DNA of 59,878 bases from Robiginitomaculum sp. (lineage in GTDB: Bacteria; Pseudomonadota; Alphaproteobacteria; Caulobacterales; Maricaulaceae). The stretch spans positions 1 to 59,878 of the forward strand of contig JAESTZ010000057.1 of the NCBI GenBank assembly GCA_016763315.1, written 5' to 3'. This document shows positions 1 through 59,878 of the stretch, in pieces; position 1 is the first letter of the stretch; each line of letters opens with the position of its first letter. The notes below the pieces were generated by a model, which saw nothing but the letters and a program-made list of their open reading frames with translations, did not search any database and was not told where the DNA came from. The position numbers and the translations under genes are program-made.

Positions 1-126
1 TAAAGCACCCGCTGTTGACTGATATACAAACAACAACAAAACGAATGTCGAAATGGCAAACAAAAACGCCACAAACAAAGTAATACGAAATGTGGTGGTT
101 CGGTAAAATGCCGGTAGCTGTTTCAT
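1..126 (-). CDS. Sensor histidine kinase, N-terminus only (partial)
   Basis: The first 42 codons of a gene that runs off the left edge. They begin MKQLPAFYRTTTFRITL and continue into one long hydrophobic segment (about residues 15-36), as in the N-terminal membrane anchor of many alphaproteobacterial sensor kinases. Its ATG overlaps the stop codon of the upstream response regulator in an ATGA, so the two are translationally coupled, which supports a cognate kinase. The catalytic part lies outside the window, so the call rests on position and the membrane anchor. Inference: senses an envelope signal and phosphorylates the regulator at 123-794. Confidence 0.7.
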   Translation of the reverse strand, partial: MKQLPAFYRTTTFRITLFVAFLFAISTFVLLLFVYQSTAGAL

Positions 127-794
127 GCTTGCAAACGGTAGCCTGCGCCTCTAACCGTGTGAAGTAAGGGAGTGGAAAATTCTTTATCTATTTTTGCACG
201 TAATCTGGAAACGTGGACATCAATTACATTAGTTTGCGGATCAAAATGATAGTCCCACACTTTTTCCAACAACATAGTTCTTGTCACGACCTGATTAGCA
301 TTTTTCATTAAATATTCTAACAAACGAAATTCCCGCGGCTGCAATAGAATATTTATTCCGGCTCGGCGAACCGTCCTTGCCAGCAAATCCATTTCCAAAT
401 CACCAACTTGAAGGTTCGTCTGGACAGCCTCCGGATCACGTCTTCTAGCCAGAGCTTCAACTCTGGCCAGAAGTTCAGCAAAGGCGTATGGCTTGGTTAA
501 ATAATCATCGCCACCAGCTTGCAATCCCTCAACACGGTGATCAACATCACCAAGCGCGGACAGGATAAGAACAGGTGTAGCTACTGCATCTTCACGCAAT
601 GTAGATATGACTGATAATCCATCACGCAATGGCAACATGCGGTCAACAACTAAAACATCATAGTCCGCACTTCTGGCCATTTCCAGACCAACCTCACCAT
701 CGGCCGCATGATCCACAAGGTGCCCTGCTTCAGACAAACCTTTTTGTATATAACCTGCAGCTTCTAGATCATCTTCAATTATTAGTAATCGCAT
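123..794 (-). CDS. OmpR/PhoB-family response regulator
   Basis: A 223-residue two-component transcription factor. The receiver domain (1-115) has the acidic pocket (E7 D8 D9), phospho-acceptor D51 and the conserved TKP lysine K101. The winged-helix DNA-binding domain (about 128-222) ends in the usual VRGAGYRL block. It lies 14 nt downstream of degP on the same strand, with a strong AGGAGG-type ribosome site in the gap, and overlaps the start of the kinase gene by 4 nt, giving an order degP-regulator-kinase. This resembles CpxR- or PcoR-like envelope-stress pairs placed next to a periplasmic protease. The inducing signal cannot be read from the sequence. Family call is firm; the specific regulon is inference. 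Confidence 0.93.
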   Translation of the reverse strand: MRLLIIEDDLEAAGYIQKGLSEAGHLVDHAADGEVGLEMARSADYDVLVVDRMLPLRDGLSVISTLREDAVATPVLILSALGDVDHRVEGLQAGGDDYLTKPYAFAELLARVEALARRRDPEAVQTNLQVGDLEMDLLARTVRRAGINILLQPREFRLLEYLMKNANQVVTRTMLLEKVWDYHFDPQTNVIDVHVSRLRAKIDKEFSTPLLHTVRGAGYRLQA

Positions 795-808
795 ATCACC
801 ACCTCCTG

Positions 809-2290
809 CTATTTTTTATCCAGACGAAGAGCAGTATATGTTTGACCACGCTGAGTGCGGATCAAAAGGCGAATAGCTTTCAAACCACGCTCACGAGCCT
901 TTTTTACTGCGCGATCAAAATCTTCTGGCGAAAAAACATCCATATTATTGGCTGAAATGATTGCGTCTCCGGCACGAAAGCCCTTACGCGCAGCTTGGCT
1001 GCCTGGTTCTACCCTCCTAATAGCAACACCACGATCATCAGAAATACCTAATTTTTCGCGATCATCAGCATTCAACCCATCCAAATATAAGCCGAATTCG
1101 TTTTTGACTTCAGCTTTTGACTCCGGTTTAGGGTTTTCCAATGCATTGTCATCACGCTTGCCTATATTTACGCGAATGTTTTTGCTTTTACCGTTTCGAA
1201 CTATAGAGAAGTTAGCTTTATGACCAACAAACAAATCCCCGACACGACGGGTTAAATCACGTTGATCTTCAATATCCGCTCCATCTAGTTTTAAGATAAT
1301 ATCACCATCTTTAAAGCCAGCTTTTTCTGCAGGGCTATCTTTTACAACAGATGCAACCAATGCTCCTCTTGAACGAGCAAGCCCCTGACTTTCTGCCAAA
1401 TCTTGATCAACACTTTGTACTGATACTCCCAGCCAACCTCTGGTAACAGATCCTTTTTCAATCAACTCTTTGGTTATTTTAGAAGCTAGACTAGCTGGAA
1501 CGGCAAAGCCAATCCCAATGTTACCACCAGATGGAGAAAGTATTTGTGAATTAACACCAATTACATTCCCATACAGGTCAAAAGTAGGCCCACCAGAATT
1601 ACCACGGTTTATCGAAGCATCTACTTGTAAGAAATCATAAGCACTCCCGCCGATTTCTCGTCCAGTGGCAGAAACTATTCCTGCGGTTGCAGTTCCACCT
1701 AATCCATATGGATTTCCGACCGCAACAACCCAGTCACCAACCCTTACTTTTACTTTGTCAGCAAATTTGACATGGGTAAATTTCTTTTTTCCATCAATTT
1801 TCAGTACAGCAAGATCTGTACGCTGATCCGAACCGATTAATTCGGCTTCAAACTCTTTACCATCCGCAAAACTAACCGTTATCTCCGTTGCCCGGTTAAT
1901 AACATGATGATTTGTAACAATATAACCATCATCGGTAATAAGAAACCCGGAGCCTAATGAGCGACCTTCTCTAGGAGCAGGATTCGGTCTTTGATTAAGC
2001 CCGGGCATTTGCCGCTCTAACCATTCCCGAAGCTCATCAGGAACGCCCTCCATAGCTCCCAGATTAGCGGTTGGGGATTGTTCCCGAATAACAACATTGA
2101 TCGAAACAACTGCTGGACTGACTCGTTCAATAAGATCCGCAAATGATACTGGCGCTCCAGGTTGTAACATTCCCAACAATGGGGTCGGTCTAGTTTCTGC
2201 CATCGCAGGAGAAATACTCATTGCACCAACCAAAACCAAAGAGGTCACACTTGCAAAAATTAAATTTCTTGTTTTTTTGACTATCAACAC
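809..2290 (-). CDS. degP: Do/DegP-family periplasmic serine protease
   Basis: A 493-residue exported protease/chaperone that degrades or refolds damaged envelope proteins. The signal peptide occupies about residues 1-31 (cleavage near AMA-ET). The trypsin-like domain carries the triad H129 (TNHHV), D159 (RTDLAVL) and S232 (GNSGGP). Two PDZ domains follow (about 285-375 and 400-485). Length and layout match the DegP/MucD group. The start is a GTG (minus strand at 2290) with GGAG about 10 nt upstream; a TTG in the next codon is an alternative. It heads a cluster with a two-component system, which suggests stress-controlled expression. The gap upstream (2291-2442) holds no gene. Confidence 0.95.
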   Translation of the reverse strand: MLIVKKTRNLIFASVTSLVLVGAMSISPAMAETRPTPLLGMLQPGAPVSFADLIERVSPAVVSINVVIREQSPTANLGAMEGVPDELREWLERQMPGLNQRPNPAPREGRSLGSGFLITDDGYIVTNHHVINRATEITVSFADGKEFEAELIGSDQRTDLAVLKIDGKKKFTHVKFADKVKVRVGDWVVAVGNPYGLGGTATAGIVSATGREIGGSAYDFLQVDASINRGNSGGPTFDLYGNVIGVNSQILSPSGGNIGIGFAVPASLASKITKELIEKGSVTRGWLGVSVQSVDQDLAESQGLARSRGALVASVVKDSPAEKAGFKDGDIILKLDGADIEDQRDLTRRVGDLFVGHKANFSIVRNGKSKNIRVNIGKRDDNALENPKPESKAEVKNEFGLYLDGLNADDREKLGISDDRGVAIRRVEPGSQAARKGFRAGDAIISANNMDVFSPEDFDRAVKKARERGLKAIRLLIRTQRGQTYTALRLDKK

Positions 2291-2442
2291 TTTAACTAAA
2301 CTCCATGAATCAAATAAATTATACCCAGCCGATAAGTATGATGGCTTTTGCTATATTTCCCCAAGATTACCACTTTATTACATGTCAGTAACAATCACTA
2401 TATTATCGGTTAACAAACCAGACAAAACCACAATTAGGGATA

Positions 2443-3774
2443 TCATGCGCTCGAAGAAGTTGCAGAAGCACCTCTTCGACTTAAAATACTGGCGGCCTCG
2501 TCACCATGAAATGCCTGTGTTATTTTTACCAATACAGTAAAATGGCTTTGCAACTGTTCCACATCACTCTCTCCGGGATCTGCCAACATAGCTATCAGGT
2601 TGTTTTCCTGTTCCCTAAGTCTTTCATCTATTGCTGTGGTCACACTGTCACGAGCAGCAGAGAACCCGATCCTTGATGCATAAATGAATATTGAATTAAG
2701 CAAGTGGGTACTTAAAATCGCTTCCTTCACCAGATCAACATCCAACTCAACGCTTATATCAGCCCCGGTGAGACTTCCACCAAGAAATGATTTCAGCCTT
2801 GCCCTAGGTAATGCTCTATCTATGATCTTCCAAGCTTGGTTTGCGCGCCTAGTCCAGAACTGAACGGCCCGGTTTGATATGCCATATAACCTTTTTCCCC
2901 AACTACTGTCCGAACTAATATCAAACTCTTCTATTGAACCAGCAATAATATTACCAAACCGCGCCAAGTCTTTTACAATTTGCTCCACCTGTTCCATCTC
3001 GGTGATTTCCCCACCGGCACTTGCAAGAAGTGCATCAGCCTCATCAAGTAAAACTTCAACGATTACGTTCATATCTGTATTTATGATCATCAGGTCTGAG
3101 TTTTGCCGAGAAAGCCTCTCTATTGCTCGAAGAATTTGTTGTGGATGACGCAACCGTGTTTTAAGAAAAAACAATAGGAAAGGGGTTATGTCAGGCTCAT
3201 TTTCCGCCAGTAAGTCGTTTAAATCACGAAGCGGCAGTAAATACTGGTCGCCAAGGTCTTTAATTCTATCTGGTAGATTTGATATCATCTCACCGATTTC
3301 TTCAGCAAATGCCATTACGGTAAAAATCAAGCGAATTCTGGAAACATTCTCCTCACCGAATCGCGATGATAACTCCTCGACCCCACCCTCTTTTTCCCAT
3401 AACCCACGAAGCATTTCTGAAATACCAGTTTGACACCTGCGCAAGGAAGTTACATCATCCTGCCAGCTGCTTGCTAATTTTGATCCATCGCCGGAAATAT
3501 ACATTTCCCATATATTACGCAATAATTCAAAAGACACTTGATCCGCTCGGGTGGCACTTAGTACTATCAGCTCTGAAACTGGGTAAAATAACTCCCGTAT
3601 TTCTGGTTCTGATATTTGATTTGGAAAAAGACTAAGCAAAACATCAAATGGAAGCGATGTATCACCACTATTTCTTGCGCCTTTGAATGTTTCATACAGG
3701 CGATCGGTTATACTATCGGGAAGCGATGAAAAAACTGCCCGTAATTGGTTTTGCTTTGCTAATGGAATGCTCAT
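2443..3774 (-). CDS. Unrecognised 443-residue soluble protein
   Basis: I do not recognise this family. The product has no signal peptide and no convincing membrane segment. It is rich in leucine, isoleucine and acidic residues with a regular helical pattern (for example around LYETFKGARN and DRIKDLGDQYLLPLRDL), suggesting an all-alpha repeat-like or scaffold fold. No cysteine- or histidine-based motif and no nucleotide-binding loop is visible. ATG start at 3774 with a GGCGG-like ribosome site. It lies between degP and a two-component system on the same strand, 60 nt upstream of nothing related in sequence. Codon use looks like that of its neighbours, so recent transfer is not indicated. Coding status is secure; function is unknown. 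Confidence 0.8.
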   Translation of the reverse strand: MSIPLAKQNQLRAVFSSLPDSITDRLYETFKGARNSGDTSLPFDVLLSLFPNQISEPEIRELFYPVSELIVLSATRADQVSFELLRNIWEMYISGDGSKLASSWQDDVTSLRRCQTGISEMLRGLWEKEGGVEELSSRFGEENVSRIRLIFTVMAFAEEIGEMISNLPDRIKDLGDQYLLPLRDLNDLLAENEPDITPFLLFFLKTRLRHPQQILRAIERLSRQNSDLMIINTDMNVIVEVLLDEADALLASAGGEITEMEQVEQIVKDLARFGNIIAGSIEEFDISSDSSWGKRLYGISNRAVQFWTRRANQAWKIIDRALPRARLKSFLGGSLTGADISVELDVDLVKEAILSTHLLNSIFIYASRIGFSAARDSVTTAIDERLREQENNLIAMLADPGESDVEQLQSHFTVLVKITQAFHGDEAASILSRRGASATSSSA

Positions 3775-3834
3775 TATGCCAGAACCGCCTTTAATTAGAC
3801 GTGCACTATCCTATAGTATTGCTTAACACCTTGT

Positions 3835-5223
3835 TTATATAGCTGACCTTCTGCCGGCAGCTGGAATATCCAGTTTTACTCGCAATCCTCCAAGAGGGCT
3901 TTTTTCTAATTTTAATTTCCCCCCATAAGCCCCGGCAAGATCATTTACAATAGACAACCCCAGACCAGAACCTGGCGTTGCCTCGTCCAAACGCTCACCA
4001 CGCTTTATAACCATCCCTCTTTCTTGTTTATTCAAGCCTCGCCCATCATCATCAACTATTATTTCAATCCGCTGATTATCACCAAGCCTTGCAGTTACAA
4101 CCACCCGTGACTTAGTCCATTTACAGGCATTCTCCAATAAATTCCCCAACAATTCGTCCAGATCCTGTTTCTCCCCCCTAAATACCAAATCATTAGAAAC
4201 CGAACTCTGAATTTCTATATTTTTGGTGGAAAATAACCTCTTCATGGTACGACATATATCAGTAACACTTGTTTCAACCGGTGTTCTTGCACCTAATGCT
4301 TGAGCTCTGGTAGCGGCACTGGCGCGGCGCAAATGATGATCAACCTGAGTGGCCATACTTGAAGCCTGACGCTGAACAATCTTGGAAAACTTAGAAGATG
4401 ACCCAGCGGACTCATTCAAAATTACCGAGATCGGAGTTTTTAAAGCATGAGCTAAATTACCCACATGGGTTCTTGCACGAGCAACAATTTCTTTATTATG
4501 CCGCAAAAGCGTATTTAACTCAGTAGCTAACGCGAGAAGCTCTTTCGGATATGAACCTTTTATTTCTTCGCTATACCCTTCTCTGACATCAGCAACTTCT
4601 TGTTCCATCTGGTAAAGGGGTTTTAATCCATAGCGTATTTGAAAGAATATTCCTAATAACAAACCAACACCAAACATTCCCAAGACACCAACCACAGCCA
4701 ACCTGAACCGTGATATTTCCTGGTCACCCGGTCTACGATCAGCGGCTGCTGTAATAATCAAAACCGTTGCCTGATCCGGTAATTGGAATGCTTTAGTCAA
4801 AGTACGCATTGGTTCATCAAGCGGCCCCGGCATGGACTGTTTAATTGCTTGTCCTCGATTAACATTAGCATCAAGCAATAGTTGCTCGTTCAATTCCAAT
4901 TCAGCATCAAATAATGAATCTGATCGCAAAACAATTCGCGGCGAACCATCAACTATTTTAGCGATCTGCCAATAATGCCCTGAAAAAGCTCGCTCAAACC
5001 TAGGGTCACCAGGAATTCTAGTTAAAAACATGGTTCCGTCTTCGCCGGTCTCGGCATAAACGGCCAGAGAATCAACAACAGCACTAAAACGCTCATCAGC
5101 AACTCTATGTACAGCTTGACGGTATTGAGTAGTTAAAATTAGCGCGCCAGCAACAAGCAGGGCTGCACTCCATAATCCGGCACCAAGAGTTAACCGCCTG
5201 GCAATAGAAGCATTATTCTTCAC
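3835..5223 (-). CDS. PhoQ-like sensor histidine kinase
   Basis: A 462-residue membrane sensor kinase. A transmembrane segment at about 15-32, a periplasmic sensor region (33-172), a second transmembrane segment at about 175-195, then a HAMP-like linker, a dimerisation region with H259 in LAHALKTP, and an ATPase domain with N-box (LLENACKW), G1 (DDDGRGL) and G2 (GSGLGLSIV). I chose the GTG at 5223 because it overlaps the stop of the upstream regulator gene as GTGA, the usual coupling; an ATG further upstream would give a 28-nt overlap and a non-hydrophobic eight-residue extension. Together with the PepSY protein and regulator upstream it forms a three-gene unit of PhoPQ-like type. Confidence 0.93.
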   Translation of the reverse strand: MKNNASIARRLTLGAGLWSAALLVAGALILTTQYRQAVHRVADERFSAVVDSLAVYAETGEDGTMFLTRIPGDPRFERAFSGHYWQIAKIVDGSPRIVLRSDSLFDAELELNEQLLLDANVNRGQAIKQSMPGPLDEPMRTLTKAFQLPDQATVLIITAAADRRPGDQEISRFRLAVVGVLGMFGVGLLLGIFFQIRYGLKPLYQMEQEVADVREGYSEEIKGSYPKELLALATELNTLLRHNKEIVARARTHVGNLAHALKTPISVILNESAGSSSKFSKIVQRQASSMATQVDHHLRRASAATRAQALGARTPVETSVTDICRTMKRLFSTKNIEIQSSVSNDLVFRGEKQDLDELLGNLLENACKWTKSRVVVTARLGDNQRIEIIVDDDGRGLNKQERGMVIKRGERLDEATPGSGLGLSIVNDLAGAYGGKLKLEKSPLGGLRVKLDIPAAGRRSAI

Positions 5224-5894
5224 GTGTCGAGTGAGGCAGGGTCGCAAAGGCGATAACCTAACCCTCTAACAGTAGCTATTCGATTAGTGCCAATTTTTTT
5301 TCGTAGTCGACCTATAAACACCTCTATTGTATTTGAATCTCGATCAAAATCCTGATCATAAATATGCTCGGTCAGCTCTGAACGGGAAATTACCCGATCA
5401 ACATGGTGCGACAAATAGCTCAGTATGCGAAATTCATGAGAGGTCAATTTCAAAGGACTTCCGTTTATAAATGCTCTGGCACCTTTTGTATCAACTGATA
5501 AATCGCCAATCTCTATTGTCGAGGTCACATGGCCTGCTGCACGACGTACTAATGCACGAAGTCGCGCCAATAATTCCTCTGTATGAAATGGCTTGGTTAA
5601 ATAATCATCAGCTCCGGCATCAAATCCGGCAACTTTCTCGCTCCAACGATCCCGTGCGGTTAATATCAATACAGGAAAAACTTTTCCCGACCTGCGCCAC
5701 CGTTCAAGAACGGTTACACCATCAATCTCCGGAAGGCCTAGATCAAGGACAACCGCATCATATGGTTCTGTTTCTCCTAGAAACAAGCCTTCTTCGCCAT
5801 CAAATGCCTTATCAATAACATACCCTGCATCTTCTAAAGCTAAAACAAGCTGCCGATTTAAATCCGGATCATCTTCTACAACCAACAATCTCAT
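5220..5894 (-). CDS. PhoP/OmpR-family response regulator
   Basis: A 224-residue regulator. The receiver domain has E7 D8 D9, phospho-acceptor D51 (VVLDLGLP) and K101 (TKPF). The C-terminal winged helix (about 125-218) ends with VRGLGYRL. It overlaps the kinase gene downstream by four bases and follows the PepSY-domain gene with a 2-nt gap, so the three are very likely one operon. It resembles alphaproteobacterial PhoP-like regulators (for example FeuP-type). Family membership is clear from sequence; the signal (divalent cations, cationic peptides or osmolarity in relatives) is an inference from relatives. Confidence 0.94.
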   Translation of the reverse strand: MRLLVVEDDPDLNRQLVLALEDAGYVIDKAFDGEEGLFLGETEPYDAVVLDLGLPEIDGVTVLERWRRSGKVFPVLILTARDRWSEKVAGFDAGADDYLTKPFHTEELLARLRALVRRAAGHVTSTIEIGDLSVDTKGARAFINGSPLKLTSHEFRILSYLSHHVDRVISRSELTEHIYDQDFDRDSNTIEVFIGRLRKKIGTNRIATVRGLGYRLCDPASLDT

Positions 5895-5896
5895 AT

Positions 5897-6277
5897 CTAA
5901 TTTCCTCTAGTACCAAGAATTCGCCCAGATTTAGCATCCACTGTAACTTCGACAACCCTGCCGTCACGGCTAAGCATTTTTACCCTATAAGTCGACCCAT
6001 GACGACCATTTGATACTAACCTGGCATCCGCAACCTTCAAATTAGGATACCTACGTTGGACAATACGCATCACTTCACTAGCGCCTAAAACCCGGCCTTG
6101 CTCGCGAGCATCTCTTGCTTCGTCCGGAGTAAATGAATGCTTAAATGGCGAAGCAGCTTGCCCCGGGTCAGAAAATCCGAGCAACACTATCAATATAGCC
6201 AAAGCCAATATGTCTAATAAACGTTTCATAACCGGTACCATGTAGCTTCTTGCCTGAACCAATGCTGAATAATGCAT
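5897..6277 (-). CDS. Exported PepSY-domain protein
   Basis: A small secreted or periplasmic protein with a single PepSY domain (about residues 60-126: EVMRIVQRRYPNLKVADARLV...VTVDAKSGRILG). PepSY domains are often found beside two-component systems and are thought to modulate peptidases or sensors. The ATG at 6277 directly follows the stop of the J-protein gene (TAAATG), which favours coupled translation, but a signal peptide would begin better at the internal methionine MKRLLDILAL (ATG at 6226). Both starts are possible. It precedes the regulator gene by 2 nt. Its likely role is as an accessory of the downstream PhoP/PhoQ-like pair; this is inferred from position only. Confidence 0.82.
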   Translation of the reverse strand: MHYSALVQARSYMVPVMKRLLDILALAILIVLLGFSDPGQAASPFKHSFTPDEARDAREQGRVLGASEVMRIVQRRYPNLKVADARLVSNGRHGSTYRVKMLSRDGRVVEVTVDAKSGRILGTRGN

Positions 6278-7189
6278 TTAGGAAAAGAAAATACTACGAG
6301 GGTCGAAATCAGGCAATGCTTTAACCGATTTCAGCATATTACGCCATTCTTTAGAACCTGCATCTGGCAGAATAATCATTGCTTTAGCCAATAAGTCTCC
6401 ACGCACACCTCGTGATCCAACCCCGCCCTTTCCTTTTATTCGAAAGGTTTTCCCAGATGAAGTATTAGCCGGCAAAGACAAACTGACAGCTCCATCAGGT
6501 GTCGGAATTTTCACTTTCGCACCCAAAACAGCTTCTTTTAGGGTAATTGGTAGATCAATCCGAATGTTATTCCCATCAACAACATAAAACGGATGTGGCT
6601 TTATTAAAATTTCAACCAGCGCATCACCGGCAGGGCCACCACCAGAACCAGAAGCTCCCTGCCCTTTTAACCGCAAAGATTTTCCAGATTGAACGCCAGC
6701 GGGTATTTTGATTTTAATCTCTTTACCGGCAGCAATTTTAACCTGACGGATTCCGCCTTTGATTGCCTCAACCAAATCAATTGTCAAACGAAAATGCTGA
6801 TCCTCTCCGCGCATGGCAAAAGGCTTGCGCCGACCCATTCCAGCTTGCCTCCCAAACAATTCTGACAAAATATCCGATATATCATCATGCCCGCCTGGGG
6901 CAAAACCGCCGGGGAAACCGCCCCGTTGGCCATTTGCTCTAGCTCCGGCAAAAGCACCTGTTGGATTACCGCTTGCATCTATTTCGCCACGATCATATCT
7001 GGCTCGTTCTTCTTTATTATTCAATAACGCAAAAGCAGCGCTTGCTTGCTTGAACTTATCTTCTGCGGCTTTGTCATTCGGTCTTACATCAGGGTGATAT
7101 TTTTTAGCAATTTTTCTATATGCTTTTCTAATATCCGCCTCATTGGCCGATTTAGATACTCCCAATATTTTATAAGGCTCATCAACCAT
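6278..7189 (-). CDS. DnaJ-class J-domain co-chaperone (CbpA-like, no zinc finger)
   Basis: A 303-residue type II J-protein that stimulates DnaK ATPase activity and presents unfolded clients. The J-domain occupies residues 4-66 with the essential HPD at 32-34 (KYHPDVRPND). A Gly/Phe-rich linker (about 75-120) leads into the C-terminal substrate-binding beta domains (125-300), with no CxxCxGxG zinc repeats. The length agrees with CbpA/DjlA-like shorter homologues; DnaJ itself would be about 375 residues. The ribosome site AGGAG lies in the loop of a perfect 9-bp inverted repeat that includes the start codon (see 7187-7212), suggesting control at translation. It is first in the run J-protein, PepSY, regulator, kinase. 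Confidence 0.93.
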   Translation of the reverse strand: MVDEPYKILGVSKSANEADIRKAYRKIAKKYHPDVRPNDKAAEDKFKQASAAFALLNNKEERARYDRGEIDASGNPTGAFAGARANGQRGGFPGGFAPGGHDDISDILSELFGRQAGMGRRKPFAMRGEDQHFRLTIDLVEAIKGGIRQVKIAAGKEIKIKIPAGVQSGKSLRLKGQGASGSGGGPAGDALVEILIKPHPFYVVDGNNIRIDLPITLKEAVLGAKVKIPTPDGAVSLSLPANTSSGKTFRIKGKGGVGSRGVRGDLLAKAMIILPDAGSKEWRNMLKSVKALPDFDPRSIFFS

Positions 7190-7212
7190 AGTGATATCTC
7201 CTGATCACTATG
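7187..7212 (-). promoter_or_regulatory. Perfect hairpin over the J-protein ribosome site and start codon
   Basis: On the coding (minus) strand CATAGTGAT and ATCACTATG form a perfect 9-bp inverted repeat around an 8-nt loop, CAGGAGAT. The loop holds the Shine-Dalgarno AGGAG and the last three bases of the 3' arm are the ATG of the J-protein gene. In mRNA this would occlude the start codon, as in an RNA thermometer or other translational switch. As DNA it could equally be an operator. Seen directly; function is inference. Confidence 0.55.
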
Positions 7213-7240
7213 TATGCTGTTCGCTAAACAAAAAAAAGGG

Positions 7241-10200
7241 TTAGATTGCTAGTAACTGCCTATTTATTGAACCAATCCCGGCTTCTGCTGAAATTTGCGC
7301 AACTGCAATGTCTAAAACACTAGTGGTTCCCTCTGGAAAATATTCGACAATTTCAGCAGCAGTTATAGTCCGTTCTGGCTCATTCAGCGTCTCTGATAAC
7401 ACGGCCACTCCTGCGGCAAACAAAGAAAACGAATATTGCTCTTGGCCCTCAGCCAAAGGTACATCAGGACTATTCCAATTGTCTCCGCCAAGCCGGGTAC
7501 GCCTTATCCAAGAAACAACATAATCACCAGACATTTTCCGAATTTTTAAATGCACAGGTCTTCTAGGAAGACGGGACTGATCTGTATAAAACTCCACAAT
7601 ACCAGAATTGTTCGCTGCCATTGATAAATTGGTATTCATAATACCCGTGCCAGCTCAACTCGGCACCCAGCTCATATTCATTTATCAAAGCTGGCACCGT
7701 TGAACCGTCCAGTAAAACCACTTGTGCCCCCGCTTCTATCGGCTGCAACAGCGCATTTTCAGTACCCGATTGACCGCGTAATAATTTACTTAACACCCAT
7801 GAACCATCAGCCTATAGTTCGGTTAGCTGATATTGTAATACTTCCCATGAATCATCTTGATGTTGAACTGCCAATGAATTTCCTCCGGCTAGCAACTCCG
7901 ACTCCTGAACAGAAAGCAAATTAGCCCCTGACATATTGATAACCAGCTCTGCTGCCAGATCAAACCGACCGATAAAGCCACCTGCGGGTAGTGATACTGA
8001 CACACTTCCGATTATTGCTGGACGGGTTAAAATTGCACGAGAGCGCTGATCCGAACCAACTTTCACTTGAACATCTCCCGCCCATGGCTTTGCAAAGGCC
8101 GCAACTCTTGGCCCTAACCTTTCTGACTCACCCGGTAATAACGGTATATCCAAAACCACCAACGCCGGAAAACTAGGTGGCAAAACAATATTACCGACGT
8201 TATTTCCTGGATTTGAACCGCTCGTTGTAATTACTGATTGCGACGTAACAGACGATAATAATAATTCTCTAGCTCCTTGCTCTTCAATACGATCTATTTG
8301 CCAACGGCCTGTTACAAAAGCTGGATCAAACTGCACAACATCACCGACTTCATAAGCCAGTTGCGAGGGAGGTAATATTAGCTTCAAGCCTGATGCGCGA
8401 CTATGGGATCTAGCCAATACTTCATTACCTAATTTTTTCATTGCCGGCACGTCTGAGATCAACGGAATAGAAAAAGAGATTGAATTATTTACAATAGCAT
8501 CTCTCAGGTGCACTTCTGCCTCTGCAGGTTGGTAGCTATTTTCATCATCGGCAAACCTTATCTGCACGCCAGAAGCTAATTGCTCAGCATCCTCAAAAAT
8601 ATATTGTAACGTGCTATTATCATTACTTTTGATAAAGCTATCTGCATTCCAATTAGTCTGTACCGAAGTAAGTCCCGGCATAGAAAACACCAAAGATCCA
8701 AAACGGTCACTCAAATCAAAACCGTAACACTCGCTCAAAGGAGTAATAGCTTGGCGTAATGTTACCCCGCCCTTAATCACATAGCCGGTGACAACTCCTG
8801 CCAATGATATTGTCGAAAAATCTGTAATATTCGCCTTTTGACAAATATCCTTAATAATCGCTTCCAGCGAGGAAAAACCAACTCGCCCGTTTAGCCAATG
8901 ACCCAGTTGCCAATTATCACCATCTGACCAGACCTCTGTTCTTGCTGGAAAATCTGGAAATGGCCGCGCATCCCATGTCCAGAACTGTATATTATTTGGC
9001 TCCACCATCGAGCCGCCATATACTGATGATATTAAATTTTGCGGACTATCCGTTTGCCAATAATCGAGCATGGCCTCGCAATAAAGGCGTTGGATCAAAT
9101 CATTGCGCTGGCCGCTAGAAAAATACGGCAAAAAGCTTTCGGAACTTTTTGGATCATAAAAAACATTCGGCTGATTGGATCCTTTATCAACGGCAGGACA
9201 GCCAGTTTCTGTAAACCATATTGGCTTTGATTCTGGCACCCAAGCTGTTGGAGTGGCGCTCTCTACCCCACTCGGTCGATTAAAATGGCTCTGCCGCCAC
9301 CAATTCTTTATGTCTTTATAACGAAACACCCAGTCTTTACCGAAAGCACCATCGGTAATAGCAGTTCTAGTTTGAGCATCACGATCAGCCAAAGAAGCAT
9401 AATACCAATCATAACCCTCGCCGCCCTCAATATTGGATTGCAAATACAATGGATCGTAAATTGTATCATAATTGGTGGCATCAAAATGCGCTAAACCATC
9501 ACGCCAGTCGGACAGCGGCACATACCAATCAATACCGATAAAATCCACCGCAGGGTCAGCCCATAAGGCATCGAGATGAAAATATACATCTCCAGAACCG
9601 TCTTGTGGGTGATGGCCGAAATATTCACTCCAGTCGGCAGCATAGGAAATATCGGTTGCTGGTAAAATAGTGTTCACATCTTGCGCCAGTTCCCGTAATT
9701 TCTCCACCACAGGGTATTGGTCTTGTGAAGAACGCAAACGGGTAAGACCCGGCAATTCAGAACCGATAAGGAACCCGTCAACACCACCAGCAATTTTACA
9801 CAAATTAGCGTAGTGCAAGATCATGCGCCGAAAAGACCATTCTTCTGTACCTGTGTACGATACGGTCTCAGTACCTGCCTGAAAATCGGCATTTCCCGCT
9901 TGCCCAAAAAACCCGTCCACTTGACTAAGTATTGCTGGCGACTTGTCAGGACTTGCTGGTTGACCAATTGCCGGGTGACAAGTAATGCGTCCCCTCCATG
10001 GAAAAACAGCCTGCCCGGCAGCTCCATACGGATCAGGCAATCCATTGCCCGCCGGAATGTCCATCAAAATGAACGGATAGAAAATTACTCTAAACCCGCG
10101 TGATTTTAATTCGGCAATAGTTTGCAAAACCGAGGCATCAGACGGTGTTCCACCAAATGCAGGTCGACCATCTATATATGAAACCAAGTGCGCATCATTT

Positions 10201-11093
10201 CGTGATACGCCGTTCACCTGCCATTGCTGGCCGATAGTAATTTTTGCGTTTGTTTCAACACCTGGCATTAATTGACAACTTCCACAACGCAAGTCATCGC
10301 CAAACCAGCTAACCACCAAGGAAACAGTATTACAGTTCGGAAGATCACGCTCAAGATTATCAAGCGCCGCAATAATGTCCGCCCCACCTACGCTATTATT
10401 GGAGTTTTCCGATCTGGTAATACCCGGCCCTTCATCAGCAAGAACGACCTCGGTGGCATAAGAAAACTCCCCCGAAGCGGGTATCAACGTAACACCTCTT
10501 AAGCGTTGACGCAGACTATTTTCTTCCACTTGCTCGCCGGGGCTACGAAAAACTTCAAATGATAATTGCGGAATTCTATTTCCAAAGTCAGTTAAAGGAA
10601 AATCTTCAAATACCACATAAGCAAGACCCTTGAAGTTTGGCGTTTGCGATACTCCCTCAACGGCTTGGATCAAGCTATCGGCCAACTGCTCCTCCGAGCC
10701 AATATGAGTTCTAAAATTGGATTGCCTGCTGTCTAGTAATTCACCATCAGCCCAAATTCGACCAATGCCGTCGATAACTCCTTCACACAACCCAACAGCA
10801 AAACTTAAAGTATATTTGCGTTCAGAAGTCGAAGCTCCACCTTTGCCACCACTTTGTGCCTGCTGGCGGTTCTCTTTTAGTTGATCAACCCAAATTACCT
10901 GCCCACCAATTCTTGCCCTGCCAAACACAATCGGCATCGGCGAGCCTTCGGTAGATTGCAAAACATATAATTGATCAAGAGTTGGTCCAACTACTCGATC
11001 ACCGGCAAAAAGAGATGATATCGCGCTGGTTGCCAATGAGGTTGCAACTCTTGTCACAGCGGTTTTTGCAAAGTTCAATGCCAGTTGAGCCAT
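7241..11093 (-). pseudogene. g15: GTA tail hub / host-specificity protein g15, interrupted by a stop and a frameshift
   Basis: The product corresponds to RcGTA gp15, the large central tail hub (J-protein-like, about 1300 residues) that contacts the recipient cell. The first 1093 codons are intact, including the glycoside-hydrolase/TIM-barrel-like part (WFTETGCPAVDKGSNQPN, IDWYVPLSDW) and the following hub domain. An amber TAG at 7812-7814 then interrupts the frame. In the same frame the next codons read ADGSWVLSKLLRGQSGTE, the conserved continuation. A second lesion, a +1 shift between 7565 and 7654, separates this from the true C-terminus (RPVHLKIRK...VSWIRRTRLGGDNW). The total, 3853 nt, is one base more than a multiple of three, which fits one insertion plus one nonsense change. 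It ends 51 nt before the J-protein gene. Either decay, recoding or sequence error. Confidence 0.85.
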
Positions 11094-11112
11094 AGTTCAT
11101 AATCCAATTATT

Positions 11113-11541
11113 TTAAGGAAAATTGTAAGTTGCAGCCAATCGTCGAACCCACCAATTACCAAAAGCCGAACGCGATACTGACCGGCTCCAATAAGCATGG
11201 ATAAATTCATCTTGATTGATCATAATCCCGCAATGCTTGACCGAACTGGACGGATACATACGAAATAATAATACCGATCCTGGTTCTGGTTTGGTGGCGG
11301 GAATCAAATACTCTTCAGCCGCTTGCGATAGCAATTCTGCCGATCCACGTTCAGCCCAGTCAGGAGAATAAATAGGTAAAGGCGCGGGCTCTGATCCGTA
11401 TATTTCTCGCCAAACCCCGCGAATTAAGCCCAGACAATCACAGCCAGCACCTTTAACGCTGGATTGGTGCAGATAAGGCGTTCCCAACCAAGTAATGGCA
11501 ATATCCACCACTTGTTGCGGTTCGGGTTTTCGCGATTGCAT
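11113..11541 (-). CDS. g14: GTA tail peptidase g14 (NlpC/P60)
   Basis: A 142-residue cell-wall hydrolase of the NlpC/P60 family, placed in the GTA tail where it would open peptidoglycan during DNA entry. The catalytic Cys is in KGAGCDCLGLIRG (about 31-42) and the His in SVKHCGIMIN (about 105). The fold length is normal for RcGTA gp14. The gene starts where g13 ends (shared base at 11541) and is followed after 19 nt by g15. All catalytic residues seem intact, unlike the neighbouring g15. Confidence 0.92.
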   Translation of the reverse strand: MQSRKPEPQQVVDIAITWLGTPYLHQSSVKGAGCDCLGLIRGVWREIYGSEPAPLPIYSPDWAERGSAELLSQAAEEYLIPATKPEPGSVLLFRMYPSSSVKHCGIMINQDEFIHAYWSRSVSRSAFGNWWVRRLAATYNFP

Positions 11542-12401
11542 TAGTCAGAAAATGGTGTTGCCAAAAGCTGATCATTGCCCGGCATAAACGGACAACCACG
11601 AAAATTACCAGCATTGGAAAATCGCGTACTGCAATGCGTCAATGATTTATCACAGCCGACAATCAACCTTATTTGGTCGCCTGCTTGCATCAGAATATCC
11701 GGAGGTAACAATAGCTGAAAAACCTCTACACCACCTGCCGGGTAATGAGTGTTTATTAGCCGGCTATTTGTTATTTTATCGGCATCTAACCAATCAACCC
11801 GCCCATGAACATACCAGTCTTGTTCTGGCGGATTGATCCCCGCAGCTAAAAACAATACTGGACTTAAAACTTCCACAATTGTTGTAGTTTCACTCCATGG
11901 CGAGCTGGCAAAATCAAATCCACAGCGAGCATCACCCAAGATGGCATCGCAACTTTTACTAAATGAACGACCAATGGATCGATCCAATTTACGAGAATTG
12001 GAAACAAGCTCTGCATTAAAGACTGTATCTTGCAGTGATATATCTCCAAGCTCTCCAGCCCATACCCCGACACGATCAATTGGACTTTCCCAATCTACAC
12101 GCCATATTTGCACGCTTGCGGCAGCAAATTTTCCATTTTTCAAATCTTCAGCAGTCAAACTATCGTGCAATATTGAGCCGGCACTTCCAGCCGATCCTGT
12201 TGCAAACCCGGTACTTGTTTCAATTACTCCAGGACTTAACCCAGTAGCCGCCTGCCAAACCAGACCGTCGAAATTTAAGTCCTGATCATGATCGGTAAAA
12301 GTAAACACACTTCCGTCTTGCCTGCTAATTTTCCAGCACCAACATAAACGAGTAACACCAGTTTCCAGTTTATTTTGTAGGCTTTGCGAAATTTCACGCA
12401 T
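11541..12401 (-). CDS. g13: GTA baseplate hub protein g13 (DUF2163)
   Basis: A 286-residue baseplate component. It shows the DUF2163/BR0599 layout: an N-terminal beta region (RLCWCWKISRQDGSVFTFTDHD) and a C-terminal cysteine-rich iron-sulfur binding type segment (LIVGCDKSLTHCSTRFSNAGNFRGCPFMPG) with conserved cysteines. In RcGTA this protein forms the iron-sulfur containing hub that joins the distal tail protein to the megatron g15. Spacing to g12 is 2 nt and it overlaps g14 by one base, consistent with a tightly packed morphogenesis operon. Confidence 0.92.
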   Translation of the reverse strand: MREISQSLQNKLETGVTRLCWCWKISRQDGSVFTFTDHDQDLNFDGLVWQAATGLSPGVIETSTGFATGSAGSAGSILHDSLTAEDLKNGKFAAASVQIWRVDWESPIDRVGVWAGELGDISLQDTVFNAELVSNSRKLDRSIGRSFSKSCDAILGDARCGFDFASSPWSETTTIVEVLSPVLFLAAGINPPEQDWYVHGRVDWLDADKITNSRLINTHYPAGGVEVFQLLLPPDILMQAGDQIRLIVGCDKSLTHCSTRFSNAGNFRGCPFMPGNDQLLATPFSD

Positions 12402-12403
12402 TA

Positions 12404-13042
12404 TTACCGCACCTCGACAACTGGAATTGATAAAATCGCGCCGGATTGAAATGTTTCCAATGAAATAGAAAGAATATCAGTATCAAAACGTACCGGTACA
12501 TCAAATTCAAAGCCAGCCGTAACCGCCTGCCCCACGCCCGGTATTGAACCAGGCACAAACGTGACCGCTCCAAGAGCATAATCTACTGAATACTCCGTTC
12601 CCTCGATAGCTGGCGCTCCAGCCACAGCAATTTGCAAACTGTTTTCGACCGGCTTGGTAATTATCCGCTGATAAGCATAAGATCCAGTTTCATAGGTTTT
12701 TGATAATTGAAAAACACTCTTAGCGCCATCACCATCACCTAATGTTTGGTCAAAAGCAGATATAGTGTCGACACTCGCGCAGGAACGAAAGTCTATAAAG
12801 TCTTTCCACCTAAATCCATGCAACCTGCCCATACGCGCTTCATAAAAAGCCAATACACTTTCAATGTCAGCCAATGAGCGCACACCAAGCCCGGCATCAT
12901 AGCGTCTCCTTGCATGCTGCCATGGAGTATTTCTTTCTTCGTAGCCGGACGCAAGTTCGATCACTTCGGTACGGCGTTCCGGCCCACCCGTTGAACGAAA
13001 AGAAACCGAAACCGGAAAACGTATCTCGTGAAATGCACTCAT
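12404..13042 (-). CDS. g12: GTA distal tail protein g12 (DUF2460)
   Basis: A 212-residue DUF2460 protein, the distal tail ring between tube and baseplate. Recognisable family blocks are FPVSVSFRSTGGPERRTEV, the QHARRRYDAG strand and ARMGRLHGFRWKDFIDFRS (near residues 70-88). Its ATG overlaps the g11 stop as ATGA, and only 2 nt separate it from g13. Length and order agree with RcGTA gp12. Confidence 0.93.
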   Translation of the reverse strand: MSAFHEIRFPVSVSFRSTGGPERRTEVIELASGYEERNTPWQHARRRYDAGLGVRSLADIESVLAFYEARMGRLHGFRWKDFIDFRSCASVDTISAFDQTLGDGDGAKSVFQLSKTYETGSYAYQRIITKPVENSLQIAVAGAPAIEGTEYSVDYALGAVTFVPGSIPGVGQAVTAGFEFDVPVRFDTDILSISLETFQSGAILSIPVVEVR

Positions 13043-13569
13043 AACCTTCGCCTTCCTTGTTCTACTGCTCGACTTAACATGGCACTGATTTGTCCTTGTG
13101 AACGACGAAACCCGTCTACATCGGCTCCGCCTGCTATATTAAAATTTACCGTGACCGCAGAGATGCCAACCATCGGGTCAATAGTTCCAGCACTGGCCGG
13201 GCTAAAAACCTCTGGCCGTTTTTCTCCAACCAGATAAGAGCCGCCACCTAATACCGGCCCGCCATCTGCTCTAGCTCCACCAAAACCACCCTCGATAACC
13301 GCCCCGACCACACTTGAAACCGCAGAACCCACCACTTGTTTGATAGCGATACGAGCAAGATCCTTTAAAATTGACTCGACCATTTTTTCAAAAGAAATAC
13401 TTCCAGAAAGAGCGGCTTTTTCCAACTCACGGCCAATGCGATTACCGGTTCTGGCAAATATTTCCTCTAATTGTTCAGCCGCTTGCCGCGCGGGCCCTTG
13501 CACCAGTTCTTGAAGCTTATCGCCAGCTTCAAGAAACGGATCGTCAGGATTTGAATCACTATTATCCAT
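13039..13569 (-). CDS. g11: GTA tape measure protein g11
   Basis: A 176-residue tail tape measure protein that sets tail length and is threaded through the tube. It has an amphipathic helical N-terminal half (DKLQELVQGPARQAAEQL) and the conserved glycine-rich C-terminal block (GGFGGARADGGPVLGGGSYL, then VGEKRPEVFSP) typical of RcGTA gp11. I chose the ATG at 13569 (MDNSDSNPDD), which has an AAAGGAG ribosome site 7 nt upstream; a TTG at 13590 would overlap g10.1. It is somewhat short for the family, in line with the short GTA tail. Confidence 0.9.
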   Translation of the reverse strand: MDNSDSNPDDPFLEAGDKLQELVQGPARQAAEQLEEIFARTGNRIGRELEKAALSGSISFEKMVESILKDLARIAIKQVVGSAVSSVVGAVIEGGFGGARADGGPVLGGGSYLVGEKRPEVFSPASAGTIDPMVGISAVTVNFNIAGGADVDGFRRSQGQISAMLSRAVEQGRRRL

Positions 13570-13586
13570 CGATTTACTCCTTTTAC

Positions 13587-13766
13587 TCAATTGTCTGGAA
13601 ATTGCTCACAAAGCTGATTCATACCCTTGCGGCAGGTGTGTTGACTTGCTTTAGAACTATTTAATTGTTGCCATTCCCAAAGTGACAGATTCCAAAAACT
13701 TGCTGGTGAAATAGCAAATCTCACCATAGCTATTCGCAATAGCTCACCCCATTGCTCATTATTCAT
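13587..13766 (-). CDS. g10.1: GTA tail assembly chaperone g10.1 (short gene)
   Basis: A 59-codon gene reading MNNEQWGELLRIAMVRFAIS and continuing PASFWNLSLWEWQQL. The pattern of a leucine-rich helix followed by SPxxFWxLxxxE is that of the small phage tail assembly chaperone (DUF2376) that lies between g10 and g11 in RcGTA-type clusters. The ATG at 13766 follows the g10 stop by 2 nt, and its stop lies 17 nt before the ATG of g11. Because of its size it is easily left out. In phages such proteins are often made with the preceding gene to chaperone the tape measure. Confidence 0.85.
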   Translation of the reverse strand: MNNEQWGELLRIAMVRFAISPASFWNLSLWEWQQLNSSKASQHTCRKGMNQLCEQFPDN

Positions 13767-13768
13767 TG

Positions 13769-14062
13769 CTATTTACCAGATGCTAAAAAAGCATCAGCAA
13801 TGGCTTTAGCAACCACTTCTGGATCAAGAGGTGAAATTCGTAATTGCTGGATAGAAACCGGGTTACCACCACCGGCTAATAATGCTGCCAGCAAAACCAA
13901 AACGTCTTTGGCGGTTATTTTTTTCAAACGCTCGGATAATTGCGAACTATCACCCAAATCAAGACCGGCTTCGATCTCGGCCAGCGCACCCAATGTAAGG
14001 CATAAAATATGCACCTTTCCATTGATCAATAGCTCTGTTTCACCGCGAATATGATTAGTCAT
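13769..14062 (-). CDS. g10: GTA tail assembly chaperone-like protein g10
   Basis: A 97-residue protein: short beta-rich N-terminus (IRGETELLINGKVHILCLTL), then GALAEIEAGL and a helical tail. This is the RcGTA gp10 family (gene transfer agent family protein), thought to act with g10.1 as tail assembly chaperone. I use the ATG at 14062, 2 nt after the stop of g9. A TTG six bases upstream overlapping that stop is an alternative. It is followed 2 nt later by g10.1. Confidence 0.88.
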   Translation of the reverse strand: MTNHIRGETELLINGKVHILCLTLGALAEIEAGLDLGDSSQLSERLKKITAKDVLVLLAALLAGGGNPVSIQQLRISPLDPEVVAKAIADAFLASGK

Positions 14063-14064
14063 AT

Positions 14065-14481
14065 TCAAATAACCCCAAATTGAATAGCTCCGGCAGATGA
14101 CAGAGTAAGACTATAAACAGCCTCGCCATCATACTCGCCGGCATATTCAAGAGCCGCTATTTGGAACAATCCAGTTAAAGTACCAAAATCTGGTATTGTG
14201 ATTTGCCAATTGCGAATTTCTTGAGCAAAAAACGCAACGCGAACAGCTTCATCAGCAGCTTCGTCTTTAAACACTCCTGATCCAGAAATCGACGCGGTTT
14301 TGACCCCCGCACCAGGGAGTAATTCCCTCCAAGCATCTGGGCTATCAGTATTGGTAACATCGACTGATCTAGCATTTAATGATATGGTCTTTGCCAGAAG
14401 GCCGGCCATAGTTACAAATGTTGAAGAGCCTTGCGGGTTTTCAATTTTCAGCAAGATGTCCTTGCCAGATTGTGCAGCCAT
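14065..14481 (-). CDS. g9: GTA major tail protein g9
   Basis: A 138-residue phage TP901-1-like major tail protein that polymerises into the GTA tail tube. Family blocks: GKDILLKIENPQGSSTFVTM at the N-terminus, then LNARSVDVTNTDSPDAWREL, and a C-terminal GEYDGEAVYSLTLSSAGAI strand that closes the tube domain. Length is standard. It follows g8 by 21 nt and precedes g10. Confidence 0.94.
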   Translation of the reverse strand: MAAQSGKDILLKIENPQGSSTFVTMAGLLAKTISLNARSVDVTNTDSPDAWRELLPGAGVKTASISGSGVFKDEAADEAVRVAFFAQEIRNWQITIPDFGTLTGLFQIAALEYAGEYDGEAVYSLTLSSAGAIQFGVI

Positions 14482-14502
14482 TTTTTGTTCCTGACTTGAT
14501 TA

Positions 14503-14919
14503 TTATGATATGGGTTGGGTCAATGCGCGCAAACGCAAAATTGCCTGAAAAATACGACCGTTTCTTGCTCGCAAAACATCAGCAAAAACGGTTCTAATAC
14601 TAACAAGCCTATGCCCGTTCATGGCAGGTGGCATGTCGTTTAAAGATCCACGTACCGCTTCTAGTATCTGTTGTGCTTCTCTCTTGCCTCGGTATCTCGA
14701 CCAGATATGCAAACTCAATGTCTGTTCATTTAGCGCAAAAGTATCAGCATCTGTATCGCGGGATTGATGCCGGCCAAAACTAGCAAATGGATAAATAGGT
14801 TCAGCAGGTGGATCATCATATAATCTAACTGGTGAACCCAATACTGCTTGTACATTTGCATCTTGTTGCAAGTGGGAAAAAATTGCTTCTTGCAAGGCAA
14901 GTTCGGCGCTTATGCTCAT
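14503..14919 (-). CDS. g8: GTA tail terminator / head-tail protein g8 (DUF3168)
   Basis: A 138-residue DUF3168 protein, the tail terminator or neck ring in RcGTA. Conserved family features include the N-terminal helix (ELALQEAIFSHLQQDANV), RLYDDPP, and the central ASFGRHQSRDTDAD strand. I chose the ATG at 14919: it has a strong GGAGGTG ribosome site and overlaps the g7 stop as ATGA. An upstream start six codons earlier would lie inside g7. Confidence 0.92.
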   Translation of the reverse strand: MSISAELALQEAIFSHLQQDANVQAVLGSPVRLYDDPPAEPIYPFASFGRHQSRDTDADTFALNEQTLSLHIWSRYRGKREAQQILEAVRGSLNDMPPAMNGHRLVSIRTVFADVLRARNGRIFQAILRLRALTQPIS

Positions 14920-15233
14920 TGCAACACCTCCTCGCATTCCAATTCAATACGAGAATTTGGCGCATCTCTAAACGCCAGAACTCTTAAAGTGCTACCGCCC
15001 CAAATCACTTGCAGCGGCAAAGCAATATCTGATCTTTCGCGAATAAATATTTTCACAAACCGCCTGGTGGTAGTTCCACCAATTCTGGTACCATTAGTTG
15101 CCGAAGCCGGACGAACTTCCGCCCAGACATTTGCCATAGCCACCCAAGTGGCCGACCGACCACCGGAATTGTCATCAACAGTTTCTAAAGTTTGTAAGGC
15201 CACACGTTCAGATAATTCTCGTAGCAAACTCAT
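14916..15233 (-). CDS. g7: GTA head-tail joining protein g7
   Basis: A 105-residue head-tail adaptor (phage head-tail joining family). The beta-barrel pattern is visible: SGGRSATWVAMANVWAEVRP, TRRFVKIFIRERSDI and WGGSTLRVLAFRDAP. The ATG overlaps the g6 stop and its own stop overlaps the g8 ATG, so translation of g6-g7-g8 is coupled. Order and size match RcGTA gp7. Confidence 0.92.
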   Translation of the reverse strand: MSLLRELSERVALQTLETVDDNSGGRSATWVAMANVWAEVRPASATNGTRIGGTTTRRFVKIFIRERSDIALPLQVIWGGSTLRVLAFRDAPNSRIELECEEVLQ

Positions 15234-15766
15234 AAGCGTATCCGCCCATAACTAGCCAACAGCAATTGCGCCGAGCGAGGAATAAATTCAGCACTTTCAT
15301 CGCGGTGTTCGAACAACCACGCAATTTGTAACAAAATAGCGGTTTTCAAAGGTGCTGGTACATCTGCCGCTAACAAACCGTATCCAGCAATATATTCGAT
15401 ACGAAAACTAGCAGCGCCACTAAGTGAATTTACCTTGATCCGGTTATTATCCAGATCAGCAAAATAATCTGGTGCAGCAAGTATTGTCTCAGCTCCATTA
15501 GAAGCAATTTTCACAACCGAATTTATTGATTGCACCGGAGCAAGTGAAAAATCAATCACTCCACTTGCAGAATACCTAACAAAGGTCTCTTGCACTGTTT
15601 GAGTAATCATCGCCCGATTAGTAATGGTTTCAGAACGGTTGCGAGCAGTTTTAATAAGTACGGTTAATAAATTATCTTCATATGCACTGTCCAGCCGCAG
15701 CCAAGACTTAACCTCGGCCAAAGACACCGGCTCGATAGCTGGCTCCACAAGAATTTTAATCGCCAT
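15230..15766 (-). CDS. g6: GTA head-tail connector g6 (phage gp6-like)
   Basis: A 178-residue connector protein of the phage gp6-like family, which forms a ring beneath the portal. It shows the family N-terminus EPVSLAEVKSWLRLDSAYED, the helix LLTVLIKTARNRSETITNRA, and the C-terminal helix AILLQIAWLFEHRDESA. Start ATG at 15766 with GGAGG about 9 nt upstream. The upstream gap to the capsid gene is nearly 100 bp and carries a terminator-like hairpin, so expression of the tail genes may be lower than that of the capsid. Confidence 0.92.
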   Translation of the reverse strand: MAIKILVEPAIEPVSLAEVKSWLRLDSAYEDNLLTVLIKTARNRSETITNRAMITQTVQETFVRYSASGVIDFSLAPVQSINSVVKIASNGAETILAAPDYFADLDNNRIKVNSLSGAASFRIEYIAGYGLLAADVPAPLKTAILLQIAWLFEHRDESAEFIPRSAQLLLASYGRIRL

Positions 15767-15800
15767 TTATCAGGCCTCCGATGAATGTTTAGAAAATTTA

Positions 15801-15837
15801 GAAAAAGCAACCGGGTGCGCAAAAATTCACGCACCCG
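15801..15837 (-). terminator. Hairpin plus T-run behind the GTA capsid gene
   Basis: On the minus strand CGGGTGCG and CGCACCCG form a perfect 8-bp, GC-rich stem with a 10-nt loop, 28 nt after the capsid stop codon, followed by GTTGCTTTTTC. This looks like an intrinsic or partial terminator (or an mRNA 3'-end stabiliser) inside the GTA operon. It would help give a high capsid-to-tail ratio. Structure is seen; effect is inferred. Confidence 0.6.
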
Positions 15838-15864
15838 ATCACCCTTCAACGACAGCTCAGGGGG

Positions 15865-17091
15865 CTAGCTGATCGCGAATTTCAAAAGCTTGATTGCGTT
15901 AAAATCCTGCACACCACCGCCAACTCTTTTGGTGGTGTAAAACAGTACATAAGGCTTGGCGGAATACGGGTCGCGAACCACATTGATGCCGGCTTTATCG
16001 ACAATCAAATAACCACGACGAAAATCCCCGAACGCCATTGAATACGAATCTGCGGCGATATCCGGCATGTCTTCAACCTCGGTAATGGAATAACCAAGCA
16101 AGCTTGATGGTTGTCCGGCGCCTGATCCTGGTTGCCAAATATAATTACCATCAGCATCTTTAAATTTACGAACTGCCGATACTGTTCTTCGGTTCATTAC
16201 AAACCGCGCATTAGGACGATAAGCAGACTTTGGCGCATAGATCAGATCAAGGATCGCATCCATCGGATCGCCGGCATCAAAAGCACCAGCAGTTCCCGTT
16301 GCCACATAGCCAATATTACCCCATGTGTGCAAATCATCAGCAACATTGGTATAAGATAAGAAACCTCTTGGCCTTGATAGGCCATCACCAGTTACAAAGG
16401 CCGTAGTTTCTTGTGCGGCCAATACATCGCGCACTTCTTCGGCCAACCATTGATCAACATTAACCACCGCATCATCGAGCAATGCTTGCGTAGTTGCCGG
16501 CATTGCATAAAGTTCAGCCATAGGAAATTCGATCAGGTCTAGGCTCGGACTAGTGGTTTCAGGACGTGCTGCTGTTTCAGCAACCCAGCCGGAACTAGCC
16601 CCACCAAGACTAACCGGTTTACGTAAATTACCAGAACTGGTTTGACGAATGGAGGCTATGCTTCTTATAGGCGAAGCTTCGGCCAATAATCGGTCAATTT
16701 CAGCCTGTGTTTCATCAGGAGCAATATAACCACCATCGGCATCAATGCCAGTGGAAAGCGCCTTTAGCTCGGTTAGTTTCGATGCATCTCCAGTGCGAAA
16801 ATACCGATCCCAAGCCGGATTGGATTTAGTCGATAACAAATCCTTACTTAACTCCATATCTGGACGAGACTGGTATTTCGCCACTCGATCAAGAGCGGTT
16901 TTTTGCTCGGTAAGTGCTTGATCAATTCTGTGTAATTTTTCTTCGGTGATTACGTCAACACCTTGTTTCTTTTCGATCTGGGCAAGGCGCAAATCATTGG
17001 TTTCTTTAAAGGCATCAAAGGCGCATAAAAACTCTTCCATGCCAGTTTTAGATGTGGCTCGCGCACGCGCCATTTTTGTTTCTTTCTTCAC
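15865..17091 (-). CDS. g5: GTA major capsid protein g5 (HK97 fold)
   Basis: A 408-residue HK97-type major capsid precursor. A coiled-coil scaffold-like delta region (about 1-100: DLRLAQIEKKQGVDVITEEK) precedes the mature part, which begins near KALSTGIDADGGYIAPDE, with the E-loop and P-domain blocks (SGWVAETAARPETT, AYAMP-like LYAMPATTQALLDDA) and a C-terminal RVGGGVQDFNAIKLLKFA. The start used is a GTG with GGAGAG about 8 nt upstream; an ATG six codons later is possible. The capsid protease g4 lies directly upstream. This is the most diagnostic gene for the RcGTA cluster. Confidence 0.96.
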   Translation of the reverse strand: MKKETKMARARATSKTGMEEFLCAFDAFKETNDLRLAQIEKKQGVDVITEEKLHRIDQALTEQKTALDRVAKYQSRPDMELSKDLLSTKSNPAWDRYFRTGDASKLTELKALSTGIDADGGYIAPDETQAEIDRLLAEASPIRSIASIRQTSSGNLRKPVSLGGASSGWVAETAARPETTSPSLDLIEFPMAELYAMPATTQALLDDAVVNVDQWLAEEVRDVLAAQETTAFVTGDGLSRPRGFLSYTNVADDLHTWGNIGYVATGTAGAFDAGDPMDAILDLIYAPKSAYRPNARFVMNRRTVSAVRKFKDADGNYIWQPGSGAGQPSSLLGYSITEVEDMPDIAADSYSMAFGDFRRGYLIVDKAGINVVRDPYSAKPYVLFYTTKRVGGGVQDFNAIKLLKFAIS

Positions 17092-17107
17092 TTATTTCTC
17101 TCCTGAG

Positions 17108-17578
17108 TTATCCAGCCTGATACAGGCTTAAAAGGCCAGCCGTGGCTGGGTGGTTTGCCGTAGCCAAATGTAATCTGGCAGTAGGCAGCATTGGAAAGGT
17201 AACTATCGACACCTCCCACAAATCAATTTCATATAAGTCGCGACCATTGCCGGCTTTGCGGGCATTTTTTGTACGAAACCCGATCGATAAGCCATCAACT
17301 GACCCACGTTTTACCAGCGCCATCGCCGTTCGACCTCTAGGGCCATCAGCAAAAAGTCGTCCCCTTACAAACAGTCCTGTCTGGTCTTCAATAATTTCGT
17401 CCCAAACACCTATTAGCTCGCTGGTATCATGCTGAAACAACATTCTGATCCGGTTGGCTTTTCTTCCCGATAACGAGCCGACAAAAGCACCCGGCAAAAC
17501 CATGTCCCCAGCTAGATCACGAACATAAAACCGTGACGCATAGCCTTCTATCTCTAGAAAACTTCTGTTCTCATTCAT
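17108..17578 (-). CDS. g4: GTA prohead protease g4 (HK97 family)
   Basis: A 156-residue capsid maturation protease (family U35). The N-terminal LEIEGYASRF block, the catalytic His in MLFQHDTSELIG (about residue 50), and the Ser in KRGSVDGLSIGF (about 92-100) are intact. It would trim the N-terminal delta domain of g5. I chose ATG 17578 because the family normally begins just before this block; a GTG at 17617 overlapping the g3.5 stop is an alternative giving 13 more residues. The gene ends 16 nt before the capsid start. Confidence 0.92.
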   Translation of the reverse strand: MNENRSFLEIEGYASRFYVRDLAGDMVLPGAFVGSLSGRKANRIRMLFQHDTSELIGVWDEIIEDQTGLFVRGRLFADGPRGRTAMALVKRGSVDGLSIGFRTKNARKAGNGRDLYEIDLWEVSIVTFPMLPTARLHLATANHPATAGLLSLYQAG

Positions 17579-17606
17579 TTCAGTATATCCGTTTGTTATT
17601 AGTAAC

Positions 17607-17864
17607 TTAGTTCGCACCGTCTAGTTTGCGCTCGATACGATCCAGTGATTGGCGGGTTTGCACCATGTGCGCTTCTAAGGCGGCCAACCGTTCGGCAATG
17701 TCACTTCTGGCTTCGGATCGTTGTTCAAGTTGGCTAATTCGCTCAGCGGCACTGCCAGCCCAGATCAAAGCCGTTGCCCCTTGCAATAACAAAGTCAAAA
17801 TAACCGCAAGTGTGATCTGGCGACTAATCCGCCAAGACTGCGATGGGCTTTGCAAAGCACTCAC
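17607..17864 (-). CDS. g3.5: Small GTA protein g3.5, one membrane segment and a coiled coil
   Basis: An 85-residue protein with a hydrophobic segment at about residues 14-36 (ITLAVILTLLLQGATALIWA) and a C-terminal coiled coil (ISQLEQRSEARSDIAERL). It overlaps the portal gene by 4 nt and sits where RcGTA-like clusters carry the small g3.5. Its role is not known to me; the position between portal and protease suggests a head-assembly or accessory function. Confidence 0.85.
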   Translation of the reverse strand: MSALQSPSQSWRISRQITLAVILTLLLQGATALIWAGSAAERISQLEQRSEARSDIAERLAALEAHMVQTRQSLDRIERKLDGAN

Positions 17865-19000
17865 TGCTCTGGCAGGTCAAGCAAGGAACGTTTTTCAACA
17901 TCATTTAGAAAGCTTGCATCACTTATTCGTTTCCATAAACTTGCTTGATCTTCTTGTAGTGCCGGAATGTTCTGCTGGCACACCAACAACGAAACATCTG
18001 TACCGAACCAAGCTTGCAACCACACCTCCAACCCTTGCGCGGTTTTTTGCACCAATGGCAATATAGTTTGTCGCCAAAATGCTCGATTGGCTTCTTGGTA
18101 ATTTGAGTAAGTATTATCCCCAGGAATACCCAACAGCATCGGCGGCACACCAAATGCCAGGGCTATTTCACGAGCCGCAGAATGTTGTCCCTTTTGGAAG
18201 TCCATATCAGTTGGACTCAAGGCCATTGGTTTCCAGTCCAGGCCACCTTCAAGCAATACCGGGCGACCAGCATTGGCCTTTCCCTGATGCGATTGCTCCA
18301 GCTCGGTTTTTAAGCGATCAAACTGCTCATCACTTAATCTCTCGCCATTTTGTCCTTGGAAAATTAATGCACCTGATGGACGAGCAGAATTATCCAGCAT
18401 TGCCTTATTCCAGCCGCTACCGGCATTATGAATATCAATCGCACAGGCCGCAGCCTCTACCGGCGACATGCCATAATGATCATTATCAGGGTGGAACAAT
18501 TTAACATGTAATACCGGATTGCGACCACTTACAAAGTCTCTAGGCAAAAGCGTTTTGCGACCAGAAGTGCTGTACTCCCAACCAGATGGCCGACCGGATT
18601 TATCAACCACAACTTTCATCCGATCAGGACGTAATATATGCAACTGAAACGATCCGGATATTTGCTCGCTTAGCTCGAAATATCCGTTCCCTGACAATAA
18701 TAAAAACCCGTACAGGCTTTCAAAAAACTCACCGCCGCTTTGCTCGATATTTGGCGATGACATTAATCCACTTACCTGTGAATTATTACAATTCATCGGT
18801 ACAGAAGCCGCCGCCTCAGAAATCATCCGCACACAGCGGTAAACCACTGCGTTTCGCATGAAGCCTTCGCGGGTTAGGCTTTGATAATTTCTAGGTGTCC
18901 AAACAGCCCCAGCGGCTGCATGAAACGAGATCAGATGCCGCACACTACCAGCCTTTTGTTCCGGTGGTATTGTCGGTTTCTTTAGTCCAAATCCAAACAT
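17861..19000 (-). CDS. g3: GTA portal protein g3 (HK97 family)
   Basis: A 379-residue portal protein that forms the 12-mer ring for DNA entry. Typical blocks: FMRNAVVYRCVRMISEAAAS (about 47-66), the stem region YLFELLSGNGYFEL-like segment, SPVEAAACAIDIHNAGS, and GVPPMLLGIPGDNTYSNYQE, the most conserved portal motif. It follows the terminase gene by 20 nt and overlaps g3.5. Intact and of normal length. Confidence 0.95.
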   Translation of the reverse strand: MFGFGLKKPTIPPEQKAGSVRHLISFHAAAGAVWTPRNYQSLTREGFMRNAVVYRCVRMISEAAASVPMNCNNSQVSGLMSSPNIEQSGGEFFESLYGFLLLSGNGYFELSEQISGSFQLHILRPDRMKVVVDKSGRPSGWEYSTSGRKTLLPRDFVSGRNPVLHVKLFHPDNDHYGMSPVEAAACAIDIHNAGSGWNKAMLDNSARPSGALIFQGQNGERLSDEQFDRLKTELEQSHQGKANAGRPVLLEGGLDWKPMALSPTDMDFQKGQHSAAREIALAFGVPPMLLGIPGDNTYSNYQEANRAFWRQTILPLVQKTAQGLEVWLQAWFGTDVSLLVCQQNIPALQEDQASLWKRISDASFLNDVEKRSLLDLPEQ

Positions 19001-19020
19001 TTAATATTCCTTGTTTGCGG

Positions 19021-20355
19021 TTATAAAATTCGCATTCGCGGCGAGCCACTACCATCAAGCAATAGTGACCAGATCGCCCAAACCAACGCGTCCATTCTAT
19101 CGGGTGAGCGCTTATTACCCTTCGTGCCAAACAGGCACATTTCATCTTCTAGTTCGGCAAAATGCCGCACATGAAACACCATTCCTCGTTCATAAAGTGC
19201 CGCAACCGGCTCGGCTCTGACCCGTTTGCCGCGACTGGCATGAACCAATGAAACCGGCAAAGAATCGTCAGCTAAATGCAGTACTGTCCGCACCATTTCA
19301 CCGCCCTGATTGGCTTCGGCGATAATTTTATCGGCCGAGAAATCATGCCACGCTCGACTAACTTCCTTCGCCCAACCTGTTGGCGATACCCCTTGCACTG
19401 AACGATCCGCCAGCACCCAGCATTCTTTCTGGCCTTCTATTTGCCGAAATCCAGCAGTGACAATACCGCAAGCAGCAGACGACTTTCCGCTGCTGGCCGG
19501 TGGATCCACCGCCACTACAATGCGATCAAATTCATCTGGAGCTGGCTTAATTGCCTGCTCGATCTGCGATCTTGTCCACAACCCACCTTTGGGGTCATCT
19601 ATCAGTTCTCCATCAAGTTCCTGTCGCCCTAAAACCGAGCCGCCATACAAGTCTTCCAGCTGTCCAATAAACCGCTCCGACAGATGCGGATTGTCCCGAG
19701 TTCGCGCCCGTGTCAGCGCTAAACCAGGCTCTGCCAATATTTTTTTCAATGCCTTTAATGGTTTAGGAGTAGTGGTCAGCACCAATTTAGGTGATGATCC
19801 CAAACGCAACCCAAACCGCAACATCGCCAAGCAATGAGCCGGGTCTTTCCAAGCGCAAAACTCATCAGCCCAAGCCGCATCAAATTGCGGCCCTCGTAAA
19901 CCATCAGCATCTTCCGCAGAAAACACTTGGGCAATAGTGCCGTTTTTCCATTTTAGCTGCCGCCTTGAAGTCGAATATTTTGGTCTGTTTCGTGGGTGAC
20001 ATATAGCTTTTAGTCCTGAGTTTCCTTCAATCATTACCTCTCTGGCGTCGTGAATAGTCGGTGCCACCAATGCAATTCGCAAAGGTCGCTTGTTAGATCC
20101 AATTCTTGGTGCTTCGGCTAAACTTCGCACCCATTCGGCACCGGCTCTGGTTTTACCAGAGCCACGACCACCCAACAAAACCCAACTTGACCAATCACCA
20201 ATAGGCGGCAATTGGTCATCACGTGCCCAGAATGGCCAATACCGCAGTATTTTCGCGGCATAACCTTTGGGCAGGTTTTCTAGTGCCCATGACACCTGAT
20301 CGGGATTAAATCGCCGAAGATCGGCCGCACATAATTCTTTGGGTAAAGCTGGCAA
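19021..20355 (-). CDS. g2: GTA large terminase g2
   Basis: A 444-residue packaging ATPase/nuclease. Walker A GGRGSGKTRAG (about 62-72), Walker B/DE motif AAWADEFCAWKD, coupling motif around KLVLTTTPKP, and nuclease acidic site VVAVDPPASS (about 280). The start is probably the TTG at 20355 with AGGA about 8 nt upstream; no ATG lies upstream in frame. The 190 bp upstream to the next gene contain no convincing small terminase g1, which in RcGTA precedes g2. Only a 20-codon GTG frame (20397-20459) is open there. g1 may be elsewhere or lost. Confidence 0.94.
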   Translation of the reverse strand: MPALPKELCAADLRRFNPDQVSWALENLPKGYAAKILRYWPFWARDDQLPPIGDWSSWVLLGGRGSGKTRAGAEWVRSLAEAPRIGSNKRPLRIALVAPTIHDAREVMIEGNSGLKAICHPRNRPKYSTSRRQLKWKNGTIAQVFSAEDADGLRGPQFDAAWADEFCAWKDPAHCLAMLRFGLRLGSSPKLVLTTTPKPLKALKKILAEPGLALTRARTRDNPHLSERFIGQLEDLYGGSVLGRQELDGELIDDPKGGLWTRSQIEQAIKPAPDEFDRIVVAVDPPASSGKSSAACGIVTAGFRQIEGQKECWVLADRSVQGVSPTGWAKEVSRAWHDFSADKIIAEANQGGEMVRTVLHLADDSLPVSLVHASRGKRVRAEPVAALYERGMVFHVRHFAELEDEMCLFGTKGNKRSPDRMDALVWAIWSLLLDGSGSPRMRIL

Positions 20356-20545
20356 GAGAACAATCCTGTCCGTGCCAGCCCTTGCACTCGTAAAAACTAA
20401 TTAAGAATTTCGGTTAGCCCTTTTATGGACTGTGCAACAATATAGCCGATCAGCTTCACGGTAGGATTAGTTTCTATATTTTCTTTATAACAAGCTGATA
20501 TAATTGAGAAATATATCTATAGGTTTGCTTGTTTTTCTATAGTTA

Positions 20546-20995
20546 TCACCTTCGACGTTCGCCCGGCCAGTTTACAAGATGATCTTCAAGATCCTCAAAT
20601 CGCACACTGGTCTCGCAAATTGAACGATCCTGCACTGACATTCCGGCCAGATGTATAGTGTTCCTGTCACCACTAATCAGATAGTGCCAATCAAATAACG
20701 GCTTACCCTCGGCGATCAAACGATAGGCACAGGTATCAGGCATCCAATGCAATTTGGCCACATTGTCAGGCGACAAGGTTACACAATCAGGTACGTTTTC
20801 ATTGCGGTTTGGATAATCATAACAATTGCAATTTGTTCGATCAAACAACTTACAGGCAACATTAGTTGTATGAATAATCCCAGTATCTTCATCTTCAAGG
20901 CGGATCATGCAGCATTTACCACAGCCATCGCAAAGCGATTCCCATTGTTTTTTCGTCCAAGAGGACATTTTAGTTTTTTTCCAAAACTCTTCCAT
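20546..20995 (-). CDS. UPF0260 (YcgN-type) cysteine-cluster protein
   Basis: A 149-residue protein of the YcgN/UPF0260 family (YkgJ-like zinc- or iron-chelating cluster). The family signature CDGCGKCCMIRLED lies at about residues 23-36, followed by TNVACKLFDRTNCNCYDYPNR and DCVTLSPDNV with the other conserved cysteines, then MPDTCAYRL. Length is normal. Biochemical role is unknown. Same strand as the GTA cluster downstream, but separated by 190 bp. Confidence 0.92.
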   Translation of the reverse strand: MEEFWKKTKMSSWTKKQWESLCDGCGKCCMIRLEDEDTGIIHTTNVACKLFDRTNCNCYDYPNRNENVPDCVTLSPDNVAKLHWMPDTCAYRLIAEGKPLFDWHYLISGDRNTIHLAGMSVQDRSICETSVRFEDLEDHLVNWPGERRR

Positions 20996-21058
20996 GTTTC
21001 AAGCTTTTACTTACTGAATTTAATGTTTGCTAGTCTATTCGACATTGAAATTACCATC

Positions 21059-21154
21059 TATACTCAAATTGAACGATGTTTTGAGTATAAATTTCTTTAG
21101 TGATCCATCAACTTATCCAAAAACCGGTACCCATTTTTGGGTCGATGGAGTATA
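21059..21154 (+). repeat. Two-module inverted-repeat element, copy A (short loop)
   Basis: The first of three related intergenic elements (others at 32482-32702 and 48561-48710). Module 1 is a perfect 10-bp hairpin, TATACTCAAA and TTTGAGTATA, with an 11-nt loop containing GAACGATG. Module 2 is CCATC-N7-CCAAAAA pairing with TTTTTGG-N3-GATGG around a 10-nt loop that includes GGTACC. The right end GAGTATA could also pair with the left end TATACTC, so an alternative closed fold exists. It lies in the divergent gap before the penicillin-binding protein gene. Confidence 0.7.
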
Positions 21155-21163
21155 ACAAAAGTG

Positions 21164-23116
21164 ATGAAACCTTTTCGTGCCGACATATTGCATCAAGATG
21201 ATCTACATCAAAGCAAAAATCGTGCAAAATGGTTATGGGCAATAATAGCGGCTTTGCTAATAATAACTTCTGGTGGATTGATAGCTCAGAGATATTTCTT
21301 TGATAATATTCCAGAATTGCCACAAGAAATTGATACTCTTTGGTCTGTAGGCAAACAACGATCATTTGTATTACTTGATATGAATGGCGAAATATTGGCA
21401 AGACGCGGCCCCCGATACGGACAGGTTATTATGGCCAAGGATATGCCAAAGCAACTACTACAAGCGTTTATATCTATCGAGGATCAACGGTTTTACCAAC
21501 ATCATGGTGTAGATGAAAAAGGAATTTTTCGAGCCATAATCTCTAATTTACGTGCCGGTGAAACAGCGCAAGGCGGCTCAACCATTACCCAACAACTTGT
21601 CAAGAGACTATTGCTGACACCTGATCGGACTTTAAAACGTAAATTTCAAGAAATGCTTCTCGCTAGAAAGCTGGAAGAACGCCTAAGCAAAAATGAAATT
21701 CTTAGCCTATATTTGAACCGTATCTATCTAGGTAATCGATCGTATGGGGTTGTTGCGGCATCGAAACGTTATTTTAACAAGCCTTTGGGCAAGTTAAGTT
21801 TATCGGAAATGGCAATGTTAGCCGGTTTACCAAAAGCCCCGTCAAAATACGCACCGCACCTTAACCTTGAATTAGCCCAAAAAAGAACGACCTTGGTATT
21901 ACAGGCCATGCGAGCCCAAGGATATATCACAGATGCCCAACTGCAAACGTCACTGCTTGCTCCAGCGATACCAGTGCCAGTAATAAACGAGCCAGATCAT
22001 GGCTACATTTTTGATTTCGCAGTCGAAAGATCGATAAAACTCACTGGCGGACGGATCCCAGACTTGGTGATAAAAACTACCATCAACCCGACATTACAAG
22101 CAGCAGCAGAAAACAGTATAGAGACAAAAATTAATCAGGTTGGAGCGAATTACAATCTAAGTCAGGGGGCATTGATAACGATTGACCCCACCGGTGCTGT
22201 TCGGGCGTTAGTTGGCGGGGCTTCATACCAACAAAGTCAATTCAATCGCGCCATTAGTGCCAAGCGACAACCGGGGTCTGCATTTAAGACTTTTGTATAT
22301 GCCGCAGCATTAGAAGCCGGATTCGTACCCTCTAGCATACGGCGTGACGAACCAATAGAAATTGCTGGTTGGTCGCCGGGAAATTACGAAGAAAACTATC
22401 GCGGACGAGTTACAATTCGTGAAGCATTTAGACGATCAATCAACACGGTATCAGCGCAAATAACCAATGACATTGGCGCTGATAAGGTTGCAAACTTGGC
22501 AAAACGATTTGGAATATCCACACCATTGCAACCATTACCCTCGATCGCTCTAGGCGCACAAGAAGTAACGCTTTGGGACTTAACACAAGCTATTGCGGTT
22601 TTCAGAAATGATGGCTCTTTGCAAGAAAACTATTTGATAGAAGAAATTTCCACATCTTCGGGGAAAGTACTCTTCACACGTCCGCAAACCAACCCACAAC
22701 AAGTTTTTAAATATGAATATGCGCAGTCCATGACCAGCATGATGCAAGAAGTAGTATTGTATGGAACCGGACGCAAAGCACAACTCAATGGCCGCCAAGT
22801 GGCCGGAAAAACAGGCACTTCTCAGCAATGGCGTGATGCATGGTTTATCGGCTTCACCGCCCAACTGACCACCGGTGTCTGGCTCGGTAATGATGACAAC
22901 ACTTCAATGAAAAAGGTCACAGGAGGAGGCTTTCCCGCCGATATATGGAAAGGCTTTATGCAAACAGCACATAAAGGAGTTAGCAGCAGACCCCTAAGCA
23001 CCCTGCCGCCACAGATTTTATCGGAAGCAGATGAGGGGTTGGCAACATTTTACAATGAGTTAACTGCCAAGTTTGAGAATATGGCAACTATATCTGCTGA
23101 AAAGCAATCACGTTGA
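21164..23116 (+). CDS. Class A penicillin-binding protein (PBP1A-type transglycosylase/transpeptidase)
   Basis: A 650-residue bifunctional peptidoglycan synthase. Cytoplasmic N-terminus, one membrane anchor (about 23-42), GT51 transglycosylase domain with EDQRFYQHHGVD and GGSTITQQLVK, and a transpeptidase domain with SxxK (PGSAFKTF), SxN (RSINTVSAQ) and KTGTS (VAGKTGTSQQWRDAW). All catalytic motifs are present. The ATG at 21164 is preceded by a GTG one codon earlier; ribosome site is weak. Compact size (about 650 rather than 850 residues) resembles the shorter PBP1A/2C-type enzymes of alphaproteobacteria. Repeat element A ends ten bases before the start. Confidence 0.94.
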   Translation: MKPFRADILHQDDLHQSKNRAKWLWAIIAALLIITSGGLIAQRYFFDNIPELPQEIDTLWSVGKQRSFVLLDMNGEILARRGPRYGQVIMAKDMPKQLLQAFISIEDQRFYQHHGVDEKGIFRAIISNLRAGETAQGGSTITQQLVKRLLLTPDRTLKRKFQEMLLARKLEERLSKNEILSLYLNRIYLGNRSYGVVAASKRYFNKPLGKLSLSEMAMLAGLPKAPSKYAPHLNLELAQKRTTLVLQAMRAQGYITDAQLQTSLLAPAIPVPVINEPDHGYIFDFAVERSIKLTGGRIPDLVIKTTINPTLQAAAENSIETKINQVGANYNLSQGALITIDPTGAVRALVGGASYQQSQFNRAISAKRQPGSAFKTFVYAAALEAGFVPSSIRRDEPIEIAGWSPGNYEENYRGRVTIREAFRRSINTVSAQITNDIGADKVANLAKRFGISTPLQPLPSIALGAQEVTLWDLTQAIAVFRNDGSLQENYLIEEISTSSGKVLFTRPQTNPQQVFKYEYAQSMTSMMQEVVLYGTGRKAQLNGRQVAGKTGTSQQWRDAWFIGFTAQLTTGVWLGNDDNTSMKKVTGGGFPADIWKGFMQTAHKGVSSRPLSTLPPQILSEADEGLATFYNELTAKFENMATISAEKQSR

Positions 23117-23169
23117 TTGTTTTTTAAGGGCTTTATTGGAATATCTATAATATTATTGGAGATATTTTA

Positions 23170-23703
23170 ATGGCTCGTTTTAGTCTGGCTTCAGGCATTT
23201 TGGTCGTATTGCTATTGGCTGCACCGGCTGTTCACGCGCAAATGCGCGAATATAATACTGAACGATCCGGAGCCACCTATCAGCGGGTTTCAGTTGGACA
23301 AGACGGCGCGGGTTCTTGTTGGGCACGGTGCGCGGCTGATCCGCAATGCAAGGCATGGACATGGCAACGCCCGGGAATTGCTGGCTCACAAGGAATGTGC
23401 TTGCTTAAAACGGCGGTTACCACCGCAAGATACAGCCCTTGTTGTGTATCAGGTATTTCCAGCAGGTTGGAGCAACAAATAGAGCTGGCTCTACAAAAAA
23501 CTTCTGCCAATTCACCAATAGAAGATCAAAACAACATGTCAGCCACAGCCCCAATACCTGTAGGCGTTACAGCAAAGCCGAGAGTTAACAAGGTCACACG
23601 GCACTCATTACCTCCTCCTATATCTGTAAGGCACACGGTTAATAAAATAACGCCACCAATTACTAACAACACTACCTCCGACACACAACTAAGAGGAGAA
23701 TGA
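23170..23703 (+). CDS. Exported PAN/Apple-domain protein
   Basis: A 177-residue secreted protein. Signal peptide 1-24 (cleavage after VHA), then one PAN/Apple domain (about 25-100) with the cysteines CWARCAADPQCKAWTW, CLLK and CC that form the disulfide core, followed by a low-complexity Thr/Pro-rich tail. PAN domains bind carbohydrate or protein ligands; alphaproteobacteria carry several such secreted proteins. Ribosome site GGAG 9 nt upstream. It follows the penicillin-binding protein by about 50 nt and precedes the DUF2336 gene by 9 nt, so co-transcription is likely. Confidence 0.85.
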   Translation: MARFSLASGILVVLLLAAPAVHAQMREYNTERSGATYQRVSVGQDGAGSCWARCAADPQCKAWTWQRPGIAGSQGMCLLKTAVTTARYSPCCVSGISSRLEQQIELALQKTSANSPIEDQNNMSATAPIPVGVTAKPRVNKVTRHSLPPPISVRHTVNKITPPITNNTTSDTQLRGE

Positions 23704-23712
23704 GAACAATAA

Positions 23713-24810
23713 ATGAGTGCAACATCTTCACTAATAAAACTTACTGAGCTGGCCAGCGAAACCTCTTCTGAGCGGCGACGAGAATTACTGCGCGATGTTA
23801 CTGATTTGTATTTCGCCAACCAAAACACCTGCTCAAGTATCGAAAATGAACATTTCGATGAAATTCTATGCCGTGTTACCAGCGAGATGCAAAAAGAAGT
23901 CCGCAAAGAAATGGCTTTACAGTTTGCGAGCAAACCTAAAGCTCCATTACAACTATTGCGCCAGTTAGCCAGTGATGAGATTGATATCGCTGAGCCAGTT
24001 TTGGCTAACTCTCCGATACTACAGGATCGACACCTGCAAGAAATTATTACCACCGGTAAGCAACAACATATGCAGGTGATCTCGACCAGAGAAACATTAA
24101 GCGCCGAAGTAACCAGCGATCTAGTGGATCACGCCAATGACAAAACCTTGGTAACATTGGCTAATAATCGCGGTGCTAGATTTAACCGGCAATCAATGCA
24201 AAAAATGGTTTCAAGATCAGAAACCGTTACCGCACTACAAGCACCATTAGTTGAACACCAAGATCTTCCAGCTGACCTGATGAACGAAATGTATCTGTTT
24301 GCAGAAAAAACTGTACGAGAAAGAATACTCAGCCGCAATCAGGAAATAGACCCAAAAGTATTGGAAGAAGCATTAGCAAAAGTAAAAACAAAAACCATAG
24401 AAAAGCCCCAAGAACTACCAGAAGGTTATCAAAAAGCCTGTTTCTTCATAGACGGACTGCATGCAAAAGGAAAATTAGATGGTGCGGGATTAATCAAATT
24501 TGAACGAGCCGGCGAAAGGTTGTCATTTACGCTCGGCTTGGCAAAACTAGCCAATGTTGATTATGGAACTATTGACAGGGTTTTACAACGTGATGACGTT
24601 GATGCACTGGCTTTGATCTGCCGTGGTGTTGGATTTGATACAGCAATGTTTGTGACAATTACACTTCTTGTTAGCCGAAATGCCAATAAAAACACGGGAA
24701 TTGCAGGGGATCTTCGGGAGCTATACATATCAATCCCAGAAGACGCCGCAAAGCGAACATTACGTTTCTGGCAAATGCGGCAAAAACTAGAAACAGGTCA
24801 AGCGGCATAA
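23713..24810 (+). CDS. DUF2336 family protein
   Basis: A 365-residue cytoplasmic helical protein of the alphaproteobacterial DUF2336 family. The HEAT-like central repeats are visible (LLRQLASDEIDIAEPVLANS, VSRSETVTALQAPLVEHQDL). No catalytic motif is recognisable and the function is not established. The C-terminal part (about 240-350) contains the family's second conserved block (FFIDGLHAKGKLDGAGLIKF). It follows the PAN gene closely and ends shortly before the rpsD promoter region. Confidence 0.85.
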   Translation: MSATSSLIKLTELASETSSERRRELLRDVTDLYFANQNTCSSIENEHFDEILCRVTSEMQKEVRKEMALQFASKPKAPLQLLRQLASDEIDIAEPVLANSPILQDRHLQEIITTGKQQHMQVISTRETLSAEVTSDLVDHANDKTLVTLANNRGARFNRQSMQKMVSRSETVTALQAPLVEHQDLPADLMNEMYLFAEKTVRERILSRNQEIDPKVLEEALAKVKTKTIEKPQELPEGYQKACFFIDGLHAKGKLDGAGLIKFERAGERLSFTLGLAKLANVDYGTIDRVLQRDDVDALALICRGVGFDTAMFVTITLLVSRNANKNTGIAGDLRELYISIPEDAAKRTLRFWQMRQKLETGQAA

Positions 24811-24814
24811 GTGC

Positions 24815-24842
24815 TTGACAGTTCCGCTTTCATCGCTAAATT
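24815..24842 (+). promoter_or_regulatory. Probable sigma70 promoter for rpsD
   Basis: TTGACA at 24815-24820 is a perfect -35 box, followed by TAAATT at 24837-24842 after a 16-nt spacer. The leader to the rpsD ATG would be about 115 nt. In many bacteria S4 represses its own operon by binding such leaders, but no specific S4 target is recognised here. Confidence 0.5.
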
Positions 24843-24966
24843 CCGCCAAACTTCTGGGAAAGCTCGTCTTTAACAGGAAATTACGGGTTGTCGCAAAACC
24901 GCCGTTGTAATCGCTGTCCAAATTATTCGGATTGCCGGTTTGTGTCATGAAGAAAGAGGCATGAAT

Positions 24967-25581
24967 ATGACCAAACGTCATAGCCAGAAATACAAAATTG
25001 ACCGCCGCATGGGTGAAAACATCTGGGGTCGTCCAAAAAGTCCAGTTAACAAAAGATCTTATGGCCCCGGTGAGCACGGCCAACGCCGTAAAGGTAAAAC
25101 CTCTGATTTTGGTTTGCAGTTACGAGCTAAACAAAAACTAAAAGGGTATTACGGCAATATCACTGAAAAGCAGTTCCGCCGTATTTATTCCGATGCTCAA
25201 CGCTTTAAAGGCAATACAGCCGAGAACCTAATTGGTTTATTAGAATCACGCCTCGATACCATGGTATATCGCGCCAAATTCGTACCAACTGTTTTTGCAG
25301 CACGGCAATTTGTCAATCACGGACATGTCACAGTCAATGGCCGCAAAGTTAATATTCCTAGTTACCGCTGTAAAGTTGGTGATGTTATTCAAATTCGCGA
25401 GAAGTCACGCTCAATGGCTTTAGTGCTTGAGGCTCTTGAAAGCCCTGAGCGGGATCTGCCTGATTATGTAGAAGTTGAAGGCAAATCTATGAGCGCCACT
25501 TATTTGCGTGTTCCAGAATTTGCTGATGTACCGTATCCGGTACGTATGGAACCAAACTTGGTTATCGAATTTTATTCATAA
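24967..25581 (+). CDS. rpsD: Small ribosomal subunit protein S4
   Basis: A 204-residue primary-binding protein of the 30S subunit. It begins [20 protein letters not shown] and shows the alphaproteobacterial [19 protein letters not shown] block. The S4 RNA-binding domain follows ([20 protein letters not shown], then [18 protein letters not shown]). I chose the ATG at 24967 since GAGG lies 7 nt upstream and S4 proteins start just before KR. Two upstream in-frame starts are less likely. Single-gene unit with a strong intrinsic terminator. Confidence 0.97.
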
Positions 25582-25602
25582 AACCTGTTTGAAACCGATA
25601 CG

Positions 25603-25628
25603 AAAAAGGCCGCAAATGCGGCCTTTTT
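25603..25628. terminator. Bidirectional intrinsic terminator between rpsD and grxD
   Basis: AAAAAGGCCGC and GCGGCCTTTTT form a perfect 11-bp stem with a 4-nt loop, and T-runs exist on both strands. It lies 21 nt after the rpsD stop and 19 nt before the end of the convergent glutaredoxin gene, so it can serve both. Confidence 0.9.
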
Positions 25629-25647
25629 TTATTGCTAAATAAAATTC

Positions 25648-25983
25648 CTAATTAGCGATTTTTACGCCTTTTTCCTGCAATAAAGTTTTTAACTCACCGC
25701 TTTCGTACATTTCACGCATGATATCACTGCCGCCAACCAATTCGCCTTTGACATAAAGTTGTGGAATAGTCGGCCATTTAGCAAACTCCTTAATACCTTC
25801 ACGCACAGCCATATCTTCAAGCACGTTTACCGAATTAAACTCCACACCAATCACATCAAGAATTTTTGTGGCCAAAGATGAAAAACCACATTGTGGAAAC
25901 ACCGGACTACCCTTCATATACAAAACAACATCGTCTGCTTCTAAAGTCGATTTAATATGATCGAATATTGCTTGATCAGTCAT
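25648..25983 (-). CDS. grxD: Monothiol glutaredoxin (Grx4/GrxD family)
   Basis: A 111-residue monothiol glutaredoxin that binds a [2Fe-2S] cluster with glutathione and passes it to iron-sulfur targets. The CGFS active site is intact within MKGSPVFPQCGFSS (about 24-37), followed by WPTIPQLYVKGELVGGSDI for glutathione binding. Ribosome site AAAGG. A BolA partner is encoded nearby on the same strand (26835-27065), with an aldo-keto reductase between them, consistent with a functional BolA-Grx pair. Confidence 0.96.
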   Translation of the reverse strand: MTDQAIFDHIKSTLEADDVVLYMKGSPVFPQCGFSSLATKILDVIGVEFNSVNVLEDMAVREGIKEFAKWPTIPQLYVKGELVGGSDIMREMYESGELKTLLQEKGVKIAN

Positions 25984-26019
25984 AATAGTTACCTTTCAGG
26001 GATTTATTGTACAACGCAC

Positions 26020-26832
26020 TTAGGGAGTGTCCTTGCGTTCGTCAAGGCAGTCTAGCCATTCTTGCAGGTGTTCTTTTTTGGTAGTAGAGCTTAATACCAT
26101 ATCGATTTGTTCAAACTCCAACGCCTGCTTTAATACTGTCATTGTTGATTGCGCTTTTTGAACCTGCCCTCCCCGACGTAAATATCTAGCCATGTGCCAC
26201 AAATCAGCAGGACTAATAGACAACTTCCACGGACTTCTGGTATGCGCAAGCATTTCAATACCGATCACTTGCAGGCCGGCTTTTCTGGCAGCAACAGCAC
26301 GATCAAGGTTGTTAGCCAATTGGTTAGGCCCCATTGCCAACATCACCATATCAAATGAGCGTCTATCAGCAATAACAATATCAAGTATCCTTCCCTGCCC
26401 CGCAATACCAAGTTTCAAAAATAAGCCTTGTGAGCGTAAATCTGCCAATGCCGACATTAATTCCTGATTTAACTCCATGGAGGCAATTCCGTGCAGAAAG
26501 AAACAATCCACATGGTCTGTTTGTAACCGCTCCAGCGAACGATGCAGACTGTTTGAAATATTAGTTGGCGAAAAATCTCTTTTGCCTTGTTCTGTCAAAC
26601 CAGCCTTAGTGGAGACAAACATATTTTTTCGTTGAGTTCTGGCAATTACCCTACCCAATCGCTGCTCTGCACGACCTGAACCATAAGAAGGACCCGTATC
26701 AAAAAACCGGATACCACCACCTAATGCTTGTTCAATCAAACTCTCGGTATGCGCCGAAGAAACAACAGGTGAAGCAAGCGGCCCGGCAACCCCAAAACCC
26801 AACTGCCCCATATCTAATGATTTGTCGGTCAA
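26020..26832 (-). CDS. Aldo/keto reductase
   Basis: A 270-residue NADPH-dependent oxidoreductase with a TIM barrel. The catalytic tetrad is visible: D (FDTGPSYGSG, with the following Y), K (VSTKAG) and H (FFLHG). SGRAEQRLG and the LERLQTDHVDCFFLH block are typical. Start is a TTG at 26832 in the track of the reading frame, or an ATG seven codons later; neither has a good ribosome site. It is inserted between bolA and grxD and transcribed with them. Substrate unknown. Confidence 0.9.
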   Translation of the reverse strand: MTDKSLDMGQLGFGVAGPLASPVVSSAHTESLIEQALGGGIRFFDTGPSYGSGRAEQRLGRVIARTQRKNMFVSTKAGLTEQGKRDFSPTNISNSLHRSLERLQTDHVDCFFLHGIASMELNQELMSALADLRSQGLFLKLGIAGQGRILDIVIADRRSFDMVMLAMGPNQLANNLDRAVAARKAGLQVIGIEMLAHTRSPWKLSISPADLWHMARYLRRGGQVQKAQSTMTVLKQALEFEQIDMVLSSTTKKEHLQEWLDCLDERKDTP

Positions 26833-26834
26833 AA

Positions 26835-27065
26835 TTATTCTACCGCTGTTTCCAGTGCCAAAGCGTGTAATTCGCCGCCCATCTTACCTTGTAATGCTGC
26901 GTAGACCATCTGGTGCTGACGTACACGTGAGAGTCCGGCAAATGACACCGATACTACTCGTGCTTTATAATGATCACCATCTCCGGCTAAATCTTCAATT
27001 TCAATTTTTGCATCAGGTATTGCAGCTTGAATCATATCAGTTATTTCACTTGCCTGCATTGGCAT
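26835..27065 (-). CDS. BolA-family protein
   Basis: A 76-residue BolA/IbaG-type protein, partner of monothiol glutaredoxins in iron-sulfur trafficking. Family features: [39 protein letters not shown] and [12 protein letters not shown] with the conserved C-terminal His. I chose the ATG at 27065 because GGAG lies 7 nt upstream and the longer frame would extend into purL. It overlaps the purL 3' end by 20 nt, which couples it to the purine operon. Confidence 0.94.
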
Positions 27066-29265
27066 CAATTTTCTCCATAAATTCTGGAAACCATTGTTCC
27101 CATTTAATCTGTAAATCACTTAATCTTATTCTGGCCGAGCCAAGTCTTATATCATCACCCTTAACCTCACCAACATAGCTCAACAAAACACCCTTTTTAA
27201 CAGATAGTTGTTGTAATTTATTATAATTGGCTGCATCAATAGACAGTAAATAACGTGCCTGATCCTCACCAAAATACCAAGCATTATCAGGAAGCGTGCT
27301 GTGCGGATCCAATACAATTCCAACATTACTAGCCATTGCCATATCTACAGCAGCACAAGCCAGCCCCCCATCAGATAAGTCATGCACCGCTCGCAATAAT
27401 GATTTTTTAATAGCTTTCCTGACGAACTTTCCATTTTGTAGTTCAGTCGACAAACTGACTGGTGGTGGCCTGTGGCCAATTAAATTTTCTATTTCCCGGG
27501 CATATATCGACGAACCAAGCCAACCTCTTGTTCTGCCAACCAAAACCAGCATATCACCTTGCCTTGCACTGGAAAAACCAATGGCCATGGATATGTCTTT
27601 GATTATTCCCACCCCGCCAACGGTTGGTGTTGGTGGAATCGCGGAGCCTTTGGTTTCATTATACAAGGACACATTTCCTGAAACCACTGGATAGGATAAT
27701 TTCTTACAAGCCTTGCTCATACCTTCAATCGCTTGGACAAGCTGTCCCATAATTTCTGGCCTCTCTGGGTTACCAAAATTTAGACAGTCAGTGATTGCAA
27801 TAGGTTTGGCACCAGCCGCGATCAAATTACGCCAGCTCTCGGCAACTGCTTGTTTTCCACCGCGATAGGGATCAGCCTGAACATATCTAGGCGTACAATC
27901 AGAACTAATAGCCAATGCTTTTTCGCTATCGCGAATACGAACTATTGCCGCATCGCACCCGCTAGCAGATGCCATCAACGTGTCACCCATTACATGACGA
28001 TCATATTGTTCCCATACCCAACGTTTTGAAACCATATCAGGCGAGGCCATTAACCGACAAAGCACATCAATTGGGTCTCTTTGCGGTAATGTTCCAGCAT
28101 CAAGTCTTGGTGCTTTGGCAGTTTTCACCCATGGCCGGTCATACTTTGGTGCCATGTCAGAAAGCGGAGCAATCGGTAAATCGCAAACCATCTCGCCTTG
28201 GTGCTGTAAAACTAAACGGCCGGTATCTGTGGTCTTCCCAATAATATCGACATCCAGTTCCCATTTGGTGAAAATTTTTCGTGACTCTGCCTCGGTTCCG
28301 GGCTTAAGCACGATCAACATTCTTTCCTGACTTTCGGAAAGCATCATCTCGTACGCGCTCATATTGTTCTCGCGTTGTGGCACTCGATCAAGATCTATTT
28401 CAATACCAACGCCGCCCTTGTCAGCCATCTCGATCGATGAAGAAGTCAAGCCAGCCGCACCCATATCCTGTATGGCAATTATGTTTCCTGTTGCCATCAG
28501 TTCAAGGCACGCTTCGATTAAGCGTTTTTCAGTAAACGGATCACCAACTTGAACGGTCGGCCGTTTCTCTTCAGCATCATCGTCAAATTCTGCCGAAGCC
28601 ATTGTCGCCCCGTGAATACCGTCGCGGCCAGTGCGAGCACCAACATAAAGTATTGAATTACCAACGCCTTTTGCCGCTGAATAAAAAATACTATCTGTTT
28701 TGGCTAGACCAACACACATGGCATTCACCAGAATATTACCATTATATCCGGCGTCAAAGTTTATCTCACCACCAACAGTTGGAACACCGACACAATTGCC
28801 ATAACCCCCTATACCGGCCACTACACCTGCGACCAATGAGCGGGTTTTATAGTGCCCCGGTTCGCCAAACCGCAAAGCATTCAGCAAGGCGATTGGCCTT
28901 GCCCCCATGGTAAATACGTCGCGCATAATACCGCCAACACCAGTCGCAGCTCCTTGATAGGGCTCGATAAATGACGGGTGATTATGGCTTTCCATCTTGA
29001 ATATTACTGCATCACCATCGCCAATATCGATAACTCCGGCATTTTCGCCAGGGCCGCAAATAACTTTTTTTCCAGTGGTTGGAAACTTTGCCAAATGAAT
29101 TCGAGAAGACTTGTAGGAACAATGCTCCGACCACATTACCGAACAAATACCTAACTCGTTAAGATTTGGCGTTCTGCCAAGTTGCTGGAGAAGAATATTA
29201 TATTCTTCGGGGTTAAGGCCGTGTTCGGCAATTATTTCCGCAGTTATTTCCACACCTTCGCTCAT
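27046..29265 (-). CDS. purL: Phosphoribosylformylglycinamidine synthase subunit PurL
   Basis: A 739-residue ATP-dependent synthetase subunit (short PurL) that, with PurQ and PurS, converts FGAR to FGAM in purine synthesis. Conserved blocks: [53 protein letters not shown], and [16 protein letters not shown]. The ATG overlaps the purQ stop (ATGA). Full length and intact. Order purC-purS-purQ-purL is the usual alphaproteobacterial operon. Confidence 0.98.
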
Positions 29266-29924
29266 TGTAATGCTTCCATTAGGCTTTTGAATAAAATTTC
29301 GCCGTCTTTATTTTCATCCGTTTTACCCATTGCCCTTTCCGGGTGGGGCATCATGCCCAACACATTTCCTTGGCTATTAATAATCCCAGCAATATCATTC
29401 ACCGAGCCATTTGGATTAGTTTCATAGCGAAACGCCACCTGCCCATTATCTTCCAGCTGCGATAACTCATCATCTTGCACTAGATAATTTCCATCATGGT
29501 GGGCTATTGGAATATTGATACTCGCCTTGTTTTTATAACCTTTAGTGAAAGAAGTGTCACAGTTTTCCACTTTTAGTTTTACCGGTTTACAAACAAATTT
29601 CATGCCTGAATTGGGCATTAAAACCCCGGGCAACAACCCTATTTCTGTCAACACTTGAAAGCCATTACATATCCCCAGGACATAACCACCATCGCGAGCA
29701 TGCTTAAGTACTTGCTGCATAATCGGCGATTGCGCAGCAATGGCACCAGGGCGCAAGTAATCGCCATAAGCAAATCCTCCGGGAAGAACCACAAGGTCAA
29801 TATTGTTTAGCTCGGCTTCACGGTGCCAAACCATTTTTGGCCAACGCCCTGTTACTTGCAGAATGGCGTCGGCAGCATCACGGTCACAATTTGATCCGGG
29901 GAATACGATAACAGCAACTCGCAT
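29262..29924 (-). CDS. purQ: Phosphoribosylformylglycinamidine synthase subunit PurQ
   Basis: A 220-residue class I glutamine amidotransferase that supplies ammonia to PurL. The nucleophile Cys lies in [13 protein letters not shown] (about residue 86), and the His/Glu pair in [11 protein letters not shown] (about 193-203). N-terminus [13 protein letters not shown] is diagnostic. It overlaps purL by four bases. Confidence 0.98.
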
Positions 29925-29963
29925 AACCGTTTCCTTCCTTGTTTAGTGGTTCAACAATCTGGG

Positions 29964-30206
29964 TTAATCAATAATATCTACAGAAAACTGCTCAATTACG
30001 GTATTTGCCAGTAATTCACCACACATCGCGCTAACCCTCTGCTTTGCTAGAGCGTGATCCGTTCCCTGTAAGTCCAATTCGATTATTTTTCCTTGCCGAA
30101 CGTCAATCACTTCCTCGTATCCTAAAGCCTGCAGAGCTCCGGTAATTGCCCTGCCCTGCGGATCAAGCACGCCTGACTTTAGTTGTACTTTGACAATCGC
30201 CTTCAT
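29964..30206 (-). CDS. purS: Phosphoribosylformylglycinamidine synthase subunit PurS
   Basis: An 80-residue structural subunit that assembles PurL and PurQ. It shows the diagnostic [15 protein letters not shown]-like start ([18 protein letters not shown]), [16 protein letters not shown] and [11 protein letters not shown]. The ATG overlaps the purC stop. Separate PurS goes with the short PurL type found here. Confidence 0.96.
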
Positions 30207-30967
30207 TTTGCGTTCTCCTTGGAAACAATTTTCAAATTTGCCACGCCTTTTAACACACCCAATCGCCTGGCTACTTCTGCATATGCTTCTGGAACATCAC
30301 CGAGGTCTTGTCTAAAGCGATCTTTATCCAGCTTCCTGTTATTTTTAATGTCCCATAGCCGACAACTATCGGGACTTATTTCATCGGCCAATATAGTTCG
30401 AACCATATCACCTTCAAATTGCCTGCCAAATTCAAGCTTAAAATCAATCAGGCGAATTCCAATAGAGCCGAATAGACCTGACAAAAAATCATTCACCCTA
30501 AAGGTCATAGCGACCATATCATCCATCTCTTGCGGCGCGGCCCAGCCAAATGCCGAAATATGATCTTCATTCACCAATGGATCACCCAGATCATCATCTT
30601 TTAAGTAATATTCAATGATAGGGCGAGGTAATTTCTCGCCTTCTTTTAAACCAAAGCGCTTGCAAATTGTCCCGGCAGCTACGTTGCGACAAACCATTTC
30701 CAACGGAATTATTTCCACTTTGCGCACCAGCTGCTCTCGCATATTCAGGCGTTTGATAAAATGTGTCGGAATGCCTATTTCCTCTAACCGGGTCATTAGT
30801 AGTTCACTTATTCGGTTATTTAGAACTCCTTTGCCCTCTATCTGCCCGTGCTTTTGATTATTAAAAGCTGTTGCATCATCTTTAAAATGGGCAATCAGAG
30901 TACCTGGCTCCGGACCTTCATAAAGAATTTTCGCTTTACCTTCGTATATTTTTTTACGTCGTGACAA
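30203..30967 (-). CDS. purC: SAICAR synthetase PurC
   Basis: A 254-residue phosphoribosylaminoimidazole-succinocarboxamide synthase. Blocks: [46 protein letters not shown] and [16 protein letters not shown] chose the TTG at 30967, which gives the usual family N-terminus [10 protein letters not shown] and has GAGGG about 9 nt upstream; longer in-frame extensions have no family resemblance. It heads the purCSQL-bolA run. An inverted repeat lies in its leader (30995-31034). Confidence 0.96.
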
Positions 30968-30994
30968 ACCGGGACACCCTCTTAATATTATCAA

Positions 30995-31034
30995 TAAGTT
31001 GCTAGAATCAATCGCCAAATTCACTGGCAACTTA
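30995..31034 (-). promoter_or_regulatory. Inverted repeat in the purC leader
   Basis: TAAGTTGC and GCAACTTA are a perfect 8-bp inverted repeat separated by 24 nt, 28-67 nt before the purC start. It may be an operator for the purine operon or an mRNA hairpin; no known purine motif (PurR box or purine riboswitch core) is recognised. Confidence 0.35.
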
Positions 31035-31137
31035 CAGCAGGGATTTGCTGATAACAATGCAATCTACTGATTGATTTACCTGCGACTTCGGGTTAACCAA
31101 TGGGCGAAATAATCTCAATAGCATGACGGAATGAACA

Positions 31138-31461
31138 ATGAATACTTTTGATGATCGCGAAAAAGGCTTTGAAAACAAATTTGCTCTTGACCAGAACCTT
31201 GAATTCAAAGCCGCTGCCAGACGTAATAAACTACTTGGGCTTTGGGCTGCCGGACTTATGGGCAAAAGTGAAGAACAAGCACAAGATTACGCCAAAGAAG
31301 TTATAGTCGCCGATTTTGAAGAAGCCGGTGATGATGATGTATTTCGCAAATTACGTGCCGACCTTGATGCAGCCAATGTCGAGCAATCTGACCACCAGAT
31401 CAGAAGACAAATGGACGAGTTACTAGAAAAAGCAAGACAGCAAATCCACACCGAAAACTAA
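31138..31461 (+). CDS. DUF1476 protein, F1-ATPase zeta subunit-type inhibitor
   Basis: A 107-residue member of the DUF1476 family, the alphaproteobacterial zeta subunit that inhibits F1-ATPase. Characteristic sequence: FDDREKGFENKFALDQNLEF, then KLLGLWAAGLMGKSEEQAQ and DVFRKLRADLDAANV. Divergent from purC. Its stop overlaps the stop of the convergent thioredoxin-fold gene. Confidence 0.95.
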   Translation: MNTFDDREKGFENKFALDQNLEFKAAARRNKLLGLWAAGLMGKSEEQAQDYAKEVIVADFEEAGDDDVFRKLRADLDAANVEQSDHQIRRQMDELLEKARQQIHTEN

Positions 31462-31922
31462 CTTGCAGCAGGCGCATCCCGGCGCAAATAGTAATCCAGT
31501 TTTATGGCTATATCATTTGCACTATCGCCCATAATGACCACATCTAGCACCAAGGAGGAAATCGGATCCACCAGTAACATAAAGCCGGTTTTTCCTTTGT
31601 TGTTCTTGTATATTGCGCTTAAATTCTTTTCCTCGGCCAAGGCTTGCAGGGCTTTGCCTTTGACTAGTGCAAACGAAAAGTCAAACTTCACAAAATCAAC
31701 TGGGCGATCTTTGAATAATGGTTTTACCGCTTCTATTTTTGGATCAAGAATTAAACATGCACCACACCAATTGGAATAAAACATAACCGCCAACAATGGT
31801 TGATCAGTTTGGATTTGCTTCACCTGCTCTGGGTTCGGCTGTCGCTCGTTTGCAGCACTAGCAATACCGGTAAGAGATACAAATCCCAATGAAACCAATG
31901 CAATAATAATGAACTTGAACAT
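31458..31922 (-). CDS. Exported thioredoxin-fold protein 1
   Basis: A 154-residue periplasmic thioredoxin-like protein. Signal peptide 1-23 (GIASA-AN), then a redox motif WCGAC in FYSNWCGACLILDPKIEAVK. The cis-proline region is unusual (KTGFMLLVD in place of the common TP), so it may not be a classical reductase. It is adjacent to a related gene at 31938-32408 with the same fold and WCxxC motif. The pair probably arose by duplication; their substrates are unknown. Confidence 0.82.
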   Translation of the reverse strand: MFKFIIIALVSLGFVSLTGIASAANERQPNPEQVKQIQTDQPLLAVMFYSNWCGACLILDPKIEAVKPLFKDRPVDFVKFDFSFALVKGKALQALAEEKNLSAIYKNNKGKTGFMLLVDPISSLVLDVVIMGDSANDIAIKLDYYLRRDAPAAS

Positions 31923-31937
31923 TAAAGTGTTTCCTAT

Positions 31938-32408
31938 CTATGGAGCTGGCCGGCCAGTAGGACAAACCATTGAGCCGGTATCACGCAAACCAACGGCCAG
32001 TGTCTCGACCCGTTCCACCGCCCGTTCAAATGCCAGAGACATAGTCCCGACTGTAAACAATCGGTTTACGCAATCTATTTGCTCTCCGGTGTCTGCCGCC
32101 AGCAAAACCACCATTCCTGTGGTTCCTGCATAAGCATTATATGTCGCAACCACATCATTATCGAGAGCTATTTCCATAGCTTTATCCCAAGTTTGAGCGT
32201 TGGAAAAATCTAGCGTTAAATGCTGCACAGGCAGATTTTGTGTTTGCATGCGAGCTTTGTCCAATATTGGGTCGACAATTTTACAATTTGAACACCAGCT
32301 GGCATAAAAATAAACCGCCTTTACCTTTGGCTGTTCATCAGTCGCATAAGCGGTTGCATCACCCAATATAAATAACGCCAAAGCCGCAGCCAGTACCAAT
32401 TTGATCAT
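31938..32408 (-). CDS. Exported thioredoxin-fold protein 2
   Basis: A 156-residue periplasmic thioredoxin-like protein. Signal peptide about 1-22 (ATAYA-TD), motif WCSNC in FYASWCSNCKIVDPILDKAR, then DVVATYNAYAGTTGMVVLLA in place of a clear cis-Pro loop. Sequence and layout resemble the downstream neighbour (FYSNWCGAC...DPKIE). Two extra Cys near residues 111 and 149 (CVNRLF, MVCPTG) are not in the paralogue. Gap to it is 15 nt, so one transcript is likely. Confidence 0.82.
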   Translation of the reverse strand: MIKLVLAAALALFILGDATAYATDEQPKVKAVYFYASWCSNCKIVDPILDKARMQTQNLPVQHLTLDFSNAQTWDKAMEIALDNDVVATYNAYAGTTGMVVLLAADTGEQIDCVNRLFTVGTMSLAFERAVERVETLAVGLRDTGSMVCPTGRPAP

Positions 32409-32481
32409 TTTACTTTCCTAACACCATAAATAACAATTAGACGATCAAGCGCACAACCACCAATCACAATTACGCTATGTC

Positions 32482-32702
32482 ATATTCAAAATACCGAATA
32501 TGGCAGTGTTTTGAATATAACCTTTTATTTTCCCATAAACTTATTCAAAAAGCTTTTTAAGTGGTCGCATTTTCTCTAAGCGCCGCATGAAAAAGTGTAT
32601 GCGGTTTTTCATATAAGCGGCGCGTAACTAAAATGCCTCAAAACCGCACACACTTTTGCTGGCAAATGCTCCATACCCACTTTTTGGGCTGATGGAGTAT
32701 AG
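32482..32702 (+). repeat. Two-module inverted-repeat element, copy B (long structured loop)
   Basis: Module 1: ATATTCAAAA and TTTTGAATAT, a perfect 10-bp stem with compensatory base changes relative to copy A. Module 2: CCAT and CAAAAAG pair with CTTTTTG and ATGG, and the right end is again GATGGAGTATAG. The loop of about 127 nt contains a 15-bp hairpin (GCGCCGC-ATGAAAAA with TTTTTCAT-ATAA-GCGGCGC, 32580-32623) and a competing 17/18 pairing of AAAAGTGTATGCGGTTTT with AAAACCGCACACACTTTT (32591-32608 and 32640-32657). The rest of the 364-bp gap 32409-32772 holds no gene. Confidence 0.7.
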
Positions 32703-32772
32703 TTAAAATCAAATGTGGCTTGACACTTGCCTAATTCGTAAAATAGGGCAAAACAAATCCGAGGAGAATATT

Positions 32773-34032
32773 ATGGTAAAAGTATTTGGGTTTGTAGTTG
32801 TTTTTGTCTCAATCGTATTTGGCGCATGGTGGATAAAATCTTCTCCTCCTTCTTATATTAAAATCAGTCCGGCATTTGCATTAGGTAAAGTTTCACCGCA
32901 AACTTTGGCCGTCACAGCAAATGAAGATGTTATTGCCAAATCGGTTACACAGATTGCGCTGGAACTTCCAGGTTATGACGAGATTGTTTTATTTAAAGAT
33001 CAGAACTTTGCGCTTGCTACTGGAATTGATGGGTGGTTCTGGAAAATCGATTTCAAAACACAAACAGCAAAGCGCTTTGTTGATGCCCCCCTAATGCCCG
33101 CCGGAGCCCGCATTGCGCCGGATAATAGCAATATAGTGTATTTTTGCTCCTCATTTTTGTATGATGCAGTCTACCCGCAGAACGAACGTGTAGGATTATA
33201 TCAACTTAACTTAACCAATAAGCAGATTACCCCATTGGTATTGGAAGTACCGCAGGTTTCGGGAATTGGCCTCGCGCCAGAAGTGTTTGCAATTGGTGAT
33301 GGCGTGGGGCTATCTACTCCCCTACTTAAGCAATCCACTTCACGACCACTGGCTTTTTGCAATGACCTTGATGTAAGCGCTGATGGCCAGCGTATTTATT
33401 TCACCGAGCCATTTTCTTATGAAAATGCTTCCATGGGCGGGGGCGGCACTTATCGCGAAGCCGTATCATTAGGGCAAAACGGTCTTGTTTGGTTATATGA
33501 TTTTGATTCCTATTCTGTGTCCCTGATCTCGAAAAACTTCACCTTTCCTGATGGTATTTTAGTTGAAAGCAATGAATACGGAGAAGATCAAAGCCTGTTG
33601 ATAGCCGAAACTGTTAAGTTTCAAATTCAAAGAATGTTCATAAGCGGCTCGCGATCCGGGCAAAGTGAGATTGTTCAAAAGGATATGCCGGCAATGCCAG
33701 ACGGTCTTGATCGTGATGCAAACGGAAACATCTGGGTTGGTATGATAAAACAACGATCCGGCACTATAGATTGGATCCACAAAAACCCATGGATTAAACA
33801 GCTTTTGCTACGACTGCCTGTTACAATGATGCCGGTATCACGCGAAACCAGTTATATGGCTCTTAGCGAAAATGGGGAAACAGTCTTGTTTTACTCGGTT
33901 CATGATGGATCGGTTTTCACTGAAATTTCAGTAGTAATCCCTGGCAACAACCAATTATACTTGGCCACAGTCGGACATGACAGCAAAGGTCTTTACAGTG
34001 TTCCGTATCCAGAGGCTTTGCAAAATGAATAA
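32773..34032 (+). CDS. Strictosidine synthase/SMP-30-like beta-propeller protein, membrane anchored
   Basis: A 419-residue protein with an N-terminal hydrophobic segment (about 4-22), either signal anchor or signal peptide, followed by a six-bladed propeller. Strictosidine synthase-like blocks: CNDLDVSADGQRIYFTEPFS, FTFPDGILVESNEYGEDQ, and MPDGLDRDANGNIWVGM. Relatives act as lactonases or esterases; the reaction here is unknown. ATG at 32773 has AGGAG 8 nt upstream, better than longer frames. Repeat element B ends about 70 nt before it. Confidence 0.85.
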   Translation: MVKVFGFVVVFVSIVFGAWWIKSSPPSYIKISPAFALGKVSPQTLAVTANEDVIAKSVTQIALELPGYDEIVLFKDQNFALATGIDGWFWKIDFKTQTAKRFVDAPLMPAGARIAPDNSNIVYFCSSFLYDAVYPQNERVGLYQLNLTNKQITPLVLEVPQVSGIGLAPEVFAIGDGVGLSTPLLKQSTSRPLAFCNDLDVSADGQRIYFTEPFSYENASMGGGGTYREAVSLGQNGLVWLYDFDSYSVSLISKNFTFPDGILVESNEYGEDQSLLIAETVKFQIQRMFISGSRSGQSEIVQKDMPAMPDGLDRDANGNIWVGMIKQRSGTIDWIHKNPWIKQLLLRLPVTMMPVSRETSYMALSENGETVLFYSVHDGSVFTEISVVIPGNNQLYLATVGHDSKGLYSVPYPEALQNE

Positions 34033-34036
34033 TGTA

Positions 34037-34064
34037 AAAAGGCAGAGCTTATGATCTGCCTTTT
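34037..34064. terminator. Bidirectional intrinsic terminator
   Basis: AAAAGGCAGA and TCTGCCTTTT form a perfect 10-bp stem with an 8-nt loop, just after the propeller gene and before the end of the convergent nfeD gene. U-runs are present on both strands. Confidence 0.85.
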
Positions 34065-34082
34065 CCCTAGTATAAGTTAGAT

Positions 34083-34547
34083 TCAGGCTAACTTTACAAT
34101 CACAGTCACACCGTCAAGTTTCTCAACGATAATTTTACTGCCTATGGCCAAGTTACTGTCATCTGCTGAAATCGCGCTCCACCTTGTATCATCAAGGTTA
34201 ACCCGCCCGCGACCATTTTTGAACTCAGCAGTCACCTCGCCCACTTGACCAATCATTCTTGCGGCACGTTTATTTAAGTGTTCCTTGTCTCCTTTTTTCA
34301 TACGTGGCCTGACATAGACCTGCCCAAGCCAAATTAGAACAGCAGTTAGAACAGCAAAAACCGTAAAATCAGCTTGCCAATTCATAAAGCCAAACAGGTT
34401 TAATAAGCCAACCAAAAATGCTGCCGCTGCTGGCCATAGCAAGAAAGTTGTACCGCCAGTTAGTAATTCAAACAGCAATAGTATCCCGGCAAATGCCATC
34501 CAGTGCCAGATCGTCATTGCCTGAAGAAAATCAATTAGTTCCGCCAT
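34083..34547 (-). CDS. NfeD-like membrane protein
   Basis: A 154-residue NfeD-family protein that partners with SPFH/stomatin proteins. Three hydrophobic segments (about 12-75) are followed by a C-terminal OB-fold (LIGQVGEVTAEFKNGRGRVN-like: MIGQVGEVTAEFKNGRGRV). I chose ATG 34547 (MAELIDFLQAM), which lies 4 nt after the SPFH stop, rather than the longer frame that runs inside that gene. Operon partner of 34552-35469. Confidence 0.92.
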   Translation of the reverse strand: MAELIDFLQAMTIWHWMAFAGILLLFELLTGGTTFLLWPAAAAFLVGLLNLFGFMNWQADFTVFAVLTAVLIWLGQVYVRPRMKKGDKEHLNKRAARMIGQVGEVTAEFKNGRGRVNLDDTRWSAISADDSNLAIGSKIIVEKLDGVTVIVKLA

Positions 34548-34551
34548 GCTA

Positions 34552-35469
34552 TCAACCTTTCTTCTTGCCGGACGTTGCCTCAACCAAAGCGGTAACACCG
34601 CCAAGAGTTGCTGCAAGTGAAGAAAAATCAGCTGGAATAATAACGGTTTTTTGTTGATCACTCATTGCCAGTTTCTCAAAGGCTGCCACGTATTTTTGCG
34701 CAACAAAGTAATTGATCGCCTGCACATCGCCTTTAGCAATGGCTTCAGAAACCATCTCAGTGGCCTTGGCTTCCGCTTGCGCAAGGCGCTCTCTAGCCTC
34801 AGCATCGCGAAAAGCGGCTTCTTTACGACCTTCTGCCTCCAAAACCGCAGACTGTTTGTCACCTTCAGCACGCAAAATTGCTGACTGGCGATCGCCCTCA
34901 GCGGTTAAAATATCAGCGCGTTTTTCGCGTTCGGCCTTCATTTGTTTGGCCATAGCATTGGTAATATCCGGTGGCGGAGTTAAATCGCGGATCTCTATAC
35001 GGGTGACTTTTACGCCCCACGGATTGGTGGCCTTGTCTATCACACCTAGCAACATGGCATTGATTTCATCACGTCGAGACAGCACTTCATCTAAATCCAT
35101 CGACCCAACTTGAGTACGAATATTAGTCAAACAAAGGTTGATGATCGAAAAATCAAGACTATCGACCTCATAAGCGGCGCGGGCCGCGTCCATGACCTGC
35201 ACAAACACCACCGCATCGACCGAAACCATGGCATTGTCCTTAGTGATGACTTCCTGATTGGGAATATCGACCACCCGCTCGCGAACACTCATCTTATAGC
35301 CAATTCTATCGACAAACGGGATAATTATATGAAATCCAGGGTTCAAAGTTTTGGTGTAACGACCAAAACGTTCAACAGTCCACTCTTGACCTTGGCGAAC
35401 CGTTTTTAACGCCATCAGGCCAAATATAATTACTACTGCAAGCAATACTACAATAAAAATCAAGTCCAT
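34552..35469 (-). CDS. SPFH/stomatin-family membrane protein (QmcA-like)
   Basis: A 305-residue protein with an N-terminal membrane segment (1-20), the SPFH/band 7 domain (about 20-190: RFGRYTKTLNPGFHIIIPFV, GSMDLDEVLSRRDEINAMLL, and WGVKVTRIEIRDLTPP), and a coiled-coil flotillin-like region rich in Ala/Glu (about 180-240). It scaffolds membrane microdomains and modulates membrane proteases such as FtsH in relatives. Same operon as nfeD. Confidence 0.94.
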   Translation of the reverse strand: MDLIFIVVLLAVVIIFGLMALKTVRQGQEWTVERFGRYTKTLNPGFHIIIPFVDRIGYKMSVRERVVDIPNQEVITKDNAMVSVDAVVFVQVMDAARAAYEVDSLDFSIINLCLTNIRTQVGSMDLDEVLSRRDEINAMLLGVIDKATNPWGVKVTRIEIRDLTPPPDITNAMAKQMKAEREKRADILTAEGDRQSAILRAEGDKQSAVLEAEGRKEAAFRDAEARERLAQAEAKATEMVSEAIAKGDVQAINYFVAQKYVAAFEKLAMSDQQKTVIIPADFSSLAATLGGVTALVEATSGKKKG

Positions 35470-35532
35470 GATTTATTCTTCCTTTTTAAGACATTGCCCC
35501 AAGCACAGTCTGATCACCAGTAAGCAAGCTCA

Positions 35533-36015
35533 TTATAACTGCTGCAACAAGAACTCCGCAGAGGAAACGCGAAACTCACCCGGTTGTTCTATGTTTATAT
35601 GGGTAATGATACCATCTTTTACAAGCATTGAGAACCTTTGACCCCGTGTTCCCATACCAAATGCCGATCCATCAAAGTCCAATCCCAAGGCTTTGACGAA
35701 CTCGCCATTACCATCAGCCAACATCAAAACGTCATCGGCGCTTGCTTGTTCTTTTTCCCAAGCATGAAGGACAAACATATCATTGACCGAAGTGCAAGCG
35801 ATCACGTCGACGCCCTTGGCGCGGAGCTCTGATGCCAATTTGATATATCCCGGTAAATGCTGAGCGCTACAAGTTGGGGTAAATGCTCCGGGTAAGGAAA
35901 ACAGCGCCACTGTTTTACCGGCAAATACACTTTTCGTTGTTAGTGGCTCTGGGCCAGCCTTCGTGATGCTCATGAAGTTGGCATCGGGTAATTTATCGCC
36001 TTGCTTGATGGTCAT
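35533..36015 (-). CDS. Prx5-type peroxiredoxin
   Basis: A 160-residue thiol peroxidase of the Prx5/PMP20 family. Peroxidatic Cys in GAFTPTCSAQHLPG (about 45-58), CTSVNDMFVLHAWE, DGSAFGMGTRGQRFSMLV and the C-terminal GEFRVSSAEFLLQQL. ATG 36015 (MTIKQGDKLP) has AAGGAG 7 nt upstream and matches the family start; an in-frame methionine ten codons earlier lacks one. Peroxide detoxification in the cytoplasm. Confidence 0.94.
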   Translation of the reverse strand: MTIKQGDKLPDANFMSITKAGPEPLTTKSVFAGKTVALFSLPGAFTPTCSAQHLPGYIKLASELRAKGVDVIACTSVNDMFVLHAWEKEQASADDVLMLADGNGEFVKALGLDFDGSAFGMGTRGQRFSMLVKDGIITHINIEQPGEFRVSSAEFLLQQL

Positions 36016-36574
36016 TGTTTTCTCCTTCGAATCTCTAAATTTCAATCTAGCGTAATCTTCTTCATTTGTTTTAATTTTTAAGTGCTAAAAAAAACAAGTT
36101 TTCCAATTATAGGTTTCCCCGGTGGATAAATCTAAAAATGGCTTAGCAATACAAACTTGTTTTTCTACAATCATTCCTAGCAATCACCAGCAAAACCCAT
36201 GTTTTGTAGAGTTCTATAAGTATTAACAATGTCAAATAGCCGCAAACAGATAGCTTATGACCTGCTGCAGAACCATTATAGCAGGTGGTGACAAAGCGAG
36301 TGTGTTTGAAACTTATCCACGTCAATCAAAGTTGAATAAGGGTCAATGAGGGTGCAATCTTTGCCAACGGATCCTCGTTTAACCTAGCTTCTTTACCAAT
36401 GATTGCTAACAAGGGTTTGGCCGCTGACCCTTATTCACCCTTAAGGGAATTATTGTTTTAATTTCAGGGATTCTGTTTTCCGCCATTCGCTTTTGCACCA
36501 CCGCAAAGTAAGAATAGCTGGTATGACGATTTATTGTTTTTTACGGCAAACCACTTGCCGATAAGCCTGATTTG
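36016..36574. other. 559-bp non-coding gap between peroxiredoxin and YqgE genes
   Basis: No credible gene on either strand. It holds repeat copy D (36114-36228), a 6-bp hairpin CCTGCT/AGCAGG (36261-36286), a GAAACTTATCCACG stretch, and a long-range 11-bp inverted repeat GAATAAGGGTC (36334-36344) with GACCCTTATTC (36426-36436), separated by 81 nt. Two DnaA-box-like TTATCCAC sites occur (36122 region and 36312), too few to call an origin. A regulatory RNA is possible. Confidence 0.5.
36114..36228 (+). repeat. Intergenic repeat family 2, copy D
   Basis: Begins TTTCCCCGGTGGATAAA and ends GTATTAACA, 115 bp apart. The same two ends and a similar interior occur 116 bp apart at 59763-59878. The last 33 bp match at 23 of 33 positions. 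Flanking AAAAACAAGTTT and AAACTTGTTTTT (near 36093 and 36150) form an imperfectly nested hairpin. It could be a small RNA gene or a mobile repeat. Confidence 0.5.
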
Positions 36575-37162
36575 ATGGAAACTGCTTTTGTGGATACGCA
36601 ACAAGGATATTTAGCCGGCAAAATGTTAATTGCCGCACCTAGCATGGGGGATCCCCGCTTTGCGCAGACTTTATTGTATATGTGCGCTCACGATGAACAT
36701 CACGCCATGGGAATAATTATCAATCAACCAATGCATATCTTACGGTTTCCCATGTTATTAAAGCAACTTGACATTGACACCGAAAACAATTCGCCACCGG
36801 ACATGCCGGTCTTGAGCGGCGGCCCTGTCGATCCGGAGCGGGGCTTTGTTTTGCATTCTCTGGAATATGACAAACCTGATGAAACCATACGGGTAACTGA
36901 CAATATAGGATTATCCGCCTCTAAGGAGGTTTTACAGGCTATGGCTTCTAGTGATCCTCCGAAACAATGTCTGTTAGCACTCGGACTGTCCAGTTGGGGG
37001 GCGGGTCAAATTGAATTCGAGTTAGAGCAAAATGCATGGCTGGTCTGCGAAGCCGATGATGATTTATTATTCGATCAGGATTTTGCCAGCAAATGGAGCC
37101 GTGCCATGTTCAAGATCGGCGTTGATCCCGACCGGTTAAGCGACACCACAGGTCACGCATAA
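36575..37162 (+). CDS. YqgE/AlgH family protein (UPF0301)
   Basis: A 195-residue UPF0301 protein. Typical blocks: GYLAGKMLIAAPSMGDPRFA, YMCAHDEHHAMGIIINQP, LSGGPVDPERGFVLHS, and the C-terminal ALGLSSWGAGQIEFELEQNAWL. Role not well established (named AlgH in Pseudomonas as a transcriptional regulator of alginate). ATG at 36575; a TTG one codon earlier is in the same frame. Confidence 0.93.
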   Translation: METAFVDTQQGYLAGKMLIAAPSMGDPRFAQTLLYMCAHDEHHAMGIIINQPMHILRFPMLLKQLDIDTENNSPPDMPVLSGGPVDPERGFVLHSLEYDKPDETIRVTDNIGLSASKEVLQAMASSDPPKQCLLALGLSSWGAGQIEFELEQNAWLVCEADDDLLFDQDFASKWSRAMFKIGVDPDRLSDTTGHA

Positions 37163-37179
37163 ATATCAGAAATAACCTC

Positions 37180-37764
37180 TTACTTTACCACTCGTGCATA
37201 TAATTTATGATCCTGCCATTTATCATTTATCTTCAAGTATTCTTTTGCCAAGCCTTCTTCGATAAACCCGCATTTTTTCAGCAATAATTGTGATGGCAAA
37301 TTATCGGGAATACAGGCCGCTTCCACCCGATGTAAGCCCAAATTATCAAAGCAGAACCCGACCACAGCCTGCACCGCATCGGCGGTCAACCCTTGGCGTT
37401 GAAACGATGCGCCGATCCAATAACCAAGTGATGCTGTTTGCGAAACTCCACGGCGAACATTTGATAAGTTACAGCCGCCGACCAATACATTGTCGCTTTC
37501 CCGAAAGATAAAAAACGCATAGCCGGTTGTGCGTATTCGATCCTCGTTATAATGACGAACACGACGTTTATAGGACGATTGCGTTAATTCATCTTTCGCC
37601 CACTTTGGCTCCCACGGCTGTAAAAAAGCCATGCTGCTGGCTCGTAACCGTAGCCAATCATCGTAATTCTCAAATTTTGGCACACGCAAAACCGCCTTGC
37701 CAAAGCTTAAGTTTTCAACACTATCTTCATAATCTGATCGAAACAAAGACAAAATATTTCCCAA
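37180..37764 (-). CDS. GNAT acetyltransferase, RimJ-like
   Basis: A 194-residue GCN5-related acetyltransferase of the ribosomal-protein N-acetyltransferase type. Acetyl-CoA binding region ASLGYWIGASFQRQGLTADAVQAVV (Q-rich variant of RxxGxA/G), then HRVEAACIPDNLPSQLLLKKCGF, and EGLAKEYLKINDKWQDHKLYA at the C-terminus. The N-terminal start appears to be a TTG at 37764; no ATG is near. Downstream of surf1 on the same strand (gap 31 nt) and may belong to its operon. Substrate unknown. Confidence 0.9.
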   Translation of the reverse strand: MGNILSLFRSDYEDSVENLSFGKAVLRVPKFENYDDWLRLRASSMAFLQPWEPKWAKDELTQSSYKRRVRHYNEDRIRTTGYAFFIFRESDNVLVGGCNLSNVRRGVSQTASLGYWIGASFQRQGLTADAVQAVVGFCFDNLGLHRVEAACIPDNLPSQLLLKKCGFIEEGLAKEYLKINDKWQDHKLYARVVK

Positions 37765-37795
37765 CTATTCAGTACACAATCACATCGATTGTTCG

Positions 37796-38515
37796 TTATT
37801 TTTTACGTCCTCGAAAAACTAAAAGGCCGTTCTTGAAATGCCAAGCAAAATATATCACCCATAACACCAACGCCATGCCAAACCATGTCAAAGCATAATC
37901 AAGATGATTATTTACCGGCTCTGGCGGAGCACCAACCAGCTTTGGCCACTGCTTGTCACTATCGGCTATTGTCAGATCAAGTGTGAAATTGGCTTCATAG
38001 TTTTCTTGCAAACTTATTGCTGTTGCCATAGATGCCAGATCTCGACGATACCAAATTTTTTCCTCTAGATCAGGAACAGGGGTCAGCCAGTTTTCGCTAC
38101 CTACCGATCGCAACAGGCCGACCAGTGTAATTTGTGCCGTAGGCAAAGCGGCAATTTTTATACCCGCCCGGTCTGGAACAAAGCCACGCACCACAAACAA
38201 ATTGCGCCCGTCAACAGTTTCAAAAACATTCAAATACCTATAACCTGGCACTCCACCAGATATTCCATAGATACGGGTCAATGAATATTCTGGGCGATAA
38301 TTCCCGCGCACCGATACTTTCTTCCAAGCCATATCGCCGGTTATTTCAATACCGGTAATATCCATTGGCGATTGTTGTTTTGCGCTGTCTAATTGTGCGA
38401 TTAACTCATTTTTCCAGTGCAGACGTTGTAGCTGCCACTGTCCCAAAGCCAATAATATAATCGTTGCCAATACTACTACAACACTCATACCAATCGCTGG
38501 CCTAAACTTGATCAT
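37796..38515 (-). CDS. SURF1-family cytochrome oxidase assembly protein
   Basis: A 239-residue inner-membrane protein with two transmembrane helices (about 8-28 and 208-228) flanking a periplasmic domain. Blocks: LALGQWQLQRLHWKNELIAQ, SGGVPGYRYLNVFETVDGRN, VVRGFVPDRAG and NNHLDYALTWFGMALVL. SURF1 proteins help insert heme a into subunit I. Last gene of the oxidase cluster on this strand. Confidence 0.95.
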   Translation of the reverse strand: MIKFRPAIGMSVVVVLATIILLALGQWQLQRLHWKNELIAQLDSAKQQSPMDITGIEITGDMAWKKVSVRGNYRPEYSLTRIYGISGGVPGYRYLNVFETVDGRNLFVVRGFVPDRAGIKIAALPTAQITLVGLLRSVGSENWLTPVPDLEEKIWYRRDLASMATAISLQENYEANFTLDLTIADSDKQWPKLVGAPPEPVNNHLDYALTWFGMALVLWVIYFAWHFKNGLLVFRGRKK

Positions 38516-38535
38516 TTGCTTAATCTTCTGTTTTG

Positions 38536-38979
38536 CTAGAGATTTTCTCTAGTTCTTTCTTCTTGCGCATTTCCGGACGCAAAACCGGTGTCCACTTTTA
38601 CTGGAAATGCTTCATCGTCTAACACCGCTTCACCGGCGTTAAACTTGAACATCAACCCGTACCACATACCACGAGCCGGATGTAGAAATAATAACACAAG
38701 CAATGTTGAAAGCGGCAACCACAATAAAGCATGCACCCAAACTTCCGGCTTGAATACTTTCTCTACTGCCAAGGCTGGAAACACCACCAGAAAACCAACT
38801 ATGCTCATTACAAGCACAGCTGGCCCATCTCCTGTATCACCGGTATCAAAAACTAGTTCGCAACTATTACAACGATCAGCAAACTTCAGATAACCGGCGA
38901 ACAGCTTACCTTTTCCACAAGCAGGGCAACGCCCTGCCAGCCCTTGAAAAACAGGGCTTTTGCCTTGGTTATCCAGCAT
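38536..38979 (-). CDS. DUF983 membrane protein
   Basis: A 147-residue protein with an N-terminal zinc-ribbon-like pair of CxxC motifs ([11 protein letters not shown] and RCNSCELVF) and two membrane helices. DUF983 genes commonly sit between coxC and surf1 in alphaproteobacteria; role in oxidase assembly is assumed from context. I chose the ATG at 38979, which overlaps the coxC stop by 11 nt; ATGs further upstream lie deeper inside coxC. Confidence 0.88.
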
Positions 38980-39778
38980 ATACAACATAGACAAAGATAA
39001 ACAGGAACAACCATACCACATCGACAAAATGCCAATACCAAGCGGCAGCTTCAAATCCGAAATGGTGTTTCGGCGAGAACGCCCCGCCCATTACCCTAAA
39101 CAGGCACACAGCCAAGAATATTGTTCCAATTATAACATGAACTCCATGAAACCCGGTGGCCATAAAGAATGTCGCACCATACAAACTACCGGAGAACGCA
39201 AAGCCGGCATGGATGTATTCCAGAGCCTGTAAATAAGTAAAGGACATGCCCAAGATAACCGTTAACAACAAACCGATTTTGGTGCTTTTACGATCACCCT
39301 CTATCAAGGCATGGTGCGCCCAGGTAACTGTAGTACCGGACAATAGCAGAACCAAAGTATTGGCCAGCGGCAAGTGCCACGGATTGAAAGTTTCAATGCC
39401 TGCTGGCGGCCAAACTTCGGCAGTTCTTGTGTCAATGAACATTGCACCTTCAAAGAACATCCAGAACCAAGCTACAAAAAACATTACCTCGGACATGATG
39501 AACAAGATCATGCCATAACGCATGCCCATTTCAACAACCGGTGTGTGAAAACCCTCGGTTCCCTCGCGAATAACGTCAGACCACCAACCATACATGGTGA
39601 CAAGCACACCAATAAAACCAATAATTAGCAACCATGGGGAACCTTCGGGAATACCGAACATGCCCTTCATATAGGCAACGCCACCAAAGGCCATAACAAA
39701 GGCTGATAATGCTCCAACCAGCGGCCATGGATTCGGGTCAACCAGATGATAATCATGCTGTGCGGTTTGATCTGACAA
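38969..39778 (-). CDS. ctaE: Cytochrome c oxidase subunit III
   Basis: A 269-residue seven-helix subunit III of the aa3-type oxidase. Family blocks: [60 protein letters not shown], and [19 protein letters not shown], ending in [17 protein letters not shown]. Start is TTG at 39778 with a GGGGGC ribosome site; no ATG upstream fits. Complete. Confidence 0.97.
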
Positions 39779-39870
39779 GGTACTGCCCCCATAAAGAAAC
39801 GGCGAAAATTCGCCTTTGATATTACACCCGCCGAAACGGATTGCGGCAACGCGCCGCTTTGCCTCTTTAA

Positions 39871-40473
39871 TTATCGAAGCGTAGTGGTTTCAAGACTGCT
39901 TTTATTAGTACTTGCAGAAACAGTCTCAGAGTTTTTCATTTTATAAAAAGTATAAGATAAAGTAATAGTTTTTATTTCATCAAGATGTTTGTCATTGGCA
40001 ATTTCCGGGTCAATATAATACAAAACCGGCATGTCCATAGTTTCGCCGGGTTGTAACACTTGTTCGGTAAAACAGAAACAATCCAGCTTGACAAAATATG
40101 GAGCAGCCTTGGCCGGCGATACATTAAATGTTGCAGTTCCGGCAATAGGCTCATCAGAAATATTTGTCGCTTGATAACTGGCCAGCACGCTCTCGCCAAC
40201 AAATGAGTTCTGGGTCAGTTGCGACGGCTTGAACTTCCACGCCAGCTTACGATCAACATTGGCGTCAAAACGAACCGTTATCTGGCGCTCCAACACTTCA
40301 TCTGCGGCAATAGTTGATATTCTAGGCGTTCCGCCAAACCCGGTAACCTGACAAAATAGCTTATACAAAGGTACCGAAGCATAGGCCAAACCTGTCATTC
40401 CCAGCACAAGCACGCTTAGGGAAATCAACACTTTGCGATTATTGTTTTGTGGTGCCGGCTTAGCTGACTGCAT
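39871..40473 (-). CDS. ctaG: CtaG/Cox11 copper-insertion protein
   Basis: A 200-residue assembly factor that delivers copper to the CuB site of subunit I. One membrane helix (about 18-38: [20 protein letters not shown]), then the Cox11 domain with VTGFGGTP, the copper-binding CFCF motif ([17 protein letters not shown]) and [11 protein letters not shown] chose ATG 40473 with AGGAG 9 nt upstream; it overlaps the small coxF gene by 14 nt. Confidence 0.96.
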
Positions 40474-40615
40474 CAATACCAAGCTCCTGCATTTTGCGAT
40501 AAACGGTGACAGTAAAAACTATTGCCACAAAAGCAAACAAACCAAATGCGATTGCCCATGATCGAAGGTTACGCGCCTTTTCCTGCTCTTTTGTTAACCT
40601 GATACCTTCACTCAT
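40460..40615 (-). CDS. Small oxidase-cluster protein (CoxF-like)
   Basis: A 51-codon gene: MSEGIRLTKEQEKARNLRSW, then a hydrophobic segment (AIAFGLFAFVAIVFTVTVY) and [12 protein letters not shown]. One transmembrane helix, N-terminus in the cytoplasm. Small proteins of this type lie between ctaB and ctaG in alphaproteobacterial oxidase clusters and are named CoxF. Its ATG overlaps the ctaB stop (TAATG), and its end overlaps ctaG. The short length makes it easy to miss. Confidence 0.8.
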   Translation of the reverse strand: MSEGIRLTKEQEKARNLRSWAIAFGLFAFVAIVFTVTVYRKMQELGIDAVS

Positions 40616-41604
40616 TATAAAGCTCCCTGGAAAACTGCAAATGGTAATGAAACATAACCACCAAAGCCATGCTCGACCAATAACGCAGCAAATATAACAA
40701 ACAAAAAAATGATGGAAAACGCAAACAAGTTACGCGCCGCCTTGTCACCTTTTTTAACAGCATAAAGGTCAGCCTTGGCATCACCGGGATCATCACCGGC
40801 TCTGGATGACAGAACACGATAAGACAGCAGCAAGAACATTGCTCCGCTTATGGTAGCGACAATTGCATAAACCACACCGCCAAGACCGGTAAACACCGGT
40901 AATGATACAGTTATTGCCAATAGAATTGCATAGATAAAAATTTGCACTCTGGTGCTTTTCGCGCCCTTGACCACCGGCATCATCGGTATACCAGCAATGG
41001 CATAATCACTACGTTTATATAAAGCCAGTGCCCAAAAATGCGGCGGTGTCCACAACATAATTATTGCAAACAAAATAAATGCATTCATATCCACTCCGCC
41101 AGTAGCCACAGCCCAGCCAATCATTGGCGGAAATGCACCGGCAGCTCCACCAATAACAATGTTTTGCGGCGTGCGGCGTTTTAGCCCCATGGAATAAATA
41201 ACCACATAAAAGAAAATGGTGAAGGCCAAAAATCCAGCGGCAAAATAACTTGCTGACGCGGCTAACATCATAACCGAGACCAATGATAAAAACATACCAA
41301 AGGCCAAAGCATCTTTTGCATATAGGCGTTTGGCAGGTATTGGACGTTTGGCAGTGCGGCTCATTTTGGCGTCAATATCGGCATCATACCACATATTTAA
41401 CGCACCTGCCGCACCAGCACCCAGAGCAATAGCAAAAATTGAAATCACCCCAAGAACCGGATCCACCGAACCGGGAGCGGCCAACATACCGACCAGTGCC
41501 GTAAATACCACCAGCGACATTACCCGCGGTTTCAGCAAAGCTATAAAATCAGCCGGCAATGCCGGTCTGATTTCATATGCTTGTGTATTGCCTATATCAG
41601 CCAT
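40615..41604 (-). CDS. ctaB: Protoheme IX farnesyltransferase (heme O synthase)
   Basis: A 329-residue multispanning UbiA-family prenyltransferase making heme O from protoheme. Aspartate-rich substrate motif NMWYDADIDAKMSRTAKRP (about 68-86), and the second motif KRSDYAIAGIPMMPVVKG. It lies between ctaD and coxF. Full length. Confidence 0.97.
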   Translation of the reverse strand: MADIGNTQAYEIRPALPADFIALLKPRVMSLVVFTALVGMLAAPGSVDPVLGVISIFAIALGAGAAGALNMWYDADIDAKMSRTAKRPIPAKRLYAKDALAFGMFLSLVSVMMLAASASYFAAGFLAFTIFFYVVIYSMGLKRRTPQNIVIGGAAGAFPPMIGWAVATGGVDMNAFILFAIIMLWTPPHFWALALYKRSDYAIAGIPMMPVVKGAKSTRVQIFIYAILLAITVSLPVFTGLGGVVYAIVATISGAMFLLLSYRVLSSRAGDDPGDAKADLYAVKKGDKAARNLFAFSIIFLFVIFAALLVEHGFGGYVSLPFAVFQGAL

Positions 41605-41622
41605 TATCTTGTTTTGCTCAGG

Positions 41623-43227
<1,605 letters not shown>

Positions 43228-44097
43228 TTAATTGGCTGAAGCAAACTGGACACTGTCCAGTGTGTTCACATTTGCATATTCGATCTGCTTTGCAGCTAAC
43301 CATGCATTATATTCGTCTTCGGGCAGCACATGCACTTCAATCGGCATATAAGCGTGTCTCGCTCCGCACAATTCAGAACACTGTCCATAATAAATACCGG
43401 GCTTGTTAACCTTAAACCAGGTCTGGTTCATTTTGCCCGGCACAGCATCGATTTTAATTCCGAATGCCGGCATAGCAAACGCATGAAGAACATCAGCCGC
43501 CAAAACCTCTACCACAATAGTTTTACCCACAGGCACGACCATTGGATTATCAACACCAAGCAAACGCGGCTTCCCAGCAGCTTTTGCCTCTTCATCGCTT
43601 AGCATAACCGATGAATAGGTAAGCGTTTTATCTGCATCACCGGCTGGATCAGTATATTCATAATCCCAATACCACTGATAACCGGTAACTTTTACCGTCA
43701 GATCAGCTTCAGGAATTACGTCTTGTTGATACAAAACCGGAAACGACTTGAACGCAATTACAACCAAGATCAATACAGGGATTAACGTCCACGCAACCTC
43801 CAGCTTAACATTATGCGAAAACTTCTGTGGCACCGGATTGGCTTTGGCGTTAAACTTAACAACAATAATTCCCAATAACACTGTGATCAAAACCACGATT
43901 ACAGTAATAATCGGCATCAGCCAGAAATTATGAAAAATATGAATTTGCTCGGCTACTTCCGTAACTGCTGGCTGAAAGCCAATTGCCTTGTCTTTTGGCG
44001 TAAACTGCTCAAGATCTGCCATAGCCGAACTGGAGAGTAAACTGGCCGCGACACCGGCTCCCAAGATAGATGCCCGTAAATTAGATGTATATCGCAT
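43228..44097 (-). CDS. ctaC: Cytochrome c oxidase subunit II
   Basis: A 289-residue subunit II. Signal peptide 1-27 (SSSAMA-DL), two membrane helices, then the CuA cupredoxin domain with HAFAMPAFGIKIDAVPG and CSELCGARHAYMP (Cys-Cys-His-Met ligands). Head of the oxidase operon, which runs toward surf1. The upstream gap 44098-44386 holds a hairpin but no gene. Confidence 0.97.
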   Translation of the reverse strand: MRYTSNLRASILGAGVAASLLSSSAMADLEQFTPKDKAIGFQPAVTEVAEQIHIFHNFWLMPIITVIVVLITVLLGIIVVKFNAKANPVPQKFSHNVKLEVAWTLIPVLILVVIAFKSFPVLYQQDVIPEADLTVKVTGYQWYWDYEYTDPAGDADKTLTYSSVMLSDEEAKAAGKPRLLGVDNPMVVPVGKTIVVEVLAADVLHAFAMPAFGIKIDAVPGKMNQTWFKVNKPGIYYGQCSELCGARHAYMPIEVHVLPEDEYNAWLAAKQIEYANVNTLDSVQFASAN

Positions 44098-44279
44098 CTT
44101 TGCCCCTATTGTTCTGTTTCGTCTGACTTACATCAGAATCCAAATACGGGTACAGGCTACCACTGTCAAAGAAGCGATAGAATCTAGCCCACCCAGCTAG
44201 AACAGTTTGTTGCGAGAATACCGCAAAAAGGCAAGCAAAATTTGCGAATAAACACACTGTAATTTGTCAGAATCAGAAT

Positions 44280-44303
44280 TTTATGGTATTGGAACACCAT
44301 AAA
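44280..44303. promoter_or_regulatory. Hairpin in the divergent ctaC / TPR gap
   Basis: TTTATGGT and ACCATAAA form a perfect 8-bp inverted repeat with an 8-nt spacer. Position between two divergent genes suits an operator; a hairpin in a transcript is the alternative. Confidence 0.35.
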
Positions 44304-44386
44304 CTTGTAGAATTGGTCTTTTTTGCATTATCTACTGATAAATTTCACTAAACTCCCGAACGACCGACCAATAACGAGGAAATGCA

Positions 44387-44965
44387 ATGAACCATGTAAA
44401 ATCACTAATCATCCTATCTGGAATCTCAGCTATCCTGTCACTTTTTGCCTTGTTGTTTCCCGGCATAGCAAGCGCCAGTGCACTGGTAATCGGGGAAAGC
44501 CTTGGCGCTTCATGTTATCAAGAAGCCAAACAGGGGCGCAGCGGACGTGAAGCAATAGCTATTTGCAATTCGGCGATAGACAATGGCCTGATGACCAAGA
44601 CTGATAAAGCCGCGACTTATGTAAACCGTGGTATTATTCGCTCAACCAGCGGCGACCTTGCTGGCGCGATCAGTGATTATGACAAAGCACTACAAATAAA
44701 TCCAGATATGGCAGAAGCCTTTGCCAATCGCGGTACTGTTTTTATCCGCCAAGAAAATTACGCAAAAGCTCTAACCGAACTTGATCGCGCATTATCATTG
44801 ACATTAGAACAGCCAGCCGCAGTTTATTATAATCGCGGCATAGTTCACGAACGCATAGGTGATCTGTCCAGTGCTTATAAGGACTATTTGAAAGCCACAG
44901 AGTTAAAACCTAACTGGCAACAACCAAAAACCGAGTTAATCCGTTTCTCGGTAATTTCTGACTAA
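44387..44965 (+). CDS. Exported TPR-repeat protein
   Basis: A 192-residue protein with a signal peptide (1-32, GIASA-SA) and about three TPR repeats (ATYVNRGIIRSTSGDLAGAI, AEAFANRGTVFIRQENYAKAL, AVYYNRGIVHERIGDLSSAY). Likely a periplasmic scaffold for protein contacts. Ribosome site GAGGAAATGCA. Divergent from ctaC; partner unknown. Confidence 0.85.
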   Translation: MNHVKSLIILSGISAILSLFALLFPGIASASALVIGESLGASCYQEAKQGRSGREAIAICNSAIDNGLMTKTDKAATYVNRGIIRSTSGDLAGAISDYDKALQINPDMAEAFANRGTVFIRQENYAKALTELDRALSLTLEQPAAVYYNRGIVHERIGDLSSAYKDYLKATELKPNWQQPKTELIRFSVISD

Positions 44966-45034
44966 ACCAATATTAGCGACGATTTGATGACAAACAGCCT
45001 TGCAGGTTTGTAATTCTGCGCTAAAGCTTACTCC

Positions 45035-46453
45035 ATGACAAACATTCCCGATCCATTTGCCAACACAGACCTTTGCATAGAGCAAGCCCAAAGCGGTGTT
45101 GAAGCCGCACTGACCGGAGCCGATGACGGGGAGTTATACATAGAGCAAAGCGTTTCCGAAAGTTTCGGCTTTGATGATGGCCGGCTTAAAAACGCCAGTT
45201 ATGACAGCTCTAGAGGCTTTGGATTACGGCGGGTAATCGCCGATGCAACCGGCTTTGCCCATGCCACAGAAATGACACCGGCAGCTTTAAGCCGCGCCGC
45301 CAATGCAGTCCGTGGAGCCGATCGCGGTTTAACCGGAAGCTGGGCCGATAATCCTATACGCACCAATAAACGGCTTTATGAGGATATTGATCCGACATTA
45401 TCGCCGGATTTTGCTATTAAATCCACATTACTGCAAGAAATAGACGCTTATTTACGTGCCGCTGATCCACGAGTTATTCAGGTTTCCGCCTCTTTAGCCG
45501 CCGAACAGTCAAATATTACAATTTTACGTCCGGGCATGGATCCTATTTTTGACCAACGCCCTTTGGTACGAATTGGAATCTCAGTTATCGTAGAACAAAA
45601 TGGCCGCCGCGAGACCGGATCTGCCGGTGCCGGCGGACGCACATCATATCAACAATGGATCAGCACTTCCAACTGGAAAACCATGGCCGACGAAGCATTA
45701 CGCCAAGCGATCATCAATCTTGATGCAATAGATATTACTGGCGGCGAGATGGAAGTGGTCCTTGGGCCTGGCTGGCCGGGGATTTTGTTCCACGAAGCCG
45801 TTGGCCATGGGCTTGAGGGTGATTTTAATCGTAAAGGCGAAAGTGTCTTTAGTGGCTGCATTGGTGAACAAGTAGCAGCCAAGGGCGTAACATTAGTTGA
45901 TGATGGAACCATACAAAACCGCCGAGGCTCGTTAACTGTTGATGATGAAGGCACACCAACCAATCGCACAGTTTTAATCGAAGACGGTATCTTGAAAGGC
46001 TATATGCAGGATCGACAAAACGCCCGCCTTATGGGTGTTAAAAGCACCGGCAATGGCCGACGCGAAAGTTTTGCCTGTCCACCAATGCCACGCATGACCA
46101 ATACTATTGTCGAGAACGGCAAAGATGATCCGGCTGAAATTCTGGCCTCGTTAAAAGACGGGCTTTATGCGGTTAATTTTGGTGGCGGGCAGGTTGATAT
46201 TACTTCTGGCAAATTCGTCTTTCAATGCACTCTCGCTTATTTGGTAAAGAACGGTAAAATTGGCGCGCCGGTCAAAGGCGCAACCCTGATCGGTGATGGC
46301 GCAACCGCTTTAAGCAAAATCTCGATGATCGGTAATGACATGGCGCTTGACCCCGGCGTTGGAGTTTGTGGCAAAGCCGGCCAAGGCGTGCCGGTGGGGG
46401 TTGGCCAACCGACACTTAAAATCGGCGGCCTTACCGTTGGCGGCGCTGGTTAA
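45035..46453 (+). CDS. tldD: Metalloprotease TldD
   Basis: A 472-residue TldD subunit of the TldD/TldE protease, which matures modified peptides and antitoxins in relatives. The active site HEAVGHGLEGDF (HExxxH, about residues 251-262) is intact, and VDDEGTPTNRTVLIEDGILK, RRESFACPPMPRMTNT and GGGQVDITSGKFVFQC are conserved. TldE (PmbA) is not in the window. Confidence 0.96.
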   Translation: MTNIPDPFANTDLCIEQAQSGVEAALTGADDGELYIEQSVSESFGFDDGRLKNASYDSSRGFGLRRVIADATGFAHATEMTPAALSRAANAVRGADRGLTGSWADNPIRTNKRLYEDIDPTLSPDFAIKSTLLQEIDAYLRAADPRVIQVSASLAAEQSNITILRPGMDPIFDQRPLVRIGISVIVEQNGRRETGSAGAGGRTSYQQWISTSNWKTMADEALRQAIINLDAIDITGGEMEVVLGPGWPGILFHEAVGHGLEGDFNRKGESVFSGCIGEQVAAKGVTLVDDGTIQNRRGSLTVDDEGTPTNRTVLIEDGILKGYMQDRQNARLMGVKSTGNGRRESFACPPMPRMTNTIVENGKDDPAEILASLKDGLYAVNFGGGQVDITSGKFVFQCTLAYLVKNGKIGAPVKGATLIGDGATALSKISMIGNDMALDPGVGVCGKAGQGVPVGVGQPTLKIGGLTVGGAG

Positions 46454-46648
46454 GAATATTTTCTTTTTGTCTCGCGGCGAATTCGCTTTGCTCACGCCTG
46501 CAACGGCGCGGCGAACGATCGCCGAGGCGCAGTCGCACCTAGTTAGTAATATTCTGCAAAAATAAGTACCGGTTTTGCGGCAAAGGATTGCGACCACTAA
46601 CAATAAGCAATCCTAGCAAAAGTAGATTGTAGGACTTCTCACCAACAA

Positions 46649-46773
46649 CCGTCACTCCGGGCTTGATCCGGAGTCTATCCACCAATGGTGACCGTAAAGG
46701 TCGGTTGATAATTTCCACCATTACCCCTGCACCACTTGCAAGGATGGATTGCGGATCAAGCCCGCGGGTAACG
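46649..46773. repeat. Palindromic intergenic repeat of alphaproteobacterial type
   Basis: The left arm contains GTCACTCCGGGCTTGATCC and the right arm, read in reverse complement, GTTACCCGCGGGCTTGATCC; they form a large imperfect stem of about 125 bp in total. Elements with CCGGGCTTGATCC cores are common between genes in many alphaproteobacteria. It lies in the convergent tldD-ettA gap (46454-46793), where I see no gene. Confidence 0.6.
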
Positions 46774-46793
46774 AACGTGGCGCGGGTTAAAAA

Positions 46794-48458
46794 TTAGCGC
46801 CTGAACTTCTGGAATTTGATGCGTTTTGGAATGTCGGCATCAGGGCCAAGGCGGCGTTTTTTGTCTTCGAGATAATCGGCAAAATTACCCTCGAACCATT
46901 CCACATGGCTGTCGCCTTCAAATGCCAAAATATGCGTGGCAATCCGATCTAGGAAAAACCGATCATGCGAAATAACTACAGCACAGCCAGCAAAATTTTC
47001 CAGCCCCTCTTCCAACGCGCCTAATGTTTGCACATCAAGATCATTGGTTGGCTCATCAAGCAGTAGTAAATTTGCTTCTTGACGCAACATTTTTGCCAAA
47101 TGTACGCGATTACGTTCACCGCCAGAGAGCTTGCCCACCGGCTTTTGCTGGTCGGAGCCTTTAAAGTTAAATGAACCAACATAAGACCGTGATGATACTT
47201 CGCGTTTTCCAAGCTCGATAATATCATTGCCATCGGAAATTTCTTCCCAGACAGTTTTGCTATCATCAAGTTGATCACGGCTTTGATCAACAAAGCCAAG
47301 CTTTACTGTTTCACCGATTTTGAAGCTTCCGGCATCTGGTTTTTCGTCGCCCATTATCATCTTAAATAAAGTTGATTTACCGGCACCGTTAGGGCCAATA
47401 ACTCCGACAATACCACCGGGCGGTAATTTGAAACTTAGATCATTGATAAGTAATTTATCGCCAAAGCCTTTGTTGAGATTTGTTGCCTCAACCACAATGC
47501 CACCAAGCCTTGGCCCAGGCGGAATAGTGATCTGCGCTGATGATAATGCTTCTGTTTGGGCTTTATCACGCATTTCCTCATAAGCATTGATACGGGCTTT
47601 TGACTTGGCTTGTCTGGCTTTGGGGCTGGAACGTATCCATTCGAGCTCTTTGGCCAAAGCTTTGGTGCGGCTTTCTTTTGCTCGACCTTCTTGCACCATG
47701 CGTTTTTCTTTTTGCTCCAGCCAATTGGAGTAATTACCCTCATACGGAATGCCCTGCCCGCGATCCAGCTCTAATGTCCAGTTAGTCAAATTATTCAAAA
47801 AATAGCGATCGTGAGTTACCAAAATAACCGCGCCTTTGAACACGGATAAATGATGCTCTAGCCAAGCAACACTTTCCGCATCAAGGTGATTGGTCGGCTC
47901 ATCAAGCAATATCAGATCAGGCTCCGACAATAATAACCGGCACAACGCCACCCGGCGCATTTCGCCTCCAGAAAGGTTATCAACTTTTGCCTCGGCTGGC
48001 GGGCATCGCAATGCGCCCATTGCCATTTCAATCTTGCTATCAATATCCCAAGCACCGGCGGCATCGACCTGTTCTTGTAATACGGTCATTTCCTCCATTA
48101 TTTCGTCGGAATAATCTTCGGCCATTTTCGCAGCCACCGCATTAAACTTATCAAACAGTATTTTATCTTCACATTCGGCAATAACATTTCCCCAAACGTC
48201 CAGATCTGGATCCAATTTCGGTTCTTGCGGTAGATAACCAGCCTTTGCGCCCTTGGCTAATGATGCATCACCGGCAAACTCGGTGTCTTGGCCGGCCATG
48301 ATTTTAAGTAAAGTAGACTTACCGGAGCCATTGACCCCAACCACACCAATTTTGGCATCGGGAAAAAATGACAAGGACACACCGTCGAGCACTTTTTTTC
48401 CACCGGGGAAAGTTTTTGATAACTGGTGCATATTGAAGATGTATTGATAAGAAGCCAT
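46794..48458 (-). CDS. ettA: Energy-dependent translational throttle protein EttA (ABC-F)
   Basis: A 554-residue soluble ABC-F ATPase that gates early elongation by binding the ribosomal E site. Two ABC cassettes: Walker A GVNGSGKSTLLK and GPNGAGKSTLFK, signature LSGGEMRRVAL and LSGGERNRVHL, Walker B LILLDEPTNHLD and LLLLDEPTNDLD, with the interdomain arm KRMVQEGRAKESRTKALAKE between them. Complete and intact. Confidence 0.97.
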   Translation of the reverse strand: MASYQYIFNMHQLSKTFPGGKKVLDGVSLSFFPDAKIGVVGVNGSGKSTLLKIMAGQDTEFAGDASLAKGAKAGYLPQEPKLDPDLDVWGNVIAECEDKILFDKFNAVAAKMAEDYSDEIMEEMTVLQEQVDAAGAWDIDSKIEMAMGALRCPPAEAKVDNLSGGEMRRVALCRLLLSEPDLILLDEPTNHLDAESVAWLEHHLSVFKGAVILVTHDRYFLNNLTNWTLELDRGQGIPYEGNYSNWLEQKEKRMVQEGRAKESRTKALAKELEWIRSSPKARQAKSKARINAYEEMRDKAQTEALSSAQITIPPGPRLGGIVVEATNLNKGFGDKLLINDLSFKLPPGGIVGVIGPNGAGKSTLFKMIMGDEKPDAGSFKIGETVKLGFVDQSRDQLDDSKTVWEEISDGNDIIELGKREVSSRSYVGSFNFKGSDQQKPVGKLSGGERNRVHLAKMLRQEANLLLLDEPTNDLDVQTLGALEEGLENFAGCAVVISHDRFFLDRIATHILAFEGDSHVEWFEGNFADYLEDKKRRLGPDADIPKRIKFQKFRR

Positions 48459-48560
48459 ATTATTCTTCCATAATTAAAAAGTATTTGATTTGATTTACCA
48501 GCCTTTTATAACTGCTATTATCAGATTGCAATCACGGAAAACTCATTAACAGTGCCCAGA

Positions 48561-48710
48561 TATACTAAAAACCTAAATTAAACGATCTTTTTAATATACC
48601 CTCTCTTTGCTATCCATCAACTTATCCAAAACTCGACCTCAAGAGCTAAGCGCTAGCATTACGGTAGGGCAAGCTAAAAGCTTCCCATTTTTTGGGTCGA
48701 TGGAGTATAG
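48561..48710 (+). repeat. Two-module inverted-repeat element, copy C (medium loop)
   Basis: Module 1: TATACTAAAAA and TTTTTAATATA (one mismatch) with AACGAT before the right arm, as in copy A. Module 2: CCATCAACTTATCCAAAA pairs with TTTTTTGG and GATGG; the right end is GATGGAGTATAG. The loop of about 56 nt contains small palindromes such as AAGCTAAAAGCTT. It occupies most of the 332-bp gap 48459-48790, which otherwise holds nothing recognisable, and is upstream of the S9-like gene. Confidence 0.7.
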
Positions 48711-48790
48711 TATATTTGTGAACTGTTTTTAAGTACGTTTTCGCTATCATTGATGTTAAACAGCTTCAAACGACATTACTTTGGTTAATC

Positions 48791-50845
48791 ATGCGACTTT
48801 TTACTATAATCATTATTTTCTTTAGCTTGGCTGGCGGCTTCCTGTCTGGTTGTAACGATCAAGAACAACAGACGGTCATCAAATTACAACCGGAACAACA
48901 AACAAAGCTCGACTATCTACCCCGGAATTTATTATTCCAGACTCCTGTACAATATCAAGGTAGAATCAGCCCAAACGGAGCTAAGGTTTCATGGCTTTCA
49001 TTGGTTGATGGCGCATTACACCTATTTGTCGCTGATAGTGACAACCCACAATCAGCACGACAGTTTACATTTGGCGAGAACGGGGTGGAAATTCATGAAT
49101 GGTCACCCAATTCAGCATTCGTTATATACACAATATCCAATACTAAACTTAAATCGCTGCAAACTTTTTCATTAAATGTTCTTTCCGCAGAAAGCATTTC
49201 TCTTGGCCAGCTTGGAGAAGGTATCAGTGTCAAATTATTGAAAATTTCACGCAACTGGCCAGATATTGCGCTGGTTAGCATCAACGACCCCAATCAGCAA
49301 AAAACGGGACTTTACCGGATCAATCTTCGTGATGGCACAAAGAAGCTGGTACGCAAAAATAGTGGTTTTAACAGGTGGGTTGTCGATGATGACTTACAAG
49401 CAAGAATTGCCATAAAGAAAAACCCTGATTTGTCACAAGACTGGTATTTATCATTTGATAATGGACAGCAAAGAAAATTACTTCATGTCCAAGCAAAAGA
49501 TGTTGCCGGCACTCGTCCATTACGAATAGATCCCTCAGGAACAGTTCTTTACCTGCTGGATCAAAGAGGTCGACAGCACAGTGTATTTTCACAAATCAAT
49601 CTTGTAGAAAACAGCATCACAGTTATCGGGAAAGTAAAAAATTATTCAATAAATAGTGTTTTATTCCACCCTGTATCTGGCCAGCCAATGGCTTGGTGGT
49701 ATAATGCGTCTGTTCCGCAATGGGTAAGCGAAGACCAACAATTCCAGATAACCTTACAAACCGCCCGCCAAGCTCTTGGACCCAATTTCTTTGTTCTTGC
49801 CACCACATCAGATATGCAGCGTTTAGTAATATACTCCAGCAGACCAGACAGGCCGGGCAAGTATTCGCTACTAAACCGCAAAACAAACACCATCTCCACT
49901 ATGTTTGAAACTGCACCAGCAGGATTAATTTTGCAGCAATCACAAACAAAAGTAGTGGAAATAACAACAAGGGATCAGTTCAAACTGATAGGGTATTTCT
50001 CGCCAAGTAAAGTATATGTCAATCAGCAGCCTGTGTCCGCCCCACTTATTATACTGCCACAACAATCACCGGGTTCACGAAAGTACTATTCTTATGACCC
50101 GGTAGTGCAATGGTTAAACAGCCGCGGATTTTCAGTTCTGGAGTTAAACACCAGAGGCGCAGGTCGCCTAGGAATTGGGTATGACCGCTATCAAAATAAC
50201 GGATTTTTAGAAAAACCCAGCTCAGACTTAATTGATGCGGCAAGCTGGGCGGTTGAACAAGGCTGGACACAATCAGACCAGATCGCAATTATCGGCACTT
50301 CATTTGCCGGTTTTAGTGTGTTGCAAGCTGCCAACAGCTCAGACAATCCTTTCAAATGCGTGGTAGTTTTTAACCCGATAATAGACATACCTAGCAAGTT
50401 AAGTTCGTTACAAAACAGCCAGACGGAATTGGCATATTTTTTTAGCAAACTTCTATCTAACGAGATCAACCTATCGCCCAAGGAAGCGCGCCAGAAGTTG
50501 TCTTTGCGCCAACCATCAGAAAAAATATCCGCACCAATATTGATGATACAAACTAAAAAAACTTCCGATGCAGAATTATCTATTGTCAAGCAATATGCGC
50601 AAACATTGTATAAACTAGGTTCACCGATAACACTGGTCATCAGTAACGACGAGAAAGAGCGCCAAGAAAAATACAATGCTGTCCCACCAACTGTTACCAT
50701 ATCAGAACAGTTTTTTGCCAAATGTCTTGGCGGCATAGCTGAACCAGTTGGCGATGATCTTTTAGGGTACGATATTAAGATAGATGTCGGCAGTGAACAC
50801 TTTACTGAACTTTCCGCTATACTAAATCGTACGAAATCACCTTAA
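48791..50845 (+). CDS. S9-type prolyl oligopeptidase-like lipoprotein, catalytic triad probably incomplete
   Basis: A 684-residue exported lipoprotein: signal peptide with lipobox LSGC (Cys about 21), a beta-propeller half (about 40-385) and an alpha/beta-hydrolase half. The nucleophile motif GTSFAGF (GxSxxG) is kept. The usual Asp region (HGxxDxxV) reads QTKKTSDAEL and the usual His region (EGHGF) reads NDEKERQ, so no clear catalytic His is present. The C-terminal CLGGIAEPVGDDLLGYD is typical of the family's end. It may be a pseudoenzyme or use another residue. Confidence 0.85.
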   Translation: MRLFTIIIIFFSLAGGFLSGCNDQEQQTVIKLQPEQQTKLDYLPRNLLFQTPVQYQGRISPNGAKVSWLSLVDGALHLFVADSDNPQSARQFTFGENGVEIHEWSPNSAFVIYTISNTKLKSLQTFSLNVLSAESISLGQLGEGISVKLLKISRNWPDIALVSINDPNQQKTGLYRINLRDGTKKLVRKNSGFNRWVVDDDLQARIAIKKNPDLSQDWYLSFDNGQQRKLLHVQAKDVAGTRPLRIDPSGTVLYLLDQRGRQHSVFSQINLVENSITVIGKVKNYSINSVLFHPVSGQPMAWWYNASVPQWVSEDQQFQITLQTARQALGPNFFVLATTSDMQRLVIYSSRPDRPGKYSLLNRKTNTISTMFETAPAGLILQQSQTKVVEITTRDQFKLIGYFSPSKVYVNQQPVSAPLIILPQQSPGSRKYYSYDPVVQWLNSRGFSVLELNTRGAGRLGIGYDRYQNNGFLEKPSSDLIDAASWAVEQGWTQSDQIAIIGTSFAGFSVLQAANSSDNPFKCVVVFNPIIDIPSKLSSLQNSQTELAYFFSKLLSNEINLSPKEARQKLSLRQPSEKISAPILMIQTKKTSDAELSIVKQYAQTLYKLGSPITLVISNDEKERQEKYNAVPPTVTISEQFFAKCLGGIAEPVGDDLLGYDIKIDVGSEHFTELSAILNRTKSP

Positions 50846-50857
50846 TGCACTCCATAA

Positions 50858-51286
50858 CTACCAGTTTTGATAAGCAAAAAATAATATCACCGCCCACGCC
50901 ACAATAATAGCCAAACTAGAAAGCCCGGCCAAGGTGGCAGCCAACCTTTGCATAATTCCGCCAGAGAACTGAAAAGCATTTATTCCAAACGCTAGAAACA
51001 CATAGGCCAATGGGTTAATCCAAGCACCAAAGATCATCAGTAATAAAATCCAAAGAGCAATATCAAGCGAAAATGCCCATATCAAAGCTCCGGCCAAACC
51101 TTGCATCAGCCCTAGAATGATCCAGTCAAGGTGCGCTGCACCAATGTGCTTAAAGTTTACTCCAGACTTTTTCTTTGGTTGATGCGCCTGTAACGGAATT
51201 AACATCAACACACCTAACAGTGACGAAAACAATATCGCCGCTCCACCACTAAACAACAGTAATTTTGCACTTTCGATCGATGTCAT
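50858..51286 (-). CDS. Small four-helix membrane protein
   Basis: A 142-residue integral membrane protein with about four hydrophobic helices and a cytoplasmic loop rich in Lys (QPKKKSGVNFKHIGAAHLDW). There is a vague resemblance to small HabA/hydroxylaminobenzene mutase-like membrane proteins (AHLDWIILGLMQG), but I do not rely on it. Convergent with the S9-like gene (12 nt apart) and divergent from tetR. Function unknown. Confidence 0.75.
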   Translation of the reverse strand: MTSIESAKLLLFSGGAAILFSSLLGVLMLIPLQAHQPKKKSGVNFKHIGAAHLDWIILGLMQGLAGALIWAFSLDIALWILLLMIFGAWINPLAYVFLAFGINAFQFSGGIMQRLAATLAGLSSLAIIVAWAVILFFAYQNW

Positions 51287-51392
51287 AAACTAAACCTTCT
51301 TGTTCATACTTGCAGTAAATCACGATACCTATTTCGTTCGATTGATGAACTTTTTCAATTTCATAAACTAAAACGACTGCACTAATCTACCC

Positions 51393-51441
51393 TTGACAGA
51401 ATATGCATCAACACATAACTAAATGACTGGTTATTTAGTTA
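51393..51441 (+). promoter_or_regulatory. tetR promoter with overlapping palindromic operator
   Basis: A consensus -35 TTGACA at 51393-51398, then 17 nt and TAACTA at 51416-51421 as -10. The -10 box begins a 26-bp palindrome: TAACTAAAT and ATTTAGTTA (51416-51424 and 51433-51441) around GACTGGTT, ending one base before the tetR ATG. This is the placement expected for an autorepressing TetR operator. Confidence 0.75.
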
Positions 51442-52116
51442 ATGAGTACCATGGCAAAATCAACTTCAAATCATTACCGGGATTTGTCTACGACAACAAA
51501 AGGCTGGCAGCGTAAACCAGAACAACGTCCTGATGCTATTTTGGATAGTGCTGCGCACTGCTTCAAAACAAATGGCTTTGCCGGCACAAAAATCGAGGAC
51601 ATAGCAATTGGAGCTGGCCTATCCAAAGGGGCTATCTATTTATATTTCAAAAGCAAGGAATCCATCTTAAAAGCCGTGGTCGAACGGGCAGTTTTACCAT
51701 TGGCAAAACAAATAGAACACTTGGCTAATATTGATAATGCCGAGCAAGTTATTCCCACATTAAACCTAATTATAAAATTGGTGGGAAAGCAAATTCAAAA
51801 CCCCAAGATTGCAGCCATACCCTTGTTAATTATTGCTGAAGCCGGAAACTTTCCCGACATTGCAAAATACTATCGGCAAACCGTATTGGATCGAATTATT
51901 TCTTCTTTTTGCAGTTTACTAGACAAGGGAATACAGGCCGGTTTATTTAGAAAGACTTTAAACTCAGAATACGCAGTACGCACGTTGATGGGTGGTATTT
52001 TTTTGCAACTGGTTTGGTTGCACGTCTTTGAAAAAGATGACCCTGATCCTCTAAACATTTCCGATTTATTTGAACATCACCTTGATCTTTTTCTAAAAGG
52101 AATATCCGCGCCATGA
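51442..52116 (+). CDS. TetR-family transcriptional repressor
   Basis: A 224-residue TetR regulator. HTH at about 30-75 (FAGTKIEDIAIGAGLSKGAI, YLYFKSKESIL), then a helical ligand/dimer domain. It heads a four-gene exporter operon with ATGA overlap to the next gene. A palindromic operator overlaps its -10 region and start, suggesting autorepression and derepression by an exported compound. Ligand unknown. The leader is very short and lacks a good ribosome site. Confidence 0.93.
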   Translation: MSTMAKSTSNHYRDLSTTTKGWQRKPEQRPDAILDSAAHCFKTNGFAGTKIEDIAIGAGLSKGAIYLYFKSKESILKAVVERAVLPLAKQIEHLANIDNAEQVIPTLNLIIKLVGKQIQNPKIAAIPLLIIAEAGNFPDIAKYYRQTVLDRIISSFCSLLDKGIQAGLFRKTLNSEYAVRTLMGGIFLQLVWLHVFEKDDPDPLNISDLFEHHLDLFLKGISAP

Positions 52117-53048
52117 AATATCTACTCTTTACGGCTTTGATTTTACTCTCCAGTTGCCAGAGCCCCGACGAAGGCCCTGTTTTATATGGATATGTAGAAG
52201 GTAGACCCGTTCACATAGCCTCGATTCCCACCGGCAGAATTATTGAACTATTTGTGCAAGAGGGCGAAGAAGTTGCAAGCGGACAAGCCCTGTTCGCAAT
52301 CGACCCGTCGCGGGCGAAAGCCGCACTGATCAGCGCCAAGTTTGCGCAAAGCGCAGCCCAATCCAGACTAGATGATTTACAAAAATCAGGACGGCCTGAA
52401 GAAATCAGAGCTGCGCGCCAAGCATTAGTACGCCACAAAACCCAACTAACACTAGCACGGGAAAATCTGGAGCGTAGTAAGGTGCTGGTTTCCAAAAAGC
52501 TATCCCCTACCACCCGGTTAGAAACCGATCAGGCAAGTTTTAATAGCGCCGCTGCCGCTGTGGAAGAAGCAAAAGCCCGGTTAGCGCTTTTGCAACAACC
52601 GGCTAGAGCGGATCAAATTGCCTCGGCTCATTCCGAAGTCGCGCGCCTACATACGCAGATTACCCGAGCACAAATTGAGCTTGATGATCACCAAATATCC
52701 GCTTTGCAACCAGCAAAAGTGGAAACCATTTATCGCCGCGCAGGAGAACTAGCCGGACCAAACCAGCCGGTAATGGCTCTATTGCCCCCCGAAAACCTTC
52801 GCATCCGGTTTTATATTCCCGAGCCTAGGTTGCAAGAAGTGCACTCTGGTATGAAGGTAAGCATATCGTGCGACAATTGCCCTAAGGATTTGATCGCAAA
52901 TGTCACCTTCATCGCCTCACAATCAGAGTTTACCCCTCCAATAATTTTCACACAAAAAGAACGGGCAAAACTAATGTGGATGGTAGAAGCAAAGCCGGAA
53001 TTTCCCCACAAATTCCGTATCGGTCAACCAGTAGAAATCAGATGGTAA
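52113..53048 (+). CDS. HlyD-type membrane fusion lipoprotein
   Basis: A 311-residue periplasmic adaptor. Signal peptide with lipobox LLSSC (Cys about 15) gives a lipid anchor. Biotinyl-lipoyl-like hairpin around GRIIELFVQEGEEVASGQAL and AIDPSR, a coiled coil of about residues 68-170, and the barrel segment LRIRFYIPEPRLQEV. It resembles YbhG-type adaptors. It overlaps tetR by 4 nt and the ATPase gene by 7 nt. Confidence 0.93.
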   Translation: MKYLLFTALILLSSCQSPDEGPVLYGYVEGRPVHIASIPTGRIIELFVQEGEEVASGQALFAIDPSRAKAALISAKFAQSAAQSRLDDLQKSGRPEEIRAARQALVRHKTQLTLARENLERSKVLVSKKLSPTTRLETDQASFNSAAAAVEEAKARLALLQQPARADQIASAHSEVARLHTQITRAQIELDDHQISALQPAKVETIYRRAGELAGPNQPVMALLPPENLRIRFYIPEPRLQEVHSGMKVSISCDNCPKDLIANVTFIASQSEFTPPIIFTQKERAKLMWMVEAKPEFPHKFRIGQPVEIRW

Positions 53049-54016
53049 ACCTTAGCTCTTCCCCGCAAGACCGAGACACACAAAGCTTAGTTCCACAAAA
53101 TTTAGCAATTAATGTCACGGGATTGACCAAAATCTTTGGTACAAAAACCGTGGTTGACCAGTTTGATCTTTCGGTTCCAAAGGGAGCGATCTATGGCTTT
53201 TTGGGGCCAAACGGCTCAGGAAAAACTACAACCATTCGTATGGTATGCGGTCTGCTGGTTCCCAATGCCGGACATGGTACCTGCCTTGGATATGATGTTC
53301 GCACGCAAAGCGCGGATATTCGGCAACGGGTTGGTTATATGACTCAAAAATTTTCATTATGGGAAGATCTGACTATTGGTGAAAATCTTGATTTTGTTGC
53401 CCGGATGTTTCAAGTCAAAAATCGAACACAAAAAGTAGCAGAAACATTAAATGAACTAGGCTTATCAGAGCGCTCTAGCCAACTAGCCGGCACCTTGTCC
53501 GGGGGGTGGAAACAACGCTTGGCTCTTTCAGCCTGCATGATACACAAACCTGCCCTGTTATTGCTGGACGAGCCAACTGCCGGAGTTGACCCGAAAGCCC
53601 GCCGTGAATTTTGGCAAACCATTCACCAATTATCAGATCAAGGCGTAACCACTTTGGTTTCCACCCATTACATGGACGAAGCAATTCAGTGCGATTTTAT
53701 TTCGTATATTGCCTATGGCAAAAAACTGATTGATGGCCCGTCCGACAAAATTGCTGAAATGGTTGGCCTGTTCACATGGCGTATTACCGGCTCCGGTTTA
53801 AAACAAGCGCAAAAACACTTGGAAAACGCCCGTGGAGTTGAGCAAGTAGCCCGCTTTGGCACTGCACTTCATGTCAGTGGCCGCGATCAAGAGGCACTGG
53901 CACAAAGCGTTAAGCAATTTTGCCAAGGCACAGACCTTAGCTATGAACAGCGGACAAGCGGACTCGAAGAAGCCTTCATACACTTGATGAGTGGTGCTGA
54001 GGACAATTTCCAATGA
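53042..54016 (+). CDS. ABC exporter ATP-binding protein
   Basis: A 324-residue ATPase. Walker A GPNGSGKTTTIRM (about 55-67), signature TLSGGWKQRLALS, Walker B LLLLDEPTAGVD, and switch His in STHYMDEA. C-terminal extension (about 240-320) is like those of drug-export ATPases (YbhF/CcmA type). I chose ATG 53042, which overlaps the HlyD stop, because the upstream frame lies inside hlyD and lacks a ribosome site. Confidence 0.95.
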   Translation: MVNLSSSPQDRDTQSLVPQNLAINVTGLTKIFGTKTVVDQFDLSVPKGAIYGFLGPNGSGKTTTIRMVCGLLVPNAGHGTCLGYDVRTQSADIRQRVGYMTQKFSLWEDLTIGENLDFVARMFQVKNRTQKVAETLNELGLSERSSQLAGTLSGGWKQRLALSACMIHKPALLLLDEPTAGVDPKARREFWQTIHQLSDQGVTTLVSTHYMDEAIQCDFISYIAYGKKLIDGPSDKIAEMVGLFTWRITGSGLKQAQKHLENARGVEQVARFGTALHVSGRDQEALAQSVKQFCQGTDLSYEQRTSGLEEAFIHLMSGAEDNFQ

Positions 54017-55152
54017 AGGGACATAATTTTTCGTTAGCAAGACTTGTCGCGATCCTACGCAAAGAATTCATCCAGATGCGCCGGGATCGAATGACTTTTG
54101 CCATGATGGTTTTATTTCCTGTCCTTCAATTGGTGATCTTTGGTTTTGCGATAAATACCGACCCGAAACACCTGCCAACAGCCCTGCTTGATCGCGATAA
54201 TTCAGCCATTTCGCGCTCACTAATTCGCTCGCTAGAAGTCTCAAATTATCTGGATATTCGCTATTTACCAAAAAGCGAGCAAGAGGCAGAAAGGCTTATG
54301 GCCGCAGGAAAGATCAATTTTATAATTCAAATTCCAGAAAACCTAGCCGCCGATATTGGCGCAAACCGACCGGCGCAAGTATTAATTGTCGCCGAAGCCA
54401 CCGACCCAAGCGCAGCATCTGGAGTGCTGGCTTTTATCGAGCCCATTATCAACACAGGAATACGCAGAGAACTAAGCGGTGCTTTATCTTTTGCCGCCAG
54501 CCAACCCTCGTTGATTCAGGTTGTTGTTCACCGGCGCTATAATCCCGCAGGCATTACCTCTTACAATATCGTACCCGGTTTACTTGGTATTATTTTATCC
54601 ATGACCATGACCTTGATGACCGCCGTAGCACTTACCAGAGAAACCGAACGCGGTACCATGGAAAACCTGCTGGCGATGCCGGCTCGCCCCCTAGAGGTAA
54701 TGAGCGGAAAAATCCTGCCCTATGTACTAGTGGGCTATGTGCAAACCATCGTGGTGATGATAGCGGCGCGAAGTGTGTTTGACATTCCTATGAATGGCTC
54801 AATCTTGTTATTTTTTATCGTTACAACCTTATATATATTTGTAAACCTAACCATCGGCTTTGTATTTTCGACCATTGCACGCTCGCAAATGCAGGCCATG
54901 CAAATGACGTTTTTCCTTCTATTGCCGCAGATTTTACTCTCTGGCTTCATGTTTCCGTTTCGCGGAATGCCGGGCTGGGCGCAGATCATCGGCGAAGCTT
55001 TGCCAGCTACTCATTATATCCGTTTGATGCGAGGTATCATGCTCAAAGGCGCAGAAGCCAGCGATTTATGGGCAGATATCTGGCCACTTGGATTGATGGT
55101 TTTACTGGTTAGCGCCTTGGCTTTGCAAAGATACCGGCGCACATTAGACTAA
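54013..55152 (+). CDS. ABC-2 type exporter permease
   Basis: A 379-residue permease with one N-terminal helix (about 32-50), a large periplasmic domain, and about five C-terminal helices. The ABC-2 block RETERGTMENLLAMPARPLEVMSGKILPYVLVGY is clear, as is QILLSGFMFPFRGMPGWAQI. Only one permease is encoded, where YbhSR-type systems have two, so it may work as a homodimer. Last gene of the tetR operon. A weak promoter-like stretch lies in the 88-nt gap to lipS1. Confidence 0.94.
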   Translation: MKGHNFSLARLVAILRKEFIQMRRDRMTFAMMVLFPVLQLVIFGFAINTDPKHLPTALLDRDNSAISRSLIRSLEVSNYLDIRYLPKSEQEAERLMAAGKINFIIQIPENLAADIGANRPAQVLIVAEATDPSAASGVLAFIEPIINTGIRRELSGALSFAASQPSLIQVVVHRRYNPAGITSYNIVPGLLGIILSMTMTLMTAVALTRETERGTMENLLAMPARPLEVMSGKILPYVLVGYVQTIVVMIAARSVFDIPMNGSILLFFIVTTLYIFVNLTIGFVFSTIARSQMQAMQMTFFLLLPQILLSGFMFPFRGMPGWAQIIGEALPATHYIRLMRGIMLKGAEASDLWADIWPLGLMVLLVSALALQRYRRTLD

Positions 55153-55240
55153 GTTTCCTGTAAATTTACACAAAAAACTTGGCAAATGGGTACATTAGCA
55201 GTTACGAATACAAGAAACAGTATTTCGCAAAGGGCTATAT

Positions 55241-56278
55241 ATGAACTGGCAAAATCAGATTTTGGAAATTGAAGAGCTGGAAGACGCTGAATTTGATGCA
55301 GGGCTAATATCTCGCATGCAGGCAAATTCCTCTCTTTCCTTAAACCGCCCTATACGGTTTTCAACTCCAACTTTTAGGGAATTTGAATCAAATGAGCTTT
55401 CCGGTTGCGGCAAAAATTCATTTCCGGCATTTTCTATAACTGCCGGCGGTTGCGCGCTTAATTGCGATCATTGTCAGAAGAAAATTCTCGAGCCAATGAT
55501 CCCTGCCACCAAGCCAGAAATGCTCGACCAAAAAGTCCGCGACATGGTTTTAATGCAAGACTTACAAGGATTTTTGCTGTCCGGCGGCTCCAATAAGCGC
55601 AACGAGATTAGATATGAACGATACTTGCCGGTGGTCGAGAAACTAAAGCATGATTTTCCACACTTGCAAATTGCCATTCATACAGCTTTGCTTGATGAAG
55701 CAGCAGCCCAGCGCATGGAAGACGCCGGCGTAGATAGCGCGATGATGGATATGATCGGAGCCCAAGAAACCATCAAACAAGTATATAAACTTGATCGTCC
55801 GGTAGCTGATTTTGAAGCTACTTTAGCGGCGCTTACTTCCACCAACCTCAAAGTCACGCCACATATTGTGATCGGCCTACATTATGGCAAATTGCTTGGC
55901 GAGCAAGAAGCTCTGGACATTATCGCCAGATATGATGTTCACGCACTGGTATTGGTGGTTATCATGCCATTTTATTCCAAACCCGGTACATTTGATACTC
56001 CCTCGACCAAAGATGTAGGCGAAATATTCTTGGCGGCAAGAAAGCGACTGCCAAATAAACAAGTATTACTTGGCTGCGCCCGCCCGCCGGGCATGCACAA
56101 GCGGGTAACCGATGCCTATGCAGTAATGGCTGGTCTCGACGGCATTGCCTTTCCTGCCGATGGTGCTGTAGCAGTTTCCAAGATCATTGGCAGGCCATCA
56201 CATCAAGAACATGCCTGTTGCGCTATCAAAATCGGCGGCAGCCAGTCGGCGCAGACCTCGGCCACTTGCGCCGCATGA
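55241..56278 (+). CDS. lipS1: Radical SAM protein, LipS1-like lipoyl synthase subunit
   Basis: A 345-residue radical SAM enzyme. The CxxxCxxC cluster ligands are C71, C75 and C78 in AGGCALNCDHCQKK. Further Cys occur in LLGCARPPG (about 283) and CC in EHACCAIK near the end, which could bind a second cluster as sulfur donor. Assignment to LipS1 rests on order and partners: with LipT, LipS2 and sLpl(AB) it matches the gene set described for the alternative lipoate pathway, in which LipS1 and LipS2 together insert two sulfurs into octanoyl groups. Ribosome site AAAGGG. LipS1 versus LipS2 could be reversed. Confidence 0.75.
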   Translation: MNWQNQILEIEELEDAEFDAGLISRMQANSSLSLNRPIRFSTPTFREFESNELSGCGKNSFPAFSITAGGCALNCDHCQKKILEPMIPATKPEMLDQKVRDMVLMQDLQGFLLSGGSNKRNEIRYERYLPVVEKLKHDFPHLQIAIHTALLDEAAAQRMEDAGVDSAMMDMIGAQETIKQVYKLDRPVADFEATLAALTSTNLKVTPHIVIGLHYGKLLGEQEALDIIARYDVHALVLVVIMPFYSKPGTFDTPSTKDVGEIFLAARKRLPNKQVLLGCARPPGMHKRVTDAYAVMAGLDGIAFPADGAVAVSKIIGRPSHQEHACCAIKIGGSQSAQTSATCAA

Positions 56279-57387
56279 ACGAGCAACCGGACATTTTAGT
56301 GCTGGGACTTGGCCCTGCCGGTGCTTGCGCGGCTGAGATCTGTGCACAAGCCGGATTATCAGTGCTGGCCATAGATAAGAAGAACCAGCCGGGCGCACCG
56401 ATACAATGCGCTGAATTTGTTCCGGCAATGATCGGATCCGAGGTTGATTCTTTGCACAAAACCACCATCCAGAATATCCGCTCAATGCAAACTTTTGTCG
56501 AAGATCAGCCAGCAGATATTATGGCAGAATTTCCCGGAAGAATGATTGACCGGCGAAACTTCGACAAGGAGCTTGGCTTACGAGCAATAAGAGCCGGAGC
56601 AAAATTGGAATATGAAATAAAAGCACAAGACATTTCAACCGGCGCCGATGTGGAGCTTGCCGACGGACGCTTGATTTCAGCAAAAGTTCTAATTGGAGCC
56701 GATGGGCCAAAATCACTAGTTGGTTATGGCATGGGCTCGTCAAATACTGAATTTCTGGATACACGGCAAATCAAAGTAGCCTTGTTGCGTCCGTTTGAAA
56801 GTACAGATATTTTTCTAAAAAGCTCGATTGTAGGAGGCTATGGCTGGGCCTTTCCTAAAGGTGATACGGTCAATATCGGCCTTGGTGTACATCCCGATCA
56901 CCGAAAGATGCTAAAGCCACTATTAAATGAGCTGCACCAAGAACTGATTAACTGCGGGCGCGCAGCAGAAGAAATTATAAGCCATACTGGCGGTTTGATC
57001 CCTGCCGGTGGCATGATTAAACCGTGGCGCATTGTCGGGCCAACCCTGTGCCTATTAGCTGGTGATGCAGCTGGTTTAACCAACCCGATAACCGGAGCCG
57101 GAATTAACTCGGCAGTAATTAGCGGTAAGCTAGCTGGCGAAGCGGCGGTACGCTATCTCGCTGATCCGCAGCAAACACAAGCTGGCGAAGACTACCAAGA
57201 AGACCTCGAAGATTTATTCGAAGCTTCTTTATCAAGAGCTGTTGCTCACAGAAAAAGACTTGTTACTTACTGGCGCGAAAACAACAATCTTTCGCCAGAA
57301 CAATTACGTTCTGGCTGGATTGCCTATGACCAATATTGGCAAGCGCCAACCCCATCATCATTGGAGAAAACCCCATGTCCTGCTTGA
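56275..57387 (+). CDS. lipT: FAD-dependent oxidoreductase of the geranylgeranyl reductase family (LipT-like)
   Basis: A 370-residue flavoprotein. FAD-binding GLGPAGA at residues 11-17, then AIDKK, CAEFVP, and a C-terminal GD motif LLAGDAAGLTNPITGAGIN (about 262-280). Family members reduce double bonds in lipids; the LipT of lipS1-lipT-lipS2-slpl(AB) clusters has this fold and is thought to supply electrons. The ATG at 56275 overlaps the lipS1 stop; upstream extension lies inside lipS1. It overlaps lipS2 by 13 nt. Confidence 0.8.
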   Translation: MNEQPDILVLGLGPAGACAAEICAQAGLSVLAIDKKNQPGAPIQCAEFVPAMIGSEVDSLHKTTIQNIRSMQTFVEDQPADIMAEFPGRMIDRRNFDKELGLRAIRAGAKLEYEIKAQDISTGADVELADGRLISAKVLIGADGPKSLVGYGMGSSNTEFLDTRQIKVALLRPFESTDIFLKSSIVGGYGWAFPKGDTVNIGLGVHPDHRKMLKPLLNELHQELINCGRAAEEIISHTGGLIPAGGMIKPWRIVGPTLCLLAGDAAGLTNPITGAGINSAVISGKLAGEAAVRYLADPQQTQAGEDYQEDLEDLFEASLSRAVAHRKRLVTYWRENNNLSPEQLRSGWIAYDQYWQAPTPSSLEKTPCPA

Positions 57388-58670
57388 AACCAGAAGGCGC
57401 AAGCCCAAGAGAAACATCTGCTGATGATCCAGACTTTAACGCCTTTGATGTGATGGAGCCACGCAAGCCAAACATCACCCCAAAAAACTTGCGTAATGGC
57501 GGGCGGGTTAAAACTGATGACATGCCACCAACTGGGCTTTATCTGCCGAACAACAATATCCAAACGCCGAATATGACCTCGCCAGAATATGTGCAGCTCT
57601 CCACAGCGGCGGCTTTGACCCTTGGTATTATGCCGGGCAAAATGCATCGCTGCGAGTGCACAAGGTGCCTGAATATCTTGCTGACTTACCCCGAAGGTTG
57701 CCGGGCGAATTGTGCTTATTGCGGTTTGGCAAGACACCGCGAAGCAGATCGTGACTATGCCGATCGCAATTTCATTCGCGTTGACTGGCCAAGCGTTCCG
57801 ATGGATCAAATTATCGATATTGTTGCCAAAGATCCAGAAAATTCACCATTTCATCGCATGTGTATTTCAATGATCACTCACCCGAAATCCGATGATGATA
57901 CGGTAACTGTCTTAAAGAAATGGACTGCAAAGATTGACCCGTCGGCAATTGCAATCTCGATCCTTTCAAACCCGACTACCATGGGTCGCTCCAATGTTGA
58001 GGAATTACATGAACTTGGCAGTGATATTTTCACCGTCGCCATTGATGCCGCAACTCCTGAGCTGTTCGACCGAACCCGTGGCAAAGGCGTTCAAAGCCCG
58101 CATACATGGAAGAAATACTGGGAAGTTTTGCTTGATGCCAAAGATGTTTTCGGCCCACAAAAGTTTGGCGCACATATTATCGTCGGCATGGGCGAAACCG
58201 AATATGAAATTTTAGCATTGGTCGAGCAGTTGGTGCAAATGGGCGGACACAGCCACATGTTTTGCTTTTATCCGGAAAAAGGCTCGTTGATGGATCATTT
58301 ACCGGCCACTCCACGCGATCAATGGCGACGGGTACAATTAGGCAGGTATTTGCTGGATTATTGCGGCGCCAAAGTCGCTCACATGAAATTTGATAGCGAA
58401 GGCCGGATCATTGATTTTGGCCTGCCAAAAGCCGAATTAGATATGATCATTGATACCGGAATTGCCTTTCGCACGTCCGGTTGTCCGGGTAAATTTGCTG
58501 ATGATATTTCGGCTTGTGATCGCCCCTATGGTGATAGCCCGCCATCAGATATCGCCTCTTATCCGTTTCAACCAAAAGACGTTGATTTGCGCCGGATCAG
58601 ACAGCAATTAGACATGGAAAAGCCCGGCGAAACTTACGAGGAAGGCGATGATCTGGAAGACTGGAAATGA
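57375..58670 (+). CDS. lipS2: Radical SAM protein, LipS2-like lipoyl synthase subunit
   Basis: A 431-residue radical SAM enzyme with CxxxCxxC at C109, C113, C116 (EGCRANCAYCGLAR). A nearby upstream cysteine group, C93, C95, C98 (HRCECTRCLN), may hold an auxiliary cluster. A C-terminal cysteine is in TSGCPGKFADDISACDRP. I chose ATG 57375, with GGAG 9 nt upstream, since it fits overlap with lipT. Together with LipS1 it would form the lipoyl synthase; each is expected to insert one sulfur. Confidence 0.75.
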   Translation: MSCLKPEGASPRETSADDPDFNAFDVMEPRKPNITPKNLRNGGRVKTDDMPPTGLYLPNNNIQTPNMTSPEYVQLSTAAALTLGIMPGKMHRCECTRCLNILLTYPEGCRANCAYCGLARHREADRDYADRNFIRVDWPSVPMDQIIDIVAKDPENSPFHRMCISMITHPKSDDDTVTVLKKWTAKIDPSAIAISILSNPTTMGRSNVEELHELGSDIFTVAIDAATPELFDRTRGKGVQSPHTWKKYWEVLLDAKDVFGPQKFGAHIIVGMGETEYEILALVEQLVQMGGHSHMFCFYPEKGSLMDHLPATPRDQWRRVQLGRYLLDYCGAKVAHMKFDSEGRIIDFGLPKAELDMIIDTGIAFRTSGCPGKFADDISACDRPYGDSPPSDIASYPFQPKDVDLRRIRQQLDMEKPGETYEEGDDLEDWK

Positions 58671-59737
58671 ACAAACCAGAATTTCGTGTAATTGATACCG
58701 GCTTACGTTCTGGTCGTGAAAATATTGCCTTTGATGCAGCAATGATCGAAGCCCACCAAACAGCTGCGATTGGCGACAGTATTCGCTTTATTCATTTTAA
58801 GCCTTGTGCATTGGTTGGCCGTCATCAGGACTTAAGCCGCGAGCTAAAATTGAATTATTGCACCGACAACAATATCCAGACCGTGCGTCGGATCACTGGC
58901 GGTGGAGCGATCTATATGGATCAGGGGCAGATAGGTTGGGCATTGGTGTTTTCGCGCAAGACATTGAATATTTCCGATCTTGGTGAGCTTACCAAAGCTA
59001 TTTGTGAAGCCGCCGCCCACGGCCTGTCCAAGCTGGGCATAGAAGTCCAATTCCGACCGCGCAATGACATAGAGGTCGGTGGTCGCAAAATCGGTGGTTC
59101 CGGCGGCTTTTTTGATGGCAATACCTTGTTCTTTCAAGGAACTGTACTGATAGATACTGATCCGTCTGTAATGATGTCGGCATTAAATGTTGCCAAAACC
59201 AAATTGCAAAAGCGCCAACTAGATGATGCAAGCACAAGAGTAACCACCTTAAAGCAATTACTAGAAACTACCCCTACGATAGAGGCTATCAAACAAACAT
59301 TACTAACCGGCTTTGAAGAAAAGCTGGGAATTTCTCTGCGGCATGAAAACCCTTACCCCGAAGAAGAGCATCTGGCGAAACAGTATTTCGATGAAGAAAT
59401 TGGCCAAGATGATTATGTCCACGAGATCGACCGCGCCGATGCCCAAGCGGGCGTGTTACACGGCTCCCATACCGGCGCCGGTGGTACGGTCGAAGCCTTT
59501 GTGCGACTTGAGGGTAATAATGATGAGCGCTTACGCGAAGTATTGCTTACCGGCGATTTTTTCGTAACTCCGCCACGAATTGTACTTGATCTTGAAAGTC
59601 ATTTACGCCGGGTTGAAGTTTGCGAGATAAGTCAAGAAGTACAAGAATTTTTTGCAAAATCAGAAGTGGATTTGCTTAGTATCTCCCCTGATGACTTTGT
59701 CAGTGCTATCGAAAATGCCCTAAAACACACACCTTAA
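58667..59737 (+). CDS. slpl(AB): Lipoate:protein ligase of the fused LplA-LplB type, sLpl(AB)
   Basis: A 356-residue ligase that activates octanoate or lipoate as an acyl-AMP and attaches it to a lysine of the target protein. The ATP/acyl-AMP motif RRITGGGAIYMDQGQIGW (about 74-91), catalytic Lys K141 in GGRKIGGSGGFF, and a C-terminal accessory domain (about 240-356) fused in one chain are visible. The ATG overlaps the lipS2 stop. No lbpA or E2 gene follows within 140 bp of the window edge. Confidence 0.9.
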   Translation: MNKPEFRVIDTGLRSGRENIAFDAAMIEAHQTAAIGDSIRFIHFKPCALVGRHQDLSRELKLNYCTDNNIQTVRRITGGGAIYMDQGQIGWALVFSRKTLNISDLGELTKAICEAAAHGLSKLGIEVQFRPRNDIEVGGRKIGGSGGFFDGNTLFFQGTVLIDTDPSVMMSALNVAKTKLQKRQLDDASTRVTTLKQLLETTPTIEAIKQTLLTGFEEKLGISLRHENPYPEEEHLAKQYFDEEIGQDDYVHEIDRADAQAGVLHGSHTGAGGTVEAFVRLEGNNDERLREVLLTGDFFVTPPRIVLDLESHLRRVEVCEISQEVQEFFAKSEVDLLSISPDDFVSAIENALKHTP

Positions 59738-59762
59738 AAAATGATTTTACCATAATTTCGAC

Positions 59763-59878
59763 TTTCCCCGGTGGATAAAATTTAAAAAAGCTCGGCGAGC
59801 AAAAACCATTGTTTCGCCAAAAGCTTTATAAAACTATGAGAAAAGCCCACATTTCATTAAGTTTGCTACGTATTAACA
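59763..59878 (+). repeat. Intergenic repeat family 2, copy E (cut by window edge)
   Basis: Starts TTTCCCCGGTGGATAAA 26 nt after the ligase gene and ends GTATTAACA at the last base of the window, 116 bp, against 115 bp for copy D at 36114-36228. Small hairpin GCTCG/CGAGC inside. It probably continues beyond the window. Confidence 0.5.

Follow-up and report, generated by a model that had tools for sequence, protein, structure and literature searches.

A LipS1/LipS2-type lipoate assembly operon in Robiginitomaculum sp. that very probably serves LbpA and sHdr encoded at a separate locus

Introduction

The closest described counterpart of the locus considered here is found in Hyphomicrobium denitrificans, an alphaproteobacterium with sHdr and LbpA, where the same four genes occur in identical order (Tanabe et al., 2023; PMC10332631). 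Formation of holo-LbpA2 in that organism requires slpl(AB), and the lip genes of Thioalkalivibrio, when placed in E. coli, introduced only the first sulfur, giving a mercaptooctanoyl group on LbpA (PMC10332631). Two regulators of H. denitrificans, sHdrR and SoxR, bind to fragments of the DNA ahead of lipS1 and ahead of dsrE3C (PMC12423496). The genes for maturation have been described as lying strictly in one operon in all Proteobacteria analysed by Cao et al. (2018; PMC6067878), and the same source gives N- and C-terminal cysteines as a mark that sets LbpA apart from GcvH.

Here, we analyse a stretch of 59,878 nt from Robiginitomaculum sp. (contig JAESTZ010000057.1; hereafter the window), in which a first-pass annotation had pointed out a lipS1-lipT-lipS2-slpl(AB) operon with no sulfur-oxidation genes beside it. 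The operon very probably represents the known sLpl(AB)-LipS1/S2 pathway that lipoylates LbpA for sulfur oxidation by sHdr, encoded in trans.

Results

The four genes lie head to tail on the forward strand at positions 55241–59737, and the open reading frame calls confirm this placement. lipS1 (55241–56278) encodes a predicted radical SAM protein for sulfur insertion at C6, lipT (56275–57387, ATG at 56275) an FAD-binding, geranylgeranyl-reductase-like oxidoreductase that is the presumed electron donor, lipS2 (57375–58670, ATG at 57375) a predicted radical SAM protein for sulfur insertion at C8, and slpl(AB) (58667–59737) a predicted lipoate/octanoate:protein ligase. Successive frames overlap by 4 nt (ATGA), 13 nt, and 4 nt (ATGA). 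The left neighbour, previously taken for an exporter-type operon, does look like a TetR-HlyD-ABC-ABC set (names assigned by eye). Searches with PF00364, PF21948, PF01597, and PF02754 place only the ligase on the contig, in keeping with the earlier statement that the window holds no gene for LbpA or a 2-oxoacid dehydrogenase.

The window is an entire contig, and its right edge is therefore a contig end of the assembly. Because the contig stops 141 nt past slpl(AB), in the first part of a dispersed-repeat copy (59763–59878), the window is unable to reveal the downstream genes. The repeat matches at least 40 places of the genome (40 of 103 candidates scored). The last 116 nt of the window are 100% identical to positions 4892–5007 of another contig of the same genome (C114), and other copies are 69–82% identical to them over 111–122 nt. 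A search of the repeat region against Rfam returned nothing above the gathering score.

The genome assembly consists of 122 contigs, and the sulfur genes are found on two of the others: a dsrE-shdrC1-B1-A-hyp-C2-B2 cluster with lbpA occupies C89:5507–10809 and C25:1–1807. As assembled, the hyp gene is spread over two reading frames, and shdrB2, which meets the contig end, is missing its first codons. The lbpA gene (C25:1370–1807; 102 bits to PF01597) encodes a protein with the lysine in an ESGK motif and with cysteines near both termini that are missing from GcvH. Both flanks of the shdr cluster are known, 5.5 kb to the left on C89 and 9 kb to the right on C25, and neither holds the lip cassette; a lipX-like gene is on a third contig. 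The choice offered by the first-pass annotation, sHdr genes just past the edge or a different target, is thus answered by neither option. A position of shdr directly beyond the window was rejected on these lip-free flanks, and the closest relative, Robiginitomaculum sp. NORP30, also keeps the two loci on different contigs. With lbpA and shdr present at another locus of the same genome, the system is no orphan and a new target is unnecessary.

Other lipoate-dependent systems are also represented, by PDH-like E1-beta and E2 proteins, two further E2s, and GcvH. Both lipA and a lipB-like gene, for which the annotation had advised a search, are present in the genome.

Distribution was surveyed in 200 genomes of the order, including the present one. 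LipS2 occurs in 10 and sHdrB1 in 8, all eight within the ten (Fisher 8e-13, uncorrected for kinship), and lbpA accompanies LipS2 in every one of the ten. Gene order was compared among 13 genomes: the lip genes are joined with shdr and lbpA in seven and stand apart from shdr in three, the latter being the present genome, NORP30, and G018 of the same genus. Another member of this genus (G008) has the joined arrangement. The cassettes, all found through LipS2 or the ligase, contain lipS1, lipS2, and the ligase in 13 of 13 cases, and in two of them no match to lipT was found.

A palindrome, ATTAGCAGTTACGAAT (55194–55209, forward strand), begins 47 nt before the lipS1 start and resembles an operator, agreeing with ATTAG-N6-CTAAT at nine of ten bases. 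The dsrE3-shdr operon of the same genome is preceded by a perfect copy (C89:5402–5417). Within the window, matches are at chance level (2 found, 2.36 expected), so the argument for it draws on its repeated occurrence in different genomes. With at least nine of ten bases required, the palindrome precedes lipS1 in 8, dsrE3 in 10, and both in 8 of the 13 genomes; it was chosen after viewing three genomes, and when these are left out the counts are 5/10 for lipS1 and 7/10 for dsrE3. Perfect copies number 12 in 405 kb against 0.27 expected, and 11 of them precede lipS1 or dsrE3; 24 imperfect copies are scattered over this 405 kb. The presence of the palindrome at both promoters in 8 genomes of the 13 suggests joint control of lip and dsrE3-shdr, and the split loci apparently retain a common putative operator.

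These observations bear on the alternative that the cassette has been cut off from the sulfur genes and serves another target, be it the 2-oxoacid dehydrogenases, GcvH, or a different lipoyl protein. That three of the 13 genomes keep lip and shdr apart, and that the present one encodes GcvH, PDH-like proteins, and two further E2s, would fit such a role, as does a survey that places LipS1/S2 beyond sulfur oxidisers too (PMC10332631). However, lipA and the lipB-like gene are available for the dehydrogenases and GcvH, lbpA is found with LipS2 in 10/10 genomes, and lip and shdr promoters have the palindrome in common in 8/13. Moreover, the ligase of sulfur oxidisers reportedly ignores lipoyl proteins of organisms without sHdr-LbpA (PMC10332631). 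We regard service to another target as unlikely.

The split itself might be an artefact of assembly or binning, with the loci truly adjacent, and the 122 contigs and the end of the lip contig in a repeat could be taken in its favour. NORP30 is informative here. Its LipS1 is 96.5% identical to that of the window, an exporter is likewise on the left, and the lip genes are again apart from shdr. To their right are M28-like peptidase and RNase R-like genes (identified by eye), which in the genome studied here are on C114, preceded there by 5.6 kb of other sequence. This is the contig that shares 116 identical nt with the window end, and its opposite side bears flagellin-like ORFs. A continuation of the window unlike that of NORP30 was considered and set aside after this identity, which makes a NORP30-like order past the window end the likelier arrangement; the flagellin-like ORFs are then likelier to reflect a rearrangement or a misjoin at the repeat. 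Adjacency of the two loci is very unlikely, given that both shdr flanks are present and largely match NORP30, that NORP30 has shdr and lip on different contigs with other genes after lip, that the C114 stretch precedes the counterparts of those genes, and that G018 carries both loci on a single contig about 26 kb apart.

Family placement upholds the reading of the four products as two radical SAM enzymes, a geranylgeranyl-reductase-like flavoprotein, and a fused LplA/LplB ligase. Among 18,950 NCBIfam models, LipS1 is best matched by NF053742 (6e-56, 190 bits, naming cut-off 230; next family 7e-7) and LipS2 by NF053743 (1.9e-53, 182 bits, naming cut-off 270; next family 9e-9). LipT falls above the cut-off of the geranylgeranyl-reductase superfamily TIGR02032 (1.8e-52). 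The ligase exceeds the cut-off for the LplA/B catalytic domain PF21948 over the whole domain (2.5e-44), and its C-terminal LplB match to NF053749 (5.7e-12, 46 bits) is below the cut-off of 65; the two domains span residues 17–217 and 284–352. It matches solved lipoate ligases in phmmer searches (e.g. 1vqz, 2ars, 3r07), and chains A and C of 3r07, subunits of an archaeal bipartite ligase, match its two halves. Grouping with biotin ligases, which the annotation had named as an outcome speaking against its reading, did not occur: PF03099 gives sLpl(AB) only 21.9 bits, against 58.4 for a different protein encoded in this genome. The proposed match to the sLpl(AB)-LipS1/S2 pathway therefore held, LipS1 and LipS2 being the closest families and the ligase combining LplA with LplB. 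What counts against it is that LipS1, LipS2, and the LplB domain score below NCBIfam cut-offs; the wide spacing of the last two LipS2 cysteines, the halt at the first sulfur seen with the Thioalkalivibrio genes, and the hyp gene in two frames weigh on the same side. None of the 200 genomes of the order reaches the NF053743 cut-off and all ten LipS2 proteins found score below it; the cut-off missed by LipS1 and LipS2 is a naming threshold rather than a biochemical feature.

Neither LipS1 nor LipS2 had a sequence match among solved structures at E 0.001. Of plasmid records, none matched LipS1 and 402 matched LipS2, none over 80% of the query; the 20 of these that were listed carry the annotation MSMEG_0568 radical SAM protein.

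Candidate ligands were compared in 13 sequences, the window and 12 relatives. In LipS1, C71xxxC75xxC78, H208, C279, C326, and C327 are kept in all 13; counted from C78, H208 lies at +130, C279 at +201, and C326/C327 at +248/+249. In LipS2, C109xxxC113xxC116, C163, C370, and C381 are kept in all 13, together with additional C93, C95, and C98; counted from C116, C163 lies at +47, C370 at +254, and C381 at +265. AlphaFold2 models built from five-sequence alignments had mean pLDDT values of 42.7 (LipS2) and 36.4 (LipS1), too poor for judging ligands or folds. That the radical SAM pair performs other chemistry, such as another sulfur insertion on LbpA, is the least probable alternative, for the scores below cut-off and the extra conserved CxCxxC of LipS2 are set against best families whose E-values are over 40 orders of magnitude lower than those of the next, a LipS1 ligand spacing that fits the tested archaeal enzyme (PMC9585515), and the constant company of lipS1, lipS2, and ligase in 13/13 cassettes.

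Discussion

For lipoylation of LbpA encoded in trans, we infer substrate, reaction order, electron donor, and regulator as follows. sLpl(AB) would use ATP to activate free octanoate (or lipoate) before attaching it to the LbpA lysine, after which LipS2 would insert sulfur at C8 and then LipS1 at C6, with electrons probably given by LipT. Holo-LbpA would then act with the cytoplasmic sHdr complex, in which sulfane sulfur is oxidised to sulfite. The lip and dsrE-shdr-lbpA operons probably share a sulfur-responsive ArsR-type repressor (BigR/sHdrR-like) acting through the ATTAG-N6-CTAAT operator. For the pyruvate and other 2-oxoacid dehydrogenases, and for GcvH, lipoylation presumably falls to the LipA and LipB-like proteins.

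Two genomes of the order without detected sHdr have lip genes, lbpA, dsrE3, tusA, and dsrE2 adjoining a NiFe hydrogenase operon. The HmcF/DsrK-like subunit of this hydrogenase is the sole CCG-domain protein found in either genome, and LbpA may therefore serve a hydrogenase-linked reductase. One tentative possibility is that it is LbpA, and not sHdr, to which the LipS1/S2 cassette is tied, and that LbpA can work with other disulfide-type enzymes and may carry sulfur to or from such a reductase. No link between LbpA and hydrogenase in the absence of sHdr was found in searches of an open-licence library that covered passages of PMC6067878, PMC10332631, PMC6776052, and PMC8551704. These two genomes provide natural material for studying a role of LbpA outside sHdr.

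In conclusion, an apparent orphan lipoate pathway becomes a normal one, and lip and shdr-lbpA are separable in Proteobacteria, even inside one genus. Close relatives illustrate the joined state. S139_58, with LipS1 91% and LipS2 92% identical to those of the window, has lip-lipX-dsrE-shdr-lbpA in one run, as does NORP17 (87% and 90%), where two ORFs on the opposite strand intervene between lipX and dsrE. The lip genes of H. denitrificans similarly adjoin shdr-lbpA, whereas those of the window are at a separate locus (PMC10332631). Compared with the enzymes of T. kodakarensis (PMC9585515), the CX3CX2C motif is common to both LipS1 and LipS2, and LipS1 likewise has the histidine and three cysteines at matching spacing (+125, +196, and +242/+243 in T. 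kodakarensis). LipS2 is less similar in this respect, with offsets of +39, +230, and +233 in the archaeal protein, where the last two cysteines form a CxxC instead of the C-x10-C of C370/C381, equivalent by order. Both proteins of the window have longer N-terminal parts than their archaeal counterparts, and LipS2 has the extra C93/C95/C98.

The lip operon

The four genes lie at 55241-59737 and, as the first-pass annotation had it, overlap successively by 4, 13 and 4 nt, which the coordinates bear out: lipS1 (55241-56278), lipT (56275-57387), encoding a geranylgeranyl-reductase-like flavoprotein, lipS2 (57375-58670) and slpl(AB) (58667-59737), encoding an LplA catalytic domain with a C-terminal LplB domain. 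In family searches, LipS1 (6e-56, 190 bits against an NCBIfam naming cut-off of 230) and LipS2 (1.9e-53, 182 bits against 270) are the nearest families of their proteins, each beating the runner-up by more than 40 orders of magnitude, and the LplB domain scores 46 bits against a cut-off of 65. Since these three fall below the naming cut-offs, as does the LipS2 of each of the ten genomes of the order in which it was found, automatic naming would be likely to miss them.

Location of the sulfur-oxidation genes

The genome (2.52 Mb, 122 contigs, 92.3% complete) is fragmented, and the window makes up one entire contig, C31. This lip contig stops 141 nt past slpl(AB) in a dispersed repeat, so that missing sulfur genes on this side are uninformative by themselves. 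Its final 116 nt (59763-59878) are identical to positions 4892-5007 of contig C114 and similar to other copies of the repeat, which matches at least 40 sites of the genome (40 of 103 candidates scored) and has no Rfam match above threshold. The repeat is intergenic, roughly 300-500 nt long, and begins several other contigs; it is also found in the relative NORP30 (L030:11098-11627), and a diverged copy (68%) lies within the window at 36115-36409. Beyond the identical stretch, C114 carries the same genes as those 3´ of lip in NORP30, and judging by this gene content the lip contig probably continues there. To the left of the stretch (L062:1029-5007), C114 has three flagellin-like ORFs, named by eye, at the place of the lip cassette in NORP30; they reflect either a rearrangement or a misjoin at the repeat.

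Used as a probe, a relative's shdr operon located dsrE3, shdrC1, shdrB1, shdrA, a hypothetical gene and shdrC2 at the end of contig C89. Contig C25 starts with shdrB2 and a small hypothetical gene, followed by lbpA. The latter encodes the second GcvH-like protein of the genome, with the lipoyl lysine (ESGK) and one cysteine near each end, a feature reported for LbpA and described as absent from GcvH (PMC6067878). The genes on either side of NORP30's single shdr locus recur in the left flank of C89 and in most of the right-hand flank of C25; the ORFs immediately 3´ of lbpA differ. From these flanks, C89 and C25 are very probably contiguous, and the lip cassette is not next to them. The first-pass suggestion that sHdr genes follow just past the window edge is thereby abandoned, as neither flank of shdr-lbpA holds the cassette. 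Between shdrA and shdrC2, the hypothetical gene falls into two overlapping frames (L055:9170-10062), through an assembly error or a real frameshift; it is a single 297-aa frame in NORP30 and S139_58.

A check for lipA and lipB, also proposed in the first pass, found lipA on contig C113 (369 bits, over the cut-off in the own-genome search) and, on C79, a 241-aa protein taken as LipB from its assignment at family level (LplA/LipB). Other lipoyl-related proteins are a PDH-like E1-beta and an E2 with lipoyl domains (C45), two further E2 proteins (C5 and C115) and GcvH (C57). A lipX-like glutamine amidotransferase gene stands on C15 (L058:6977-7675), away from both operons and adjoining a topA-like gene (named by eye).

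Distribution among relatives

A scan of named genomes gave five matches, four Robiginitomaculum MAGs and Alphaproteobacteria bacterium Vin_25. The closest relative, NORP30, has the left exporter neighbour in common with the window and carries lip and shdr on different contigs. In an even sample of 200 genomes of the order, this one included, LipS2 (E 1e-30) was found in 10, from four genera, and sHdrB1 (E 1e-60) in eight, all within the LipS2 ten (Fisher 8e-13, ignoring kinship); lbpA is present in all ten.

Thirteen distinct genomes were compared, leaving out the fifth named match, a 3.9-kb contig (L032) that holds no more than slpl(AB), lipX, an ORF on the opposite strand and dsrE3. Seven genomes have lip and shdr-lbpA in a single run (S139_58, NORP17, Vin_25, G047, G193, G082 and G167), interrupted in NORP17 by two inserted ORFs. 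The two loci lie apart in three, namely the present genome, NORP30 and G018 (same contig, about 26 kb). In G077 both are near contig ends, where the layout is not readable, and G012 and G106 gave no sHdr when searched by sHdrB1 and the CCG domain. The lip cassettes of G018 and G082 yielded no lipT match.

A palindrome at lipS1 and dsrE3

The palindrome ATTAG-N6-CTAAT was first noticed 5´ of dsrE3 in this genome, NORP30 and G018. Scored over 150 nt 5´ of the start codon at 9 or more of 10 bases, it is found at lipS1 in 8/13 genomes, at dsrE3 in 10/13 and at both in 8/13; without the three genomes that suggested the motif, the counts are 5/10 for lipS1 and 7/10 for dsrE3. By the same measure it is missing at both genes in G012, G106 and G082, and at lipS1 in S139_58 and NORP17. 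The 405 kb of fetched sequence contain 12 perfect copies, where 60 first-order Markov randomisations gave 0.27 on average; 11 of the 12 stand 5´ of lipS1 or dsrE3. The twelfth, in Vin_25, lies between genes for a BigR-like ArsR repressor (91 bits against a cut-off of 155) and a BLH-type sulfur-transferase. In the fetched locus L034 (18807-20852), genes for a BigR-like ArsR repressor, a BLH-type sulfur-transferase and a YeeE/TsuA-like transporter, with the perfect palindrome between the first two, stand directly 3´ of lbpA.

With one mismatch allowed the count rises to 36, where 20 randomisations averaged 12.8 and reached at most 22; the 24 imperfect copies occupy lipS1 and dsrE3 sites and many other places, and 25 of 374 ORFs of at least 100 aa have such a copy within 150 nt upstream. 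The lipS1 site of the window (55194-55209, one mismatch) is at chance level there (2 found, 2.36 expected) and thus draws its weight from the comparison across genomes; this genome and NORP30 are similar anyway around the site. In G012 and G106, 9/10-base palindromes stand 5´ of other ORFs of the lip locus. In Hyphomicrobium denitrificans, the repressors sHdrR and SoxR are reported to bind fragments 5´ of lipS1 and dsrE3C (PMC12423496; PMC10451225). The pairing of the motif with lipS1 and dsrE3 suggests joint control of the two operons.

LbpA beside a NiFe hydrogenase

G012 and G106 are 100% and 98% complete; the same search in G047, of the same genus, returned the three expected sHdr matches. 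G012 and G106 each showed a single CCG-domain protein. It is HmcF/DsrK-like and encoded right of the lip cassette in an operon with the small and large NiFe-hydrogenase subunits and a TmcC/HmcE-like cytochrome. To the left (L091:1060-18578 for the whole locus in G012; L092 in G106) are lbpA, dsrE3, a FadL-like gene, tusA, dsrE2 and a second lipoate ligase (LplA with weak LplB) fused to DUF116 (L091:1060-2682, L092:1227-2849). Protein names come from family searches of G012 alone, whose ORF order G106 shares. The locus suggests use of LbpA outside sHdr, possibly linked to the hydrogenase, and is worth a study of its own.

Comparison with known systems

The window operon belongs to the known sLpl(AB)-LipS1/S2 pathway. 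sLpl(AB) is reported to attach free octanoate or lipoate to LbpA and to be inactive on lipoyl proteins from organisms without sHdr-LbpA; its deletion in H. denitrificans left only apo-LbpA2 and no sulfite formation (PMC10332631). By analogy, the window products would supply holo-LbpA to the sHdr complex, whose genes lie elsewhere in the genome. In Thermococcus kodakarensis, LipS2 is described as acting first, at C8, followed by LipS1 at C6 (PMC9585515); with Thioalkalivibrio lip genes in Escherichia coli, only the first sulfur is reported on LbpA (PMC10332631). LipS1 has its radical-SAM cysteines, its histidine and all three auxiliary cysteines in 13 of 13 sequences, the window protein included, with ligand spacing five or six residues longer than in the archaeal enzyme (PMC9585515). 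In LipS2, ten residues separate the last two candidate auxiliary cysteines (C370, C381), where T. kodakarensis shows a CxxC. Ahead of the radical-SAM motif lies an additional conserved CxCxxC (C93, C95, C98); the archaeal protein is described with only three cysteines outside its radical-SAM motif (PMC9585515). These differences may reflect another cluster arrangement. As for organization, Tanabe et al. (2023; PMC10332631) state that sHdr is absent from most LipS1/S2 bacteria, 42% having it. Cao et al. (2018; PMC6067878) place the maturation genes strictly in the hdr-lbpA operon in all Proteobacteria that they analysed, though they also mention genes located elsewhere; a lineage with lip and shdr-lbpA apart is accordingly a modest addition.
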